Assembly (NCBI RefSeq): GCF_900089075.1 | Contig: NZ_LT593747.1 | Span: 633,238 to 697,237 of the forward strand | Direction of reading: 5' to 3' | DNA: 64,000 nucleotides | Origin: Vaginella massiliensis | Lineage (GTDB): Bacteria; Bacteroidota; Bacteroidia; Flavobacteriales; Weeksellaceae | Part shown: positions 1 through 64,000 of the stretch, one piece after another | How positions within the stretch are numbered: position 1 is the stretch's first letter | Layout: every line of letters starts with the position of its first letter | Position numbers and translations under genes: made by a program | The notes under the pieces: generated by a model | The model's input: the letters and a program-made list of their open reading frames with translations, nothing else | The model's database searches: none | Told to the model about the DNA's origin: nothing

Positions 1-1857
1 TTTACCATTGCCAATGTTGTAAAAGAAGTACAAAAACCTACGCTCGTTTTGGCTCACAACAAAACCTTAGCAGCGCAGTTGTACATGGAGTTCAAAGAAT
101 TTTTCCCAAACAATGCGGTCGAATACTTTGTATCCTATTACGACTATTATCAGCCAGAGGCTTACATCCCAACATCTGGAACCTATATCGAAAAAGATTT
201 ATCGATCAACGAAGAGATCGAAAAACTTCGGTTGAGTACGACTTCGTCTCTCCTATCGGGTCGACGAGATGTTTTGGTCGTTGCATCGGTTTCTTGTCTG
301 TACGGAATTGGTAATCCGACCGAGTTTCACAAGAATGTAATCAGCCTAGAGGTCGGACAAGTTTTATCCCGAACGCATCTTCTGCATCAGTTAGTTCAAT
401 CATTATATTCTAGAACAGAAGCCTTGCTGATGCGCGGTAATTTTAGGATAAAAGGCGATACTGTAGACATTTTTCCTGCCTATGCAGACGAGGGAATTCG
501 AATTAGTTTTTTTGGTGATGAAATAGAAGAAATTCAAATTTTCGACATCGAGACAGGGCAGTTGAAATCGAGTTTAGAAAGAATCAACATCTATCCTGCC
601 AATCTATTTGTAACGTCAAAAGATACGCTGAATGCAGCCATACACAACATTCAATTAGATTTGGGCAAACAAGTCGAATACTTCAAAGAAATCGGAAAAC
701 ACCTCGAAGCAAAACGACTGCAAGAACGAACCGAATTCGACCTAGAAATGATAAAAGAATTGGGCTATTGTTCGGGAATCGAAAACTATTCTCGTTACCT
801 TGATGGTCGCGAACCCGGAGCTCGGCCATTCTGTTTGCTCGATTATTTCCCAAAAGATTATTTGATGGTGATCGACGAGTCGCATGTTACGGTATCACAA
901 GTGCATGCCATGTATGGTGGCGACCGATCTAGAAAAGAGAATTTGGTAGAATACGGGTTTCGATTACCAGCAGCGATGGACAATAGACCATTGAAATTTG
1001 AAGAATTCGAAGCGCTTCAAAATCAAGTAATTTTTGTTTCGGCAACGCCAGCAAATTACGAATTACAAAAGTCGGAAGGCGTAGTGGTAGAACAAGTGAT
1101 TCGTCCGACCGGGTTATTAGACCCCATCATAGAAGTTCGTCCGTCTCAAAATCAGATGGATGATTTGATGGAAGAAATTCAAAAACGAATCGAATTGGAC
1201 GAACGCGTTTTGGTCACAACGCTTACCAAAAGAATGGCAGAAGAGTTAACCAAATTTCTCACAAAATACGGAATCAGAACCAATTACATACACTCGGATA
1301 TCGATACGCTAGAACGAGTAAAAATCATGGCAGATTTGCGTGCTGGCTTGTTCGATGTCTTGGTTGGTGTCAACTTGCTCAGAGAAGGGCTGGATTTACC
1401 AGAGGTCTCGCTGGTCGCGATTTTGGATGCCGACAAAGAAGGTTTTTTGCGAAGCAATCGATCGCTGACCCAAACCGTTGGACGTGCTGCACGAAATGTA
1501 AAAGGATTGGCAATCATGTATGCAGATAAAATCACCGATAGCATGCAACAAACGATAGACGAAACCAATCGAAGGCGAGCAATACAACATCAATACAATT
1601 TGGATCATCATCAAACGCCGCAAGCGCTCAACAAAAAGATTGTGTCGATCAATCAAAACGCCGAGCAATTCGAACTCAATCCTTACGAACAGAAACGGGT
1701 TTCGAATTTTGCAGCAGAAGACAAAATGAATTATTCTGAAGAAGAAAAAGAACAATTGATCGAAAAATTGACCAAAGAGATGGAAGATGCGGCTAAAAAT
1801 CTAGATTTTATCAAAGCTGCAGCCTACAGAGATCAAATCAATTTATTAAAAAATTAA
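1..1857 (+). CDS. uvrB: UvrABC excinuclease subunit B, 5'-truncated by window edge
   Basis: UvrB is the damage-verifying helicase-like subunit of nucleotide excision repair; it receives the lesion from UvrA and recruits UvrC for incision. The reading frame is open from base 1 (it starts FTIANVV, the residues just after the Walker A loop), so roughly the first 45 residues lie outside the window. Visible landmarks are the VLAHNKTLAAQ helicase motif, the YYDYYQPEAYIP beta-hairpin, the DESH Walker B motif near position 875, the VLVGVNLLREGLDLPE and QTVGRAARN motifs of the second helicase domain, and a C-terminal UVR domain (EEEKEQLIEKL to YRDQINLL) that binds UvrC. Length and motif order match complete UvrB proteins. 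An ATG at 49 is internal and not the real start. Confidence 0.97.
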   Translation, partial: FTIANVVKEVQKPTLVLAHNKTLAAQLYMEFKEFFPNNAVEYFVSYYDYYQPEAYIPTSGTYIEKDLSINEEIEKLRLSTTSSLLSGRRDVLVVASVSCLYGIGNPTEFHKNVISLEVGQVLSRTHLLHQLVQSLYSRTEALLMRGNFRIKGDTVDIFPAYADEGIRISFFGDEIEEIQIFDIETGQLKSSLERINIYPANLFVTSKDTLNAAIHNIQLDLGKQVEYFKEIGKHLEAKRLQERTEFDLEMIKELGYCSGIENYSRYLDGREPGARPFCLLDYFPKDYLMVIDESHVTVSQVHAMYGGDRSRKENLVEYGFRLPAAMDNRPLKFEEFEALQNQVIFVSATPANYELQKSEGVVVEQVIRPTGLLDPIIEVRPSQNQMDDLMEEIQKRIELDERVLVTTLTKRMAEELTKFLTKYGIRTNYIHSDIDTLERVKIMADLRAGLFDVLVGVNLLREGLDLPEVSLVAILDADKEGFLRSNRSLTQTVGRAARNVKGLAIMYADKITDSMQQTIDETNRRRAIQHQYNLDHHQTPQALNKKIVSINQNAEQFELNPYEQKRVSNFAAEDKMNYSEEEKEQLIEKLTKEMEDAAKNLDFIKAAAYRDQINLLKN

Positions 1858-1888
1858 CATTGGTACAAATCTTGCGGAATAGGTCGAC

Positions 1889-2659
1889 ATGAAAAAATGG
1901 TTAATTCTTTCTTGGGGTCTTTTATTTTTAGGATGTTCTACAGTGAATGATGTTTTTAATGAAGGAATTTTTGGTTCGGACTCCAAAGCGACAAGTTTAG
2001 TGAATATTCAAACCAATCAAATCGTCAACAACCGTATTCCGTTGCCTACAAGTTTTATTCGAATTCTTGCCGCAAACGATTATGCCTATTTTATTTCCCG
2101 ATTGAATTTCAAACCTATAAAAAATTTCACCCAAGAAGACGATTATATCGCAACGGTAAATACACGATTGGTCAACAAAAAGAAACAGTTCAATACTAAT
2201 GCTGCGTACCGTTTGTATTATGAATACCTGTTTCAGGAAAAAAACTATAACGCGATAAAATTCAGCGATTATAAAGAAATTCAACCCTTTACAGCTTATT
2301 CTTCAACCAAATCGTACGAAGATTTTTTGGCGTATTTGAAGTATGCTTTTCAATATTTAGACAACAGTTCGCTCGAAAATGACACCCAAAACATTTCTTT
2401 AAAAAACATTCAGATTGGCGATATGTTTTATCACTATTCCTATCCCAAAAGCAATGTAGTACTCGTTCTTGACCTTGCCGAAGATACTCACGGAAATAAA
2501 ATAATGCTGTTGGGACAAAGCATTGATGCGTCGAATGCCATACACATCATCAACAACAAGAATAATCCCGAAATTTCACCATGGTATTATGTAAAAGAAG
2601 GTGAAATTCTTACGCCAGAGTGGCGATTTTACAGCGAAGATTTGGTAAGATTTAAATAG
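1889..2659 (+). CDS. DUF4846-type lipoprotein
   Basis: A 256-residue exported protein with a lipoprotein signal peptide (MKKWLILSWGLLFLGC, Cys16 as the lipidated residue). The mature part resembles the DUF4846 family of Bacteroidetes: a region with LPTSFIRI near the N-terminus and, near the C-terminus, a block with VVLVLDLAEDTHGNKIMLLG and ISPWYY, which in that family reads like HVVIVVD...FLLAQS...SPWY. No enzymatic function is established for the family. It lies 31 bp after uvrB on the same strand; it may be a separate unit, since no terminator is evident between them and no clear promoter was seen either. Confidence 0.7.
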   Translation: MKKWLILSWGLLFLGCSTVNDVFNEGIFGSDSKATSLVNIQTNQIVNNRIPLPTSFIRILAANDYAYFISRLNFKPIKNFTQEDDYIATVNTRLVNKKKQFNTNAAYRLYYEYLFQEKNYNAIKFSDYKEIQPFTAYSSTKSYEDFLAYLKYAFQYLDNSSLENDTQNISLKNIQIGDMFYHYSYPKSNVVLVLDLAEDTHGNKIMLLGQSIDASNAIHIINNKNNPEISPWYYVKEGEILTPEWRFYSEDLVRFK

Positions 2660-2693
2660 TTGTCATTCATTTTCTTTACCACTTAGAATTTCT

Positions 2694-2701
2694 TACTTTT
2701 G
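2694..2701 (+). promoter_or_regulatory. Bacteroidetes -7 element (TACTTTTG) for cysteine desulfurase
   Basis: TACTTTTG matches the Bacteroidetes sigma-A -7 consensus TAnnTTTG and ends 28 bp before the ATG at 2730. No well-spaced -33 TTG was found (the nearest lies about 31 bp upstream), so the assignment rests on the -7 box and position. Confidence 0.5.
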
Positions 2702-2729
2702 TAGGAAGTTTGAAAATTAAATAAAGATC

Positions 2730-3890
2730 ATGCAAAAGGTATATTTAGATAATGCAGCCACTACTCCACTAGATCATGCAGTGATAGAAGAAATGGTGAG
2801 CGCCATGAAAAATTGTTTTGGTAATCCCTCTTCGACCCATATTTTTGGGAGAGAAGCAAAAGCACTGATTGAATTATCGAGAAAAAAAATTGCGAATTAT
2901 CTCAATGTAAGTCCGGCAGAAATCTATTTTACCTCATCGGGTACAGAATCCAACAACACCATTATACGTTCTTGCGTACAAGATTTGGGCGTGCAACGCA
3001 TCATCACCACCACGCTTGAGCACAAATGCGTGCAAGAAACGGTAAAAGATATGGAATGCAAAACGGATGTAGAAATCGTACGACTCGATGTACAAAAAGA
3101 TGGAAACATTGATTACGAGCAGTTCGAAAAGTTAATCCAAGACCAATCGAAGAAAACCCTCGTCTCGTTGATGCATGCCAACAACGAAATTGGGAATTTG
3201 TTAGACATTAAACGCATCAGCAAACTTTGCAAAGAACACGATGCCCTTTTCCATACCGATACCGTACAAACAATTGGGCATTATCACCTCGATTTTGAAG
3301 ATTTAGGAATTGATTTTGCTTCGTGTTCGGCACACAAAATTCATGGTCCAAAAGGAGCCGGATTTTTATTCGCTCGAAAATCATCTCCCATCAAAGCTTT
3401 GATTACGGGTGGAGGACAAGAACGAAACATGAGATCTGGAACAGAAAATGTTTACGGCATTGTTGGACTTGCCAAAGCTCTGGAACTTTGCATAGAAAAC
3501 ATGGAGTCTTATCAGCAAAAAATAAAATCGTTGAAACAATACACTATCGATCAATTGAGAAAAGCCATTCCAGCGATTGATTTCAATGGGAACAGCGCCG
3601 ATTTGGAAAACAGCCTTTATACCGTACTCAATCTGAAACTTCCTTTTGTAGATTCGCTTATCGGATTCGAGTTGGAGTTGGCGGGCATTGCCGTTTCACA
3701 AGGTAGCGCTTGCAGTTCAGGTGCCGCTAAAGTATCGAATGTGATGGCTTCTCTGTACACCGAAGAAGAATTGCAACATTTTACGCCATTGCGAGTTTCA
3801 TTCAGCCATTTGAACACCGAAGAAGAGATTGATATTTTGGTAGAAAAATTGAAACAAATTGCTCAAAAGCACGAAAAAGTAACGGCTTAA
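2730..3890 (+). CDS. Cysteine desulfurase (NifS/IscS family)
   Basis: PLP enzyme that removes sulfur from L-cysteine as an enzyme-bound persulfide, feeding Fe-S cluster and tRNA thiolation pathways in the cytoplasm. The 386-residue product begins VYLDNAATTPL, carries SSGTESNN (about residues 69-76), the PLP-binding lysine in AHKIHGPKGAG (about Lys203), the GGGQERNMRSGTEN block and the active-site cysteine in GSACSSGA (about Cys328). These are the class V aminotransferase features of NifS/IscS; the short SACSSG loop points to the NifS/IscS branch rather than SufS. A cvpA gene follows directly on the same strand in the same reading frame. Confidence 0.93.
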   Translation: MQKVYLDNAATTPLDHAVIEEMVSAMKNCFGNPSSTHIFGREAKALIELSRKKIANYLNVSPAEIYFTSSGTESNNTIIRSCVQDLGVQRIITTTLEHKCVQETVKDMECKTDVEIVRLDVQKDGNIDYEQFEKLIQDQSKKTLVSLMHANNEIGNLLDIKRISKLCKEHDALFHTDTVQTIGHYHLDFEDLGIDFASCSAHKIHGPKGAGFLFARKSSPIKALITGGGQERNMRSGTENVYGIVGLAKALELCIENMESYQQKIKSLKQYTIDQLRKAIPAIDFNGNSADLENSLYTVLNLKLPFVDSLIGFELELAGIAVSQGSACSSGAAKVSNVMASLYTEEELQHFTPLRVSFSHLNTEEEIDILVEKLKQIAQKHEKVTA

Positions 3891-3923
3891 TTTTTTTTTC
3901 TGAATCTGAACGATTTCAACATA

Positions 3924-4427
3924 TTGGATTTAGTCATTGGGATTGCGCTCGTGTTTGGAGCAATCAGAGGATTTGCTAAAGGTTTCATCGCTCAGCTTGT
4001 CGGACTTTTAGGCATCATCGTTGCCTTGTTCATGAGTCTGAAATTTTACAAACTCCTAGAAGCGATTCTGCTGCCATTAGAATGGGTATCCGAAACCTTT
4101 ATTTCTATTGTTGCTGTTGTTGTCACCTTTGGTCTCATTTACCTAAGCATTCATGTGGTGTCGCGCTTGATTCAAAGATCAATCGAGACGGTAGGTTTGG
4201 GATTTGTGAATCGAATTGCTGGAGCTTTTTTGGGAGTGGTATTCTACATCCTGCTCTCTTCCACCCTATTGTTGGTGATTGAGCCTGTTTTGGATTTTTT
4301 TTATCCAGAAGTTAAAGAAAACAGTTTGCTCACAGAACCGCTCACCACGGCAAGTCGAGAAATAAAAGAGCTTTGGGCGGAAAATAAAGAGCATCTGCTC
4401 AACCAAAAAAGAAACACAGAATCTTAG
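3924..4427 (+). CDS. cvpA: CvpA family membrane protein
   Basis: A 167-residue integral membrane protein with four hydrophobic segments (about residues 1-20, 25-45, 60-80 and 100-120) and an N-terminal pattern DLVIGIALVFGAIRGFAKGF typical of CvpA, the family of Escherichia coli colicin V production protein; its molecular role is unsettled. There is no ATG in front of the conserved region: the frame is open from the stop codon of the preceding gene, and TTG at 3924 is the most reasonable start, with CTG at 3906 as an alternative. It almost certainly shares a transcript with the cysteine desulfurase gene. Confidence 0.82.
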   Translation: MDLVIGIALVFGAIRGFAKGFIAQLVGLLGIIVALFMSLKFYKLLEAILLPLEWVSETFISIVAVVVTFGLIYLSIHVVSRLIQRSIETVGLGFVNRIAGAFLGVVFYILLSSTLLLVIEPVLDFFYPEVKENSLLTEPLTTASREIKELWAENKEHLLNQKRNTES

Positions 4428-4430
4428 CCC

Positions 4431-4493
4431 AAAAAAAGCTGCCTCAAAACATTAGTGAGCTTTACAGAGAATTCGCTATTATTTTGAAACAGC
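4431..4493 (-). terminator. Long hairpin, probable terminator of the DUF2911 gene
   Basis: Two arms, GCTGCCTCAAAA (4438-4449) and TTTTGAAACAGC (4482-4493), pair at 10 of 12 positions; an inner TAGTGA/TCGCTA pair extends the structure. On the minus strand the stem is followed by seven T residues, so it reads as a terminator downstream of the minus-strand gene ending at 4511. Confidence 0.5.
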
Positions 4494-4510
4494 CTTATTA
4501 GAGAAGCCTT

Positions 4511-5248
4511 TTATTTTAGCTTTTTATTGATTTTTTCTAAGAGTTCGGTAAAGTATGTCGGAACGTTTTCGCCCGATTTTGCAATCGCATTCTGAACCAT
4601 TTTTTTAGCCTGTTGCAATTCAATTCCTTTCATAAAATAATAATTCGCCGCTGAATACAAGTCACGAGCCGACGAATTTTCATTTACCTTCGAGCGGATT
4701 TCGTCTAAAGCTGTCTGATGAGTAGGCGTCGTAATCGTAAGCGTCAACATAGTATCTCCCCAAGAAAGATTCAACTTTGCTTCTTCTGTCGTTACATCAG
4801 AAAAATCGATGGTGAACGATTCTACAAAAGCATTTGCTCTGTAATGACGCGTTTTCAGTTTAAGAGCAACCTCGTTTTCATCCCATTTCTCGGGATTTCC
4901 CCAGTTGTCATTCTTTTTATAAAAATAAACTTCTACAAATTGCCGATCGAATTTGGTGTAAATCGAATACTTACCTTTGGGCAAAGCCTGACCGTCGACC
5001 ATAACGTCGGAAGAAAAGTCTAAAGTCGTATTTTCGTTGGCACCTGTACGCCAAATCTCGTTGTAAGACACAACACCTCCCAAAATCGTTCTATCTTTCA
5101 CATTTGGTCGGCTATAAGCTAGATCAACCGTGGTGAGTCCGATCGTTTGTTTCACCTGCGAGAACGAAGATTCTCTTGGCAAATTCAACTGTGCAAATGA
5201 TAAGCTAGATAAAAAAAGAGCGGTAATCAGCATGGTGTTTTTTAGCAT
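4511..5248 (-). CDS. DUF2911 family secreted protein
   Basis: A 245-residue protein with a Sec signal peptide (MLKNTMLITALFLSSLSFAQ). The mature region has the hallmark of DUF2911: VDLAYSRPNVKDRTILGGVV, then NEIWRTGANENTTLDFSSDV, then LPKGKYSIYTK and EVALKLKTRHY. The family is widespread in Bacteroidetes; function is unknown. The C-terminal 50-60 residues look helical and TPR-like (AANYYFMKGIELQQAKKMVQNAI). Convergent with cvpA, with a shared hairpin between the two genes. Confidence 0.85.
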   Translation of the reverse strand: MLKNTMLITALFLSSLSFAQLNLPRESSFSQVKQTIGLTTVDLAYSRPNVKDRTILGGVVSYNEIWRTGANENTTLDFSSDVMVDGQALPKGKYSIYTKFDRQFVEVYFYKKNDNWGNPEKWDENEVALKLKTRHYRANAFVESFTIDFSDVTTEEAKLNLSWGDTMLTLTITTPTHQTALDEIRSKVNENSSARDLYSAANYYFMKGIELQQAKKMVQNAIAKSGENVPTYFTELLEKINKKLK

Positions 5249-5291
5249 AATTCTAGGTTTTAAAATCGTATTTAATTTAAAGTAAAAATAC

Positions 5292-5299
5292 TAATTTTG
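5292..5299 (+). promoter_or_regulatory. -7 element TAATTTTG for the HExxH/PLP-enzyme operon
   Basis: TAATTTTG fits TAnnTTTG. Transcription would begin near 5303-5305, so the upstream TTG at 5297 cannot be the start codon and ATG 5315 is preferred. No -33 TTG is evident. Confidence 0.45.
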
Positions 5300-5314
5300 T
5301 CGAAAGTTTTTGTA

Positions 5315-5641
5315 ATGTTGACGATTGTTTCCAAACATTTTCTTCGTAAAAATGTAGTTGCCATGACTGTTTTCCCGTTTATCCTCGTGCGCGATAAACA
5401 GACAAAATTCAACAAAAAAACCATGAACCACGAGACCATCCACATCGTACAACAATTAGAGCTTTTTTGGTTTGTATTTTTCATTTGGTATTTTGTCGAA
5501 TATGGCTTACGCATCCTTCAATACAAAGACCCAAACTTAGCATACCGCAACATCAGTTTCGAGCGAGAAGCTTATGCCAACGATCAGAATTTGGATTATC
5601 TCAAAACTCGAAAACTATTTTCATTTCTAAACTATTTATAA
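5315..5641 (+). CDS. Small membrane-associated protein with HExxH motif
   Basis: A 108-residue conserved protein of unknown function. It has a metalloprotease-like zinc motif HETIH in NHETIHIVQQLE (about residues 38-49), a following hydrophobic stretch FWFVFFIWYFVEYGLRIL that could be a membrane helix, and a downstream glutamate in SFEREAYAND that could be a third ligand, as in minimal gluzincin-like proteins. Whether it is a protease is not shown. Its stop codon overlaps the ATG of the next gene by one base (TAATG at 5639-5643), which indicates translational coupling with the PLP enzyme. The start is placed at ATG 5315 because the TTG at 5297 lies inside the promoter box. Confidence 0.75.
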   Translation: MLTIVSKHFLRKNVVAMTVFPFILVRDKQTKFNKKTMNHETIHIVQQLELFWFVFFIWYFVEYGLRILQYKDPNLAYRNISFEREAYANDQNLDYLKTRKLFSFLNYL

Positions 5642-6537
5642 TGAAATGGATCGATAAAAGCAGTCGAATTGATGAACTCAATCATCCTTTGCTCCAACAG
5701 AAAAAAATCAGTCTTGGCATTTTACGAGAAGACCTTATCCATCCTACCATCTCGGGAAACAAGTATCGTAAACTGAAATACAATCTGTTGCAAGCAGCTC
5801 AACTGCACAAAAAAAGCTTGATTACCTTTGGTGGCGCCTACTCAAACCACATTGCGGCAACTGCGGCGGCGGGCAAATTATATGGCTTCGAAACGGTAGG
5901 AATTATTCGGGGCGATGAATTGGAAAACCATGCCCAGCTAAACCCAACGTTAAGTGCTGCAGTAGAAAACGGAATGCAGTTGAAGTTTATCGATCGCGAA
6001 TCGTATCGAAAAAAAAATGAGCAAGTTTATTTAGAGAATTTACTAGCCGAATTCCCACAATCGTACATCATACCCGAAGGCGGAACAAACCGTCTGGCAG
6101 TGCAAGGTTGCGAAGAAATTTTGAACCAAACAACAACATCGTATCACTATATCTGTTGTGCTGTAGGAACGGGCGGAACGATAAGCGGAATTTTGAATAG
6201 CGTGGAGAAAGATCAAAAAGTTTTGGGATTTCCAGCGCTGAAAAATGCTGATTTTCTACACAATGAAATCAAAAAATTTTCGTTAAATATTAATTATGAA
6301 TTGATTAATGCTTATCATTTCAATGGATATGCTAAAATTTCGGAAGAATTGATTAATTTTGTAAAGAATTTTTATAATTTAACCAAAATTCCTTTAGATT
6401 TAATCTATACTGGAAAGATGATGTTTGGATTGTGGGACATGATCCAGCGAGATTGTTTTCAACCCAAAACCAAAATTTTAGTCATCCATACAGGAGGAAT
6501 TCAAGGAAATAAAGGATTCAAGTTTGAGTTTGTCTAA
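5641..6537 (+). CDS. ACC deaminase / D-cysteine desulfhydrase-like PLP enzyme
   Basis: A 298-residue fold-type II PLP enzyme. Visible features are REDLIHPTISGNKYRKLKYN with the Schiff-base lysine in GNKYRK (about Lys39), FGGAYSNHIAA binding the cofactor, PEGGTN, and CAVGTGGTISG as the phosphate-binding loop. This is the 1-aminocyclopropane-1-carboxylate deaminase/D-cysteine desulfhydrase family; the true substrate cannot be told from sequence. Start ATG 5641 overlaps the stop of the upstream HExxH gene. A second open extension upstream in this frame is only overlap with that gene. The glucosaminidase gene follows after 14 bp. Confidence 0.88.
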   Translation: MKWIDKSSRIDELNHPLLQQKKISLGILREDLIHPTISGNKYRKLKYNLLQAAQLHKKSLITFGGAYSNHIAATAAAGKLYGFETVGIIRGDELENHAQLNPTLSAAVENGMQLKFIDRESYRKKNEQVYLENLLAEFPQSYIIPEGGTNRLAVQGCEEILNQTTTSYHYICCAVGTGGTISGILNSVEKDQKVLGFPALKNADFLHNEIKKFSLNINYELINAYHFNGYAKISEELINFVKNFYNLTKIPLDLIYTGKMMFGLWDMIQRDCFQPKTKILVIHTGGIQGNKGFKFEFV

Positions 6538-6551
6538 CCAAATCGTGACAC

Positions 6552-7601
6552 ATGAAAAAGATTTGTTTACTAGTAATACTTCTATTTCAGACTGCAATTT
6601 TTGCCCAAGAAAATCGAGATATTGAATACATCCGTAAATATGCTTATCTCGCTGTGCAAGAACAACAATTATACAAAATACCAGCGAGCATCAAATTGGC
6701 ACAAGGGCTAATTGAAACTGGAGGCGGACAAAGCCGACTGGCAGAACAAGGTAACAACCATTTTGGAATAAAATGTAAAACCGAATGGACGGGCAGAAAA
6801 ATCTATCATAACGACGATGCCATAGGCGAATGTTTTCGGGTATACGATGACCCCGAACAAAGTTACCGCGACCATTCTATTTTTTTGGCAGAAAGACCCT
6901 ATTACAAAAACCTGTTTACGCTCGACTTATACGATTACAAAGCTTGGGCATATGGGCTGAAAAAAGCTGGTTATGCCACCAACCCTCGCTATCCTTCTAT
7001 GCTGATTTCGAGAATAGAAAAATATAATCTCGATCAGTTCGACCGTATTTCTGTTGAGGATGTGTTGGTGAAATTGGTCGATTTGTATGGTGCATTCGAA
7101 CCTGCAATGAATTCGTATATTGTAAGAAATAAAACGCAAAAAAATTCAGCAGCACCACAAATGGCAAAAATCGAAACTGCTCCAAAAACTCCTAAAACCG
7201 AAGAATTAACCTATAAAGAAAAAAATATCATTTTCAATTCTCAACCAGAATTGGCTTCATTACGCCTGAAAAATCATCCCAACAATATTCGTTATGTAAC
7301 GGTGAAAGAAGGGGAAAGCATCAACGATTTGGCGAAAACTTACAAAATCGAAATCGAGAAATTGGCTGAATACAACGAAATTACACCAAACACCACACTC
7401 AAAGCGGGACAAATAGTATTCCTAAACAAGAAAAAAAGCCAAGGCTACAAATCGAATTATGTTGTAGAAGCTGGTGACGATATGTATTCTATATCACAAC
7501 GATTTGGCGTGAAAATCATCAATTTGTACAAATACAATCGCATGTCACCAGGCACACAACCCAAAGTTGGACAACTGTTGAATTTACAAAAAAGATCATG
7601 A
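6552..7601 (+). CDS. Glucosaminidase-domain peptidoglycan hydrolase with two LysM repeats
   Basis: A 349-residue secreted cell-wall enzyme. Order: signal peptide (to about AIFAQ, residue 19); a mannosyl-glycoprotein endo-beta-N-acetylglucosaminidase domain (about residues 25-160) with IKLAQGLIETGGGQSRLAEQ and NNHFGIKC, in which the glutamate of LIETGGG is the likely catalytic acid; a linker rich in charged residues; and two LysM modules (about 250-295 and 300-345) beginning RYVTVKEGESINDLAKTY and YVVEAGDDMYSISQRF. LysM binds glycan chains. It probably cleaves peptidoglycan during growth or division. Fourteen bases separate it from the PLP-enzyme gene and a terminator follows. Confidence 0.93.
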   Translation: MKKICLLVILLFQTAIFAQENRDIEYIRKYAYLAVQEQQLYKIPASIKLAQGLIETGGGQSRLAEQGNNHFGIKCKTEWTGRKIYHNDDAIGECFRVYDDPEQSYRDHSIFLAERPYYKNLFTLDLYDYKAWAYGLKKAGYATNPRYPSMLISRIEKYNLDQFDRISVEDVLVKLVDLYGAFEPAMNSYIVRNKTQKNSAAPQMAKIETAPKTPKTEELTYKEKNIIFNSQPELASLRLKNHPNNIRYVTVKEGESINDLAKTYKIEIEKLAEYNEITPNTTLKAGQIVFLNKKKSQGYKSNYVVEAGDDMYSISQRFGVKIINLYKYNRMSPGTQPKVGQLLNLQKRS

Positions 7602-7603
7602 CA

Positions 7604-7627
7604 AAAACCCTCTTGAGAGGGTTTTTT
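7604..7627 (+). terminator. Rho-independent terminator
   Basis: AAACCCTC-TTGA-GAGGGTTT stem followed by T residues, two bases after the glucosaminidase stop codon. Confidence 0.85.
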
Positions 7628-7673
7628 AATTGCTGATTAATACCGAAATTTACATCGAAAATTTTTCAAAACT

Positions 7674-8954
7674 ATGTTATACCAAAGAAGTAGCGCCTTG
7701 TTTGCAGAGGCACAAAATTATATTCCTGGAGGTGTAAACTCACCAGTACGAGCATTCAAATCGGTGGGTGGAACGCCGCTGTTTATAAAAAAAGCCAAAG
7801 GTGCTTACATTACAGACGAAGACAATCGCGACTATGTCGACTTTATCAACTCTTGGGGTCCAATGATTTTGGGACATACTCACCCAGAGGTGTTAGCTGC
7901 AACAGTAGAACAAATGAACAATGGTTTTTCGTTTGGTACACCAACAGAGCTCGAAACCGAAATCGCCAAACTCATCACTGCTGTAGTACCAAATATTGAT
8001 ATGATTCGAATGGTGAATTCAGGTACAGAAGCCTGTATGTCTGCCATACGATTGGCTAGAGGTTTTACCCAACGAGATAAAATCATAAAATTCGAAGGAT
8101 GCTATCATGGGCATTCCGATGCCTTTCTGATCAAAGCAGGATCGGGCGCTGCCACTTTTGGCAATCCCAACTCGCCAGGTGTAACACAAGGTACAGCAAA
8201 AGACACTTTGCTTGCACGCTATAATGATATTGAATCGGTAAAAAAAATATTTGAAGAAAACGAGGATGAAATAGCGGCCATCATTATAGAGCCTATTGCT
8301 GGAAATATGGGGTGCATTGTACCAGAAGAAGGATTTCTCGCAAGCCTTAGAACACTTTGTAATCAAAAAGGAACTTTGTTGATTTTTGATGAAGTGATGA
8401 CTGGCTTCCGTTTGAGTTTGGGAGGAGCGCAACAACGTTTGGGAATAGAAGCAGATATTGTAACTTTTGGTAAAGTAATTGGTGGCGGATTTCCTGTGGG
8501 CGCATTTGCTGCTCGTAAAGAGATCATGGAACACCTTGCGCCACTTGGTCCTGTTTACCAAGCCGGTACCTTGAGCGGTAATCCTATTGCGATGCGAGCT
8601 GGTTACACCACCTTGAATATCTTGAACAAAGACCAAAATCTCTATGATCGAATAGATAAAACGACCGAAATATTAGATAAAGAAATTACCAATATCCTTA
8701 GCGAAAAAGGAATTGCACACCAGACCAACCGATTCGGGTCGATGATGTCTGTTTTCTTCACAGACGAAAAAGTGATCAACTTTGATGATGCCCAAAAAGC
8801 AAATCATTCTACGTTTAATAAATTTTTCCATCATATGCTGAAAAATGGCATTTATCTCGCCCCCTCGGGTTACGAAACTTGGTTCATCTCCGACGCTATT
8901 AAAACAGAAGAAATAGACAAAACCTTAACTGCAGCACGTAGTTTTGAGGCATAA
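7674..8954 (+). CDS. hemL: Glutamate-1-semialdehyde 2,1-aminomutase
   Basis: A 426-residue class III aminotransferase that converts glutamate-1-semialdehyde to 5-aminolevulinate, the committed tetrapyrrole precursor, in the C5 pathway. The start [17 protein letters not shown] is diagnostic for HemL; also visible are [18 protein letters not shown], the [17 protein letters not shown] loop, [11 protein letters not shown] and the PLP lysine in [15 protein letters not shown] (about Lys267). Full length for the family. It stands alone between two terminators. Confidence 0.97.
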
Positions 8955-8982
8955 AAAAAGGAGCAGTTACGCTCCTTTTTTA
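8953..8982. terminator. Bidirectional terminator between hemL and DUF4286 gene
   Basis: AAAAAAAGGAGC-AGTTAC-GCTCCTTTTTT; A-run before and T-run after the stem suit both convergent genes. It touches both stop codons. Confidence 0.85.
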
Positions 8983-9300
8983 ATTCGCTTCGAAATCTCT
9001 CAAATGTTCCATTTCTGTTTCAAATGAAAGAACTTTCGTACCAAACTTCTTTAGACTTTCTGTTTGCAAATATGGCAATATATCTTTTTTAAACTGCATT
9101 AATTTCGCTTGGTTTTCACAAAATAATTGCATAGAATAGGAGTCCACACCCTCTTGCTGGTTGGTGAGTAATTTCGTCAACCTTGCTCCCTGAAAATGTT
9201 GATGTTCTAGATGTTTTGCAATATGTTCGTCCTGAAACCAATCTAACCACTCGTTGGCGATTTCACTCTCTACAAAATAGGTTGTATTGTAAATGATCAT
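8980..9300 (-). CDS. DUF4286 family protein
   Basis: A 106-residue small cytosolic protein. MIIYNTTYFVESEIANEWLDWFQDEHI, then FQGARLTKLL, VDSYSMQLFCEN and FGTKVLSFETEME match the DUF4286 family of Bacteroidetes, a ferredoxin-like fold of unknown function. An upstream in-frame ATG at 9336 is rejected because a TATCTTTG promoter box lies between it and ATG 9300, and family members begin MIIYN. Confidence 0.85.
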   Translation of the reverse strand: MIIYNTTYFVESEIANEWLDWFQDEHIAKHLEHQHFQGARLTKLLTNQQEGVDSYSMQLFCENQAKLMQFKKDILPYLQTESLKKFGTKVLSFETEMEHLRDFEAN

Positions 9301-9313
9301 GAATATTTTTTTA

Positions 9314-9321
9314 CAAAGATA
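9314..9321 (-). promoter_or_regulatory. -7 element TATCTTTG for DUF4286 gene
   Basis: Minus-strand TATCTTTG matching TAnnTTTG; predicted transcript start is about 8-10 bases before ATG 9300, so the leader is very short. It decides the start codon. Confidence 0.55.
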
Positions 9322-9392
9322 ATTATTCTGATTCATAGCCCCTAATTGTAGATTTATTGCTAATTTTAAGCCAATATTCTTAATTCAAAATA

Positions 9393-10775
9393 ATGGAAAA
9401 GACACAACAATTTATTCAAGAAAACAAGCAACGATTTCTCGATGAATTAATTGAACTTTTAAAAATCCCCTCAATCAGTGCAGACCCTGCTTATACACAA
9501 GATGTTTTGGATACAGCAGAAAAGGTTGCCGAATTTCTAAGAAAAGCCAATGTCGACAATATAGAAATTGCTGAAACAGAGGGATACCCTGTAGTTTATG
9601 GCGAAAAAATTATAGACCGCAATTTACCAACAGTTTTGGTTTATGGGCATTACGATGTGCAACCTGCAGATCCGCTAGAACTTTGGGAATCTGGGCCGTT
9701 TGAGCCAGTGATCAAGAAAACAGAAATTCATCCAGATGGTGCAATTTTCGCTCGAGGTGCAGCAGACGACAAAGGTCAATTCTTTATGCATGTAAAAGCA
9801 ATCGAAGCGTTGATTGCGACCAACGAACTGCCTTGTAATGTAAAATTCATGATCGAAGGCGAAGAAGAAGTCGGTTCTCCAAGTTTGGTGAATTATGTTA
9901 AAAACAACAAAGAAAAGTTGAAAAATGACGTCATCTTGATTTCAGACACCTCGATTATCTCCAACGATCAACCCTCAATCAATGTTGGATTGCGCGGGCT
10001 CGCTTATTTGGAGGTAGAAGTAAAAGGAGCAGATCGCGATATGCATTCGGGAGTTTACGGTGGCGCTGTGCCAAATCCGATCAATGTTTTGGCAACTATG
10101 ATTTCTAAATTGATCGATGAGAAAGGGCATATCACCATTCCTGGTTTTTACGATAATGTAATAGAACTGACCGAAGAAGAGCGTGCCGAAATGGCTAAAA
10201 TTCCATTCGACTTAGAAGAGTATAAAAAATCGATTGGTATAAAAGATATCCAAGGCGAAGATGGATTCTCTACCATCGAGCGCGCTTCTACCCGACCAAC
10301 TTTAGATGTAAACGGAATTTGGGGTGGCTACATTGGCAAAGGAGCAAAAACAGTAATCCCTTCGCATGCCTATGCCAAAATTTCGATGCGTTTGGTTCCA
10401 GGTCAAGACCACGAAGATATAGCTAGAAAATTTGCAGAATACTTCCCAACCTTGGCTCCGTCTTCTGTAGAAGTGAAAGTAACGCCTCATCATGGTGGAA
10501 AACCTTATATTTTACCAACCTCGCACAAAGGCTATATTGCTGCGAAGAAAGCATTGGGCGAAACTTTCGAAAAAGAAGCCATTGCAGAACGTGGCGGAGG
10601 ATCAATTCCGATTGTAGCCTTGTTCGAAGAAGAATTAGGTTCTAAATCGGTTTTAATGGGATTCGGATTGGATACGGATGTGATTCACTCACCGAACGAA
10701 CATTACGGATTGTTCAATTTCTATAAAGGAATCGAAACCATTCCGTATTTCTATAAATATTTTGTACAAGACTAA
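9393..10775 (+). CDS. M20 family dipeptidase
   Basis: A 460-residue metallopeptidase of the M20 (carboxypeptidase G2/carnosinase) family. Zinc ligands and catalytic residues are visible in VYGHYDVQPADP (first His and Asp), FARGAADDKGQ (bridging Asp), IEGEEEVGSPS (general-base Glu and Glu ligand), VISDTS-like ISDTSI and the C-terminal DVIHSPNEH. The insertion between about residues 200 and 370 is the dimerisation lid (LEVEVKGADRDMHSGVYGG). Cytosolic; no signal peptide. It hydrolyses dipeptides; exact specificity cannot be read from the sequence. A terminator follows. Confidence 0.94.
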   Translation: MEKTQQFIQENKQRFLDELIELLKIPSISADPAYTQDVLDTAEKVAEFLRKANVDNIEIAETEGYPVVYGEKIIDRNLPTVLVYGHYDVQPADPLELWESGPFEPVIKKTEIHPDGAIFARGAADDKGQFFMHVKAIEALIATNELPCNVKFMIEGEEEVGSPSLVNYVKNNKEKLKNDVILISDTSIISNDQPSINVGLRGLAYLEVEVKGADRDMHSGVYGGAVPNPINVLATMISKLIDEKGHITIPGFYDNVIELTEEERAEMAKIPFDLEEYKKSIGIKDIQGEDGFSTIERASTRPTLDVNGIWGGYIGKGAKTVIPSHAYAKISMRLVPGQDHEDIARKFAEYFPTLAPSSVEVKVTPHHGGKPYILPTSHKGYIAAKKALGETFEKEAIAERGGGSIPIVALFEEELGSKSVLMGFGLDTDVIHSPNEHYGLFNFYKGIETIPYFYKYFVQD

Positions 10776-10797
10776 AAAGTCAATTCATCAATCATGA

Positions 10798-10831
10798 AAA
10801 TCCGAAGCCATTGGCTTCGGATTTTTTTTTA
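10798..10831 (+). terminator. Rho-independent terminator of dipeptidase gene
   Basis: ATCCGAAGCC-ATT-GGCTTCGGAT stem followed by nine T residues. Confidence 0.9.
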
Positions 10832-10852
10832 TTAAACACAAAATAAGTAAAA

Positions 10853-10882
10853 CAAAAAAAGTCAGCACAAAGTGCTGACTAT
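10853..10882 (-). terminator. Rho-independent terminator of metalloprotease gene
   Basis: On the minus strand AGTCAGCA-CTTTG-TGCTGACT is followed by a T-run, just downstream of the stop at 10906. Confidence 0.85.
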
Positions 10883-10905
10883 AATAAAATTGAGTTGGTT
10901 GATGC

Positions 10906-13113
10906 TTATTTTTTTACAACTTTGAATGAAGTTGATCGTCCATCAAAATTCACAACTACTACATAAGAACCTGCAGGCAATTGTTTCATCGAAATATTGG
11001 TCGAAAATACATTGTTGAATGATTTAGCTAAAACTTTTTTACCGTCTAATGAGAAAATCTCGATCGATTTTACGGCAACTTTAGACACAAAGTTCAACTC
11101 ATCTTGCACTGGATTTGGATAATAACTGAAATCAACCGTTTTGGCATTATCATTTACACCCAGCGTTGAACAACTTACATTTGCAGTCCACCCACTAAGC
11201 TGAACACCATTGTCTGAGGTGAATTTAAAGGTCAATGCACCTTGTTCGTTTGTAGCTTCGAAAGTTGGTAAGTTGGTAGACAAATTACCCGAAAGACCTG
11301 CCGATGGTGATAATTCTTCTGCATCGGTATTCAATCCGTCATATACTCTCATGATGTCGTTCCCTGCTTCTGTTTTGAAAGAGGTGAATTCTACTTTCAA
11401 TTTCGATCCAGCTTGATGAGGAACAATGGTTCTAGTCCAATTCTCATTTGGAGTATAGTTGCCATTAGGGCCTCCGAAATCTACAAACTGTAGATCATTA
11501 TTACAAAAATCTCCAGCTGTGGTGAAGATAAGGTCTACACCAGATGGATTGGTCGTATCACATGCTTTTCTGACACGTAAACGGTAATAGGTATTGGGTT
11601 GTAAGTCTGTGAATGTAAATGTATTAGAGTTTTCTTGTGTAGACCATGTAGATGGAATTGCTTGGTTATATCTAGACAATTTATAATTCCAATCGATTAC
11701 TTCATTATTGGTCAGATTGATCTGAATTGTCGCGCCGTTTTCTGTAACATTTGTCACCTGATATTCTGGATGATAGGTAATACAAACATTATCCAAATCT
11801 GTTGGTAAACAAGTACGTGAGTTGATGAAATCTATGATTCTTTGACGCGGTTGCGGTCCAAATCCGTTATTCAAGTTGATTCCTACAGATTGCAAATGGC
11901 AGTAACTCATTATGGTTCCACCGTTCGTTGGTAATCCTGGATTTGCACAGTTTCCTTCTAAGGTATAACAACCATCGATCGCTGTATTGTTACCATTCCA
12001 CGCACAAGCATGGGTGTGCTGAGAACCTAAGTTATGCCCGAATTCATGGGTGATAACCATGATATTCCAAGAATAATTCGGAAAATCGTAATAAGTATGA
12101 TTAATGTCTGAATAAGAATAATTGTTGGATGTACACAAAGCGTTGAGATACGCAATACCACCAAGTCCACCTGGATCTACTCCTATCAATTGACCAACAT
12201 TTGCATCAAAAGAAGCTCTCGTTTTTCTAAATTTTTCGAGGTAAGCCAAAGAACTTGTTCCGATATTTTGGTACGGATCCTGCGTTGTCCAAACCATTAC
12301 ACTTCTCATCACAACTTGAATATCGTCGTTTGCATACAACAATTGTACGTTGTTGTACATCGCAGATAACCAGTCCAACACATTGTCGATATTTCTTTGA
12401 CGATATTGGAAGATGTTGTAATCGACCTCGAAATACATGGTTGGGATACGATTGTTGTCAAAATTTGAAGACGATTTGCCAGCAGTATGATGGTGCGCAA
12501 CATCTTGATTTTCTAATACTTGATCTGCCCCACAAAACGCTCCTAATTCTTCTCTTGGCAAAAATTTATCAGAATACATCACATATTCTGTTGCGTTTTT
12601 CTTCATTGTACCATCTTCGTTGGTCAACGCTCCCAAGTTCAGGTTGCCGTATTCTTCAGAAGTAATCACGCCAATCACCTCATTTTCGAAAAGGCTGATT
12701 CCGACCAAAGAGTTCAAATCTCCTTTGATTATCCCTTTGTAATATTTTCCTGGTTTGTAGTGATGAACCTTATAATTTTCATCTGTTACCTTAAAATCCT
12801 TGTCGAATACTTGAGTATTCTCGGTCAATTCTAAAACAATTTCTTTTCCATTGTATGGCAAAACCAATTCTATATTCGTCGAAGCTTTTTTAGAAAAGTT
12901 CTGCAACGCCGCTAAATCAAGCGTAAGAAATTGTGCATCCTTTACGGTTGCTTTTTTATTCGAATTGGTTGAACTTGAAAATAAATTTACCTTCTGAAAG
13001 GTAGCTTTCTGTGTTTTTAGATTTACGATTTCCTTTGCGATAGGTTTGTATTGAGCCATAGAAAAGGAACCTAAAAATAAAAACAATCCAGTTAAAATAG
13101 TAGATTTTTTCAT
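10906..13113 (-). CDS. Reprolysin-like zinc metalloprotease with type IX secretion tail
   Basis: A 735-residue secreted protease. Order: signal peptide (MKKSTILTGLFLFLGSFSMAQ), a propeptide-like region to about residue 215, a catalytic domain with the metzincin zinc motif HEFGHNLGSQH (residues about 356-366) and a downstream Met-turn candidate TIMSYCH, a fibronectin type III domain (about 460-540), a CUB-like domain (about 545-650, with NPSGV, PNGNYTPNENW and VYDGLNTDAEE), and a C-terminal type IX sorting domain (YYPNPVQDELNF to RSTSFKVVKK). It should be exported across the outer membrane by the gliding/Por secretion machinery. An IS1595 element sits 12 bases upstream of its start codon, so its native promoter has probably been displaced. 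Confidence 0.94.
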   Translation of the reverse strand: MKKSTILTGLFLFLGSFSMAQYKPIAKEIVNLKTQKATFQKVNLFSSSTNSNKKATVKDAQFLTLDLAALQNFSKKASTNIELVLPYNGKEIVLELTENTQVFDKDFKVTDENYKVHHYKPGKYYKGIIKGDLNSLVGISLFENEVIGVITSEEYGNLNLGALTNEDGTMKKNATEYVMYSDKFLPREELGAFCGADQVLENQDVAHHHTAGKSSSNFDNNRIPTMYFEVDYNIFQYRQRNIDNVLDWLSAMYNNVQLLYANDDIQVVMRSVMVWTTQDPYQNIGTSSLAYLEKFRKTRASFDANVGQLIGVDPGGLGGIAYLNALCTSNNYSYSDINHTYYDFPNYSWNIMVITHEFGHNLGSQHTHACAWNGNNTAIDGCYTLEGNCANPGLPTNGGTIMSYCHLQSVGINLNNGFGPQPRQRIIDFINSRTCLPTDLDNVCITYHPEYQVTNVTENGATIQINLTNNEVIDWNYKLSRYNQAIPSTWSTQENSNTFTFTDLQPNTYYRLRVRKACDTTNPSGVDLIFTTAGDFCNNDLQFVDFGGPNGNYTPNENWTRTIVPHQAGSKLKVEFTSFKTEAGNDIMRVYDGLNTDAEELSPSAGLSGNLSTNLPTFEATNEQGALTFKFTSDNGVQLSGWTANVSCSTLGVNDNAKTVDFSYYPNPVQDELNFVSKVAVKSIEIFSLDGKKVLAKSFNNVFSTNISMKQLPAGSYVVVVNFDGRSTSFKVVKK

Positions 13114-13124
13114 TTTTAAGATTT

Positions 13125-13132
13125 AAAATTTT
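13125..13132. repeat. 8-bp target-site duplication, left copy
   Basis: AAAATTTT directly outside the left end of the IS1595-family element; an identical octamer flanks the right end at 14116-14123. The octamer is itself a palindrome, so duplication and terminal-repeat extension cannot be fully told apart, but 8 bp is the usual duplication length for this family. Confidence 0.7.
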
Positions 13133-14115
13133 TCTGATTATCCGTTTATGCACCTGTTATATTCGCAATTACTAGTCTGTCAAAGAGTTTGTCTCCAAAA
13201 TACCGTCTGTTTAATTTGTAAATAAACTCGTTGAGATACAACTGTAAGTATTTCCTTTTGATTTTATGGTAGTTGCCCAGCAATGTCCGTTTTGCATTAC
13301 TGATTGCGATATGCACCCATTTGAGTGTTTCCTTGGTGGTTTTGGCGTCTGATTTCTCGGTGACGTGCAATTCCACCAGATCGGAGATGTCAACGTAAGA
13401 AGTGCTTTTGTCCGAAAATACGATGGCATCATCCTCCATGCAGTCCCTGACCACGCCGTTGATTCCTTCACTTTGATGGCTATCCAGTACCCTGGCCTTG
13501 AAATAACGCACATGCTTCTCCTTTTTGCCCGTTTCGATATCTTCCAACGGGGTGCTTTCGGCCATCACCGCAACGTTCTGCTTTCCCTCGGCTCCCCGGC
13601 CACGTGTACCCTTGCCTCGCTCGATTTCCTTACTGGCCACCGAAAAGTAACCCTCATCCAGTTCTATCATCCCTTCCAGTGTATACCTTGCATCCCGGTT
13701 GCCCATCGCCCTGCGGAGTTTGTGTACCATCGCCCATACCGGTTCGTAACGCTTCAATCCTAATTGCTTCTGGAGTTCGTTGGTGGAGAATCCCTTTTTT
13801 GTGCAACTCATCAGGAACATCGTTTTGTACCACACCAGAAACGGCAGCTTGGAGCTCTCCATGATCGTACCGCTGCGCAACGAGGTGCGGAAACGGCAAC
13901 CTTTGCATTCATAACTCCATTTACCCTGTAACCAATAATGGGAAGTGCCCCCGCATCGCTTGCAGACAACCCCTTCCTTATCACGCTGCTCCTTGAAATG
14001 CAAACGACAATCTTCCTCCGAACCGAAATGAGCCGTAAAACTGAATATGTTCATAATCCCTGCTTTTTGAGCGCTAATATACTAAAAATATTAGGTGTGT
14101 TTGCGGAGAATCAGA
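13133..14115 (-). mobile_element. IS1595-family insertion sequence
   Basis: A 983-bp element with one transposase gene. Terminal inverted repeats of about 22 bp lie at 13133-13154 and 14094-14115, matching at roughly 16 of 22 positions (TCTGATT, TCCG and CACC blocks shared). Both ends are flanked by AAAATTTT. The coding part is visibly richer in G and C than the neighbouring genes, which suggests recent arrival from another genome. It is complete at both ends and the transposase is intact, so it may still be active. Confidence 0.85.
13146..14054 (-). CDS. IS1595-family transposase
   Basis: A 302-residue transposase. The N-terminal part carries a zinc ribbon with CKRC and CKGC pairs (about residues 31-53), followed by a helix-turn-helix-like region (FSTNELQKQLGLKRYEPVWAMVHKLRRAM) and a DDE-superfamily catalytic core with ELDEGYF (first Asp, about residue 133), IVFSDKST (second Asp) and the terminal SNAKRTLLGNYH segment, consistent with the DDN/K variants of the IS1595 family. 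The gene fills the element, its stop codon lying within the left terminal repeat. It reads towards the metalloprotease gene, so read-through could drive that gene. Confidence 0.92.
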   Translation of the reverse strand: MNIFSFTAHFGSEEDCRLHFKEQRDKEGVVCKRCGGTSHYWLQGKWSYECKGCRFRTSLRSGTIMESSKLPFLVWYKTMFLMSCTKKGFSTNELQKQLGLKRYEPVWAMVHKLRRAMGNRDARYTLEGMIELDEGYFSVASKEIERGKGTRGRGAEGKQNVAVMAESTPLEDIETGKKEKHVRYFKARVLDSHQSEGINGVVRDCMEDDAIVFSDKSTSYVDISDLVELHVTEKSDAKTTKETLKWVHIAISNAKRTLLGNYHKIKRKYLQLYLNEFIYKLNRRYFGDKLFDRLVIANITGA

Positions 14116-14123
14116 AAAATTTT
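14116..14123. repeat. 8-bp target-site duplication, right copy
   Basis: AAAATTTT identical to the left copy at 13125-13132. Confidence 0.7.
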
Positions 14124-14203
14124 AAAGTGAGTGGCTAATTTAATAAATAAAAGCATGATTTATATCAACCATGCCGTATTAAATTCTCAATTTTTTCAAA
14201 TCT

Positions 14204-14959
14204 TTACATATAATCGGTATCCAATTTGCCTTTTTTGAACTGGATAATCCCAACCTTTTCCATCATCCAAATACAAGGATACATCGGATCGAATTCCCAT
14301 TTTTTGACAGCAAAGTTGGGTCGTCCACCAAATTTATGATGATTGTTGTGCAAACATTCGCCCCACATCAAAAAATCTATCGGAATCAGGTTGGTCGAAG
14401 TGTCATTGACATCGAAATTGCGGTAACCATATTTATGCGAAAACCAATTGACCACAACACCATGCACCGGACTCATGAGAATTTGTATGGGCAACAATAC
14501 AAAATAGGTCCAGAGCGGAGCACCCAAATTCATATATATCAAGATATAAACCACCGCCCACATGAGACGAATGATGTTGTTTTCGGCAACTTTATCAAAA
14601 GCTCTCCAAGCTGGAACGCCTTTTTTGAATTTTGACAAAACCTCTACTTCGTTACGATCTATTTCGTTGTATACCAATCGAGTACGCCACATCATATTGA
14701 ATAGATCTTTGTCGAAAATTGGCGAATGAGGGTCTTTTTCGGTATCGGCATAAGCATGATGCATTCTGTGCATTACACCATAGGCATACGGACTGAGGTA
14801 AGACGAACCCTGAAAAATAAACGATAGCACATGAAACACCTTCTCCATAAACGGACTCATCTTGAACATGCCGTGTGCAGCATAGCGATGATGAAAAAAT
14901 GTTTGAAAGAAAAGCGATGCGTACCAATGAAAAATAAAGAATATGATAACTCCTGTCAT
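14204..14959 (-). CDS. Fatty acid (acyl-CoA type) desaturase
   Basis: A 251-residue membrane-bound di-iron desaturase that introduces a cis double bond into fatty acyl chains. The three histidine boxes of the stearoyl-CoA desaturase family are all present: HHRYAAH (residues 23-29), HRMHH (about 64-68) and HNNHH (about 208-212), with hydrophobic segments between them. It is a little shorter than many family members because the N-terminal segment before the first box is brief. Region 14124-14203 downstream holds a weak GCATG/CATGC hairpin followed by T-rich sequence on the minus strand that may terminate this gene. Confidence 0.92.
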   Translation of the reverse strand: MTGVIIFFIFHWYASLFFQTFFHHRYAAHGMFKMSPFMEKVFHVLSFIFQGSSYLSPYAYGVMHRMHHAYADTEKDPHSPIFDKDLFNMMWRTRLVYNEIDRNEVEVLSKFKKGVPAWRAFDKVAENNIIRLMWAVVYILIYMNLGAPLWTYFVLLPIQILMSPVHGVVVNWFSHKYGYRNFDVNDTSTNLIPIDFLMWGECLHNNHHKFGGRPNFAVKKWEFDPMYPCIWMMEKVGIIQFKKGKLDTDYM

Positions 14960-14980
14960 TAAATCAATTTTAAACCTTTA

Positions 14981-14988
14981 CAAAAATA
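14981..14988 (-). promoter_or_regulatory. -7 element TATTTTTG for desaturase
   Basis: Minus-strand TATTTTTG fits TAnnTTTG and lies 21 bp before ATG 14959. No -33 TTG at the expected distance. Confidence 0.45.
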
Positions 14989-15049
14989 ATAGTAAAATAG
15001 TTATATCTTGCTAACTTTAATCATGAACTCGATAAAATAATTAAAATCA

Positions 15050-15499
15050 ATGAATCAAGAATTTTTCAAACAGATGATGATTTCGCAAATTCCAATCGCA
15101 TGGATTGCGGGAGTACGCTTAGAAAATTTTGAAAACAACAAAGTACAGACCTATGTCGAACTCGATTTCCTAAACCAAAATCCGTTCAACAGTATGTTTT
15201 GGGCCGTTCAAGGGATGGCGGCAGAACTTTCTACTGGTCTCATGTTGTTGACTAAGGTACAGGCAAGCGGAGAGAAAATTTCTACCTTAGTGGTTCATCA
15301 AGAATCTACATTCTCTAAAAAAGCAGTTGGCAAAATCGTCTTTACCTGCGATCAAGGTGCATTAATTGATGCAAAAATAAAAGAAGCGATCGACACTAAA
15401 GAAGGAGTAAGTTTTCAACTCAACTCTACTGGTGTAGACGAAGCTGGCGACGAGGTGGCGAAATTCACATTCACTTGGAGCATCAAAGTAAAGGCATAA
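15050..15499 (+). CDS. DUF4442 (hotdog-fold) protein
   Basis: A 149-residue protein resembling the DUF4442 family, which has the hotdog thioesterase fold. Visible signs are the internal NPFNSMFWAVQGMAAELSTGLMLL helix, the core helix position of hotdog enzymes, followed by strand-rich sequence (STLVVHQESTFSKKAVGKIVFTC). No catalytic residue can be assigned with confidence. Its neighbours are a desaturase and fabI, so a lipid-related role is plausible but inferred. It is followed by a bidirectional terminator shared with fabI. Confidence 0.75.
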   Translation: MNQEFFKQMMISQIPIAWIAGVRLENFENNKVQTYVELDFLNQNPFNSMFWAVQGMAAELSTGLMLLTKVQASGEKISTLVVHQESTFSKKAVGKIVFTCDQGALIDAKIKEAIDTKEGVSFQLNSTGVDEAGDEVAKFTFTWSIKVKA

Positions 15500-15500
15500 C

Positions 15501-15536
15501 AAAAAAATCCGTTTCAAAGAGAAACGGATTTTTTTA
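15501..15536. terminator. Bidirectional terminator between DUF4442 gene and fabI
   Basis: AAATCCGTTTC-AAAGA-GAAACGGATTTTTTT; A-run upstream and T-run downstream serve both convergent genes. Confidence 0.9.
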
Positions 15537-15544
15537 GATTATAA

Positions 15545-16363
15545 TTATTCTGCGTCGGGTTCAAATTTTTCGATGACTTCTTGCGAAACGCCTGTGTTGC
15601 TGTATCCACCATCGTGGAACAGGTTTTGCAACGTCACTTTACGAGTGAGATCGGAGAACATCACAACGCAATAATCTGCACAGTCTAATGCAGTAGCATT
15701 CCCAAGTGGTGAAATTTTTTCAGCATAATTGATGAATCCGCCGAAGCCTTTTACGCCTTGCCCTGCTGTGGTTGGCGTTGGAGATTGCGAAATGGTATTA
15801 ACGCGTACGCCTTTTTCTTTACCCCAAAAGTATCCGAAACTACGCGCAATCGATTCCAAATACGCTTTGTTATCTGCCATATCATTGTAATTTGGGAAAA
15901 CTCGCTGAGCCGCGATATAAGTGAGCGCAAGAATACTACCTCCCACGTTTAGGCAATCTTTATCCCAAGCCATTTTCATCACACGATGAAACGATACAGC
16001 CGAAATATCCCAACCTTTGGTCAACCAATCGTAGTTGACATCGGTATAGGGTTTTCCTTTTCTTACGTTCACACTCATCCCAATCGAATGAAGAATAAAG
16101 TCAATTTTACCAAATTTGGCGATGGCTGCATCAAACAATTTTTCTAGATCTTCCATCGAAGTAGCATCTGCACCAATGACTTCCGAATTAGTTTTTTCTG
16201 CCAAAGCGTTCAATTCTCCCATGCGAAGCGCTACTGGAGCATTGGTCAAAATAAATTCTGCACCTTCTTCGTGGCAACGTTCTGCAACCTTCCAGGCAAT
16301 TGAATTGCTGTCCAATGCACCGAATATGATTCCTTTTTTTCCTTTTAATAAACCGTAAGACAT
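15545..16363 (-). CDS. fabI: Enoyl-[acyl-carrier-protein] reductase FabI
   Basis: A 272-residue short-chain dehydrogenase that performs the last reduction of each fatty acid elongation cycle. It begins MSYGLLKGKKGIIFGALDSNSIAWKVAE, the FabI-type NADH site, and carries LHSIGMS and the catalytic Tyr-x6-Lys in YNDMADNKAYLESIARSFG-like order (Tyr and Lys of the NYNDMADNKA segment), then RVNTISQSPTPT. The start is ATG 16363 because the further upstream ATG at 16387 lies within the promoter box at 16385-16392 and the family begins with MSYGLLKG. FabI is a known target of triclosan-type inhibitors. Confidence 0.95.
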   Translation of the reverse strand: MSYGLLKGKKGIIFGALDSNSIAWKVAERCHEEGAEFILTNAPVALRMGELNALAEKTNSEVIGADATSMEDLEKLFDAAIAKFGKIDFILHSIGMSVNVRKGKPYTDVNYDWLTKGWDISAVSFHRVMKMAWDKDCLNVGGSILALTYIAAQRVFPNYNDMADNKAYLESIARSFGYFWGKEKGVRVNTISQSPTPTTAGQGVKGFGGFINYAEKISPLGNATALDCADYCVVMFSDLTRKVTLQNLFHDGGYSNTGVSQEVIEKFEPDAE

Positions 16364-16384
16364 AGTTCTATTTTTTCTTGTTTT

Positions 16385-16392
16385 CAAATGTA
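16385..16392 (-). promoter_or_regulatory. -7 element TACATTTG for fabI
   Basis: Minus-strand TACATTTG fits TAnnTTTG; the predicted start of transcription near 16380 gives a leader of about 16 bases to ATG 16363. Confidence 0.5.
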
Positions 16393-16410
16393 ATTAAAAA
16401 TAATGGAATG

Positions 16411-16800
16411 TTAAAAATCTATTTGTGATTCGAATCCGTGAGAAAAAACGTGCGACACCACCTCCAACTTTTCGTGTTCGAACAATCGATAGTCTGACAA
16501 TTGTATGGGAGTTGCTACCTCGTATTCTTCATCTACAATCACTGCTGCATTAGTATTATTGAATTTTATGATTCCTCTTCTCCACCCTTGTGACTCTCTC
16601 AACAAATACAAAACCACATCACCTTCAAATATCACACGATGTCTTTTATCTTTTATACCAACCGAGATATCGACTTGATCGAATTCTAATCGCTCGCTGT
16701 GCCAATGAAAATCGTTGTAAGCCTTGTACAAAATGCCATCTTCTGACTCCCTGGAGTATCCCATCACTCGATTTCCCTTTCGCAATCTATACCATTTCAT
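16411..16800 (-). CDS. YopX-like domain protein
   Basis: A 129-residue protein. Its second half resembles the YopX fold known mostly from phage proteins: SVGIKDKRHRVIFEGDVVLYLL, then GIIKFNNTNAAVIVDEE and LEVVSHVFSHG, compared with the family pattern of a short '(D)K.GK.IYEGDIV' strand, a V.F segment and a closing LEVIGN-like strand. Function is unknown. Nothing phage-like surrounds it; its neighbours are fabI and a methyltransferase. Its promoter box at 16805-16812 lies only 4 bases from the ATG, which predicts a leaderless mRNA. Confidence 0.6.
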   Translation of the reverse strand: MKWYRLRKGNRVMGYSRESEDGILYKAYNDFHWHSERLEFDQVDISVGIKDKRHRVIFEGDVVLYLLRESQGWRRGIIKFNNTNAAVIVDEEYEVATPIQLSDYRLFEHEKLEVVSHVFSHGFESQIDF

Positions 16801-16804
16801 TCGT

Positions 16805-16812
16805 CAAAATTA
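16805..16812 (-). promoter_or_regulatory. -7 element TAATTTTG abutting the YopX-like start codon
   Basis: Minus-strand TAATTTTG, four bases before ATG 16800. With transcription starting 4-6 bases after the box, the mRNA would begin at or next to the start codon. Confidence 0.45.
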
Positions 16813-16836
16813 TTCTTTATTTTTTTATAATTAAGG

Positions 16837-16868
16837 TTGAATTAAAATCGAATATTGATTTAACTTTG
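16837..16868 (+). promoter_or_regulatory. Complete -33/-7 promoter of the methyltransferase-glycosyltransferase pair
   Basis: TTG at 16837-16839, a 21-bp spacer and TAACTTTG at 16861-16868 fit the Bacteroidetes consensus TTG-N19-21-TAnnTTTG. The ATG is at 16875, so the leader is predicted to be 0-3 bases. Confidence 0.6.
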
Positions 16869-16874
16869 TACGAA

Positions 16875-17396
16875 ATGTATAAAGTTTATCCCGAAAAAAG
16901 ATACAACGAAACCCTAAAATTGCTCCAACAGTTTGCGCCGTCGCAAGCTAAAATTTTAGATGTAGGCGTTGAAAATCCTTTTACGCATGTGATGCGTGAA
17001 CATGGCTATTGGGTAGAAAATACCAAGGGTGAAGACCTCGATTTTCATCCAGAAGTTTTGCAAGATTTTGATGTTGAATTTGTTACAGCACTCGAAATTT
17101 TGGAACATTTGGTCAATCCGCTGGGTGTTTTGACCAATTTACCTGCCGATAAATTATTGGTTTCGGTTCCGCTCAAATTATGGTTTTCTCCCGCATATCG
17201 AAACAAGCACGATGATCGTGATGTGCATTACCACGAATTCGAAGATTGGCAATTCGATTTTCTACTCGAAAAAGCCGGTTGGGAAATCAAACATCGACAC
17301 AAATGGACGCATCCAGCAAAAAAGTTAGGATTTAGACCCATTCTTCGATATTTTTATCCTCGTTATTATGCAATCTATGCCGAACGCAAAAAATAA
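16875..17396 (+). CDS. SAM-dependent methyltransferase-like protein with altered motif I
   Basis: A 173-residue protein resembling small class I methyltransferases: ILDVGVENPFTHVMREHGYWVENTKGEDLDF, FVTALEILEHLVNP and LLVSVPLK correspond to motifs I, post-I, II and III. The nucleotide loop of motif I, usually DxGxGxG, reads DVGVENP, so cofactor binding may be altered or lost. It is followed after 3 bases by a glycosyltransferase gene, with which it surely shares a transcript, so a role in modifying a glycan or lipid-linked sugar is a reasonable inference. The reading frame extends upstream but the promoter just ahead of ATG 16875 fixes the start there. Confidence 0.72.
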   Translation: MYKVYPEKRYNETLKLLQQFAPSQAKILDVGVENPFTHVMREHGYWVENTKGEDLDFHPEVLQDFDVEFVTALEILEHLVNPLGVLTNLPADKLLVSVPLKLWFSPAYRNKHDDRDVHYHEFEDWQFDFLLEKAGWEIKHRHKWTHPAKKLGFRPILRYFYPRYYAIYAERKK

Positions 17397-17399
17397 TCG

Positions 17400-18305
17400 A
17401 TGGTGAAATATTCTATTGTCATCCCGGCACATAATGAAGAGCAATACATCAGAATTACCCTCAATTCGTTGGTGAATCAGACGGTTTTGCCCTATCAAAT
17501 CATTGTGGTTGATGACCATTCTACCGATCGCACAGCCGAGATTGTGCAAGAATACACCACAGCTTATGCATTTGTAAAATTGTTGCAAGTAAAATCGACC
17601 AACGAACATCAACCTGGGAGCAAAGTGATTTTAGCTTTCGAAAAAGGTTATAAACTGTTGGATAAATTGTTTGATGTGATTGTAAAACTGGATGCCGATT
17701 TGGATTTACCGACTGATTATTTCGAACAAATCTTGAAAGTTTTCGAGCAAAACGAAAAAGTTGGGATGGTTGGCGGACATGCCTATATCGAAAAAAATGG
17801 CGAATGGAAGTTGGAAAGCCTCACCGATAAAGATCATATTAGAGGAGCCTTCAAAGCCTATCGAAAAGAAACATTTGATGCAATTGGCGGTTTGAAACCT
17901 CAAATGGGTTGGGATACCGTAGACGAATTACTTGCAAAGTACAATGGTTGGGAAGTAAAAACAATTCCTACTTTGAAGGTAAAACACCTGAAACCCACTG
18001 GTGCCAATTACAACAAAGGTGCGCTGCAAAAGCAAGGCGAAGCCTACTATACACTGGGTTATGGACTGATGATTAGCATGATTGCCGCAGCAAAATTGGC
18101 AGTCAACAAAGGTAAAATTTCGTATTTTTTTGGGTATATGAAGGGTTATCTAATGGCAGCTAAAAAACGAATACCCAAAATGGTCGATAAAAAACAAGAG
18201 CAATTTATACGGCATTATCGTTGGAAAAACATCCGAAAAAAAATTAAGAATCTAATCATTTGTTCAAACGCTTTGCTCTTCTTTTGTGTTTCAAAATTCC
18301 ATTGA
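17400..18305 (+). CDS. Family 2 glycosyltransferase
   Basis: A 301-residue GT-A fold enzyme transferring a sugar from a nucleotide donor. It begins YSIVIPAHNEEQYIRITLNSLVNQT, followed by IIVVDDHSTDRTAEIV, the metal-binding DxD-like VKLDADLDLP (about residues 97-106), and GMVGGHAYIEKNGEW. The C-terminal part is basic and may be membrane-associated. The acceptor is unknown. It lies 3 bases after the methyltransferase-like gene. Its last 50 bases overlap the convergent DMT transporter gene (18256-18305), encoding a hydrophobic tail (LIICSNALLFFCVSKFH) that may be an accidental extension. Confidence 0.87.
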   Translation: MVKYSIVIPAHNEEQYIRITLNSLVNQTVLPYQIIVVDDHSTDRTAEIVQEYTTAYAFVKLLQVKSTNEHQPGSKVILAFEKGYKLLDKLFDVIVKLDADLDLPTDYFEQILKVFEQNEKVGMVGGHAYIEKNGEWKLESLTDKDHIRGAFKAYRKETFDAIGGLKPQMGWDTVDELLAKYNGWEVKTIPTLKVKHLKPTGANYNKGALQKQGEAYYTLGYGLMISMIAAAKLAVNKGKISYFFGYMKGYLMAAKKRIPKMVDKKQEQFIRHYRWKNIRKKIKNLIICSNALLFFCVSKFH

Positions 18306-19143
18306 CTATAATGGCTAAAATCATCACCAAGGTTGCAAAATAAAACATAGGCGACATTTGTTCGGAATCGCCAAAAATAAGGTAGGCTAAAACAATTCCA
18401 TAGATCGGTTCTAGATTTACATTGAGCATAATCGTATACGGACTGATGTACTTGAGCAAATCAACCGCTTCGATCTGGGCAAATGCTGTAAAAACAATCC
18501 CCAACAAAGCCAGCCATCCGAAATTCGCCCAACTTATCGTGGCAATTTCTTGAATTGCGTTGGGTTGAAAAATAGGAATCATCAACGTAATGCATGCAAA
18601 ACCTCCCAACATTTCGAATAAAGTAATATTGATTGGATCACTATTTTGCTGAACTTTTGCATTCAGCACCGAAAACAATGCAGATAAAAAACTCGTGAAA
18701 ATTCCCAACACTATCCCCAACACATAGTGCGGATTTGCCTGAAAAATCATCATAACACAAACGCTCACAATAATGGCGATAATCACCTCTTGAACATCTA
18801 TTTTCCTTTTGAAAAAAATTGGCTCTAAAAACGAGGTGAATAAAGCACCCATAGACAAGGTACTCAATGCCACCGAAACGTTGGAAACTTTTATCGATAA
18901 ATAGAAAGCAAACCAATGAAAAGCGATAATGAATCCTATACCTACAAAACTCAACAATTGACTTTTGCATGCTTCGATTTTTACTCGTCTAAATTTCAGG
19001 TACAAAAAAATCGCCACGGCAGCAATTCCCATACGAAACCAAACCATTGGCAAAGCCGAAATGGTAACCAGTTTACCAAAAATGCCCGTAAATCCCCACA
19101 ATAAAACCAAGAATTGCAACCGCAGTTGGGTTTTCGAAATCAT
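18256..19143 (-). CDS. EamA/DMT family exporter
   Basis: A 295-residue integral membrane protein with ten hydrophobic segments arranged as two EamA repeats (about residues 5-135 and 145-285), the classical drug/metabolite transporter layout. Motifs such as LLWGFTGIFGKLVTISALPMVWFRMGIAA in the first repeat and FTAFAQIEAVDLLKYISPYTIMLNVNLEPI in the second are typical. Substrate unknown; relatives move amino acids or other metabolites out of the cell. Confidence 0.88.
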   Translation of the reverse strand: MISKTQLRLQFLVLLWGFTGIFGKLVTISALPMVWFRMGIAAVAIFLYLKFRRVKIEACKSQLLSFVGIGFIIAFHWFAFYLSIKVSNVSVALSTLSMGALFTSFLEPIFFKRKIDVQEVIIAIIVSVCVMMIFQANPHYVLGIVLGIFTSFLSALFSVLNAKVQQNSDPINITLFEMLGGFACITLMIPIFQPNAIQEIATISWANFGWLALLGIVFTAFAQIEAVDLLKYISPYTIMLNVNLEPIYGIVLAYLIFGDSEQMSPMFYFATLVMILAIIVNGILKHKRRAKRLNK

Positions 19144-19158
19144 GCCCTATATTTTTAT

Positions 19159-19166
19159 CAAATGTA
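19159..19166 (-). promoter_or_regulatory. -7 element TACATTTG for DMT exporter
   Basis: Minus-strand TACATTTG, 15 bases before ATG 19143; leader about 10 bases. Confidence 0.5.
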
Positions 19167-19238
19167 CGCATGTTTCACACTCGAAATTTAAATTATATTT
19201 AAATTTTACATCTCCTCAATTAAGATTGATAAAAATAA

Positions 19239-19246
19239 TATCTTTG
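19239..19246 (+). promoter_or_regulatory. -7 element TATCTTTG for terC
   Basis: TATCTTTG fits TAnnTTTG; predicted leader of about 15 bases to ATG 19266. Confidence 0.5.
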
Positions 19247-19265
19247 TAAACTAATCATCAATTTC

Positions 19266-20063
19266 ATGGATTTTAGTATCTTTTTGACAGCCGAAGGATT
19301 AATCGCTTTAGGCACCCTTACACTACTAGAGATTGTACTGGGAATCGACAACATCGTTTTCATCTCGATCTTATCGGGTAAACTTCCACAACATCAGCAA
19401 AAAAAAGCGCAACGATTGGGTTTGGCACTTGCCATGTTTCTACGCGTTGGCTTGCTTTTTTCACTCACTTGGGTCATGTCGTTGACTGCTCCTATTTTCA
19501 ACCTCGGACATTTGATAGGAATAGACGATGCAGACTGGTTAGAAAAATTAGCCATTTCGGGTCGAGACCTCATCCTACTTATCGGAGGTTTGTTTCTGAT
19601 TTATAAATCGACCACCGAAATTCATCATAAATTAGAAGGACAAGAAGAAAACAATACCGATGTCAAGGCACATTCTTTTACAGGTACGATTATTCAAATT
19701 CTGATCTTAGACCTTGTTTTTTCGTTAGATTCTGTGATTACCGCAGTTGGCATGTCGCAACATATCGAAATTATGATTGCTGCGGTAATCATCGCCGTAC
19801 TCATCATGATGCTTTCGGCAACAACGATCAGTGATTTTGTAAACAAGCATCCAACCGTAAAAATGTTGGCGTTGTCTTTCTTACTTTTAATTGGTGTATC
19901 TTTACTCGCAGAAGGCTTCGATCAGCATATTTCAAAAGGTTATATCTATTTCGCAATGGGCTTCTCTATGCTCGTAGAATTTTTGAATTTGAGAATGCGA
20001 AAAAACGAAAGAAAACCAGTGGAATTGCGCAACACACCTTTGAAACAGAAAATTAAAAACTAA
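19266..20063 (+). CDS. TerC family integral membrane protein
   Basis: A 265-residue membrane protein with about seven hydrophobic helices. It carries the paired TerC signatures LEIVLGIDNIVFISIL (first half) and LILDLVFSLDSVITAVGM (second half), each with the conserved aspartate that contributes to metal binding. TerC-family proteins are linked to tellurite resistance and to manganese or calcium export and metallation of secreted enzymes; the role here is inferred from the family only. A terminator follows. Confidence 0.9.
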   Translation: MDFSIFLTAEGLIALGTLTLLEIVLGIDNIVFISILSGKLPQHQQKKAQRLGLALAMFLRVGLLFSLTWVMSLTAPIFNLGHLIGIDDADWLEKLAISGRDLILLIGGLFLIYKSTTEIHHKLEGQEENNTDVKAHSFTGTIIQILILDLVFSLDSVITAVGMSQHIEIMIAAVIIAVLIMMLSATTISDFVNKHPTVKMLALSFLLLIGVSLLAEGFDQHISKGYIYFAMGFSMLVEFLNLRMRKNERKPVELRNTPLKQKIKN

Positions 20064-20070
20064 ATCGGTT

Positions 20071-20098
20071 AAAGCCTCTCAACGAGGCTTTTTTTATA
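20071..20098 (+). terminator. Rho-independent terminator of terC
   Basis: AAAGCCTC-TCAAC-GAGGCTTT stem followed by T residues. Confidence 0.9.
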
Positions 20099-20103
20099 CA
20101 AAT

Positions 20104-20904
20104 ATGAAAGGAAAAATAAAATTGGTTGTTTCGGATATGGATGGAACATTGTTGAATGATCAGCACGAATTGCATCCAGATTTTTTTTATTTATACGAAA
20201 AATTAAAAGTTCAAAACATCCTATTTGTGCCTGCAAGCGGACGACAATATTACAGTATTTTGCATTATTTCGAGCCTATAAAAAACGAAATTGCCATCAT
20301 TGCAGAAAACGGAAGTTATGTTACCTACAAAGACGAGGTTTTGTTTACCGATGAATTGGGCCAGCAAAAAGTCCGAGACATCATTCTTGCAATAAGAAAA
20401 ATATCTGGAGCCAACATTGTGGTTTGTGGCGCAAAACATGCGTATGTAGAAAGTAAAGAGGAAAACTTCAAACAAATTTTTGCACAATTTTATTATCAAA
20501 ATCAGTTGGTAGAAGACGTTCTGACTGCCCTGCAAGATGATCGCATCATCAAAATTGCTGTTCATCATCCGATAAATGCAGAAGAATACCTCTATCCAGC
20601 ATTGGCAAATTTTAATCACGAACAATTGAAAGTAGTGGTTTCTGGACCGTATTGGATAGATATCATGAATGTCAAAACCAATAAAGGCAATGCCTTGCAA
20701 AACCTACAAAAAAAACTTGGCATAAAGCCCGAAGAAACCCTGGTTTTTGGCGATTACCTCAACGACCTCGAAATGTTGCAAAACGCCACCTATAGCTATG
20801 CGATGGACAACGCGCATCCGCTTGTGAAAGCGCAAGCAAAGTACACTGCCAAATCTAATAACGATTATGGGGTAATCGAGATTTTACGACAACTAGTCGA
20901 TTAA
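20104..20904 (+). CDS. Cof-type HAD family hydrolase
   Basis: A 266-residue haloacid dehalogenase-superfamily phosphatase with a type IIB cap. HAD motif I is VVSDMDGTLLND (nucleophile and acid Asp residues), motif II is ASGRQYYSIL, the lysine of motif III lies in NKGNALQNLQKKLG and motif IV is FGDYLNDLEML. The cap (about residues 85-185) determines substrate; relatives act on sugar phosphates, phytase-like or flavin phosphates. It begins 5 bp after the terC terminator and overlaps the last 4 bases of the convergent ArsC-like gene. Confidence 0.92.
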   Translation: MKGKIKLVVSDMDGTLLNDQHELHPDFFYLYEKLKVQNILFVPASGRQYYSILHYFEPIKNEIAIIAENGSYVTYKDEVLFTDELGQQKVRDIILAIRKISGANIVVCGAKHAYVESKEENFKQIFAQFYYQNQLVEDVLTALQDDRIIKIAVHHPINAEEYLYPALANFNHEQLKVVVSGPYWIDIMNVKTNKGNALQNLQKKLGIKPEETLVFGDYLNDLEMLQNATYSYAMDNAHPLVKAQAKYTAKSNNDYGVIEILRQLVD

Positions 20905-21254
20905 TTTTCTTTCAAAAATTCGGTCAATTTTTCTATTGGTCTGGCGATTACTGCTGCCTGAGATGTCGCAACGATTGGTCGCTGAATGAGTTTGGGATAA
21001 GCAACCATTGCCTCTAAAATTTCATCATCCGATAAATCTTTTCCTTTGAAATGATCTTTCCATTCGTTTTCATTCGTTCGGACCAAATCAATAGGCTTTA
21101 ATCCTAATAGTTTGATGAGCTGATGCAGTTCTGATTTGCTCAATGGGTCTTTCAAATATGCTCTTACTTCATAATCAACATGATGCTCATCTAAATATTG
21201 AATAGCCGCTCTACTTTTTCCGCAACGTGCATTATGCAAAACTTGGTATTTCAT
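20901..21254 (-). CDS. ArsC/Spx-family thioredoxin-fold protein
   Basis: A 117-residue protein of the ArsC family. NARCGKSRAAIQYLDEHHVDYEVR holds the active-site cysteine (Cys11) followed by GKS instead of the classical CxxS/T context, and RPIVATSQAAVIARPIEKL is the ArsC C-terminal pattern with the conserved RPI. It could reduce arsenate with glutathione/glutaredoxin-like partners or act in another thiol exchange; neighbours give no arsenic context, so the specific role is open. Confidence 0.85.
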   Translation of the reverse strand: MKYQVLHNARCGKSRAAIQYLDEHHVDYEVRAYLKDPLSKSELHQLIKLLGLKPIDLVRTNENEWKDHFKGKDLSDDEILEAMVAYPKLIQRPIVATSQAAVIARPIEKLTEFLKEN

Positions 21255-21280
21255 TTTAAAAAATTTTGCTTAAATTTAAT

Positions 21281-21288
21281 CAAAATTA
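21281..21288 (-). promoter_or_regulatory. -7 element TAATTTTG for ArsC-like gene
   Basis: Minus-strand TAATTTTG, 26 bases before ATG 21254; also adjacent to the divergent lipoprotein gene start. Confidence 0.45.
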
Positions 21289-21293
21289 ATCGA

Positions 21294-21692
21294 ATGAGAC
21301 TTCCTATTCTTATCCTCATATTATGCACAAGCATTTTCGGCTGCAGCCCAACTCACGAACTTTCGAACACCGTGACTGAAAAAAACGAGTTGAAATTTGA
21401 AGCAGACGAAGACGGCGAATATGATCTTATTGTATTCGATCCGCAATACGAAACGTTTTTAATTTCGATTGCAAAACCCAAAACTTTCTTTACCAAACAA
21501 TTTTATAAAAACAAAAATGCCCTTTACGTATCGGAATGGAACAGCCGGCACGCACAACCATTTCTGTACAACTCAGATTTGTATGCGGTACATATCGATT
21601 ATGATTACACCAAAGATTACGGATTGAATTTGGAATACAAACTCTACAATTTCTTTAAATTTATCGAGTGGAAGTACAAAGTAAGATTATAA
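21294..21692 (+). CDS. DUF6146-type lipoprotein
   Basis: A 132-residue exported protein with a lipobox (LILILCTSIFGC, Cys17). The core, EYDLIVFDPQYETFL followed by FTKQFYKNKNALYVSEWNSR and VHIDYDYTKDYGLNLEYKLYNFFKFIEWKY, matches the DUF6146 family of Bacteroidetes; function unknown. The preferred start is ATG 21294, which gives a normal lipoprotein signal peptide; a longer open frame upstream runs back into the divergent gene. The prfB promoter lies just downstream. Confidence 0.78.
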   Translation: MRLPILILILCTSIFGCSPTHELSNTVTEKNELKFEADEDGEYDLIVFDPQYETFLISIAKPKTFFTKQFYKNKNALYVSEWNSRHAQPFLYNSDLYAVHIDYDYTKDYGLNLEYKLYNFFKFIEWKYKVRL

Positions 21693-21707
21693 ATAGAAAG
21701 GTTTTTT

Positions 21708-21715
21708 TACATTTG
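21708..21715 (+). promoter_or_regulatory. -7 element TACATTTG abutting the prfB start
   Basis: TACATTTG ends 4 bases before ATG 21720, so transcription 4-6 bases after the box would give a leaderless mRNA. Confidence 0.55.
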
Positions 21716-21719
21716 CACT

Positions 21720-22820
21720 ATGTTTAATACAGACCATTTCAAAGACCTACAAAAAAGGACGAGCGATCTATATACCTATTTAGAAATCGAGCAAAAACGC
21801 ATCGAAATCTCGAACGAAGAGGAGACAGCTGCTTCACCAGAATTTTGGAACGACCCGAAAGCTGCGGAGGCTTTTATGAAAACGCTTCGCGGTAAAAAAA
21901 AGTGGGTAGAAGATTTTGAACAAGTCGAATCGGCAGTGAACGACCTAGAAGTGCTCATCGAATTCAATCGAGAGGGAGAAGTAGAAGACGAAGAAGTCCA
22001 ATCCCAATACGAGAAGGCATTACAGCTGTTAGAAGCCATCGAATTCAAAAATATGTTATCAGACGAAGGAGATAACCTGGGTGCGATATTACAAATAACT
22101 GCGGGCGCTGGCGGTACCGAATCTTGCGATTGGGCAAGCATGCTGATGCGCATGTACATGATGTGGGCAGAAAGTCACGGTTACAAAGTAAGAGAACTCA
22201 ACTTTCAGGCTGGTGATGTAGCCGGCGTAAAAACCGTAACCCTAGAGATCGAAGGAGATTATGCCTTTGGTTGGCTCAAAGGTGAAAATGGTGTACACCG
22301 TTTGGTTCGCATTTCACCATTCGATAGCAATGCCAAACGACATACGAGTTTCGTCTCGGTATATGTTTCGCCTATCGTAGACGACACCATCGAAATCGAA
22401 ATCAACCCATCGGATATCGAATTGCAAACTTCGCGTTCTGGTGGTGCGGGAGGACAAAATGTAAACAAGGTCGAAACCAAAGTACAACTTACCCATAAAC
22501 CTACCGGAATTGTAGTTGTTTGCCAAGTAGAACGTTCGCAATTAGCAAACCGCGAGCGTGCGATGGAAATGTTGAAATCGGAATTATACAAAATAGAACT
22601 CGATAAAAAAATGGCAGCTCGGAACGAAATCGAAGCCAATAAAATGAAGATCGAATGGGGTTCGCAAATCCGAAATTATGTCATGCATCCGTACAAACTC
22701 GTAAAAGATGTTCGAACCGGAACAGAAACTGGGAATGTAGATGCGGTAATGAATGGCGAAATAGACGAGTTTCTTAAATCTTTTCTGATGCTGATGGGTC
22801 AGAAAGAAGAAAAAATCTAA
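21720..22820 (+). CDS. prfB: Peptide chain release factor 2
   Basis: A 366-residue class I release factor that reads UAA and UGA and triggers peptidyl-tRNA hydrolysis. The RF2 stop-recognition tripeptide SPF is visible in [16 protein letters not shown] and the catalytic GGQ in [24 protein letters not shown] (about residues 240-260). The N-terminal segment [17 protein letters not shown] reads straight through in one frame where many bacteria have a programmed +1 frameshift with an in-frame UGA, so the autoregulatory frameshift is absent here. It is followed after one base by trkA. Confidence 0.95.
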
Positions 22821-22821
22821 T

Positions 22822-24189
22822 ATGAGAATCATCATAGGTGGTGCTGGCGAAGTAGGTTTCCATTTGGCAAAACTTTTGTCCAACGAAAGACTCGACATTA
22901 TTGTAATGGACACCGATAAAGATCGATTAACCTACATCGAAAATCAATTAGACGTTCTTACCTACAGAGGCGATGTCACCTCCTTCAAATCGCTTCGCGA
23001 GGTCGATGTAGAGAGTGCCGATATGTTCATCTCGGTAAGTCAGCTCCAAAACACCAACCTTACCAGCGCACTGATTGCCAAAAAAATGGGAACAAAACGC
23101 ACCATAGCACGTATCAGCAACCCAGAATATCTACAACGAGAAAACCAAATAGCAGTACAACGCTTCGGGATCGATGCGCTGATCTCCCCCGAATCGTTGG
23201 CAGCAAACGAAATAAAGAATCTAATAGACGAATCGGCTTTTAACGAAATGCATTCGTTCGACAACGGATTAGTTAATTTATTTGGAACGGTATTGGATCA
23301 AGATTGTAAAATAATCGGTAAGAAATTTAAAGAAGTTTATCTAACTGCAAAAGGTGGCGCAGAGCGACTTTTTATGCCCATTGCCATCATTCGTTTTTCT
23401 TCTAAAAACGGCTACGAAACCTTGATTCCTGAAGAAGAAACCGAATTCAAAATCAACGATCAAGTTTATTTTATTTCTAAAAATTATGCAACCATTGAGT
23501 TGTACAAACTATTAGGAAAAAAACAAGATTATTTTCAAAACACCATTATACTCGGAGGTGGAAGCATAGGCAGAAAAACCGCTCTACTTCTTAAAAAAGA
23601 TAAACACAATGTAAAAATTATCGAAAAAGATCGAAATAAAGCATTCGACCTTGCCGATGAGTTTACTAATATCTTGGTCATAAACGGCGATGGTAGCGAT
23701 GGCGATTTGTTGGATGATGAAAACATTGCAGAAGCCGATGCTTTCATCGCGGTTACAGGCTCGTCTGAAACCAATATCATGTCTTGCTTACTGGCAAAAT
23801 CTAAAGGCGTAAGAAAAACCATTGCATTGGTCGAAAATATCGATTACATCCACCTGAGTCAAGAAATCGGAATCAGTGCCTTTATCAACAAAAAACTTTT
23901 GACGGCCGATAGCATTTTCCGATACATCAGAAAAGGACAAGTTTTGGATGTTTTTGGGATCTCTGATTTGGATGCCGAAGTTTTGGAATTTCGAGTAGAA
24001 GAATATTCCAAAGCCAATAATCGAACCATCTCTGAATTAAATTTCAATAAAGAAGCGGTGATAGGTGGTATTGTACGCAAAGGTGAAGCCATTATCCCCA
24101 CTCTTGATTTTGTCTTAGAAAAACACGACCATGTCATCATCTTTTCTTTACCCAACGCTCTGAAAAAAGTAACACAATACTTTCAATGA
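22822..24189 (+). CDS. trkA: Trk system potassium uptake protein TrkA
   Basis: A 455-residue cytosolic gating subunit of the Trk/Ktr potassium channel. It is a duplication of RCK modules: each half has a Rossmann-type NAD(H)-binding loop, GGAGEVGFHLAKLL (residues 4-17) and GGGSIGRKTALLL (about 235-247), followed by a TrkA-C domain. Nucleotide binding here is thought to regulate the TrkH pore. It sits one base after prfB and overlaps trkH by 4 bases (ATGA), which implies coupled translation. Confidence 0.95.
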   Translation: MRIIIGGAGEVGFHLAKLLSNERLDIIVMDTDKDRLTYIENQLDVLTYRGDVTSFKSLREVDVESADMFISVSQLQNTNLTSALIAKKMGTKRTIARISNPEYLQRENQIAVQRFGIDALISPESLAANEIKNLIDESAFNEMHSFDNGLVNLFGTVLDQDCKIIGKKFKEVYLTAKGGAERLFMPIAIIRFSSKNGYETLIPEEETEFKINDQVYFISKNYATIELYKLLGKKQDYFQNTIILGGGSIGRKTALLLKKDKHNVKIIEKDRNKAFDLADEFTNILVINGDGSDGDLLDDENIAEADAFIAVTGSSETNIMSCLLAKSKGVRKTIALVENIDYIHLSQEIGISAFINKKLLTADSIFRYIRKGQVLDVFGISDLDAEVLEFRVEEYSKANNRTISELNFNKEAVIGGIVRKGEAIIPTLDFVLEKHDHVIIFSLPNALKKVTQYFQ

Positions 24190-25721
24190 AAACCTTCAAC
24201 TTCAAAATTGTATTCTATCTGAGTGGTATTCTATTGCTGATGAATACATTTTTCATGTTTTTGTGTGTTATTTTCAGCTTAATCTGGGAAGACGGGCTGA
24301 GCCTTGGATTTTTGTTTTCGGCAATCATTACGGGTACCATTGGCGGATCGATGTATTTTTCGACCAAAAAAACCTTGCGCGTTGTACGCAAACGTGAGGG
24401 GTATTTAATTGTTTCGGTAGGCTGGCTTTTGCTCATTCTTACCGGCACACTCCCCTACTTTTTTTCTATTCCCAACTTGCCCTTATCGGTCTACTATTCA
24501 AACGAAATCACCACCCTGAATTTGTTCTACGAGACCGTCTCTGGCTACACGGCAACAGGCACTACCATTTTCAACAATATCGATTACCTGCCCAAAAGTA
24601 TTTTGTTTTGGCGAAGCCTCACGCATTGGATTGGCGGTATGGGCATCATTGTGCTCACCATTGCGATTTTACCTATTTTGGGGATTGGTGGTATGCAATT
24701 GTTTTCGGCAGAATATACTGGTGGAGTTTCTCCAGACAAAGTGCATCCGAGAATCGCAGACACTGCCAAGAATCTTTGGTTCATTTATATCATGCTGACT
24801 TTTGTAGAGGTTGTTTTGCTCTATTTTGCAGGTATGAACCTCTTCGATGCGGTTAACCATTCTTTCAGCACCTTATCGTCTGGAGGTTTTTCGACCAAAG
24901 ATAACGGCATTGCTTATTGGCGAAATAATGTGCTGATTCAATACATCCTCGCATTTTTCATGATGTTGTCTGGAACCAACTTCATTATATTGTATTTTCT
25001 ATCGCGATTGAAGTGGCGACAGGCATGGAAAAATGAAGAGTTCAAAACCTATCTTGTACTAGTTGCAATGATCAGCATCATTGTTGCATTCGTTACCTAT
25101 TTTCATTATTACAAAAACGAGACGTTCAGTTTTTACAATTTAGAGAAGGCATTACGTTTTGCATTTTTCCATACGACGTCTATCATCTCTACCACTGGAT
25201 TTGTTGTATCAGATTACACGATGATTACGCCTTTCGTTACCCTTATTTTCTTTTCATTATTTTTTGTTGGAGGTTCTGCGGGCTCTACAGCTGGTGGTGT
25301 AAAAATTATAAGACAAATCATCTTACTGAAAAATAGCATAATCGAATTCAAGCGACTGTTACACCCAAATGCCGTAATTCCGGTACGATATGGCGGGAAG
25401 GCTATCTCCCGAAAAATAGTTTACAACATCCTCGCTTTTTTTGTCATGTACATGTTTATTTGGATATCTAGTTCTATTTTGTTTTCGTTGTTGAATGATA
25501 ATTTGGTGAAGGATTACGAAAGTATCATCTCGAGCTTGTCTGTTTCTGCCTCGGCACTAAGCAATGTTGGTTCTGGCATTGGAGTTTATGGTCCAGCGAA
25601 TAATATGGAAGGCTTGACCGATGCAGCTAAACTATTGTGTAGTTTTCTGATGATTATCGGGCGATTAGAAATTTTCACATTTCTAATCATATTCACGCCT
25701 TATTTTTGGAAGTCGAACTAA
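24186..25721 (+). CDS. trkH: Trk system potassium uptake protein TrkH
   Basis: A 511-residue membrane pore subunit with ten or more hydrophobic helices and four P-loop-like selectivity segments. Visible filter segments include the first P-loop ETVSGYTATGTTIF, HSFSTLSSGGFSTKD, HTTSIISTTGFVVSD and ASALSNVGSGIGVYG, with the conserved glycines that line the filter. It forms a complex with TrkA encoded immediately upstream. Confidence 0.95.
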   Translation: MKTFNFKIVFYLSGILLLMNTFFMFLCVIFSLIWEDGLSLGFLFSAIITGTIGGSMYFSTKKTLRVVRKREGYLIVSVGWLLLILTGTLPYFFSIPNLPLSVYYSNEITTLNLFYETVSGYTATGTTIFNNIDYLPKSILFWRSLTHWIGGMGIIVLTIAILPILGIGGMQLFSAEYTGGVSPDKVHPRIADTAKNLWFIYIMLTFVEVVLLYFAGMNLFDAVNHSFSTLSSGGFSTKDNGIAYWRNNVLIQYILAFFMMLSGTNFIILYFLSRLKWRQAWKNEEFKTYLVLVAMISIIVAFVTYFHYYKNETFSFYNLEKALRFAFFHTTSIISTTGFVVSDYTMITPFVTLIFFSLFFVGGSAGSTAGGVKIIRQIILLKNSIIEFKRLLHPNAVIPVRYGGKAISRKIVYNILAFFVMYMFIWISSSILFSLLNDNLVKDYESIISSLSVSASALSNVGSGIGVYGPANNMEGLTDAAKLLCSFLMIIGRLEIFTFLIIFTPYFWKSN

Positions 25722-25760
25722 AAAAATATTGCTTCCACCACAAAGGCAAAAGCAATATAA
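25722..25760 (-). terminator. Probable terminator of msrA
   Basis: ATATTGCTT (25726-25734) and AAGCAATAT (25750-25758) form a perfect 9-bp stem; on the minus strand the stem is followed by a T-run. It also lies close after the trkH stop. Confidence 0.55.
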
Positions 25761-25833
25761 AAGATTTAAGATTTATATAAATAGTTGGTTTCAATATTAT
25801 AATCAAAACTTATACCATTATTATAAAAATCGA

Positions 25834-26361
25834 TTATTTTTTTAACAACTCTTTGTATTTTATTAAAAATTTCTTCACTTTTTCGCTCACAACCGACTGG
25901 CAATAAGGGTTGTTGGGGTTATTTATAAAATATTGTTGGTGATAATCTTCTGCTTTATAAAAATCTTTCAAAGGTTCTATAAGCGTGGTAAATTTCACTT
26001 CTGCAGAGGCTTCATATTTTTGTTTAGACTGTTCTGCCAACTTTTTTTGTTCTTCGGAAAGATAAAAAATGATCGATCGGTATTGCGTCCCCACATCATT
26101 CCCTTGCCTATTGAGTTGGGTTGGATCGTGTACATTCCAAAAAATTTCTAAAAGTTTCTCATACGATATCACACTGGGGTCGAAAACAATTTTCACCACC
26201 TCGGCATGGTTTGTATTTCCTGTGCAAACATCTTCGTAAGACGGATTGGCTACATTACCTCCTGCATAGCCCGATATTGCTTCATCTACGCCATTCAACA
26301 ATCCAAAAACGTGCTCTACACACCAAAAGCAACCTGCTCCAAAAACTGCTATTTCTTTCAT
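25834..26361 (-). CDS. msrA: Peptide methionine sulfoxide reductase MsrA
   Basis: A 175-residue repair enzyme that reduces the S-form of methionine sulfoxide in proteins. The active-site motif GAGCFWCVEHVF (catalytic Cys of GCFWC, about residue 10) is at the N-terminus, with SGYAGG and HAEVVKIVFDP following. No MsrB domain is fused. It lies 24 bp after the Lrp-type regulator gene on the same strand. Confidence 0.95.
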   Translation of the reverse strand: MKEIAVFGAGCFWCVEHVFGLLNGVDEAISGYAGGNVANPSYEDVCTGNTNHAEVVKIVFDPSVISYEKLLEIFWNVHDPTQLNRQGNDVGTQYRSIIFYLSEEQKKLAEQSKQKYEASAEVKFTTLIEPLKDFYKAEDYHQQYFINNPNNPYCQSVVSEKVKKFLIKYKELLKK

Positions 26362-26385
26362 TTATATATTAAGTTAATAATCAAA

Positions 26386-26850
26386 TTATATCTTTACTTG
26401 ATAAGCCAAACTGTCTTTCAATTCGCTGATCACAAATGTACTATGCGTGCTACCAATACCCTGAATATTGGTCAATCCATTTACCATAAATTCACGATAA
26501 TCGTCCATGTTATTGAAAGCCATTTTGATGATATAATCGTAATCGCCGCTTACATGGTAACAACATAGAATTTCTTTCCTTTTCAAAATATCTTGCTCAA
26601 ACGCTTTAATATTGTCGTGCGTATGCTCTTTGAGTTTGATATGGCTCAACACCAACAATTCTTTGTTGATGAGTTTGCGATTGATGATCGCCACATACTT
26701 GTCGATTATTTTATTTTTTTCTAATTTCTTGATTCTCTCGTGAATTGCAGTAGAAGATAAGTTCAACTTATCTGATAATTGTTTATAGGTGATTTTACTG
26801 TCTTCTTGCAGATAATCAAGAAGTTTTGCATCTATTTCATCTATTTTCAT
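26386..26850 (-). CDS. Lrp/AsnC family transcriptional regulator
   Basis: A 154-residue regulator with an N-terminal helix-turn-helix (IDAKLLDYLQEDSKITYKQLSDKLNLSSTAIHERIKKLEKNKII, residues about 4-48) and a C-terminal RAM ligand-binding domain (VLSHIKLKEHTHDNIKAFEQDIL to GIGSTHSTFVISELKDS). The family senses amino acids and regulates metabolism. It lies upstream of msrA on the same strand and divergent from metK, across a 312-bp gap. Confidence 0.92.
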   Translation of the reverse strand: MKIDEIDAKLLDYLQEDSKITYKQLSDKLNLSSTAIHERIKKLEKNKIIDKYVAIINRKLINKELLVLSHIKLKEHTHDNIKAFEQDILKRKEILCCYHVSGDYDYIIKMAFNNMDDYREFMVNGLTNIQGIGSTHSTFVISELKDSLAYQVKI

Positions 26851-27049
26851 CTGTGTTTAAGTTTGATCGTTGATATTTGTATAACAAATTAAAATCATTT
26901 TATTAATATTTCACAACTAAGAACGCTATTTTATAGATTATTATTCTATATTGACTAAAATAATGACTCGCAAAACAGAGTTTTATTCTGTAAACGAACA
27001 ATTTCTGAATAATATTTTTCAGAGCATCGACAATTTGTTTGGAAAACCT
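26851..27049. other. Intergenic region between Lrp-type gene and metK leader
   Basis: AT-rich, non-coding. It contains a small ACAGAG/CTCTGT-like hairpin near 26974-26994 that may be incidental. No promoter with both elements was found for the Lrp-type gene. Confidence 0.4.
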
Positions 27050-27057
27050 TATATTTG
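27050..27057 (+). promoter_or_regulatory. -7 element TATATTTG for metK
   Basis: TATATTTG fits TAnnTTTG. Transcription is expected near 27061-27063, a few bases ahead of the riboswitch, so the switch lies at the very 5' end of the mRNA. Confidence 0.6.
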
Positions 27058-27067
27058 CTGAAAATTT

Positions 27068-27119
27068 TCAGGGAGGAAAGATTTGTCTGATTGCAACCTC
27101 ATAAAACAAGCGCTAAACC
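27068..27119 (+). ncRNA. SAM-II riboswitch in metK leader
   Basis: The sequence follows the SAM-II core order: a P1 strand GAGG (27073-27076), GATTTG (27080-27085), TTGCAACC (27091-27098) with the closing CCTC strand (27097-27100), TAAAACA and CGCTAAACC (27111-27119). Known SAM-II RNAs share GAUUUG, UUGCA-CC, UAAACA and GCUAAA in this order, the last forming the pseudoknot with the first loop. Expected role: binding of S-adenosylmethionine stabilises the pseudoknot and reduces metK expression. The start codon is 44 bases downstream, further than in most SAM-II cases, so the exact readout (initiation or another mechanism) is open. Confidence 0.83.
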
Positions 27120-27162
27120 AGAATAGTCTTCCCTTCTATTTTCAAAAAAATAATTATTCATT

Positions 27163-28422
27163 ATGTCATATTTATTCACCTCAGAATCAGTTTCAGAAGG
27201 GCATCCAGATAAAATTGCAGATCAGATTTCCGATGCTATTTTAGACCATTTCATCGCATTCGATAAGATGAGTAAAGTAGCTTGCGAAACTTTGGTGACT
27301 ACAGGTCAAGTAGTATTAGCTGGAGAAGTAAAATCACAATCATACATCGATTTACAAAAAGTAACTCGAGATACCATAGCCGAGATTGGGTACACGAAAA
27401 GCGACTACATGTTCGATGCAAATTCTTGCGGAATTTTATCGGCCATACACGAGCAATCACCAGATATCAACCAAGGTGTTGAGCGATCTACAGAAGAAGA
27501 GCAAGGAGCCGGCGACCAAGGAATGATGTTCGGATACGCCACCAACGAAACCGAAAATTACATGCCGTTGGCATTGGCTTTGTCTCATAAATTGTTGGAA
27601 GAATTATCGAACATTCGCAAAAACGAAACCGATCTTCTACCCTATCTACGTCCAGACGCCAAGGCACAAGTAACCATAGAATATGATGACAACAACAAAC
27701 CTGTTCGAATAGATACTATCGTCATATCTACGCAGCACGACGATTTTGCAAACGAGCAAGCCATGCAAGAGAAAATCTACAACGATTTGGTCAACATCTT
27801 GATTCCTCGCGTCAAAGCATCCTTACCAATCCACATCAGAGATTTATTCAACGAGGATATTACCTATCATATCAACCCAACAGGGAAATTCGTGATTGGT
27901 GGCCCACATGGTGATACTGGACTCACTGGTCGAAAAATCATCGTGGATACTTACGGTGGAAAAGGTGCGCACGGTGGTGGTGCTTTTTCTGGTAAAGACC
28001 CGTCTAAAGTAGACCGTTCTGCTGCCTATGCTGCACGCCACATTGCGAAAAACTTGGTTGCTGCAGGAGTTGCTGACGAGGTTTTGGTGCAAGTATCCTA
28101 TGCAATTGGGGTAGCAGCACCAGTATCTTTATTGGTCGACACCAAAGGTTCTGCAAAAGTAGGCATGAGCGACGGCGAAATCTCAAAAATCATTTCGGAG
28201 CTTTTCGATATGCGACCATTTGCGATCGAACAACGTTTGAAATTGCGCAATCCTATCTACAAAGAAACCGCGAGATATGGTCACATGGGACGTGAGCCTC
28301 AGACCGTTCACAAAACCTTCAAATCTGCCAATGGCGTAGATGAAATCAAAATGGAGGTTGAATTGTTTACGTGGGAAAAATTAGATTTTGTCGATAAAAT
28401 TAAGGAAGCTTTCAAATTATAA
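27163..28422 (+). CDS. metK: Methionine adenosyltransferase
   Basis: A 419-residue enzyme that makes S-adenosylmethionine from methionine and ATP. Visible motifs are [24 protein letters not shown] (ATP and metal binding), [15 protein letters not shown]-like [27 protein letters not shown] and [22 protein letters not shown]. Full length for the family. It is headed by a SAM-II riboswitch, giving feedback by its own product, and closed by a terminator. Confidence 0.97.
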
Positions 28423-28442
28423 TTTTAAAACAAGAATATTTT

Positions 28443-28475
28443 CAAAACCGGCGTAATTGTCGGTTTTATTTTTTA
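28443..28475 (+). terminator. Rho-independent terminator of metK
   Basis: AAAACCG-GCGTAATTGT-CGGTTTT stem followed by T-rich sequence. Confidence 0.7.
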
Positions 28476-28506
28476 TATTTATTTTCGTTGAAAATTATTT
28501 AGACAC

Positions 28507-29250
28507 ATGAAATTATTGGAAGGAAAAGTTGCCATTGTCACCGGTGCAACCCGTGGAATTGGGAAAAGCATAGCCGAAAAATTCGTACAACAAGGCGCAA
28601 CTGTTATTTTTACCTATGCCTCTTCGGTGGAAAAGGCACAAGCCTTGGAAAATGAATTAGGAAACTATGGAACGATCAAAGGTTTTCAGTCAGATGCGGC
28701 AGATTACGATGCTGCGCAACAATTGGTCGAAGATGTTCTGGCAGAATTCGCTAGAATCGATATCGTGGTCAACAATGCGGGTATTACGCGAGATAATTTG
28801 TTGATGAGAATGTCGAAAGAAGACTTCGAAAAAGTTATTCAAGTCAACCTGAATGCCGCATTCAACCTCACCAAAGCAGTCATCAAACCCATGATGAAAC
28901 AACGTCAAGGCTCGATCATCAACATGAGTTCGATTGTCGGAATCAAAGGAAATGCTGGGCAAGCCAATTATGCCGCTTCGAAAGCCGGACTTATTGGATT
29001 CTCGAAATCTGTTGCCTTAGAATTGGGTTCTCGCAACATTCGTTGCAACGTGATTGCACCCGGATTTATCGAAACCGAAATGACCGAAGTACTTGATCCT
29101 AAAACAGTTGAAGAATGGCGAAACGGAATTCCATTGAAGCGAGGCGGACAGCCAGAAGACGTTGCCAATGCTTGTATCTTCTTGGCGTCTGAGCTTTCGA
29201 GCTACGTTACCGGACAAGTATTGAGTGTCGATGGTGGTTTGCATACCTAA
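28507..29250 (+). CDS. fabG: 3-oxoacyl-[acyl-carrier-protein] reductase FabG
   Basis: A 247-residue short-chain dehydrogenase/reductase that reduces beta-ketoacyl-ACP with NADPH in fatty acid synthesis. It has the cofactor motif TGATRGIGKSIA (residues 12-23), NNAG (about 88-91), the catalytic Ser of NMSSIVG, YAASKAG with the Tyr-x3-Lys pair (about 154-158) and APGFIETEMT. The end SSYVTGQVLSVDGG is typical of FabG. Other SDR dehydrogenases cannot be fully excluded but the match is close. Confidence 0.93.
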   Translation: MKLLEGKVAIVTGATRGIGKSIAEKFVQQGATVIFTYASSVEKAQALENELGNYGTIKGFQSDAADYDAAQQLVEDVLAEFARIDIVVNNAGITRDNLLMRMSKEDFEKVIQVNLNAAFNLTKAVIKPMMKQRQGSIINMSSIVGIKGNAGQANYAASKAGLIGFSKSVALELGSRNIRCNVIAPGFIETEMTEVLDPKTVEEWRNGIPLKRGGQPEDVANACIFLASELSSYVTGQVLSVDGGLHT

Positions 29251-29290
29251 AAACTCCTTTACATCATAACACAATAAGGTTTTGATTTGG

Positions 29291-29298
29291 TACATTTG
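29291..29298 (+). promoter_or_regulatory. -7 element TACATTTG for menD
   Basis: TACATTTG fits TAnnTTTG and lies within an upstream extension of the menD frame, which therefore cannot be coding; it supports a start downstream at TTG 29336. Confidence 0.5.
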
Positions 29299-29335
29299 TA
29301 TCGTCAAAACCTTTTTTAATCTAGAATCGAACGAT

Positions 29336-31006
29336 TTGAAAAAAAAATCCAATCTCCTCAATGTACAATTGGTTGCAGAAACATTTGCTGCAGCTGGCAT
29401 TTCGCATATAGTAATATCACCAGGTTCTCGTAATGGTGCATTGACCATGCAATTTGCAAACGACCAACGATTCGAAACCTTTTCTATAATCGATGAGCGT
29501 TCTGCAGCTTTTGTTGCGCTGGGAATGGCACAAAGATTGAAAAAACCTGTGGTGATTTGTTGTACATCGGGTTCGGCAGCTGCCAATTATTATCCTGCAA
29601 TTACCGAAGCTTTTTATCAAAACGTGCCGATTATCGTACTTACAGCAGATCGACCAGAATTGTTTGTCGATCAGTTCGATGGGCAAACCATTCGGCAACG
29701 AGACCTCTACCAATCACATAGCTATTACAATACTCAACTGAGTGAGTTGGACGATACCGAAACGCTCACCGAAAATATGTTGAAGCTAAAAGATGCCATT
29801 ACCAAAGCCATTCATCATCAAGGTCCGGTGCATATCAACATGCCTTTTTCTGAACCTTTTTATGGCTATACAACAGAGCAATTAATTGATTTCGAAAATA
29901 TTAACATACCCAAAAGACAATTCGATGAGATTGATATTTTTGCTTTAGCTCGCGAATGGAACACGGCTTCGAAAAAAATAATTTTAATCGGATTGCATTC
30001 GCCAGATGACATATTCAATGATTTGATGATAAAATACGCCGATGATCCTTCGGTGGTGATTCTTACAGAAGTTACGTCGAATACGCACCATCCTCGCTTC
30101 ATCAACAAAATAGATCAGTTAATTTTTTCGCTGTCTGAAGAGGAATTGGAAATTTTGAAACCCGAAATTTTACTCACCATAGGACAAAATATCGTATCGA
30201 AAAAAATCAAAGCTTTTTTCAGGAATCACCGTCCAGCACAACATTGGCACCTAGACGAGCATTGGCATCCCGACACCTTTCAGTTGCAGAATAAAAAATT
30301 GATCGCCGATAAAAATGAATTTTTGAGTGAATTCATCCATTACATCAATCCAAAAACATCGGCGTATTACAACGATTGGAACGACATCAGAATTCAAAAA
30401 GAACAAAAACACCAAGAATTTTTAGACCAAACAAACTATTCTGATTTAAAAGTTTTTGAAAAAATTATTCCTACCTATCCAGAAAATGCGGTAATCCATT
30501 ATGGAAATTCTTCTGTAATTCGATACGCATTACTCTTCGATCATCCTGCACATCTCGATATTTACTGCAATCGAGGAACAAGCGGTATAGACGGCTCGAC
30601 TTCTACCGCAGTTGGTTCTTGTATGGTAAGCAATCGGCTAACGGTTGTGGTCACGGGTGACATCAGTTTTCTATACGACTCTAATGCATTATGGAACAAA
30701 TACTTACCCAAAAATCTACGCATCATCCTGATCAATAATGGCGGTGGAAATATTTTCCGTTTCATTCCTGGGCCAAATGAAACCGATGTGGTCGAAGAAT
30801 TTTTCGAAACCAAGCACCACATCAAAGCGTATGGTTTGGCAGAAACTTTTGGGTTGGATTATTGGCTGATTGAGGATTTAGAAGGATTTGATGAAACGAT
30901 GGCTGCATTTTATCAGGATTCTGGACGCGCAAAAATTCTTGAAATCGACACGATGCGAATTCCTAATGCCGAGATTTTGAGAAATTATTTTAGAAATCTT
31001 GGCTAA
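29336..31006 (+). CDS. menD: 2-succinyl-5-enolpyruvyl-6-hydroxy-3-cyclohexene-1-carboxylate synthase
   Basis: A thiamin diphosphate enzyme of menaquinone biosynthesis that joins isochorismate and 2-oxoglutarate. Motifs: AETFAAAGISHIVISPGSRNGALTMQ, DERSAAFVALGMAQ and CCTSGSAAANYYPAI in the pyrimidine-binding domain, and GTSGIDGSTSTAVGSCM with GDISFLYDSNAL and NNGGGNIF in the diphosphate-binding domain. No ATG precedes the conserved region: the open frame begins far upstream through a promoter box, and TTG 29336 (MKKKSNLLNVQ, 556 residues) is the best start. It is followed 9 bp later by the convergent EIIC-like gene. Confidence 0.93.
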   Translation: MKKKSNLLNVQLVAETFAAAGISHIVISPGSRNGALTMQFANDQRFETFSIIDERSAAFVALGMAQRLKKPVVICCTSGSAAANYYPAITEAFYQNVPIIVLTADRPELFVDQFDGQTIRQRDLYQSHSYYNTQLSELDDTETLTENMLKLKDAITKAIHHQGPVHINMPFSEPFYGYTTEQLIDFENINIPKRQFDEIDIFALAREWNTASKKIILIGLHSPDDIFNDLMIKYADDPSVVILTEVTSNTHHPRFINKIDQLIFSLSEEELEILKPEILLTIGQNIVSKKIKAFFRNHRPAQHWHLDEHWHPDTFQLQNKKLIADKNEFLSEFIHYINPKTSAYYNDWNDIRIQKEQKHQEFLDQTNYSDLKVFEKIIPTYPENAVIHYGNSSVIRYALLFDHPAHLDIYCNRGTSGIDGSTSTAVGSCMVSNRLTVVVTGDISFLYDSNALWNKYLPKNLRIILINNGGGNIFRFIPGPNETDVVEEFFETKHHIKAYGLAETFGLDYWLIEDLEGFDETMAAFYQDSGRAKILEIDTMRIPNAEILRNYFRNLG

Positions 31007-31014
31007 GCGTACAA

Positions 31015-32034
31015 CTACGATTTTAGTTTCATATCGCCCTCTTTTATCCAATTGTATTTTTTCAAAACAAGATAAAAACTATAACTCAGCACTGCCGGAA
31101 GTATAAAATGCAACAAACCGATGGAGGTTGCAATATGTGTAGCAGAGAATTTAGCTTTCATGGCATTCCACGTACCAATTTGTCCAACCAATCCGCAAGT
31201 TCCCATCCCCGACTCGAGTGCAGTATTTTCCATAGACATCCACATGGTCGCCATCGGTCCCAAAATAGCCGAGGCAAAAACTGGAGGGAGTAAAATATGC
31301 CAATTCTTGTAAATGTTGGGCATTTGCAACATGCTTGTTCCCAAGCCCTGAGCCAAAAATCCTTGAAATCCATTATCACGAAAACTGATTGTTGCAAAAC
31401 CAATCATCTGAGCACAGCAGCCTACCGTTGCCGCACCGGCAGCCAATCCGTCTAACTCGAGCATCAAACACAAGGCAGCAGAAGAAATGGGCAAAGTGAG
31501 CACAATGCCTACGACAACCGCTACTACCATGCCCATCACAAACGGATTTGCGTTGGTGCTGGCGATGATGATTTGTCCGATCCACTGCATGAGTAGTTGC
31601 ACAGTAGGCCCGAGAAGTTGCGCGATGAGCACACCTGTCAATACGGTGACAATGGGCGTAATCACAATGTCGATTCGGGTTTCACCTGAAACCAATTTTC
31701 CGATTTCTACTGCGATGATACTTGCAATAAAAACTCCCAAAGGTCCTCCTAATTGATAGGCGGCTAATCCCACAACTGCAGCAGAAAACAACACCAACTG
31801 TGGCGCCCGCAAGCTGTAAGCAATTGCCAATGCAATCGCTGGTCCCGTAGCTTGATTGGCGATAGGCCAAACCACTTGGTTGAGAAAGGGAATCGAAAAT
31901 TCTTCACCAATGGTTTTGAGAATCGTACCAACCAAAAGCGTGGCAAACAAACCGTAAGCCATTGCACCCATGGCGTCTACAAAATAGCGTTTTGCCGAGA
32001 TTTGGATATTTTTTTTCAAGAGGAAATCTTGCAT
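31015..32034 (-). CDS. Orphan PTS EIIC-like membrane protein (EIIC_2/PfoR type)
   Basis: A 339-residue integral membrane protein with about ten hydrophobic helices. It resembles the PTS_EIIC_2 family, which includes PfoR of clostridia: an N-terminal stretch KNIQISAKRYFVDAMGAMAYGLFATLLVGTI, then a membrane core with TGPAIALAIAYSLRAPQLVLFSAAVVG and a C-terminal half with GFATISFRDNGFQGFLAQGLGTSMLQMPNI. No EIIA or EIIB gene is nearby, and the neighbours are unrelated, so it is unlikely to act as a normal phosphotransferase permease. Confidence 0.8.
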   Translation of the reverse strand: MQDFLLKKNIQISAKRYFVDAMGAMAYGLFATLLVGTILKTIGEEFSIPFLNQVVWPIANQATGPAIALAIAYSLRAPQLVLFSAAVVGLAAYQLGGPLGVFIASIIAVEIGKLVSGETRIDIVITPIVTVLTGVLIAQLLGPTVQLLMQWIGQIIIASTNANPFVMGMVVAVVVGIVLTLPISSAALCLMLELDGLAAGAATVGCCAQMIGFATISFRDNGFQGFLAQGLGTSMLQMPNIYKNWHILLPPVFASAILGPMATMWMSMENTALESGMGTCGLVGQIGTWNAMKAKFSATHIATSIGLLHFILPAVLSYSFYLVLKKYNWIKEGDMKLKS

Positions 32035-32061
32035 ATTGTTGAGCTATGAATTTTTAAATAT

Positions 32062-32093
32062 AAAAAAAAGCGGACTTCGTCCGCCAAAAAAAT
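32062..32093. terminator. Hairpin between EIIC-like and OmpA lipoprotein genes
   Basis: GCGGAC-TTC-GTCCGC stem (32070-32084) with A-run before and A-rich/T-run on the minus strand; a strong terminator for the OmpA-type gene. Confidence 0.8.
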
Positions 32094-32106
32094 AAGTAGT
32101 TGACTG

Positions 32107-32751
32107 TTATTTTTTAGTAATTCTGATGTCTACTCGTCTATTTTGAGCTTTGCAAACTTCGGTATCATTTGCCTCACACAAAAAATGCTGAGCTCCATAA
32201 CCTTCGGCTTCGATTCGAGTCGCTGCAACGCCTTTAGATACCAAAAGATTTGCTACTTTTTCTGCACGCTCTTGCGAAATTTTGGCATTCACAATAGAGT
32301 CGCCAACATTGTCGGTGTACCCTCCTATTTTTACGGTTGCCGATGGATAAGCTTTTAAGATTTTGGCCAAATTATCGACTTGGGTAGCCGAAGTTTCGGT
32401 GACATTGGCTTTGGCAGTTTCGAAATAAATTCGATCCAGCGTAATCCATCCTTTAGTTTTGTCTTCCGAAACTTTGAAATCGGCATCATTCAATTGCGAG
32501 ACCAATTTGCTTTCTGTCGACAATTCTCCAACATTCAGTGTGTCGTTGTTTGGTAGCACAACATCGGAAAATTCACCCAATTGATACACATAATTGTTGT
32601 TTTCATCTAAGTTTAAATTTTTAGAATTTTCGGTTTTCACCGTTGGTGCAACTGCATTTGTCGAATTTTCTTTTTGATCTAAATCGCAACTACAAGAGGT
32701 AACAAAAATTGCAGCTGCAACCAAGGTTAAAGAGATAATTTTATTTTTCAT
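32107..32751 (-). CDS. OmpA-family lipoprotein
   Basis: A 214-residue outer-membrane-anchored lipoprotein. Signal peptide with lipobox VTSCSC (Cys about 20-22), a linker of about 80 residues, and a C-terminal OmpA/MotB peptidoglycan-binding domain (about 105-212) with IYFETAKANVTETSATQVDNLAKILKAYPSATVKIGGYTDNVGDSIVN and AQNRRVDIRI, the two conserved segments that contact diaminopimelate. It lies 12 bp downstream of rimO on the same strand. Confidence 0.92.
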   Translation of the reverse strand: MKNKIISLTLVAAAIFVTSCSCDLDQKENSTNAVAPTVKTENSKNLNLDENNNYVYQLGEFSDVVLPNNDTLNVGELSTESKLVSQLNDADFKVSEDKTKGWITLDRIYFETAKANVTETSATQVDNLAKILKAYPSATVKIGGYTDNVGDSIVNAKISQERAEKVANLLVSKGVAATRIEAEGYGAQHFLCEANDTEVCKAQNRRVDIRITKK

Positions 32752-32763
32752 GGTTTTTTATTT

Positions 32764-34068
32764 TTAATCTATTAATTTACCAATTAAATCGAATTCATAA
32801 GCATCGATGATTTCCACGTTTACAAATTCGCCAATAGGAAGGTAAGTTTCTCGTGCATCGATCAAAACTTCGTTATCTACATCTGGCGAATCGTATTCGG
32901 TACGACCAATATAGTTATTTCCTTCTTTACGATCGATGATGACACGAAATTGTTTTCCTATTTTTTCTTGGTTGAGTTCGTAAGAAACCTGGGTCTGAAT
33001 TTCCATTATTTCTTCTACTCTTTTTTCTTTCACCTCTTGCGGCACGTCATCTTCCAGTTGATAGGCGTGCGTATTTTCTTCGTGCGAATAGGTAAAACAT
33101 CCCAATCGATCGAATCGTTGTTCTTGCACCCAAGCTTTCATCTCTTCGAAATGCTCTTCTGTTTCGCCAGGATAGCCTACAATCAGCGTTGTTCTGATTG
33201 CCATATCGGGAACTTTTTTGCGGAATTTAGCCAATAGTTGATTGGTTTTTTCTTTGGTTGTCCCTCTACGCATCGATTTGAGGATGTCGGTCGAAATGTG
33301 TTGCAACGGAATATCGATATAATGACATACTTTGGGTTCGTTTTTGATGACTTCCAAAACATCTTCTGGGAAACCTGATGGAAAAGCATAATGCAAACGA
33401 ATCCATTCGATGCCTTCTATTTTCACCAATTCTTTGAGCAAGTCTGCCAAGGCTCTTCTCTTGTAAAGATCTAAGCCATAATAAGTTAAATCTTGCGCAA
33501 TCAAAATTAATTCTTTGGTTCCTTTGGCTGCTAATTTTTTAGCTTCGGTTACCAAATTCTCGATTGGTTTTGAAATATTTCCACCTCTCATTAGTGGAAT
33601 CGCACAGAATGAGCACGGACGATCGCAACCTTCGGCAATTTTAAGGTAGGCATAGTGTCGAGGTGTTGTGGTTAATCGTTCGCCCACTAATTCGTGTTGA
33701 TAATCGGCTCCGAGCGCTTTTAACAATAATGGCAAATCTCGCGTCCCGAAATATTGATCTACGTCAGGTATTTCGGCCTCTAAGTCGGGTTTGTATCGTT
33801 CTGACAAGCAACCTGTTACAAATACTTTTTCAACCTCTCCTCTATTCTTCAAATCAACATATTCGAGAATGGTATTGACACTTTCTTCTTTGGCATTGTC
33901 GATAAAACCACAGGTATTGATCACCACAATATCGCCTGCATCTTCGTGTACCACCTCTTTTCCATTTGCTTGTAATTGTCCCATCAGCACCTCTGAATCG
34001 TATACATTTTTGGAACACCCCAGCGTTACGATATTGATTTTTTTCTTTCCGACCGATTTCGTTCGCAT
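32764..34068 (-). CDS. rimO: Ribosomal protein uS12 methylthiotransferase RimO
   Basis: A 434-residue radical SAM enzyme that adds a methylthio group to Asp88 (E. coli numbering) of ribosomal protein S12. Order: UPF0004 domain with NIVTLGCSKNVYDSEVLMGQL and NTCGFIDNAKEES, radical SAM core with the CDRPCSFC (CxxxCxxC) cluster motif (about residues 148-155) and the SGFPEDVLEVI / DIPLQHIS segments, and a TRAM domain near the C-terminus (VIIDRKEGNNYIGRTEYDSPDVDN). The DRPCSFCAIP context and the PDVDNEVLI tail distinguish RimO from MiaB. Confidence 0.95.
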   Translation of the reverse strand: MRTKSVGKKKINIVTLGCSKNVYDSEVLMGQLQANGKEVVHEDAGDIVVINTCGFIDNAKEESVNTILEYVDLKNRGEVEKVFVTGCLSERYKPDLEAEIPDVDQYFGTRDLPLLLKALGADYQHELVGERLTTTPRHYAYLKIAEGCDRPCSFCAIPLMRGGNISKPIENLVTEAKKLAAKGTKELILIAQDLTYYGLDLYKRRALADLLKELVKIEGIEWIRLHYAFPSGFPEDVLEVIKNEPKVCHYIDIPLQHISTDILKSMRRGTTKEKTNQLLAKFRKKVPDMAIRTTLIVGYPGETEEHFEEMKAWVQEQRFDRLGCFTYSHEENTHAYQLEDDVPQEVKEKRVEEIMEIQTQVSYELNQEKIGKQFRVIIDRKEGNNYIGRTEYDSPDVDNEVLIDARETYLPIGEFVNVEIIDAYEFDLIGKLID

Positions 34069-34088
34069 TCTTATTGAAATTTAGCTTG

Positions 34089-34096
34089 CAAATTTA
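34089..34096 (-). promoter_or_regulatory. -7 element TAAATTTG for rimO
   Basis: Minus-strand TAAATTTG fits TAnnTTTG; leader of about 16 bases to ATG 34068. Confidence 0.5.
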
Positions 34097-34143
34097 CAAA
34101 AATTCGCCGATTCATGATTGTTGATTGTGCATGATTTGATGAA

Positions 34144-34169
34144 TAAAAAAATCAGCAAATTGCTGATTT
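34144..34169 (-). terminator. Terminator of L-serine dehydratase gene
   Basis: On the minus strand ATCAGCA-ATT-TGCTGAT is followed by a T-run, shortly after the stop at 34189. Confidence 0.85.
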
Positions 34170-34188
34170 CCATTTTAATTTTTTCTTT

Positions 34189-35601
34189 CTAACAGTCGGC
34201 TACATTTACCGTCACTGCCAAACCACCTTCTGAGGTTTCTTTGTATTTATTATTCATGTCCTTAGCCGTTTCCCACATGGTGTCTACCACTTTATCGAGC
34301 GGCACTTTTACATCGAACGGATCGGTATCCAAAGCCAATTCTGCGGCATTTATCGCTTTTATTGCGCCCATTGTATTGCGTTCTATACAAGGGATTTGCA
34401 CCAATCCTCCGATAGGATCACAAGTCAAGCCCAAATGATGTTCCATGGCGATTTCGGCTGCAATGGTCACTTGTTCTGGAGTACCGCCGAGAAGCTCGCA
34501 AAGCGCGGCTGCTGCCATGGCAGAAGAAACTCCAATCTCTGCTTGGCATCCTCCCATAGCTGCCGAAATTGTCGCTCCTTTTTTGAAAATACTTCCGATG
34601 ACACCTGCAACCATCAAAAATTGTTTGATTTCTTTCTCTCCTGCTTTGTGGTTGTCGATGGTCAAATAATACATCAACACAGCTGGGATCACGCCTGCAC
34701 TACCATTGGTGGGGGCTGTAACCACGCGTCCCAACGAGGCGTTTACCTCATTTACCGCCAAGGCATAGCAACTCACCCATTTGAAAATCTGGCGAAATGC
34801 TATTTTTGTTTTTCGTATCGCTTGAATCCATTCCCAAGGATTTTCATACGGTAAATCGCTTTTGAGCTTCTCATGCAAATCATAGGCTCTTCTGCGCACA
34901 TTTAGTCCGCCTGGTAAAATTCCTTCGGTATGACAACCGATGTAAATACATTCGAGCATAGTGTTCCAAACACGCATCAACTCGGCATCGATTTCATCAT
35001 CTGTTCGGATTGTGCGTTCGTTTTCTCGCATCAATTCCGAGATAGACAAGCCAGAGGTTTTGCAGAAATTGAGCAATTCTTCTGATGTGTTGAACAAGTA
35101 AGGAAAATCGCAAGTTACCTCTTTATTTTCTTGTTCATCTCCTTTGGTAATAAATCCACCACCGATAGAATAGAAAATAGATTCGTATTTTCCTTGATCG
35201 AAATATGCTGTAAACTTCAATCCGTTGGCATGATAATCCAAGAATTCTCGATTGAAGACCACATCCAATTCAGGATCAAAATCGATCCAATGGCTTTGGT
35301 TGAAATGCAATTGTTTGTTGAGTTGGATGTGTTCGATAATATTTTGAATATCATCAACTGGTATGTACTCTGGATCTGTACCGCTCAAGCCGAGCATTAC
35401 AGCATAATCGGTTGCATGACCTTTTCCTGTAAGCGACAGTGATCCGTAGAGATCGACCACCACTTTTTTTACTTCTTGAATTTTATTTTGTTCGGATATT
35501 TCTTTAAGAAAAGCTTCGGCAGCACGCCAAGGCCCTAAGGTATGCGAAGAGGATGGTCCTACTCCAATCTTCAGCATATCGAAAACAGAAATGCACTCCA
35601 T
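34189..35601 (-). CDS. sdaA: L-serine ammonia-lyase (iron-sulfur, single chain)
   Basis: A 470-residue enzyme that converts L-serine to pyruvate and ammonia using a 4Fe-4S cluster. It begins [32 protein letters not shown], the SdaA beta-domain motif, then the alpha-domain with [49 protein letters not shown] and the C-terminal [12 protein letters not shown]; cysteines of the GGCQ, TCDP and IPCIERN segments are the likely cluster ligands. Single-chain form (beta and alpha domains fused) as in proteobacteria. Confidence 0.95.
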
Positions 35602-35632
35602 ACTTAATTTACGTTTATATTTTTTCCTAAAT

Positions 35633-35640
35633 CAAAGATA
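35633..35640 (-). promoter_or_regulatory. -7 element TATCTTTG for L-serine dehydratase
   Basis: Minus-strand TATCTTTG fits TAnnTTTG; leader of about 27 bases. Confidence 0.5.
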
Positions 35641-35710
35641 TTCTAAATTATCTGGAATCTCGCATTTCATCACAAAAAAGCGAGCCGAAAGCTGTTAATA
35701 AAATGTAAAA

Positions 35711-35748
35711 TAAAAAAATGCTCATCAATCGAGAAGATCGATGAGCAT
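35711..35748 (-). terminator. Terminator of transaldolase gene
   Basis: On the minus strand a hairpin with arms ATGCTCATC (5') and GATGAGCAT (3'), plus an inner CGATC/GATTG-like pairing, is followed by a T-run. Confidence 0.75.
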
Positions 35749-35779
35749 GATGGCGATGATAATAATTGGTATTTATACT

Positions 35780-36436
35780 TTATTGATTTCCTTTGGCATA
35801 ATCTGCTAAAAACTGAGCCAAACCTGAATCGGTTAACGGATGTTTCAACAAGCCTAAGATAGAAGATAAAGGTCCAGTCATGACATCTGCACCAATTTTT
35901 GCACAGTTTACGATGTGCATGGTATGACGAACAGAGGCGGCGAGAATTTGTGTTTCGAATAGATAATTGTCGTACACCAAGCGAATTTCTTCGATCAAAT
36001 TGAGTCCGTCGGTTGAAATATCGTCTAATCGACCCAAAAATGGCGAAACGTAGGTTGCACCAGCTTTTGCTGCCAACAAGGCTTGTCCGACAGAGAAAAC
36101 CAACGTCACATTGGTTTTGATTTCTTTTTCGGCGAAATATTTACAGGCTTTTATTCCGTCTTTAGTCATAGGGATTTTTACAACAATCTGAGGATTGAGT
36201 GCTGCCAATGCTTCGCCCTCTTTTACCATTCCTTCGAAATCTGTTGCAATTACCTCTGCAGAAACATCACCATCTACAATGTCGCAAATCGCTTTGTAAT
36301 GGTTCAAAATATTTTCTTCTCCAGTGATGCCTTCCTTTGCCATCAGCGATGGATTGGTCGTTACACCATCTAAAATTCCTAAATCTTGAGCTTCTTTGAT
36401 TTCAGCTAAGTTCGCAGTATCAATAAAAAATTTCAT
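35780..36436 (-). CDS. Transaldolase (TalC/fructose-6-phosphate aldolase-like)
   Basis: A 218-residue (alpha/beta)8 aldolase of the short TalC type that transfers a dihydroxyacetone unit through a Schiff base in the pentose phosphate pathway. [36 protein letters not shown] is the family N-terminus; the Schiff-base lysine lies in [13 protein letters not shown] (VKIP motif), and [31 protein letters not shown] follows. The shorter start at ATG 36436 is used because the family begins MKFF; the upstream ATG at 36463 lies inside the promoter box at 36461-36468. Confidence 0.93.
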
Positions 36437-36460
36437 GTTTTTGTTTGTTGTATCGTTGCA

Positions 36461-36468
36461 CAAAAATA
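36461..36468 (-). promoter_or_regulatory. -7 element TATTTTTG for transaldolase
   Basis: Minus-strand TATTTTTG fits TAnnTTTG and decides the start codon of the transaldolase gene. A TTG about 23 bp upstream is a possible, loosely spaced -33. Confidence 0.5.
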
Positions 36469-36569
36469 ACGTAAATTGTTGGGAAGTTTCTCAATTATTT
36501 CAAATAATTATCAGCATCTAAGTTAAAATCGCTATGAATTTTTAATTCGTCTAAATCGTAGAAAAAAAT

Positions 36570-36577
36570 TATATTTG
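36570..36577 (+). promoter_or_regulatory. -7 element TATATTTG for secreted conserved protein
   Basis: TATATTTG fits TAnnTTTG; leader of about 14 bases to ATG 36596 and rules out the earlier in-frame ATT codon region as a start. Confidence 0.5.
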
Positions 36578-36595
36578 ATTAAAAGAAAAATAAAC

Positions 36596-37387
36596 ATGAA
36601 AAAAGTTTTAACGATTATAGGTCTATTGAGTCTGAGCTCTGGATTTGCACAAAAATTGAGCGATTATCCATACATCATTATTCCAGAAAATTTTGAGGAT
36701 TTTGAAAATAATCAGTTTCAGTTAAAATCGAGATTGAGTTATTTTTTGGGTCAGAAAAATTATACCATTCTCAGTAACGATGCCAGCACCTGGCCAAGCG
36801 AAGTGCAAGAAAATCCATGTCTTGCCACCACCGCAAATATGAAGAGAGTAAAAAGCATGCTCACCAACAAACTCGAACTGAGTTTCAGTAATTGTGAGCA
36901 TCAAATTATCGAGCAGATGGTCACGACTTCGAAAATCAAAGAATACGACAAAGGCTATCAAGAAGCGCTGAAAATGGCATTGAACAAGATCGCACCACAA
37001 CAAGCCAACGTAAAAAATCTGGAACATCTCGCTACAAAAAAACTAAAAGTAGTGCAGAAAAAAGAAACTTTTACACCTCCCGTACAAAAGCCCGAAACTC
37101 AAGCTGTAAGCGTTAATCAACCCGTAACAAACGACGCTCAACTCTACAAAATGGGTGACAATTCGTATAAACTGATCAACGCAACTAAAGGAACTTATTT
37201 GTTGGTGAATGCAACTTCGGATGAATTATTTGCCCGTTTGATTGAGACCGATGAGAAAGGAAAATACCAAGCCGTCATCCTCGATCGTAACGGCGAATAC
37301 GTCACCAACGCTTATGAAAACGGAAATGAAATCATGGTCGAATTAAAAGAAAATGGAAGATTGAAGTTGGTTCATTTCATTAAATAA
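36596..37387 (+). CDS. Conserved secreted protein of unknown function
   Basis: A 263-residue protein with a signal peptide (MKKVLTIIGLLSLSSGFAQ). The N-terminal part (YPYIIIPENFEDFENNQFQLKSRLSYFLGQKNY) followed by an ATTANMKRVKSMLTNKLELSFSNCEHQIIEQMV segment and DKGYQEALKMALNKI resembles a Flavobacteriia-specific family; the C-terminal third is beta-rich. Two cysteines (about residues 78 and 103) could form a disulfide. No function known. It lies 40 bp upstream of the oligopeptidase gene on the same strand. Confidence 0.75.
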   Translation: MKKVLTIIGLLSLSSGFAQKLSDYPYIIIPENFEDFENNQFQLKSRLSYFLGQKNYTILSNDASTWPSEVQENPCLATTANMKRVKSMLTNKLELSFSNCEHQIIEQMVTTSKIKEYDKGYQEALKMALNKIAPQQANVKNLEHLATKKLKVVQKKETFTPPVQKPETQAVSVNQPVTNDAQLYKMGDNSYKLINATKGTYLLVNATSDELFARLIETDEKGKYQAVILDRNGEYVTNAYENGNEIMVELKENGRLKLVHFIK

Positions 37388-37427
37388 TTTATCAAAAAAA
37401 TAAAAAAACAAGCAAGGGACATTCATC

Positions 37428-39536
37428 ATGCGTCAACATCTTTATACCATCACAACAATTTGCTTTACTTTTGCTCAACTAAATGCACAAGATATGCAAG
37501 CTCCGAAAGCAAAAAAAACAGAAAAAAAATTAAGTATACACGGCGATACACGAATCGATAATTATTATTGGTTAAACGATAGAGAAAATCCGGAAGTTAT
37601 CGATTATTTGAAAGCAGAAAATGCTTACACAAAGGCGATGCTAAAGCCTACAGAAAAATTACAAGCCGAGCTGTTTCAAGAAATCAAATCGAGAATAAAA
37701 GAAGATGATTCTTCGGTGCCTTATAAATTGAACGGTTATTGGTATGAAACTAAATTTGAAAAGGGCAAAGAATATCCGATTTATCAACGATACAAAGAAA
37801 ACCTAAGCGCACAAGCAGAGGTAATGTTCGATGTCAATCAAATGGCAGAAGGACACGCTTATTATCAATTGGGCGGAATAAACATCTCGCCCAACAATCG
37901 ATATGCTGCGTTTGGGGTAGACAATGTGAGCCGTAGAATTTATACCATTCAAATCAAAGATTTATCGAGCGGTAAAATCCTGAAAGATAAAATAGAAAAT
38001 ACCACAGGTTCATCGGTTTGGGCAGCCGACAACAAAACTTTATTTTATACCCGAAAAGATGCAACCCTGAGGGCTTACCAAATATGGAAGCATACCGTGG
38101 GAACCGATCAAAGCGAAGATGAGTTGGTTTATGAAGAAAAAGACGAAACCTTTAATGTCTATGTTTACAAATCAAAATCTAGAGCCTACATTATCATCGG
38201 CTCTTCTAGTACCGTTTCTGATGAATACCGATTCATCAAAGCCGATGAGCCCAATGCAAAATTTCAGATCTTTCAGCCCAGAGAGCGCAATTTAGAATAT
38301 TCGATCGAGCATTATCAAGATAAATTTTATATTCAGACCAACAAAGATAACGCACTGAATTTCAAAATCATGACTACCCCAATCAACAAAACAACTAAGG
38401 AGAATTGGGTAGAATTTATTCCTTACAGAAAAGATGTTTTGATCGAAGGATTCGAAGTTTTCAAAGACTTTTTGGTTGTGGAAGAACGCAAAAACGGATT
38501 GACACAAATGAACATTCGCTCTTGGGATGGAAAAGAAAATTATTATCTACCATTCAAAGAAGAGACTTACAACGCAGGAAGTTCGGTAAATACAGATTTT
38601 GACACTCATTTGTTTCGATATTCTTATACCTCACTCACCACGCCAAATTCGGTAATCGATTTCGATATGGTCAACAAAACCAGCGAGATCAAAAAAGAAC
38701 AAGAAGTGTTGGGAGGGTTCGATAAAAACAATTATACCTCAGAAAGAATTTGGGTCGAAGCCCGCGACGGAAAATTGGTACCCGTCTCTATAGTGCGCAG
38801 AAAAGACACCAAACTAAATGCATCAACCCCACTACTCCTCTATGCTTATGGCTCATACGGCTATTCGATGGAAGCCTACTTTAGCTCGTCTCGTCTAAGT
38901 CTATTAGACAGAGGATTCGTCTACGCCATTGCCCATATAAGAGGTGGAGAAGAAATGGGTCGCGAATGGTACGAAGATGGCAAAATGCTCAACAAGAAAA
39001 ATACTTTTTACGACTTTATCGATGTTGCAAAAAACTTGATAGAACGCCATTATACTTCGGCAAAACATTTGTACGCCATGGGCGGATCGGCTGGAGGTTT
39101 GTTGATGGGAGCTGTAATCAATATGGAGCCACAACTTTTCAATGGAGCCATTGCACAAGTTCCATTTGTTGATGTGGTGACCACCATGTTGGATGATAGC
39201 ATCCCACTTACCACAGGAGAATATGACGAATGGGGAAATCCAAACGAAAAAGTATATTACGACTATATGAAATCGTATTCGCCATACGACAATATCGAGG
39301 CTAAGGATTATCCTCATTTATTGGTTACAACAGGTTTACACGATTCTCAAGTACAATATTGGGAACCTGCAAAATGGGTTGCCAAATTACGCGATCTGAA
39401 AACAGATCAGAATCTGCTCTTACTTGAAACCAATATGGATACGGGGCACGGAGGCGCATCTGGACGATTCGAGAGTCTGAAAGAAGTTGCTTTAGAATAT
39501 GCCTTTCTCTTGCTACTCGAAAACAAAATCAAATAA
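37428..39536 (+). CDS. Oligopeptidase B (S9A prolyl oligopeptidase family)
   Basis: A 702-residue serine peptidase. An N-terminal hydrophobic stretch (about residues 5-20) suggests export. The N-terminal half is a seven-bladed beta-propeller that gates access, and the C-terminal alpha/beta-hydrolase domain shows LLYAYGSYGYSM, AHIRGGEEMGREWYEDGK, the nucleophile serine in AMGGSAGGLLMGAVINM, PFVDVVTTMLD and the catalytic His near NMDTGHGGASGRF. The GGSAGG context and RGGxEMG are typical of oligopeptidase B, which cleaves after basic residues; that specificity is inferred from the family. Confidence 0.92.
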   Translation: MRQHLYTITTICFTFAQLNAQDMQAPKAKKTEKKLSIHGDTRIDNYYWLNDRENPEVIDYLKAENAYTKAMLKPTEKLQAELFQEIKSRIKEDDSSVPYKLNGYWYETKFEKGKEYPIYQRYKENLSAQAEVMFDVNQMAEGHAYYQLGGINISPNNRYAAFGVDNVSRRIYTIQIKDLSSGKILKDKIENTTGSSVWAADNKTLFYTRKDATLRAYQIWKHTVGTDQSEDELVYEEKDETFNVYVYKSKSRAYIIIGSSSTVSDEYRFIKADEPNAKFQIFQPRERNLEYSIEHYQDKFYIQTNKDNALNFKIMTTPINKTTKENWVEFIPYRKDVLIEGFEVFKDFLVVEERKNGLTQMNIRSWDGKENYYLPFKEETYNAGSSVNTDFDTHLFRYSYTSLTTPNSVIDFDMVNKTSEIKKEQEVLGGFDKNNYTSERIWVEARDGKLVPVSIVRRKDTKLNASTPLLLYAYGSYGYSMEAYFSSSRLSLLDRGFVYAIAHIRGGEEMGREWYEDGKMLNKKNTFYDFIDVAKNLIERHYTSAKHLYAMGGSAGGLLMGAVINMEPQLFNGAIAQVPFVDVVTTMLDDSIPLTTGEYDEWGNPNEKVYYDYMKSYSPYDNIEAKDYPHLLVTTGLHDSQVQYWEPAKWVAKLRDLKTDQNLLLLETNMDTGHGGASGRFESLKEVALEYAFLLLLENKIK

Positions 39537-39543
39537 ACGAAAT

Positions 39544-39576
39544 GAATCCCGTGAATTATAGCGGGATTTTTTTTTA
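39544..39576 (+). terminator. Terminator of oligopeptidase gene
   Basis: AATCCCG-TGAATTATAG-CGGGATT stem followed by eight or more T residues. Confidence 0.9.
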
Positions 39577-39580
39577 CACT

Positions 39581-39601
39581 TATACTAAAACATTTAGTAT
39601 A
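39581..39601. promoter_or_regulatory. 21-bp palindrome overlapping the recQ promoter
   Basis: TATACTAAA-ACA-TTTAGTATA is a perfect 9-bp inverted repeat. Its right arm overlaps a -7-like TATATTTA (39598-39605), so a bound repressor would block transcription of recQ-fmt. It could also be a stem of the leader RNA. Confidence 0.5.
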
Positions 39602-39623
39602 TTTAACTTCAAACAACGAGTAT

Positions 39624-41489
39624 TTGGAAGCCAAATCTATTTTAAAACAATATTGGAATTTCGACGAATTTCGCTCGCCCCAGCAAGAAATTATCCAAAG
39701 CATTTTGTCGCATCAAGACGTTATTGCCATTCTGCCCACTGGTGGCGGAAAATCGATTTGTTATCAAGTTCCAGCACTGCTCATGAGTGGGATTACGTTG
39801 GTGATTACACCGCTCATTGCCTTAATGGAGGATCAAGTAAAAACACTCCAACAAAAGAACATTGCTGCCCAGTTTATCACCAACGAAATGGACGTGTACC
39901 AGATCGCAACCATTTTAGAAGGCTGCCAGCGACAAGAAATCAAACTCTTGTACATTTCCCCAGAACGGTTGCAAAGCAAGCGATTTATCGAACGATTGCA
40001 AACCTTCGATCTCAGCCTTATTGCCGTAGATGAAGCGCATTGTATCTCGCAGTGGGGGCACGATTTCAGACCGGCATACCGTAAAATAGCCGCGATTAGA
40101 GTCGATTTTCCGAATACGCCTATTTTGGCCTTGACGGCTACCGCTACGCCAATTATTACAAAAGATATCGAACAAAATCTCGAACTGAAAAATCCTCAGA
40201 TTTTCAAATCTTCTTTAATTCGAGAAAATCTCACTTATTTTGTACGATTATCAGAAAATAAAAAACAAGACTTGCTCTATTATCTCCAAAAATTTCCGGG
40301 CAGTAGCATTGTTTTTTGCAAGACCAGAAAGCAAACGTATGAGATTGCAACTTTCTTGATCGATCACGGCATCGATGCCGATTATTTTCATGCGAAATTG
40401 GATCCGCAACAAAAAAAAGAAAAACAAGCGCATTGGACACAGAGCAATCAACAAGTTATGGTTTCGACAAATGCGTTTGGTATGGGAATTGACAAACCCA
40501 ACGTTCGTACAATTTTTCATTTAGATTTACCCTCGTCTATCGAGGCTTATTATCAAGAAGTTGGACGAGCAGGGCGAGACGGCTTGCCTGCACAAGGAAT
40601 TTACCTTTTCAACCCAGAAGACATTGTCATAGCAGAAAAAATATTCAAGTCGAAACTTCCAACCAAAAATGAATTCGTCGAAATCGGAAATTTACTTTTC
40701 AGTTATTTGCAAATCGCCGAAGGTGAAATTCCACCACAATTAATGTCGCTCGATGTCCCTTTTTTCGCAGAAAAATTCAATTTAGATGTGAAGAAAGTTT
40801 TCAATTTTATCCATTTCTTACACAACAAAGAACTGATTTTTCTAAAAGATTTCACCCAGAATAGTACCATTCAAATCTTGGTGTTACCAGAAGTGATTGC
40901 GCATCATTATCAATATCAAATACTTTTGGAATACCTCGAGCGAAATTATCCCGGAATTTATACCATTCCGAAGGAGGTTTACGAACTGAAAATTGCATTC
41001 GACACCCATATGAACCTGAGTGAAGTACGCCAACAATTACACGCCATGTATCACGAAGGAATTATCGATTATTCGGATCGATTTCTCACGCGAATCAAAT
41101 TTTTACAACCACGCGAAACCAATGTACTCAAAAACAATTGGTGGAAGCAATACGAAGAAATTCAACTCAACAATTGGAAGAAACTTGAAGCCATTTCGTT
41201 CTATGCAGCCCAACACGAATACTGTAGAGAACGCATGATTCTCTCTTATTTCGGCGAAAAATCTACTCACAATTGCGGCAACTGCGATGTCTGCACCGCC
41301 AACCAACAAGGAAATCCAATAGACGAAGCGCAATTATTGGCTTTTTTGGGAGAAGAGGTAAAAAATATCGATGAAATTTTGATGCATTTTATAAATTCGC
41401 CAAAAGAAAAAGTGATTGCAGAATTGCAATACTTGTTAGACGAAATGAAAATAATAAAAATTGGATTGGATCAATTCAAAAAAAATTAA
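39624..41489 (+). CDS. recQ: ATP-dependent DNA helicase RecQ (short form)
   Basis: A 621-residue 3'-5' helicase for recombination and fork repair. Helicase core: ILPTGGGKSICYQVP (Walker A), VDEAHCISQWGHDFRPAY (DEAH and aromatic-rich loop), TATAT, and MVSTNAFGMGIDKPNVR / QEVGRAGRDG. Then a RecQ C-terminal zinc-binding region with the cysteines of EYCRERM and NCGNCDVC (about residues 538-565) and a winged-helix part. No HRDC domain is present, so this is the shorter of the RecQ types found in Flavobacteriia. The start is TTG 39624; no ATG lies upstream in frame. fmt follows after 7 bases. Confidence 0.93.
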   Translation: MEAKSILKQYWNFDEFRSPQQEIIQSILSHQDVIAILPTGGGKSICYQVPALLMSGITLVITPLIALMEDQVKTLQQKNIAAQFITNEMDVYQIATILEGCQRQEIKLLYISPERLQSKRFIERLQTFDLSLIAVDEAHCISQWGHDFRPAYRKIAAIRVDFPNTPILALTATATPIITKDIEQNLELKNPQIFKSSLIRENLTYFVRLSENKKQDLLYYLQKFPGSSIVFCKTRKQTYEIATFLIDHGIDADYFHAKLDPQQKKEKQAHWTQSNQQVMVSTNAFGMGIDKPNVRTIFHLDLPSSIEAYYQEVGRAGRDGLPAQGIYLFNPEDIVIAEKIFKSKLPTKNEFVEIGNLLFSYLQIAEGEIPPQLMSLDVPFFAEKFNLDVKKVFNFIHFLHNKELIFLKDFTQNSTIQILVLPEVIAHHYQYQILLEYLERNYPGIYTIPKEVYELKIAFDTHMNLSEVRQQLHAMYHEGIIDYSDRFLTRIKFLQPRETNVLKNNWWKQYEEIQLNNWKKLEAISFYAAQHEYCRERMILSYFGEKSTHNCGNCDVCTANQQGNPIDEAQLLAFLGEEVKNIDEILMHFINSPKEKVIAELQYLLDEMKIIKIGLDQFKKN

Positions 41490-41496
41490 AAAAATT

Positions 41497-42429
41497 ATGC
41501 GAGTCGTATTCATGGGAACACCCGAATTTGCCAAGGCTTCTTTACAAGAAATACATGAAAATAGCCAACATGAGATAGTTGGCGTAGTAACAGTGCCAGA
41601 TAAACCTGCGGGTCGAGGACAAAAAATTCATGAATCTGAGGTAAAAAAATATGCAGTAGCTCAAAACCTAAAACTTTTACAACCCGAAAAACTACGCAAC
41701 GAAGATTTTCTTGAAGAACTAAAATCGCTCCAAGCCGATGTATTTGTTGTTGTTGCATTTCGCATGCTGCCGCAAAGCGTTTGGAGCATTCCGCCCAAAG
41801 GAACTTTCAACCTCCATGGCTCATTATTACCGCAATACCGAGGAGCTGCCCCCATCAATTGGGCAATCATCAATGGGGAAAAAGAAACCGGCGTCACCAC
41901 ATTTCTTATAGACGAAAAAATTGATACGGGTAAAATGTTGTTGAAACAAAGTATCGAAATTGACGAGCATGAAAATGCCGGAACTATTCACGATCGGCTC
42001 ATGGAAATTGGCAAACAATTGGTAGTAAAAACATTGGATGGTTTGGAGAACGACACCTTGCAGGCCATGCCACAAATCGAAATAGAGGAGCTAAAACCAG
42101 CACCCAAAATTTTCAAAGAAGATTGTAAAATCAATTGGAAACAAAGCATAGAAGCCATTCACAATCAGATACGAGGGTTGAGTCCGTATCCGGCTGCATG
42201 GACGAAAATCAATGGGAAATCGGCAAAAATTCTAAAGGGAAAAATCAGCACCGAAACTATTTTGGGAGAGCCCTATCACTTGCAGTACAACAAAAATCAG
42301 TTATTTGTCCTTTTACCAGACGGCGTTTACGAAATAGAAGAAATTCAACCCGAAGGAAAAAAACGAATGCTTGCAATAGATTTTATCAATGGATTGCAAA
42401 ACGTAACTCAATTAGTATTAGAGTTTTAA
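41497..42429 (+). CDS. fmt: Methionyl-tRNA formyltransferase
   Basis: A 310-residue enzyme that formylates initiator Met-tRNA using 10-formyl-THF. MRVVFMGTPEFAKASLQEIHE at the start, VTVPDKPAGRGQ, FNLHGSLLPQYRGAAPINWAIINGEKETGVTTF (catalytic N-H-D group in the LHGSLLP/AP region) and a C-terminal tRNA-binding OB-like domain. ATG 41497 is preferred to the earlier in-frame codon because the enzyme family starts at MRVVFMGT; the earlier part of the frame overlaps the 3' end of recQ. Confidence 0.95.
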   Translation: MRVVFMGTPEFAKASLQEIHENSQHEIVGVVTVPDKPAGRGQKIHESEVKKYAVAQNLKLLQPEKLRNEDFLEELKSLQADVFVVVAFRMLPQSVWSIPPKGTFNLHGSLLPQYRGAAPINWAIINGEKETGVTTFLIDEKIDTGKMLLKQSIEIDEHENAGTIHDRLMEIGKQLVVKTLDGLENDTLQAMPQIEIEELKPAPKIFKEDCKINWKQSIEAIHNQIRGLSPYPAAWTKINGKSAKILKGKISTETILGEPYHLQYNKNQLFVLLPDGVYEIEEIQPEGKKRMLAIDFINGLQNVTQLVLEF

Positions 42430-42505
42430 TTTTTTTTCATAAATTGCCATAGTTTTATCCGAAAAAATCGAAATATTAAATTTTCACTTTTTTTCGACCT
42501 AAAAC

Positions 42506-42535
42506 TTGCATAAACATTGGGAAAGTTTATATTTG
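42506..42535 (+). promoter_or_regulatory. Complete -33/-7 promoter of the HU gene
   Basis: TTG at 42506-42508, a 19-bp spacer and TATATTTG at 42528-42535 match the Bacteroidetes consensus. The ATG at 42572 leaves a leader of about 30 bases, AT-rich as is common in highly expressed genes of this phylum. Confidence 0.75.
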
Positions 42536-42571
42536 TGTATAATTTAAATTTAATTTATAAATATTAAGACT

Positions 42572-42856
42572 ATGAACAAATCAGAATTAATCGATGCAAT
42601 GGCTGCTGATGCAGGTATCTCTAAAGAAGCTGCAAAAAAAGCATTAAATTCATTCACTTCAAACGTTACAGCTGCTTTATCGAAAGGTGATAAAGTTGCT
42701 TTAGTTGGTTTTGGTACATTCTCTACATCTGAGAGATCTGCTCGTACAGGGATCAACCCACAGACTAAAAAAGAAATCAAAATTGCTGCTAAAACAGTAG
42801 CAAAATTCAAAGCTGGTTCTGAATTATCAGCAGCAGTAGATAGCAAAAAGAAATAA
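42572..42856 (+). CDS. HU family DNA-binding protein
   Basis: A 94-residue histone-like protein that bends DNA and compacts the nucleoid. [28 protein letters not shown], the [33 protein letters not shown] beta-arm region with the intercalating proline (in INPQT), and the lysine-rich end are diagnostic. A consensus promoter and a terminator flank it, so it is a single-gene unit. Confidence 0.96.
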
Positions 42857-42879
42857 TAATTTAACTTTTTGATGATAAT

Positions 42880-42909
42880 AAACTCCTTTCCAACGAAAGG
42901 AGTTTTTTT
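42880..42909 (+). terminator. Rho-independent terminator of HU gene
   Basis: AACTCCTTTC-CAAC-GAAAGGAGTT stem followed by T residues, overlapping the 3' end of pdxH. Confidence 0.9.
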
Positions 42910-43552
42910 ATGGTGCTAAACGCTTCTTTTGCCAGCAATTATCAACTTTTTGATAAAGAATTCGGTCGTGCAGACGGCTTGGTCTTCCTTGCCAAAATTC
43001 TATCCGAACAGGGCGAACCAAAAAACCACCCCAGTGCGGAGGTCGAGGAATCGCCACGCCATCGAACTTTTGCTGATAAAATGCAATGGCTTTTTCGAAA
43101 TCATGATGCTCCTCTATTTCTTCACTTTGCGGTGAAACCCAAGCGCCAATCTGGCTGTCTCGCGGTCGCGTAGCAAAATATTCGTCAGAATTTTGTTCGC
43201 TCACCTTCTCTGTAATGCCCTTGATGATGACTTGCTGTTGCAAACTTGGCCAAAAAAAACTCAAACAAACATGCGGATTGGCTTCTATCGACTTTCCTTT
43301 TTCGCTGGTATAATTCGTAAAAAAAACAAATCCTTCGGAGTTGAATTCCTTTAGCAATACCACCCGGCTGCGAGGAAAACCATCGAGCCCGAGGGTCGAT
43401 AAAGTCATCGCATTTGCTTCATCGATTGCTTTTGATTGATCGGCTTGATGATACCAAACGTTAAATTGATCCAAAGGATTATCTTCCAATGTGTTAAAAT
43501 CAATAGAATTTTGGTTGTATATCTTTCTTTTGTTTGATAAATCTTGTTTCAT
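42908..43552 (-). CDS. pdxH: Pyridoxamine 5'-phosphate oxidase
   Basis: A 214-residue FMN enzyme that makes pyridoxal 5'-phosphate. MTLSTLGLDGFPRSRVVLLKEFNSEGFVFFTNYTSEKGKSIEANP is the FMN-binding N-terminal half; the C-terminal PPHWGGFLVRPVRIEFWQGRPSRLHDR motif is diagnostic for PdxH. Cytosolic. PLP made here supplies the many PLP enzymes of the window (hemL, cysteine desulfurase and others). Confidence 0.96.
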   Translation of the reverse strand: MKQDLSNKRKIYNQNSIDFNTLEDNPLDQFNVWYHQADQSKAIDEANAMTLSTLGLDGFPRSRVVLLKEFNSEGFVFFTNYTSEKGKSIEANPHVCLSFFWPSLQQQVIIKGITEKVSEQNSDEYFATRPRDSQIGAWVSPQSEEIEEHHDFEKAIAFYQQKFDGVAIPRPPHWGGFLVRPVRIEFWQGRPSRLHDRILYQKVDNCWQKKRLAP

Positions 43553-43632
43553 TCAATTTTTTTTATTTAATTAGTACAGCAGATTTCTAATTTAGATTAC
43601 CAGTCTCAAAAAATAATTCACAAGTGAACGCA

Positions 43633-44175
43633 ATGAAAATACAAAAAGGTGATATTCTAATTGCAAAACCAACCTTAGCCAACGACATTTTTACACGCAG
43701 CGTAGTCATCATTACCGAACATGGTGAGAATGGTTCTGTGGGGTTCATTCTGAACAAATCTTCGCATATACCACTCAACATTTTCGTCTCACAGATGAAT
43801 TCTGAACTCATTGTTTACGAAGGTGGACCTGTAGACAAAGATAATATTTATTACTTACATTCTCGTCCAGATTTGATTTCGGATAGTGAAAAGATTTGCG
43901 ACAATATCTATTGGTCTGGAAATTATAACGATGTGAGAAATGCGGTGAACAATGGTAAAATTGGCGACGACGAAATCCGATTTTATTTGGGTTATTCGGG
44001 GTGGACTACCGATCAACTAGAAAGTGAGCTGAGTTTGAATGCGTGGATTCACATTCGCGAGAAGATCGATATTTTCAGAGATTGGGAGGTCGATTTGTGG
44101 AAAAATCAAATGAAAAAATTAGGAGGAGAACATTTACTTTGGGTAAATGCTCCCGCAGATCCTAGTATGAATTAA
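43633..44175 (+). CDS. YqgE/AlgH family protein (UPF0301)
   Basis: A 180-residue cytosolic protein of the UPF0301 family: KIQKGDILIAKPTLANDIFTRSVVIITEHGENGSVGFILNKSSHIPL and VYEGGPVDKDNIYYLHSRPDLI are the conserved signatures. Its function is unknown; AlgH affects alginate and quorum-related regulation in Pseudomonas. The start at ATG 43633 follows three codons of an alternative GTG at 43624. It converges with the class IV aminotransferase-like gene, overlapping it by 4 bases. Confidence 0.88.
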   Translation: MKIQKGDILIAKPTLANDIFTRSVVIITEHGENGSVGFILNKSSHIPLNIFVSQMNSELIVYEGGPVDKDNIYYLHSRPDLISDSEKICDNIYWSGNYNDVRNAVNNGKIGDDEIRFYLGYSGWTTDQLESELSLNAWIHIREKIDIFRDWEVDLWKNQMKKLGGEHLLWVNAPADPSMN

Positions 44176-44975
44176 TTCAATAATGCCAGCAATGTTTTGG
44201 CTTTGGTGGTTTCGAATGTTTTCTTTCTATTTTGGGTAAAAGATTGCAACCCAACTCCGTCTTGCAACACAAATATTTCATCGGCTTTTTGCATTTCAAA
44301 AGGAAATATTTCGGTTTCTATTACCTCAAAATCATTTTGTTTTTTCAAATTATTGATGAAATAATCGCGCAATACACTTTTTTTGACACCTTCTGAATTT
44401 TTTGGCGTTTTGATTTGGTTTCCTTGTATGAGGAAAATTGAACCGTAGAGACTTCTCGCCATTCGTTTCTCATGATTGATGAGCACCAAATCTGCAAACT
44501 CATTTTCTTGGGCATAGATACGGGCGATATTCTCTTCGGGATGCAGAATATTGTTGAGACTGAAAAACGATTCGTTGATCATATAATCTTTGTAAACATC
44601 GATCTCGGCTGGCTCATCGTTATATTCCCAACTCACATTCGAAGAGATAGATTTTATAAAATATCCTAAACTTTCTTGCTCATCCAAAATTCTGTAACAT
44701 ACAAATTGCAGTTGGGCATTTTGTAACGCGTTCCGATCGATTACAATTTGTATCTGCTGTTGAAAAAACTCGGGAGTAAAGCTAAGCGGAATTTTCATGC
44801 GCATGATGCGCGCTGCAGCCATCAGGTTGAAATAATATTCTTCCCAAAGGTGAATTTTTCCTTCTAAGATTCGCAACGAAATAGCGACAGCATCACCCGA
44901 TGAGATAATGCTGTTGTTGGTATTGAATATTGGTTGGTGCTGGTCTATAAGTTGACCATTGAAATTGATAAACAA
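44172..44975 (-). CDS. Class IV aminotransferase-fold protein lacking the PLP lysine
   Basis: A 267-residue protein with the fold of branched-chain/D-amino acid aminotransferases and aminodeoxychorismate lyases: N-terminal FINFNGQLI, SGDAVAISLRILEGKIHLWEEYYFNLMAAARIMRM, C-terminal GVKKSVLRD and ADEIFVLQDGVGLQSFTQ. At the site where the family has K-x-x-N (PLP Schiff-base lysine) the protein has SLNNIL (Ser139), where it has the active-site glutamate it has Arg (about 174), and the HLxRL arginine (about residue 50) is Asn. These losses suggest a non-catalytic relative. The start is TTG 44975, as no ATG is in frame. It follows the START-like gene by 15 bp, so the two likely share a transcript. 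Confidence 0.78.
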   Translation of the reverse strand: MFINFNGQLIDQHQPIFNTNNSIISSGDAVAISLRILEGKIHLWEEYYFNLMAAARIMRMKIPLSFTPEFFQQQIQIVIDRNALQNAQLQFVCYRILDEQESLGYFIKSISSNVSWEYNDEPAEIDVYKDYMINESFFSLNNILHPEENIARIYAQENEFADLVLINHEKRMARSLYGSIFLIQGNQIKTPKNSEGVKKSVLRDYFINNLKKQNDFEVIETEIFPFEMQKADEIFVLQDGVGLQSFTQNRKKTFETTKAKTLLALLN

Positions 44976-44990
44976 GGGTATTGACTTTTT

Positions 44991-45374
44991 TTAGATTGAA
45001 CCTAAAACTTTTTTTAAATCTTCGATTTGACTTTCCCAAAGTTGCTTCGACTCTTCTACTTCATCGCTCTCGGCAAAATCTGTAATCACCAGCGATACAT
45101 CGTTGGTAAGCTCATCTACAACAATATTCAACTCGAAAAAATATTTAGTATCTTCATCATCTTCCCACTGAAAACGAACGTAAGAATCTTGTTTCAATTT
45201 CATTAGAAAAGCACTTTCTTCATGACCATCCCAAATAAAAGTATACTTCTCACCTCTCGAATTTACATTATCTGCAAACCATTCTGATAATCCAGACGGA
45301 TTGGAAATGTAGTTGTACAACAGCGAAGGTGAAGATTTAATGGCAAACTCTATTTGATATTTTGTTTTCGGCAT
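44991..45374 (-). CDS. START-like (AHSA1-type) domain protein
   Basis: A 127-residue protein of the START/AHSA1 helix-grip fold: MPKTKYQIEFAIKSSPSLLYNYISNPSGLSEWFADNV is the family N-terminus, followed by the beta-sheet run (YTFIWDGHEESAFLMKLKQDSYVRFQWEDDEDTKYF) and a C-terminal amphipathic helix. It probably binds a hydrophobic ligand; no ligand is known. The start at ATG 45374 is used in place of a longer upstream frame that begins far from the family N-terminus. It is co-directional with the degenerate class IV aminotransferase gene. Confidence 0.85.
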   Translation of the reverse strand: MPKTKYQIEFAIKSSPSLLYNYISNPSGLSEWFADNVNSRGEKYTFIWDGHEESAFLMKLKQDSYVRFQWEDDEDTKYFFELNIVVDELTNDVSLVITDFAESDEVEESKQLWESQIEDLKKVLGSI

Positions 45375-45524
45375 ACAGTAAATTTTCAGGTCGCAATATA
45401 TTAAATGAAAGCTATTCGCCAAAAAAAAATGCAAAATTTTGACGATTATTTATTTCGAGACGTTTTTTATCGAAAAAGGGAGCCTAAAAAGACTCCCCAA
45501 TCCAACCAAATATAGAAACCAAAT

Positions 45525-46373
45525 CTAATCTAAATATCCCACCACTTGATAGGCATATCCCCAACCATCGTAAATCTTTTCGTACAACACGCCTGCAAAT
45601 TCGTAAAGCAAATGACCGTTGTAATTGATGCGCTCGTATCCTGCTGGTAAGGCGTCTACAATTGCCCCATAAGGCGGTTCTGCTACATAGTAATAATTTC
45701 TTTTTTGGGTATAATAAACGCCTTCGTAGAAATAATACATCACATTGTTGTAGTAGAAATTATAATAACCCGCCGGAATCATACTTATTCTGAAACCTAC
45801 CGGAGGCATAAACCGTATGTAGCGATTGTTCCAAGGTCGGTAATAAATTCCATTGTAACCGTAGAAATTATAATTGTTGTAATGATAATGATGATAATTG
45901 TTTACTTGCGTAATGTAATTGACATAGTTTCGATCTTCGTATTTTTTAGAATTGTTGAAACGAATCACATTGCGACTTGCCGTATTATCTACCCTCAACA
46001 CTCTTCTGTTGTTTTCATATCTCACCGAAACACCATCCAAGTTCGATGCGCGTTCTGTATTTCTTGCTGTACTTCTGTCCACATCATTTGTGCGAATGCT
46101 ACGATTTGTAGTCGAACGTTGTGTTTGCGCCACTCTCGGATTGTTGGTTGTTGTAGTTCTGCCAGTTGTACTTCTTATTGTTCTAGAATCGTTGGCAACT
46201 TTCGCAGTGTTGTTGAAGCTCGCATTCGGACTGTTGCTCACACCCGAATTTCGTTCTATCGAGGCAGCAGTCGATCTAGGATTCGAACGCTCACCACGTG
46301 CAGTCTGTGCATTGACAAAAAATCCGCCAAAAAGTGCTAAACTGAATAAGGTAAATTTGAGTGTTTTCATCAT
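45525..46373 (-). CDS. DUF6515-type secreted protein
   Basis: A 282-residue protein with a signal peptide (ending NAQ at about residue 23). Its N-terminal third is low in complexity, rich in Ser, Thr, Asn and Arg. The C-terminal half has paired repeats of the DUF6515 type, for example FMPPVGFRISMIPAGYYNFYYNNVMYYFYEGVYY and AEPPYGAIVDALPAGYERINYNGHLLYEFAGVLYE, each with a PP-x-G turn, a (I/L)PAGY motif and a tyrosine-rich strand. Role unknown; likely surface or periplasmic. Confidence 0.8.
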   Translation of the reverse strand: MMKTLKFTLFSLALFGGFFVNAQTARGERSNPRSTAASIERNSGVSNSPNASFNNTAKVANDSRTIRSTTGRTTTTNNPRVAQTQRSTTNRSIRTNDVDRSTARNTERASNLDGVSVRYENNRRVLRVDNTASRNVIRFNNSKKYEDRNYVNYITQVNNYHHYHYNNYNFYGYNGIYYRPWNNRYIRFMPPVGFRISMIPAGYYNFYYNNVMYYFYEGVYYTQKRNYYYVAEPPYGAIVDALPAGYERINYNGHLLYEFAGVLYEKIYDGWGYAYQVVGYLD

Positions 46374-46566
46374 TTTATAATTTTAATAAATTAATCTTCA
46401 CTTGTCTTAATTTCTAATTGCATGCCAAACTTTCTGACATTTGCTCAAAACTTAAAAATTAAAATTGAAAATTTACATAAGTATTTGATTTATAATAAAA
46501 TACATTCAATAAAATTGTTTAACAATCTTGTGAATAAAATGATTTCGTTTTCCTTTGTTCAACCCT

Positions 46567-46574
46567 TATCTTTG
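46567..46574 (+). promoter_or_regulatory. -7 element TATCTTTG for nucleoid-associated protein gene
   Basis: TATCTTTG fits TAnnTTTG; leader of about 12 bases to ATG 46591, ruling out the earlier ATG at 46555. Confidence 0.5.
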
Positions 46575-46590
46575 TAGCCAATTTGGAGTT

Positions 46591-47640
46591 ATGATTGATT
46601 TTAAGAATGCTTATTTTTCGTATTTATCGCTTCAGAAAGTGGGGCATAAAGTGCGAGAAGAAAAAAATATTTTTGCCTCACAAGCCTTGGAAATGGACGA
46701 GAAAAAGGAAGAAGATTTGTTTCCGTTTCTCACGCAACCGTTCAAAAAATCATTAGACGCTCATCATTTTTCGCATTATACCGAGAAATTAGAATTCAAT
46801 GTGGTGCATCAGCTCGTGAGCGAAATGTTCGAAGAAAATCTTGATTTTATCAACTTTTCGAATGAAATTCATCAACATTTGTACGAGAAATCATTGCATC
46901 CGCAAATAAAATCTGGCGAACTTTTTATTGCTTATTTCGAAAATGTAATTTTTGGAGAGATTACTACGCAAGCAATCGGAATTTATAAATTAGAAAACAA
47001 GAAAAAATACATCCGCTTCGATGAATCGAAAGAGATCGATTACACGATACAAAAAGGTTACAAACTCGACAAAATAGACAAAGCTGCTTTGATTGTGAAT
47101 ACGCAAAAAGACGACGGATTTATCGTATTTTCGGTCGATGATTTGCAAAACGAATCGGAATATTGGAAAAAAAACTTTTTAGAAATTTTGCCCGTCAACG
47201 ATAACCGATACCAGACCAAACACTATTTGCAGTTGATGAATCATTTTGCAGAAGAGGTTGTTTTGGATCGCAACGACAAACATGCACAAGCCAACTTTCT
47301 TGCGCAAACCATCAATGCGCTGACTATGAACGAATTTGTATCGGATGAATTGTTGCAACAAACGGTTTTAGCACCTTTTGAGTTGGTCGATGAATATCAA
47401 AAATTCAAACAGCAATACGCAGAGGATTTCAAAATCGATTTCGAGTCGGCGTTTGAGGTGAACAAGCCTTTGCTGATCAAAGAATCTAAAAAAATCAAGA
47501 GCGAAATAAAATTGGATACCAACATCCATATCAAGATCGATTTGATGGCGGTTGATGCGGCTGAAGAGTACATAGAAAAAGGATACGACGAAGAAAAAAG
47601 AATGTTTTTTTATAAAGTCTTTTACAATTCCGAACAATGA
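46591..47640 (+). CDS. Nucleoid-associated protein (NdpA/YejK family)
   Basis: A 349-residue protein resembling the 37-kDa nucleoid-associated family (YejK). IDFKNAYFSYLSLQKVGHKVREE at the N-terminus, SGELFIAYFENVIFGEITTQAIGIYK and KIDKAALIVNTQKDDGFIVF in the middle, and NDNRYQTKHYLQLMNHF are the conserved blocks. In E. coli the homologue binds the nucleoid and affects topoisomerase IV. The start at ATG 46591 rests on the promoter box just upstream. A terminator follows. Confidence 0.85.
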   Translation: MIDFKNAYFSYLSLQKVGHKVREEKNIFASQALEMDEKKEEDLFPFLTQPFKKSLDAHHFSHYTEKLEFNVVHQLVSEMFEENLDFINFSNEIHQHLYEKSLHPQIKSGELFIAYFENVIFGEITTQAIGIYKLENKKKYIRFDESKEIDYTIQKGYKLDKIDKAALIVNTQKDDGFIVFSVDDLQNESEYWKKNFLEILPVNDNRYQTKHYLQLMNHFAEEVVLDRNDKHAQANFLAQTINALTMNEFVSDELLQQTVLAPFELVDEYQKFKQQYAEDFKIDFESAFEVNKPLLIKESKKIKSEIKLDTNIHIKIDLMAVDAAEEYIEKGYDEEKRMFFYKVFYNSEQ

Positions 47641-47671
47641 AGCCGTCTCACAACTGAGGCGGTTTTTTTAT
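47640..47671 (+). terminator. Terminator of nucleoid-associated protein gene
   Basis: GCCGTCTC-ACAACT-GAGGCGGT, a stem with one A-C-type mismatch and a G-T pair, followed by seven T residues. It shares the string GAAGCCGTCTC with the terminator at 49341-49378. Confidence 0.75.
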
Positions 47672-49340
47672 ATAAATAATGGATTGATTATTAGGTGATT
47701 AATATAGAATTCACTATATTTAACTACTTAATTTTCAGCGAAATGAACTATAGAATTAAAGAATATAACCAATCCCAAAACTGGTTATTTCCACCTTCGA
47801 TAGAAGAATTAATTCCGACTAATCATCCAGTAAGAATCTTAAACAACGTAGTTGAGAAGATAGACTTAAAACCTCTTTTAGAAACTTACAGTCGGGAAGG
47901 TCATCCTAGTTATCATCCTAAAATGATGCTCAAAGTGATGGTTTACGCTTATATGGACAATATTTATTCCAGTAGAAAGATCGAAAAAGCCCTCAATGAG
48001 AACATAAACTTTATGTGGCTTTCTGGTAGAGAAAGCATCGACCATAATACGATAGCCCGATTTCGAAGCAATAAGTTAAAAGCCGTATTCAAAGACATCT
48101 TCAAACAAGTGGTATTGCTTTTGGCAGAAGAAAAATTAGTGAGTCTCAAACGAGTTTATACAGACGGCACCAAAATAGAATCGGTAGCTGGAAGATACAC
48201 CTTTGTCTGGGGAAATTCCATCAAGACCAATCGGGAGAAAATGATCAAACAATTAGAGGATATGTGGCAATACGCGCAGTGCGTTGCTGATGAAGAAGAC
48301 CAAGATCCCGAGCCACCGGAGTTCAAAAAACTTGATCCTGAAAAAGTCCAACAAGCCGCAGATAAAATCAACCGAATCCTAAAAGAAAAGTCTGACGATC
48401 CAAAGAAAAAAGCCAAATCCCGTTACATCCAAAAGAATTTTGCGCCAAACTTAAAGAAATACCAAGAACAAGAAAAGTTACTACAAGAACGCAACTCCTA
48501 CAGCAAAACCGATCCCGATGCGACCTTTATGCGCATGAAGGACGACCACATGCAGAACGGACAATTAAAACCCGGCTACAATGCACAAATCAGCACCGAA
48601 AACCAAATCATCGTCAACTATACCTTACATCAAGACACCAACGACATTCATACTTTAAAACCTCATTTAGAAAACCATAAAAAACTCTACAATGAGCTTC
48701 CCGAAGAACTCACCGCAGATGCAGGATACGGAAGTGAAGAAAATTACGAACTTTTGGAGGACAAAGCAATCAAAGCCTTTGTAAAGTTCAACACCTTTGA
48801 CCAAGAACAAGGTAAATCAAAGAAAAGAAAAAATCCCAAACCCTTTGAACGAGACTCACTCTATTATAATGAAGCGCAAGATTTTTATGTATGCCCGATG
48901 GGACAACGTATGGAAAAGCGCGGTGAGCGAAAAGTCCAAACAAAGTCAGGATATAAGCAAACCTATAGTTGTTATACCGCTAAAAACTGCAATGGATGTC
49001 CGCTCAGAAGCCAGTGCTTCAAGGGGAAAAACAACAGGACAGTAGAAAGGAACCATAAATTAGAATACCACAAACAAAAAACAAGAGAACTTCTCACATC
49101 CGATATCGGAGAAATAAGAAGAAAACAAAGAACTGCTGATGTCGAACCTACATTTGCCCAACTCAAACACAACCGAAACTTCAAAAGATTTACCCTAAAA
49201 GGAATTGAAAAAGTGGAATTAGAGTTCGGATTGCATGCTTTAGCTCATAATCTGAAAAAGATGAGTGCGTAAACAAGAATAATAACTCATCTTTTTCTAA
49301 ATTATTAAATTGAGTTGGTTTTTGACCTCATTTTTTTTAT
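47672..49340 (+). mobile_element. IS1182-family insertion sequence (ends approximate)
   Basis: One transposase gene fills most of the interval between two intact terminators. Clean terminal inverted repeats could not be resolved; the best candidates are the imperfect ATTAGGTGATTAA near 47690 and TTTTTGACCTCAT near 49318 (about 9 of 13 matching as inverted copies). No target duplication was identified, so the limits given are only the flanking terminators. Confidence 0.55.
47743..49272 (+). CDS. IS1182-family transposase
   Basis: A 509-residue DDE transposase. MNYRIKEYNQSQNWLFPPSIEELIPTNHPVRILNNVVEKIDLKPL is the DUF772-like N-terminal domain (HPSYHPKMMLKVMVYAYMDNIYSSRKIEKAL follows); the catalytic core has VYTDGTKIES, DAGYGSEENYELLE and the C-terminal VEPTFAQLKHNRNFKRF segment, and a cysteine-containing block (YTAKNCNGCPLRSQCFKGK) lies just before it. 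All match IS1182-family proteins. The start ATG 47743 is used because the region upstream in frame (from ATG-less 47695) is not part of the family domain. Confidence 0.92.
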   Translation: MNYRIKEYNQSQNWLFPPSIEELIPTNHPVRILNNVVEKIDLKPLLETYSREGHPSYHPKMMLKVMVYAYMDNIYSSRKIEKALNENINFMWLSGRESIDHNTIARFRSNKLKAVFKDIFKQVVLLLAEEKLVSLKRVYTDGTKIESVAGRYTFVWGNSIKTNREKMIKQLEDMWQYAQCVADEEDQDPEPPEFKKLDPEKVQQAADKINRILKEKSDDPKKKAKSRYIQKNFAPNLKKYQEQEKLLQERNSYSKTDPDATFMRMKDDHMQNGQLKPGYNAQISTENQIIVNYTLHQDTNDIHTLKPHLENHKKLYNELPEELTADAGYGSEENYELLEDKAIKAFVKFNTFDQEQGKSKKRKNPKPFERDSLYYNEAQDFYVCPMGQRMEKRGERKVQTKSGYKQTYSCYTAKNCNGCPLRSQCFKGKNNRTVERNHKLEYHKQKTRELLTSDIGEIRRKQRTADVEPTFAQLKHNRNFKRFTLKGIEKVELEFGLHALAHNLKKMSA

Positions 49341-49378
49341 CATAAAAAAACCGTCTCGATTTTATAAACGAGACGGCT
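49341..49378 (-). terminator. Terminator of sigma-54 regulator/lipoprotein operon
   Basis: CCGTCTCG (49351-49358) and CGAGACGG (49369-49376) form a perfect 8-bp stem; on the minus strand the stem is followed by a T-run. Confidence 0.9.
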
Positions 49379-49407
49379 TCGGGTCATTATTATGTTATTC
49401 TAATTTT

Positions 49408-49902
49408 TTATTCTCCCGATTTGATGTTGAAAGATTGTCGCATTTGATAGGCTTCGATGATATCTTCGATCGGATAATTGAACCAATCGATTTGTTTTTT
49501 GATTTTCTGATTTTGGTCCAAAAACAACCAAGTCGTGAATTTCATTGCCGGAATTTTCATGCCTTGATACTCGTATGGATTGAAAAAACCGTCGGCAACG
49601 ATCATGGTATCATTCGACACGAGCTGATTGACGGTGAGCACTTTTGAATTTTCATACACCATTTGATGATCATTCCAACTGAAATTATTCAGAATCAAAT
49701 CTTGCGATGAGATTGGAGCCAAGCCGGTTTGTAATACAACGTTTTCGTATTCTATTGTATCGTTATAAAAAGATTTGAAAGCATCGAAATCTTTGCGCGC
49801 AGCGTAGAGTTCAAAATATTTCTCTCCAATTTCGTGCTTATCCTTGGTTCGACATGCGACAAAAAAGAACAAAGCGATCACAGAAAAAACAATCTTTCTC
49901 AT
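49408..49902 (-). CDS. Lipoprotein with a SnoaL/NTF2-like fold
   Basis: A 164-residue exported protein: lipobox FFVAC (Cys17) in MRKIVFSVIALFFFVAC. The mature part has the alternation of a helical N-terminus (EIGEKYFELYAARKDFDAFKSFYNDTIEYENVVL) with beta strands (KFTTWLFLDQNQKIKKQIDWFNY) that is typical of the SnoaL/NTF2 superfamily. Function unknown. The ATG directly follows the stop of the sigma-54 regulator (stop 49903-49905, ATG 49900-49902), so the two genes are in one operon. Confidence 0.72.
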   Translation of the reverse strand: MRKIVFSVIALFFFVACRTKDKHEIGEKYFELYAARKDFDAFKSFYNDTIEYENVVLQTGLAPISSQDLILNNFSWNDHQMVYENSKVLTVNQLVSNDTMIVADGFFNPYEYQGMKIPAMKFTTWLFLDQNQKIKKQIDWFNYPIEDIIEAYQMRQSFNIKSGE

Positions 49903-51087
49903 CTATTTGCGTACAAAAGCTTCGACATCATGCTTGGTTACTGGATTGTTGGAAAGAATCAGCAAGCGTTCTACCACGTTGCGCAATTCACGTATATTCC
50001 CAGTCCAGTCGATTTCTTTCAAGGCTTTGTAAGCAGAATCATCAAATGTTTTTGCTTGCATCCCTTGCGATTCTGAAATCGATAATACAAAATGTTCTAC
50101 CAGAGCGGGTATATCATCTTTGCGATCGTTGAGGGCTGGCACTTCTATAATAATTACTGCCAAGCGGTGATACAAATCTTCTCGAAACCTGCCCTCTTCT
50201 ATCTCTTTGCGCAGGTCTTTGTTGGTCGCCGCGATTACGCGTACATTGACATCGATTTCTTTTTCGCTCCCCACCGGTGAAATTTTACCTTCTTGCAAGG
50301 CTCTGAGCACTTTGGCTTGAGCAGACAAACTCATATCACCAATTTCGTCTAAGAATATTGTGCCGTTGTTTGCAAGTTCAAATTTTCCTTGTTTATCTTT
50401 TACCGCCCCAGTAAACGAACCTTTTACATGGCCAAACAATTCACTCTCGATAAGCTCGGCAGGGATTGCAGCACAGTTGACTTCGATGAGCGTTTTTTTG
50501 TTTCGATCACTTTTCTCGTGAATCTGATGTGCCACCAATTCTTTTCCCGTTCCGTTGGGACCTGTAATCAATACGCGAGCATCGGTTGCAGCCACTTTGT
50601 CGATCATTTCTCGAATCTTGTTCAATGGCTCCGATTCCCCTATCATCGTATACTGTTTGCTTACTTTGCGTTTGAGTGCTTTGTTTTCTGATTTGAGTGC
50701 CGTATTGGTTTTTACCAATGATTTGTGGTTTAACGCATTACGTACCGTATTGAGTAGTCGATTGAGATCTGGTGGTTTTGAGATATAATCGTATGCACCT
50801 TTCTTGATACAATCTACGGCGGTTTCGATATCACCATGACCAGAAATCATTACAAAAGTAAGATCGGGATGTTGTTCGAGTGCTTCTGTTAGTACTTCTA
50901 CTCCATCTTTTTTTGGCATTTTGATATCGGAAATGATTAAATCATATTCTACTTCATTAATTTTCTCAAGGGCAATCTCACCGTTCTCTGCTTCATCTAC
51001 TTCGAAAGAAGAGTCCTCATCGAGTAAAATATTTTTCAGTACGTTGCGGATGGCTTTTTCGTCTTCGATGATTAATATTTTTGGCAT
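49903..51087 (-). CDS. Sigma-54-dependent response regulator without a Fis-type DNA-binding domain
   Basis: A 394-residue response regulator. Receiver domain (residues 1-120) with ILIIEDEKAIRN, phosphoacceptor Asp in LIISDIKMPKKDG (about Asp54) and the Thr/Ser-Lys pair MISGHGD / YISKPP; then an AAA+ sigma-54 interaction domain (about 145-375) with Walker A ITGPNGTGKELVAHQIH, the GAFTGA-like loop GSFTGAVKDK (Ala to Ser change), FLDEIGDMS (Walker B) and RFREDLYHRLAVI. The protein ends shortly after the AAA+ domain (NNPVTKHDVEAFVRK) and lacks the usual C-terminal Fis-type helix-turn-helix. No histidine kinase gene is adjacent. Confidence 0.88.
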   Translation of the reverse strand: MPKILIIEDEKAIRNVLKNILLDEDSSFEVDEAENGEIALEKINEVEYDLIISDIKMPKKDGVEVLTEALEQHPDLTFVMISGHGDIETAVDCIKKGAYDYISKPPDLNRLLNTVRNALNHKSLVKTNTALKSENKALKRKVSKQYTMIGESEPLNKIREMIDKVAATDARVLITGPNGTGKELVAHQIHEKSDRNKKTLIEVNCAAIPAELIESELFGHVKGSFTGAVKDKQGKFELANNGTIFLDEIGDMSLSAQAKVLRALQEGKISPVGSEKEIDVNVRVIAATNKDLRKEIEEGRFREDLYHRLAVIIIEVPALNDRKDDIPALVEHFVLSISESQGMQAKTFDDSAYKALKEIDWTGNIRELRNVVERLLILSNNPVTKHDVEAFVRK

Positions 51088-51135
51088 GTTGTATTTTTAA
51101 TTTTGCCTTCCAAATATACGTAATTTTCTGCGAGC

Positions 51136-52775
51136 TTAAGAAGCTTTAATGCGTTCTACGTTTTGCAATCCCAATTCTTCAACAGCAATCTCTCTCATTT
51201 CTACCTTTCTTATTTTTCCTGAGACTGTCATTGGAAATTCGGTAACAAACTTCCAGTACTTCGGGCGTTTATAGTGTGCAATGGACATACAAAATTCTTG
51301 TAATTCATCTTCCGAACAGAGTTCATTTTCTTTTATTTTTACCCAAGCCATGACTTCTTCACCAAATTTTTCGCTTGGCACGCCAATCAATTGTACGTCT
51401 GATATTTTAGGGTTTTGGTACAAAAAATCTTCGATTTCTTTTGGCGAAATATTTTCACCGCCTCGTATGATCAAATCTTTTATACGCCCCGTGATGTTGA
51501 TATAGCCCTCGTGATCCATAGTAGCCAAATCGCCCGAATGCAACCAATTGTCTTCATCTTTTGCCCTTGCAGTAGATTCGGGATTGTTCCAATATTTCTT
51601 CATTACCGAATAGCCTCTTGTGCACAATTCGCCTTGTTGACCTCGTGGTAAAATATAGCCAGTTTCTGGATCTATAATTTTTATTTCGAGATGATCCATT
51701 ACTGTTCCCACGGTGCTCACTTGTTTTTCTATGAGTGTACCTATTTTAGTCTGAACCGATACTGGCGAAGTTTCGGTCATCCCGTAACAAATAGAAACTT
51801 CTTCCATGTGCATGAGCGTTTTTACTATTTTCATGATTTCGATTGGGCAAGGAGAACCTGCCATGACTCCTGTACGAAGTGTGGAAAGGTTGTAACGTTC
51901 GAAATCGGGCAAATCCAACTCGGCAATAAACATGGTGGGTACGCCGTATAAAGAAGTACAGCGCTCTTGCTCTACTGTTTGCAGCGTTTTGGCTGCGTCG
52001 AAACTCTCACTCGGGATTACCATGCAAGCTCCGTGCGAAACACAGGCTAAATTGCCTATCACCATACCTAAGCAATGGTAAAATGGTACTGGTATACAAA
52101 CCCGATCAATTTCTGTATAATGTAATCGAAGTCCAATGAAGTAGCCATTGTTGAGAATGTTGTGATGCGTAAGGGTAACACCTTTCGGAAATCCGGTTGT
52201 ACCAGAGGTATATTGAATGTTCACCGCATCGTCGAATTGGACGATGGATTCTGCTTAGTCTAATTGAAACTTGCTGACTTTCTTCTTTTGTCCGAGAAAA
52301 GTATCCCACTGCTCTTCGAAAATGACGATATGCTCCAGTGATGGTGTTTTGTCTTTCACCTCTTCGAGCATATTTTTGTAATGACTGGTTTTAAACTTTA
52401 GCGAAGCAAACACAGCGTTAATCTCGGATTGATTCAGTACATATTCCAATTCGTGTACACGATAAGCCGGATTGATGGTCACCATAATCGCACCGATTCT
52501 TGCGGTAGCAAATTGCAAGATTACCCATTCGGCTCTGTTGGGCGCCCAAATTCCAACCCGATCACCATTGACAATTCCCATTGCCAACAATGCTCTTGCG
52601 GCATGTTCGGTGACTTCATAAAACTGAGTGTAGGTGTAGCGAATGTTCTGATCTACCGAGACCAATGCATCTTTGGTAGGATATTTGGCTACGATTCGTT
52701 TTGGTTATCGCCAATAGTTTCTCCTAAAAGCGGCACGTTCGATGGTCCGCTTGCGTATGAAATTTCTCTTATCAT
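51136..52775 (-). pseudogene. Broken AMP-dependent acyl-CoA synthetase
   Basis: The whole stretch encodes an acyl-CoA synthetase of the ANL superfamily (about 546 codons if intact). The intact 3' part (to 52224) has [16 protein letters not shown] (phosphate loop), [27 protein letters not shown] and the C-terminal acyl-transfer subdomain with [10 protein letters not shown]. Two lesions break it: an in-frame TAA at 52255-52257, in ...KFQLD[25 protein letters not shown], and a frameshift near 52715-52720 where GDNQ is followed by a residual base pair before RIVAKYPTKDALV in another frame (one base missing). The first 20 codons from ATG 52775 are MIREISYASGPSNVPLLGET. Loss of function is very likely. 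Confidence 0.85.
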
Positions 52776-52829
52776 TTTTTTGTGGTTTGTGTATGAATAT
52801 AATTAACATACTTCTAAACCACAAAAAAA
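52775..52829. repeat. Perfect 14-bp inverted repeat at the acyl-CoA synthetase start
   Basis: TTTTTTTGTGGTTT (52775-52788) and AAACCACAAAAAAA (52816-52829) are exact complements, with an inner GTATG/CATAC pair (52791-52795 / 52807-52811). The left arm reaches the start codon of the minus-strand pseudogene (ATG at 52773-52775) and the right arm overlaps the A-run before the type IX gene's terminator. Confidence 0.8.
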
Positions 52830-52852
52830 GCCTCATAAAAATGAGGCTTTAT
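52826..52852 (-). terminator. Terminator of type IX-secreted protein gene
   Basis: On the minus strand AAAGCCTCAT-TTTT-ATGAGGCTTT is followed by a T-run. It overlaps the right arm of the 14-bp inverted repeat at its A-run. Confidence 0.85.
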
Positions 52853-52872
52853 AGATTCTTAAATATTTATGC

Positions 52873-53688
52873 TTATTTTTTCACAACCTTTGTAGTTGAA
52901 GAAGTACCATTGGTTGTTGTTTTCACGAAGTAAATTCCTTTTGCTAATGAAGATACATTAACTGTTTGTTTTCCATTAACTTCGAAAGTTTTCACAATTT
53001 GTCCGTTTGTGTTATACACTTCTACTGTTGCTTTTCCTTTTACATCAAATGAAGCTGTATTTGTCCACAAAGTGTTCAATACAGTTTTTTCTGGTGTAAG
53101 CGTGTAAACATTCATGTTCATATCCCATAATTGGATATTGTCTATGTCTAGCGCATAATCTACGTCTTTACCAATTTTTAAAGCAAAAAAGTCTTTGTCT
53201 AAGTCTGTAACATTCAAATCTGTTTTGTCTGATAAGTCTAATGTTACTTTTACCCAATTACCATTTGTATTGATAACACCTGCATATTGGTTATTTGCTG
53301 AAGAAACAACGGTGGTATCCGCAGACAAATCTCCTACGTTGTATGGATAATATGTACCATCTACTTTATAAATATTTAGTGATAAAGTTTTTCCTGCTGT
53401 TCCTTTTACCCAAAAAGTAATTTGTTTTGGTTGTGAAGTAAGTTTGCTACCTAATCTTGAGGTAAAAACATAGTCATTTTTTTGTGTATTAGTTGTAATG
53501 TTTAATGAATTTGACCCATCAACTCCTTTACCAACACCCTGTACTGCATAAGCTTTTATCCCGTATGAATTTACTCCACTTGTAAACTCTTCCCAATTTT
53601 CAAAATCACTCCCAGGTATTGCGTTTACTTGTGCAAAAGAGAATGTAGAAAGAGCAGCAACTGCTATTAAAGAATAGATTTTTTTCAT
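52873..53688 (-). CDS. Secreted protein with type IX secretion sorting domain
   Basis: A 271-residue exported protein: signal peptide MKKIYSLIAVAALSTFSFAQ, a central beta-rich domain (PGSDFENWEEFTSG to YALDIDNIQLWDMNMN) that looks like a lectin/jelly-roll module, and a C-terminal sorting domain of type IX secretion (ASFDVKGKATVEVYNTNGQIVKTFEVNGKQTVNVSSLAKGIYFVKTTTNGTSSTTKVVKK). Substrate or binding target unknown. Its promoter box is at 53736-53743. Confidence 0.86.
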   Translation of the reverse strand: MKKIYSLIAVAALSTFSFAQVNAIPGSDFENWEEFTSGVNSYGIKAYAVQGVGKGVDGSNSLNITTNTQKNDYVFTSRLGSKLTSQPKQITFWVKGTAGKTLSLNIYKVDGTYYPYNVGDLSADTTVVSSANNQYAGVINTNGNWVKVTLDLSDKTDLNVTDLDKDFFALKIGKDVDYALDIDNIQLWDMNMNVYTLTPEKTVLNTLWTNTASFDVKGKATVEVYNTNGQIVKTFEVNGKQTVNVSSLAKGIYFVKTTTNGTSSTTKVVKK

Positions 53689-53735
53689 GATTTTTTATTT
53701 TTTTTAATTAATATTAACCCTTTTCTTTTGAGATA

Positions 53736-53743
53736 CAAATGTA
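53736..53743 (-). promoter_or_regulatory. -7 element TACATTTG for type IX-secreted protein gene
   Basis: Minus-strand TACATTTG fits TAnnTTTG; leader of about 45 bases to ATG 53688. Confidence 0.5.
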
Positions 53744-53799
53744 CAACTATTCGGCAAACGATTTGTTATTGTAAAAATTGATTACAATAATTTAACACA

Positions 53800-53830
53800 G
53801 AAAAGGGCAAGAAAATTCTTGCCCTTTTAC
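53800..53830 (-). terminator. Terminator of lpdA
   Basis: AAAAGGGCAAG-AAAATT-CTTGCCCTTTT stem; on the minus strand it is followed by TTTTCTG. Good stem, moderate T-tract. Confidence 0.7.
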
Positions 53831-53861
53831 ATACTATTATAATTTCTAATATCAATTTATA

Positions 53862-55250
53862 TTAGATATGGATTGCATGTCCGTATGCATCCTCTACAGC
53901 TTCCATAATTGCTTCTGCCATAGTAGGGTGTGCATGAACAGACTTCATTATTTCATGCCCTGTAGTTTCTAGTTTACGAGCCACAACAGCTTCGGCAATC
54001 ATTTCGGTAACTCCATCCCCAATCATATGACAACCCAACCATTCACCATATTTAGCATCGAATACAACTTTCACAAAACCATCTGTTGCACCATTGGCTA
54101 CAGCCTTACCATTGGCAGAGAATGGGAATTTTCCTACTTTCACTTCATAGCCAGCTTCTTTCGCTTTTGCTTCGGTAAGCCCAACTGATGCAATCTCTGG
54201 AGAGCAATATGTACAACCCGGAATATTACCGTAATCGATTGGTTCTACGTCTAAACCAGCAATTTTTTCTGCTGCTAAAATTCCTTGGGCAGATGCCAAA
54301 TGCGCCAAGTCGGCACCTTTTACCACATCACCTATGGCGTAATATCCTGGAACAGAAGTTTGGCAATAATCGTTGATCACAATTTTCCCTCTTTCTGTTG
54401 CGATGCCTACTTCTTCTAATCCAATGTTTTCGGTATTCGGAACAACGCCTACTGCAGATAGTACCACTTCAGCTTCGATCACTTCTTCGCCTTTGGCTGT
54501 TTTGATGGTAGCTTTTACCAGCTCGCCCGAGGTGTCTACTTTGGTCACTTCTGAGTTGGTAAGGATTTTGATACCAGCTTTCTTAAAAGATAATGCCAAT
54601 TGTTTAGAGACTTCTTCGTCTTCTACTGGAACAATTCTTGGCAAAAATTCTACAATGGTAACTTCTGTACCCAAACTGTGGTAGAAATGTGCAAACTCTA
54701 CGCCTATGGCACCAGAGCCAACCACAATCATCGATTTGGGCTGTTTTTCCAATGCTAATGCACCACGGTAACCAATCACTTTTTTACCGTCTTGTGGCAA
54801 TGCTGGCAATTCTCGTGAGCGCGCTCCGGTTGCGATGATGATATTTTCTGCTTGATATTCTTTAGATTCAGATGCTGTTTTTACCAAAACTTTTTTGCCA
54901 GGCAATACTTTAGCTTCACCTTTTATGATGTCTATTTTATTCTTTTTCATCAGGAATTGTACACCTTTGCTCATTCGGTCTGCAACTCCTCTACTTCTTT
55001 GTACCACATTTGGGAATTCGAAACCAATATTTTCTGGTAACTTGATTCCAAATTCTTGGGCGTTGTTGAGGTATTTGAATACTTGGGCGCTCTTGAGCAA
55101 AGCTTTTGTTGGGATACATCCCCAGTTGAGGCATATTCCGCCTAATTCTGCTTTTTCTACAATGGCAACTTTTTTTCCTAATTGCGACGCTCTGATTGCG
55201 GCAACGTATCCGCCAGGCCCACTTCCTATAACTATAATATCGTAATTCAT
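53862..55250 (-). CDS. lpdA: Dihydrolipoyl dehydrogenase
   Basis: A 462-residue flavoprotein that reoxidises dihydrolipoamide in 2-oxoacid dehydrogenase complexes. FAD site IIVIGSGPGGYVAAIRASQLG, redox-active disulfide GGICLNWGCIPTK (Cys40-Cys45), NAD site MIVVGSGAIGVEFAHFY, and C-terminal HAHPTMAEAIMEA with the catalytic His-Glu pair. Full length. The sequence ICLNWGCIPTK is the form typical of Bacteroidetes and cyanobacteria. Its minus-strand leader carries two palindromic repeats just upstream. Confidence 0.96.
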   Translation of the reverse strand: MNYDIIVIGSGPGGYVAAIRASQLGKKVAIVEKAELGGICLNWGCIPTKALLKSAQVFKYLNNAQEFGIKLPENIGFEFPNVVQRSRGVADRMSKGVQFLMKKNKIDIIKGEAKVLPGKKVLVKTASESKEYQAENIIIATGARSRELPALPQDGKKVIGYRGALALEKQPKSMIVVGSGAIGVEFAHFYHSLGTEVTIVEFLPRIVPVEDEEVSKQLALSFKKAGIKILTNSEVTKVDTSGELVKATIKTAKGEEVIEAEVVLSAVGVVPNTENIGLEEVGIATERGKIVINDYCQTSVPGYYAIGDVVKGADLAHLASAQGILAAEKIAGLDVEPIDYGNIPGCTYCSPEIASVGLTEAKAKEAGYEVKVGKFPFSANGKAVANGATDGFVKVVFDAKYGEWLGCHMIGDGVTEMIAEAVVARKLETTGHEIMKSVHAHPTMAEAIMEAVEDAYGHAIHI

Positions 55251-55265
55251 GTTCGAAATTTGTGC

Positions 55266-55300
55266 TAAATTAAAAATTTACTGGTGAAATTAAAAATTTC
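55266..55300. promoter_or_regulatory. Two tandem 15-bp palindromes ahead of lpdA
   Basis: TAAATT-AAA-AATTTA (55266-55280) and GAAATT-AAA-AATTTC (55286-55300) are perfect 6-bp inverted repeats with a 3-base spacer, 20 bp apart (about two helix turns). They sit 16-50 bases upstream of the lpdA ATG, over the region where its promoter should be. Confidence 0.5.
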
Positions 55301-55468
55301 AGATTAATGAGATTTGTATTGATTTGATTTGATGACAAAATATGTTGATTTTCTTAAAATTATTTTTCTAAATACAAACAAAATTAATTTTTTTCTCATT
55401 CGAATTTTTGATTCAAAACGTTAAAAAAAATCGTTGATTTTCATAAATTCTTTTCCAACGAACTTTAT

Positions 55469-55476
55469 TATCTTTG
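55469..55476 (+). promoter_or_regulatory. -7 element TATCTTTG for FecCD-type permease gene
   Basis: TATCTTTG fits TAnnTTTG; the TTG at 55474 lies inside the box and cannot be the start codon. Confidence 0.5.
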
Positions 55477-55491
55477 CTCGAAAGCGATTTT

Positions 55492-56502
55492 GTGAAAAAA
55501 CAACTGATTTTAGTGGGGTTTACGATACTCATTCTCGGGTTGATTTTGCTTAATCTATTCCTCGGAAAAGCCACTATAAAATTTGATGCTGTCTGGATGA
55601 CTTTCTTGGGCAAATCGCCAGACGAGATGACTCAAAATCTTATCCTACACTACCGATTGCCCAAAACCATCACGGCAATTTTGGTGGGGATTGCTTTGCC
55701 CGTAGCCGGATTTCAACTGCAAGAATTATTCAAAAATGAGTTGGCAGAACCCAGTGTTTTGGGCATTTCGGCCATGTCTGGCTTGGGCGTTGCAATTGTA
55801 ATTTTTCTATTTTCTACGCTGGGTTTTCAGCATTTGTTGAACGATTCTTGGATCATCATTTTTGCGGCAATGCTCGGGGCTCTTTTAGCCTTACTCATCA
55901 TCGGAAGTTTTGCCCATCGCATCAAATCTTCAGCAATATTGATTATTCTGGGCATGATGTTATCTGGATTGTCGGTAGCTTTCATTGGTATTTTGCAGTA
56001 CTTTGCGCCATCAGAACGCATAAAAACCTATCTCATTTGGAGTTTTGGAACTTTAAGTGCTTTGAGCTGGACTCAAATTTCAATATTTGCACTTTGCGTT
56101 TGCATTGGAACTTTCTTAGCGTGTCTCACCCTCAATCGACTTACAGCACTGTTGCTAGGCGAAACCTATGCACAAACATTGGGCGTGAACATCAGGCAAT
56201 TGCGCTGGACAATTCTTATTTCAACCGCCTTGCTTACGGCTGCAGTTACCGCATTTGCTGGACCAATTTCTTTTATCGGATTGGCAGTCCCTCATCTTTG
56301 TAGAAGCTTATTGAAAACTGCCAACATGAAGTTGCTTTTTGGTTCGATAATACTGCTTGGTATAAGTTTGATGCTGTTTTTCAGTGCTTTATCAGATATG
56401 TTTCCGTTTGGTACATTACCCATCAATATCATCACTTCGTTGTTTGGTACACCAATCGTGATCAGTATTTTGTTGAAAAATTCTAAATCCTTAAACCCAT
56501 GA
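55492..56502 (+). CDS. FecCD-type ABC transporter permease
   Basis: A 336-residue integral membrane protein of the FecCD (BtuC) family for siderophore, heme or vitamin B12 uptake. RLPKTITAILVGIALPVAGFQLQELFKNELAEPSVLGISAMSGLG is the family signature (usually LPR...GG..LQ...NPLA.P..LG...GA), and AGPISFIGLAVPHLCRSLL matches the second block. About ten membrane helices. The start is GTG 55492 because the promoter box covers the earlier TTG. The last 4 bases overlap the ATPase gene (ATGA). Confidence 0.9.
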   Translation: MKKQLILVGFTILILGLILLNLFLGKATIKFDAVWMTFLGKSPDEMTQNLILHYRLPKTITAILVGIALPVAGFQLQELFKNELAEPSVLGISAMSGLGVAIVIFLFSTLGFQHLLNDSWIIIFAAMLGALLALLIIGSFAHRIKSSAILIILGMMLSGLSVAFIGILQYFAPSERIKTYLIWSFGTLSALSWTQISIFALCVCIGTFLACLTLNRLTALLLGETYAQTLGVNIRQLRWTILISTALLTAAVTAFAGPISFIGLAVPHLCRSLLKTANMKLLFGSIILLGISLMLFFSALSDMFPFGTLPINIITSLFGTPIVISILLKNSKSLNP

Positions 56503-57446
56503 AAGAATTGATACTGAAAAACTTATCGATAGGATATGCCAACAAACCCATTGTTGAAGGTATAAATCAAACGGTTGATCGCCCTAAATTTATAACGATT
56601 TTAGGTGCGAATGGCACGGGGAAATCGACCTTGTTGAAAACTATTTTAGGAATAGAAAAACCGCTCAAAGGTAATTTGTACATGGGAAATGAATCGCTTT
56701 CTGACGCAAAATCGGCCACTCATGCCGAATATTTTGCAACGGTATTTTCTAAATTGCCCATCGTACCCGAAATTTTGGTAAGCGAACTGATTCAAATCAA
56801 CGGAAAAAATGCAATCGAAAACAAACCTTCTACGCTGGAAGAAATACAAAAAATCGCCCACAAGATAGGCATTCATCCCCTACTCGATCGATACGCCAAC
56901 ACGTTGAGCGACGGACAATTGCAATTGGTCATGATGGCTAGGGCGTTGCAACAAAAAACAGCATATATCATAATGGACGAACCGACTGCTCATCTGGATT
57001 TGGGCAATCAGTACAAAATTTTTGGGCTGTGTGCGAATTTGGTCGAAAACGAAAGAAAAACCATCATCATGGTGACCCATGAGGTTGATTTGGCTTTGCA
57101 ATTTGCCGACGAAATTTGGTGGATCGAGAACCATCGGCTCTATGCTGGAATTCCAGAAGAAATAGCATTTGAGCATCGGATTTTGTCTAAGCTTTCGAAC
57201 GAAATTTTGGCATACAATTCCGTGCAACAGACCTATACCGTTGCCACAGCGCATAAAAAAACAATTGGCGTTGTAGGCGATGATGAAATGGCTTTTTGGC
57301 TGAGAAAAGCCTTAACTCGAGATGGGTATAAAATAGTGAACAATGGAAACGAAATTATTCGGGTCGATCAAAATATAATAACCTACAAAGAACAAACTTT
57401 TTCGTCGATACAATCGATTTTAGAACATTTGAAATATCATGAGTAA
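56499..57446 (+). CDS. ABC transporter ATP-binding protein with C-terminal extension
   Basis: A 315-residue ATPase for the FecCD permease. Walker A is GANGTGKST (about residues 35-43), the signature is LSDGQLQLVMMARAL, Walker B is YIIMDEPTAHLD and the switch histidine lies in MVTHEVD. After about residue 245 there is a 70-residue extension (TVATAHKKTIGVVGDDEMAFWLRKALTRDGYKI...SSIQSILEHL) not found in standard family members; it begins with a Rossmann-like GVVGDDE pattern. No substrate-binding protein gene lies beside it. It overlaps the permease by 4 and the SDR gene by 8 bases. Confidence 0.88.
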   Translation: MKELILKNLSIGYANKPIVEGINQTVDRPKFITILGANGTGKSTLLKTILGIEKPLKGNLYMGNESLSDAKSATHAEYFATVFSKLPIVPEILVSELIQINGKNAIENKPSTLEEIQKIAHKIGIHPLLDRYANTLSDGQLQLVMMARALQQKTAYIIMDEPTAHLDLGNQYKIFGLCANLVENERKTIIMVTHEVDLALQFADEIWWIENHRLYAGIPEEIAFEHRILSKLSNEILAYNSVQQTYTVATAHKKTIGVVGDDEMAFWLRKALTRDGYKIVNNGNEIIRVDQNIITYKEQTFSSIQSILEHLKYHE

Positions 57447-58131
57447 AACAATTATTATAACTGGAGCAAGTCGCGGAATTGGGCGCGAATTGGCGATACA
57501 ACATTTGGCATTGGGCAATAGAGTCATCGCCATCTCGAGAAACTTAGCGAAACTCGACGAGCTTGCAAATTTTGCAACGAATAATCAATACCAAAGCATC
57601 GCCATGGACCTTAGTAATTACGAGGAGATTGGCAAGATTCCAGAGCTACTTGCAGACGTAGAAAAAGCAGACGTTTTGTACAATAATGCCGGACTGTGCA
57701 TCAACAAAGCATTCGAACAGGTTAGCGAACAAGATTTGACCCAATCTTGGCAAGTGAATTTTATGGCGCCTTACCGCCTGATTCAAGTTTTGTTGCCAAA
57801 ATTTGATCAAACATCGCATGTGGTGAATATCTCGACCATGGGCGCCGTGCAAGGTTCAGTAAAATTTGCAGGATTATCTGCCTATTCGTCATCCAAAGCG
57901 GCTACGGCAAACCTCACCGAATTGTTGGCAGAGGAACTGAAAGAAAACGGTCCGAGAATCAATGCGGTGGCGTTGGGTGCGGTACAAACCGAGATGTTAG
58001 AAGAGGCTTTTCCAGGATACAAAGCCCCATTAAATCCGGCTGAAATGGCAAGTTATCTAGTCGATTTCGGGTTGAATGGGCATCGGTATTTCAACGGAAA
58101 AATTTTACAAGCTTCAGTTTCGACACCTTAA
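57439..58131 (+). CDS. Short-chain dehydrogenase/reductase
   Basis: A 230-residue classical SDR oxidoreductase. ITGASRGIGRELA (cofactor loop, residues 7-19), NNAG, the catalytic NISTMG / AYSSSKAA with Tyr-x3-Lys, and GAVQTEML. The substrate cannot be told. It overlaps the end of the ABC ATPase gene by 8 bases and so is translationally linked to the importer, which suggests, but does not prove, that it acts on the imported compound. Confidence 0.88.
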   Translation: MSKTIIITGASRGIGRELAIQHLALGNRVIAISRNLAKLDELANFATNNQYQSIAMDLSNYEEIGKIPELLADVEKADVLYNNAGLCINKAFEQVSEQDLTQSWQVNFMAPYRLIQVLLPKFDQTSHVVNISTMGAVQGSVKFAGLSAYSSSKAATANLTELLAEELKENGPRINAVALGAVQTEMLEEAFPGYKAPLNPAEMASYLVDFGLNGHRYFNGKILQASVSTP

Positions 58132-58194
58132 TTTTTTATCATCCAAGAAACTTTAAATCTTTCTGAAATAGTTTGGAATATAGTTTGATTCAAG

Positions 58195-59184
58195 ATGAAC
58201 AGCACAATTAATAGAATTACAACATCGAGAAAGATTATGAACTATACTTTTATTCTTTTGCCTTTATTGCTTATTGCTCCGTTTAGCCTTGCACAAGTCA
58301 ATGTGCAAAATCAAACCGTACAAATTGTGCCCAAATGGAGTGTTGGAAATACGTACGAATATCATTTCAAGAATGATGATTTCATCATCTCGATCAACGA
58401 TACAGTTTCTAAAGTTTATACCAATAGCAAAAAGAAAATGAGTGTAGTAGATGAAAATCAATTCGTTTACAAAATGCAATGGGAAATCACTGATTACCAG
58501 ACGAATGATCCAGATGAATTTTACAAAGATTTTCTTACCAATTCTAAGAATGTAAGCTATGAATTTGCAACGAACAAAGATGGCGAATACTTAGAATTGT
58601 TGAACGAAACAAAAGTGCAAACACAATTGATAGACATTGTTTCGAAGATGAAAAAGAAAAACAAGAAAAACGCGGTTTACCAAAGCAATGTCGACGGGCT
58701 GATGGAGATGATAAGTGCCAATGAATATGTACAATATGCCCTGTCGCAAGAACTTCACAACCTCTTGCAATACAACGGATTGTTTTTGCAAATGGGCGAA
58801 AAATATGTAGGCAAACAAGTACAAGACAATTTTTTTGGTTATCCAATTGCTTCTACAACAACGACTTGGCTAGATTCGATCAACGAAGAAAACTTGTCGT
58901 ACACCATCGCTTCTACCCAGGAGTTGGACAAAGATGATTTTGAAAATCTGTGGAAATTTATGGCTCAAAACATGTTGGATCAATCCAACGTAAAACTCAC
59001 AAAAGAGCAAGTAGAACGAGAAATCAGCAAATATTCAGACACCATAGAACTCAAGGTAGACAACCGCAGTACCTACAACAAAGATTCGATTTTGGTGAAT
59101 TCACAATACCGATTCAGCCTGAACATTGGTACACGCAAAACCATCAATATGCTCGAAATCCAACTTATGCAGAACGAAGTCTGA
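58195..59184 (+). CDS. Conserved secreted protein, upstream member of a tandem pair
   Basis: A 329-residue exported protein of unknown function. The signal peptide is long: a basic N-region MNSTINRITTSRK precedes the hydrophobic core FILLPLLLIAPFSLAQ, which favours ATG 58195 over the later ATG 58237 that would lack basic residues. The mature region WSVGNTYEYHFKNDDFIISINDTVSK has the pattern of a 'W.VG..Y.Y' beta protein; the middle is helical (LIDIVSKMKKKNKKNAVYQSNVDGLMEMI). It resembles the protein encoded next. Confidence 0.72.
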   Translation: MNSTINRITTSRKIMNYTFILLPLLLIAPFSLAQVNVQNQTVQIVPKWSVGNTYEYHFKNDDFIISINDTVSKVYTNSKKKMSVVDENQFVYKMQWEITDYQTNDPDEFYKDFLTNSKNVSYEFATNKDGEYLELLNETKVQTQLIDIVSKMKKKNKKNAVYQSNVDGLMEMISANEYVQYALSQELHNLLQYNGLFLQMGEKYVGKQVQDNFFGYPIASTTTTWLDSINEENLSYTIASTQELDKDDFENLWKFMAQNMLDQSNVKLTKEQVEREISKYSDTIELKVDNRSTYNKDSILVNSQYRFSLNIGTRKTINMLEIQLMQNEV

Positions 59185-59215
59185 TATTTTTTTTAAATTT
59201 GATGAAAAATATTGA

Positions 59216-60139
59216 ATGAGAAATATTTTTATAATTTTCCTGTTGTTGAATAGTTTTTTAGGTTTCGCACAAGAAATTGATTCTGAAACTACTGTAGACA
59301 TCAAGCCCTATTTCAATATCCAAGATCACAACAACTATCAGTTTACCACACACGATATTCGGATAGAAGGAAATGATACGGTTCAGAATGATTATGTTAA
59401 ATACAAAGCCTATGTAGAAGTGTTGGATTTATACAAAGATCAATATACCCTACATTGGCACATCTACGATATCGAAAATTCGAACAAAAACATTACGCGT
59501 AATCCGTTGAGTTTTTTACAAGAGCTCGACATCTATTACACCATGGATGCCACCGGAAAGTTTAGCGATTTTCAGCACAACAATTTTACATTAGTACAAT
59601 TTAGAACGGCTTTAGAACAAGTTCAAGACCAATATGCAGACCAACCTAGCGTACAGAAAATCTTAGACCAGGTTGATGAACATTATGAGAAATTAGAACA
59701 AGTCAATTCGATATTCGCAAAAGACATTGCGCAATTTCATCATTTTTTCGGTCGCGGACGCTATGATGTAAACAAAACGCCAATCGTTGCCAACACCTAT
59801 ATAGACAATCTGTTCAACGACAATCCGACACCTGCCAAAACCGATTTTAGATTAGAAGACCATTCGCCCTATTCCAATACCTATATCTTAACTTCTACCT
59901 CGGTTGCAGACGAAGAATGGCTGAAAGAATCTTGGTTCAAATACCTTGAAAGGACAGCCAGACAAATGGATGTAGAAGCCCCAAAACGCGACGAGATCGA
60001 CAGCAATATCGTATACACCATCGACACCACCAATCGTCTACAAGAAACAGGATGGCTCTCGTATAGCATGCAAGTAAAGAGAGTAAATTTCCTAGACACA
60101 GCTTTCACACAGAGAAGAAAGATCGAATATATTCCGTAA
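59216..60139 (+). CDS. Conserved secreted protein, downstream paralogue
   Basis: A 307-residue exported protein with a signal peptide (MRNIFIIFLLLNSFLGFAQ). Its layout parallels its upstream neighbour: an early DT-containing beta block (YQFTTHDIRIEGNDTVQND), a YTLHWHIYDIEN segment comparable with FVYKMQWEITDYQ, a long helical middle (QDQYADQPSVQKILDQVDEHYEKL), and a C-terminal beta part ending VKRVNFLDTAFTQRRK. Sequence identity is low but the arrangement suggests an old tandem duplication. Function unknown; 31 bp separate the two genes. Confidence 0.72.
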   Translation: MRNIFIIFLLLNSFLGFAQEIDSETTVDIKPYFNIQDHNNYQFTTHDIRIEGNDTVQNDYVKYKAYVEVLDLYKDQYTLHWHIYDIENSNKNITRNPLSFLQELDIYYTMDATGKFSDFQHNNFTLVQFRTALEQVQDQYADQPSVQKILDQVDEHYEKLEQVNSIFAKDIAQFHHFFGRGRYDVNKTPIVANTYIDNLFNDNPTPAKTDFRLEDHSPYSNTYILTSTSVADEEWLKESWFKYLERTARQMDVEAPKRDEIDSNIVYTIDTTNRLQETGWLSYSMQVKRVNFLDTAFTQRRKIEYIP

Positions 60140-60200
60140 AAAACCGAGTTTTTATCATCATAATCTACAATATTGTTCACCAAAACAATGAAATAATTGC

Positions 60201-60208
60201 TAATTTTG
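60201..60208 (+). promoter_or_regulatory. -7 element TAATTTTG for lysS
   Basis: TAATTTTG fits TAnnTTTG; TTG at 60173-60175 is 25 bp upstream and loosely spaced. Leader of about 28 bases. Confidence 0.5.
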
Positions 60209-60240
60209 CATTCTATTTTTAACTTTTAAAATATATCGTA

Positions 60241-61941
60241 ATGCAATTGTCTGAGCAAGAGATCATCCGTAGGGATAAATTACAACAACTAAGAGCATTG
60301 GGGATAGAACCCTATCCGGCAGAAGAATTCATGGTGACTGCTAATTCTAAAGAAATTTTAGAAAATTATGAAGAAGGTAAGGTTGTAAAACTTGCAGGAC
60401 GCTTGATGAGTGTACGCATAATGGGAAAAGCATCCTTTGCAGAATTGCAAGATGGCGAAGGAAGAATACAACTTTACGTATCTCGGGACGACATTTCGAA
60501 TGACGAAGAAGGAACGGCATACAATACGGTTTTCAAGAAATTGCTAGACATTGGCGATTTCATAGGAATCGAAGGTTATGAATTCAAAACCAAGGTAGGC
60601 GAAATCTCGATTCACGTTACCAAACTCACGGTTTTGGCAAAATCATTGCGCCCCTTACCTATCGTAAAAACAGATGAGGAAGGCAAAATCTATGATGCAT
60701 TTGTAGACCCAGAATTGCGTTATCGTATGCGTTATGTAGATTTGGTTGTGAATCCGCAGGTAAAAGATATTTTCATCAAACGCACCAAATTGTTCAACGC
60801 CATGCGCAATTTCTTCAACGAAAGAGGCTATATGGAAGTCGAAACGCCAATCTTACAATCGATACCAGGAGGCGCTGCCGCTCGACCATTTATTACGCAT
60901 CACAACTCATTAGATATCCCATTGTATTTGCGCATTGCCAACGAATTGTACCTCAAAAGATTAATTGTAGGAGGATTTGAGGGCGTTTACGAATTTTCTA
61001 AAAACTTCCGAAATGAAGGAATGGATCGCACTCATAACCCCGAGTTTACAGCAATGGAAATCTATGTGGCATACAAAGATTACAATTGGATGATGGAGTT
61101 TACCGAGCAGTTGCTAGAACATTGTGCTATTGCGGTGAACGGTACCACCAAAGCCACCTTTGGCGAACACGAGATCGATTTCAAAGCACCGTACAAACGA
61201 GTAACCATGCGACAATCCATCATCGAATTTACAGGTTTTGATATCGATGGGAAATCGGAAGAAGAACTGAGAGAAGCTGCCATTTCGATGGGTATAGAAG
61301 TAGACCAAACCATGGGCAAAGGCAAGCTCATCGATGAAATATTTGGAGAAAAATGTGAAGGAAACTATATCCAACCAACCTTTATCACCGACTATCCAAA
61401 AGAAATGTCACCATTGACCAAGGCTCATCGCGACAATGCTGAGCTCACCGAGCGTTTCGAATTGATGGTTTGTGGTAAAGAAATTGCCAATTCGTATTCA
61501 GAATTGAATGACCCTATCGATCAACGCGAACGCTTCGAAGAGCAATTAAAACTCTCGGAAAAAGGTGACGATGAAGCCATGTTTATCGACCAAGATTTCT
61601 TACGCGCTTTGGAATTCGGAATGCCGCCAACAGCAGGTTTGGGAATTGGGATGGATCGACTCATCATGTTCTTGACCAACAATTCTTCTATACAAGAGGT
61701 TTTATTCTTTCCGCAAATGCGACCAGAAAAAACCGCTCCGTCTTATGAGCTTACAGAAGAAGAGAACAGCATCATTGCTATTTTACAAGCCAATCCTACC
61801 ATCGAGTTGAACGAACTGAAATCTAAAGTAGCTTTGAGTGGAAAGAAATGGGATAAATCGATGAAAAATTTAGCCAAATACAATCTTACCAAAGTAAAAG
61901 TTGATGGAGACGTGAAATTGGTTGAATTTCTTGGAGAATAA
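60241..61941 (+). CDS. lysS: Lysyl-tRNA synthetase, class II
   Basis: A 566-residue class II synthetase that charges tRNA-Lys. The N-terminal OB-fold anticodon-binding domain (about residues 35-175) includes [28 protein letters not shown]; the catalytic core has motif 1 ([21 protein letters not shown]), motif 2 ([20 protein letters not shown]) and motif 3 ([11 protein letters not shown]). The C-terminal stretch after motif 3, about 65 residues ([19 protein letters not shown] to KLVEFLGE), is longer than in E. coli LysS and resembles a winged-helix-like tail. Confidence 0.96.
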
Positions 61942-61964
61942 AAAACAATCCAAATTATAGCAGA

Positions 61965-61998
61965 TAAAATCCATACCTTTTGGTGTGGATTTTTTTAT
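61965..61998 (+). terminator. Rho-independent terminator of lysS
   Basis: AAATCCATACC-TTTT-GGTGTGGATTT stem followed by T residues. Confidence 0.9.
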
Positions 61999-62079
61999 TT
62001 CAAAACCTCATCTATAAGGGCTTGATTTATTTTTACAAATCATTCATTATACCATTAGAGAAAAAACAATTTTAGCGTA

Positions 62080-62110
62080 AAAAAATCCACTCGTTTGAGT
62101 GGATTTTTAG
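62080..62110. terminator. Terminator of secDF
   Basis: AAATCCACTC-GTTT-GAGTGGATTT stem with a T-run on the minus strand; short gap to the secDF stop at 62131. Confidence 0.85.
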
Positions 62111-62130
62111 GTAAATAATATAGGATAAAA

Positions 62131-64000
62131 TTATTTGTTCATCTGACCTTTCTTCGTAAAATCGTAAAGCAAAGGTGAAGCTACGAATAGTGAAGAGAAA
62201 GTACCGATTGCGATCCCAATCATCATAGCAAACATGAATCCTTTGATAGAATCTCCACCAAAGATGAAGATACACAATACGATTAAGAACGTAGACATCG
62301 AGGTGTTGATCGTACGCGACAAGGTGGTGCTGGTTGATGAATTGATGATGTCGTAAAAATTCATCGATTTCTTCAGACCTAAATTTTCACGAATACGGTC
62401 TAATATAATGATCGTATCGTTTAACGAATATCCGATTACTGTAAGAATAGCGGCAATGAACGATTGGTCGATTTCCATGTTGAATGGTAACCACGTTCTA
62501 AAGAATGCAAACACTCCTAAAACGATGATAACGTCGTGTGCCAAAGCAAAAATGGTTGAAACCGAGAATTGCCAATTTCTGAATCGAATAAAAATATAGG
62601 CTGCAATAATGATTAAAGCCAAACCAACTGCAATGAAAGATGCTCGTGTGGTATCATCGGCAATCGTTGGTCCTACTTTTGCAGAAGACATCAACCCTAT
62701 TGTGGCATTATCCTCAGAGAAATCTCTGATTGTCAAGCCTTGTGGTAAGTCTTTCGCCAATCCTTTGTACAACAGTCCTTTAATTTCATCGTCTACCTCT
62801 GTACCATCTTGATCTGATTTGTATGAGGTAGTAATTTTCACTTGATTCGAAGAACCGTACATTTTTACTTGCGGTGTCATTTCTTCGCCATTTAGTACGA
62901 ATACTTTAGACAAATCGTTTGCAATTGCGTGTGCTTCTACTGGTTTATCGAAACGCACGGTATAGGTTCTACCGCCTTTGAATTCGATACCCAAATCGAA
63001 TCCTTTGGTGAAAATTGCCACAAGTGACAAGATGACCAATGCCAACGAAATGATATAATTAATTTTACGATTTTTCAAAATATCAACACTGATGTTTTGT
63101 AACCAATGTGCTGTAAACGGTGTGAAGAATTCAACTTTTTTACCTTTTTCCATTCTACTTTCTACAAAATAACGCGTAATGAAAATTGCGGTAAATGTAG
63201 AAGTGAACACCCCAATCATAAAGGTTGTTGCGAAACCTACTACTGGTCCTTTTCCGAAGAAGAATAAAACCAAAGCCGTCAAGAAAGAAGTGACGTTGGC
63301 ATCTATAATTGCCGATAAAGCACCTTTCCAAGAATAAGCAAAATCTACGGCTTGTCTCAACGATCTACCTTTACGAATTTCTTCTTTTACACGCTCATAA
63401 ATGATGATATTTGCATCCATCCCCGTTACGAGCGTCAAGATGATACCTGCGATACCAGGTAACGATAAGGTCGCACGCAGCGAAACCAAGATACCGAGTA
63501 AGAATAATAAATTGATGACCAAAGCAACATTGGCATAAATACCTGCTCTAGAGTAATAGAAAATCATCCAAATCAATACGATGGTAAACGCTACTGCAAA
63601 TGCTACCAAAGAAGAATTGATCGCTTCTTGCCCCAACGATGGTCCTACAACTTCAGACGAAACTACTTTAGACGATGCTGGTAAAGAACCTGCTTGCAAA
63701 ATGTTGGCTAAGTCTTGTGCTTCTTCTAATGTAAAATTACCCGAAATGGTCGATGTACCACCCGCGATCTGACTTTTGATATTGGGTGCAGAGTACACCA
63801 AATTATCCAACACAATCGCAACAGCTTGTCCGTTCGGATATTGTTGATTCGGTTTTAATTCGTCTGTAATTCGTGCCCACTCTTGCGCCCCTTGTTGATT
63901 CATGTTCATGACTACAATAGGCTCATTGGCAATAGAACTTGCATTACGTTCGCCCGAAGCGCTCACCACTTTATCACCGCTTATCAAAGGTTCGTTTTGT
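62131..64000 (-). CDS. secDF: Protein translocase subunit SecDF, 5'-truncated by window edge
   Basis: The C-terminal about 622 residues of a fused SecD-SecF protein, open at the right window edge. SecD part: GQAVAIVLDNLVYSAPNI, GNFTLEEAQDLANILQAGSLPASSKVVSSEVVGPSLG, then six membrane helices with TLVTGMDANIIIYERVKEEIRKGRSLRQAVDFAYSWKGALSAIIDANVTSFLTALVLFFFG. SecF part from about residue 310 (DILKNRKINYIISLALVILSL...FDLGIEFKGGRTYTVRF) with SLNDTIIILDRIRENLG. SecDF uses the proton-motive force to help complete translocation through SecYEG. The single-chain form is usual in Bacteroidetes. The real start lies beyond the window. Confidence 0.96.
   Translation of the reverse strand, partial: QNEPLISGDKVVSASGERNASSIANEPIVVMNMNQQGAQEWARITDELKPNQQYPNGQAVAIVLDNLVYSAPNIKSQIAGGTSTISGNFTLEEAQDLANILQAGSLPASSKVVSSEVVGPSLGQEAINSSLVAFAVAFTIVLIWMIFYYSRAGIYANVALVINLLFLLGILVSLRATLSLPGIAGIILTLVTGMDANIIIYERVKEEIRKGRSLRQAVDFAYSWKGALSAIIDANVTSFLTALVLFFFGKGPVVGFATTFMIGVFTSTFTAIFITRYFVESRMEKGKKVEFFTPFTAHWLQNISVDILKNRKINYIISLALVILSLVAIFTKGFDLGIEFKGGRTYTVRFDKPVEAHAIANDLSKVFVLNGEEMTPQVKMYGSSNQVKITTSYKSDQDGTEVDDEIKGLLYKGLAKDLPQGLTIRDFSEDNATIGLMSSAKVGPTIADDTTRASFIAVGLALIIIAAYIFIRFRNWQFSVSTIFALAHDVIIVLGVFAFFRTWLPFNMEIDQSFIAAILTVIGYSLNDTIIILDRIRENLGLKKSMNFYDIINSSTSTTLSRTINTSMSTFLIVLCIFIFGGDSIKGFMFAMMIGIAIGTFSSLFVASPLLYDFTKKGQMNK

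Follow-up and report, generated by a model that had tools for sequence, protein, structure and literature searches.

A long-loop SAM-II riboswitch in the metK leader of Vaginella massiliensis and a downstream strand that may compete with its aptamer

In the 64-kb window (the whole stretch of Vaginella massiliensis DNA that was analysed), the leader of metK runs from a promoter box, TATATTTG (27050-27057), through GGGAGGAAAGATTTGTCTGATTGCAACCTCATAAAACAAGCGCTAAACCAG, to the ATG at 27163 (Table 1). An Lrp/AsnC regulator (26386-26850, minus strand) is divergent from metK and is followed by the methionine sulfoxide reductase gene msrA (25834-26361, minus strand), a gene order common to the bacterium's own genus and to the sister genus g22; the surroundings of metK are a methionine-related neighbourhood. 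Since the flavobacterial sigma-A box sits at -12 to -5 (PMC9723704), transcription is predicted to start near 27062, 11 nt ahead of the GAGG of P1, which would put the SAM-II switch described below at the extreme 5' end of the transcript. The position of the box, together with the match to the SAM-II model, bears out the first-pass annotation of this DNA, which had proposed a SAM-II riboswitch right at the 5' end of the metK leader. P1 begins 15 nt below the TAnnTTTG box in the window, and this motif is found 6-25 nt ahead of P1 (median 14) in 124 of 140 distinct leaders. A perfect palindrome, CTGAAAATTTTCAG, occupies 27058-27071 between the -7 box and the aptamer; it may be bound by a protein or may have arisen by chance. 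We rejected it as a conserved operator, since only its core, AAAATTTT, is kept in the three species of the genus, the arms are not, and the core is missing from the sister genus.

Table 1. Features of the metK leader and gene in the window.
Feature	Position	Strand	Basis or remark
-7 box TATATTTG, Bacteroidota sigma-A type	27050-27057	+	Sequence; TAnnTTTG common in relatives' leaders
SAM-II (long-loop) aptamer, RF01726	27067-27126	+	cmscan, full-length match
P1 5' strand GAGG	27073-27076	+	Pairs with CCTC 27097-27100; Rfam structure line, base exchange in relatives
P1 3' strand CCTC	27097-27100	+	Rfam structure line, base exchange in relatives
Pseudoknot helix 5' strand CTG	27087-27089	+	Sequence; partner CAG 27119-27121
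Pseudoknot 3' strand GCTAAACCAG	27112-27121	+	GCTAAA block and CAG conserved
Proposed anti-P1 element AGTCTTCCCTTCT	27125-27137	+	Predicted partner of 27071-27076 and 27078-27083 without SAM
metK, S-adenosylmethionine synthetase, 419 aa	27163-28422	+	Three Pfam S-AdoMet_synt domains

The SAM-II (long-loop) model RF01726 matched the leader with 59.6 bits (E 6.3e-9; cmscan of the window with Rfam 15, gathering cut-off 44 bits). The alignment covers model positions 1-60 of 60 without truncation, and no other Rfam 15 family exceeded its cut-off in the whole 64 kb. A search with the SAM-II covariance model was the check that the first-pass annotation had named for its reading, and the ordered core that it listed (GATTTG, TAAAACA, CGCTAAA) is also there, with every block present and in the correct order. 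No second RF01726 match was found elsewhere in the genome (2.43 Mb, 9 contigs), which likewise has no match to SAM-I (RF00162), for which the controls were positive. The classical SAM-II model RF00521 had no match in the genome, 14 control genomes being equally silent, and was not among the matches at E up to 1 within 26900-27300. The P1 stem and the P2 pseudoknot are kept through base exchanges among relatives: the second pair of P1 is A-U in 89 and U-A in 32 (n = 130), and the pseudoknot shows C-G pairs with a few U-A and A-U exchanges and also some mismatches, every pair counted being standard in the window. Judged by its sequence, and lying as it does in the 5' leader of a SAM gene, metK, the element is a SAM-II riboswitch of the long-loop form. 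An aptamer of this class would be expected to bind SAM and to discriminate against SAH.

The RF01726 element is present in 54 of the 60 genomes of the family and in 138 of the 196 genomes of the order, and metK lies downstream of it in all 54 loci of the family and wherever else in the order the downstream DNA could be read. SAM-II was already noted in the Bacteroides group in 2005 (Corbino et al., PMC1273637), and the long-loop form was described in 2010 from 'Bacteroidetes, marine' (Weinberg et al., PMC2864571), with which our aptamer shares the phylum and the whole length of the model, without difference. The SAM-II leader of metK is an aptamer of known type, ordinary for this group of Bacteroidota. 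Five metK leaders of the same family (L179-L183, from genomes G007, G058, G041, G016 and G015) have no recognisable SAM-II aptamer. Genera g16 and g17, whose aptamer-less genomes include near-complete ones, seem to have lost it. In three strongly reduced genomes of 0.6 Mb (G095, G195 and G208, family f16), sub-threshold RF01726 matches of 28-29 bits are perhaps a decaying SAM-II element.

The alphaproteobacterial SAM-II or metA element (RF00521) shares P1, the pseudoknot, a transcription start just ahead of P1, the association with methionine and SAM genes and a presumed OFF mode of action; in the first SAM-II paper its expression platforms were placed downstream of P2 and the start site a few bases ahead of P1 (PMC1273637). 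Many of the alphaproteobacterial cases have an intrinsic terminator, whereas no hairpin with a U-run was found between the aptamer and the ATG of our leader (plus strand, 27126-27163). The ATG lies 45 nt past GCTAAA and 41 nt past the final pseudoknot base, close to the 44 bases below the pseudoknot given by the first-pass annotation. That annotation had taken the distance to be unusually long, but 45 nt is, if anything, on the short side against a median of 74 nt from GCTAAA to ATG across 140 metK leaders, of which three, the window among them, have 45 nt or less. It had also pointed to a small hairpin between switch and start, with arms at 27120-27126 and 27137-27143. The complement does exist (AGAATAG with CTATTTT), but the 3' arm is one base off, at 27136-27142, and the stem is worth -2.1 kcal/mol alone. 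The minimum free energy (MFE) fold does not contain it and instead has these bases in a predicted helix with the P1 strand of the aptamer. No such stem appears in the predicted folds of two genus mates (L022 and L026) either, and we consider it highly improbable that this hairpin is the expression platform. The suspicion that the readout differs from the textbook one is supported, albeit for another reason, namely a downstream strand that is complementary to the aptamer.

Folding of 27062-27162 in its SAM-free, pseudoknot-free state (the folding tools leave out the SAM-bound pseudoknot) gave as MFE structure a single long hairpin of -17.1 kcal/mol with a pair probability of about 0.95. In this fold 27071-27076 pair with 27132-27137 and 27078-27083 with 27125-27130, the CUG/CAG helix of the pseudoknot being retained, and the predicted hairpin competes directly with P1. 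The whole leader folds with a z of -1.69, and spacer-only shuffles gave -1.99 (p 0.04); taken by itself, the anti-P1 duplex does not reach significance (z -0.65, p 0.24). In the genus mates L022 and L026, 13 and 14 pairs, respectively, form in the register of the window, and one variable aptamer base pairs with the same downstream position as A-U in L001 and as G-C in L022 and L026; in the sister genus this position is A-U or U-A where paired. A swap test inside the short-spacer clade (16 leaders) gave a p of about 0.03. On these models, an anti-P1 strand in the window itself is likely, and 27125-27137 would probably displace the P1 5' strand (27071-27083) as a strand-exchange switch.

In regards to the metK leaders at large, 129 were compared side by side and 120 were used for the complementarity statistics. 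Their spacers, from aptamer to ATG, match the 5' half of the aptamer as complements more closely than chance would allow: downstream stretches such as GTCAAATCTTC, GCCAAATCTTCC and TTTGCAATCA are the complements of aptamer GATTTGAC, GATTTGGC and TGATTGCAA. Against dinucleotide-shuffled spacers, the pairing of spacer and aptamer 5' half had a mean z of -2.28 in the 120 leaders, with p<0.05 in 62.5% of them, as opposed to +0.07 for the same spacers paired with 25 nt of upstream non-transcribed DNA. With row and column effects removed, the leaders' own aptamers left a residual of -2.98 kcal/mol, compared to 0.00 +/- 0.21 for swapped ones, and none of 2000 partner permutations matched it, a figure inflated by the shared ancestry of the leaders, which shuffles and permutations alike retain. 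The partner also follows when the aptamer changes, as TTTGGC does with GCCAAA in L151, L154 and L162, and whole-leader folds have a mean z of -2.56. These data suggest that the downstream strand competes with the aptamer and would be its switch partner. The aptamer itself being expected, this strand is the part worth following; it turned up nowhere in the main texts of the openly searchable papers, and the main-text passages on SAM-II in Weinberg et al. (PMC2864571) do not mention a complementary downstream strand.

The complementarity in this species could also be a roleless relic, with a simple SAM-II switch whose pseudoknot, 41 nt ahead of the ATG, would by itself lower ribosome entry. The weak anti-P1 statistics in the window fit such a switch, as does the SAM-II switch of Sinorhizobium meliloti metA, which likewise controls an AUG far downstream of its aptamer, at 74 nt (PMC9373788). 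However, the S. meliloti switch needs a Shine-Dalgarno sequence within itself (PMC9373788), of a kind that Bacteroidota mRNAs do not have or use (PMC6847099), the genus mates retain the pairing despite exchanged bases, and spacer-aptamer pairing is general in the order, all of which makes a role for the pseudoknot alone rather unlikely.

The reading that we hold to be probable is an end-product feedback on metK through the long-loop SAM-II riboswitch, with a strand exchange by the downstream anti-P1 element. Aptamer, promoter and metK can be read from the sequence, and from them we infer the switching steps. With ample SAM, its binding would lock P1 together with the P2 pseudoknot. Under SAM shortage, the pyrimidine-rich 27125-27137 would capture the P1 5' strand and P1 would open, while the CUG/CAG helix would persist, leaving one long hairpin and the final 25 nt ahead of the ATG free. 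Binding of SAM would thus free the downstream strand, and metK expression would go down. In long-spacer relatives the freed strand is predicted to pair with A-rich bases just ahead of the ATG, which could stand in for Shine-Dalgarno masking in Bacteroidota, where mRNAs are without Shine-Dalgarno sequences and the efficiency of initiation depends on local structure and on A-rich bases upstream of the start (PMC6847099).

In order to evaluate this last step, the accessibility of the start (-18 to +6) was computed with the aptamer free to pair (SAM-free) and with the aptamer withdrawn (SAM-bound). The predicted drop was 0.118 for spacers longer than 73 nt, 0.054 for those of 61-73 nt and 0.007 for those of 60 nt or less, compared with 0.029, 0.009 and 0.003, respectively, in shuffled spacers. 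Strong masking of the start is predicted in L029 and L031, for example, where ACAAAAGAAAT ahead of the ATG pairs with AGTTTCTTTTGT in the spacer. The SAM-bound fold of long-spacer relatives is predicted to bury the bases ahead of the ATG; for the short-spacer clade, to which the window belongs, the folds predict nothing of the kind. A pairing of spacer CCCTTCT with AGAAGGG of metK (first 45 codon bases) had a z of -1.9 in the window but was rejected as no better than controls: across the 120 leaders, spacer and coding sequence pair with a mean z of -0.35, against -0.08 to -0.53 at control offsets. Given that masking is not predicted, a terminator was not found and coding-sequence pairing does not exceed controls, the candidates for the last step in this clade would be another translational effect or Rho-dependent termination. 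For the window, a lowering through translation is more likely than intrinsic termination.

If Rho were the effector, SAM bound to the same aptamer would lay open a spacer rich in C and U and poor in G, on which Rho could load; without SAM this site would be hidden inside the anti-P1 helix. The lack of an intrinsic terminator, and of predicted start-site masking in the clade, would agree with this, and the composition is suitable, with seven C and one G at 27122-27162 and 21% C, 10% G and 45% T in spacers overall. Any strand complementary to the purine-rich aptamer strand will nevertheless be rich in pyrimidines, so this is not separate evidence, and the long-spacer relatives look translational; we judge termination by Rho to be unlikely.

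Whether strand exchange is a common platform is evenly balanced in our view: metK SAM-II leaders of Bacteroidota might share a downstream pyrimidine-rich strand that pairs with the purine-rich aptamer 5' half when SAM-free and, when SAM is bound, pairs in many clades with the A-rich stretch before the ATG where the ribosome lands. If so, bacteria without Shine-Dalgarno sequences in their mRNAs would have a riboswitch platform suited to them. The comparison yields a testable model of translational riboswitch control in such a phylum. Long- and short-spacer clades are set apart in it, and SAM binding may be read out differently in the two. Finally, Flavobacterium aptamers contain one or two extra hairpins, 40-50 nt in total, between the P1 3' strand and GCTAAA (L070, L077, L104, L113, L116, L119, L120 and L133), which stretches the Rfam match in such genomes to about 105 nt.
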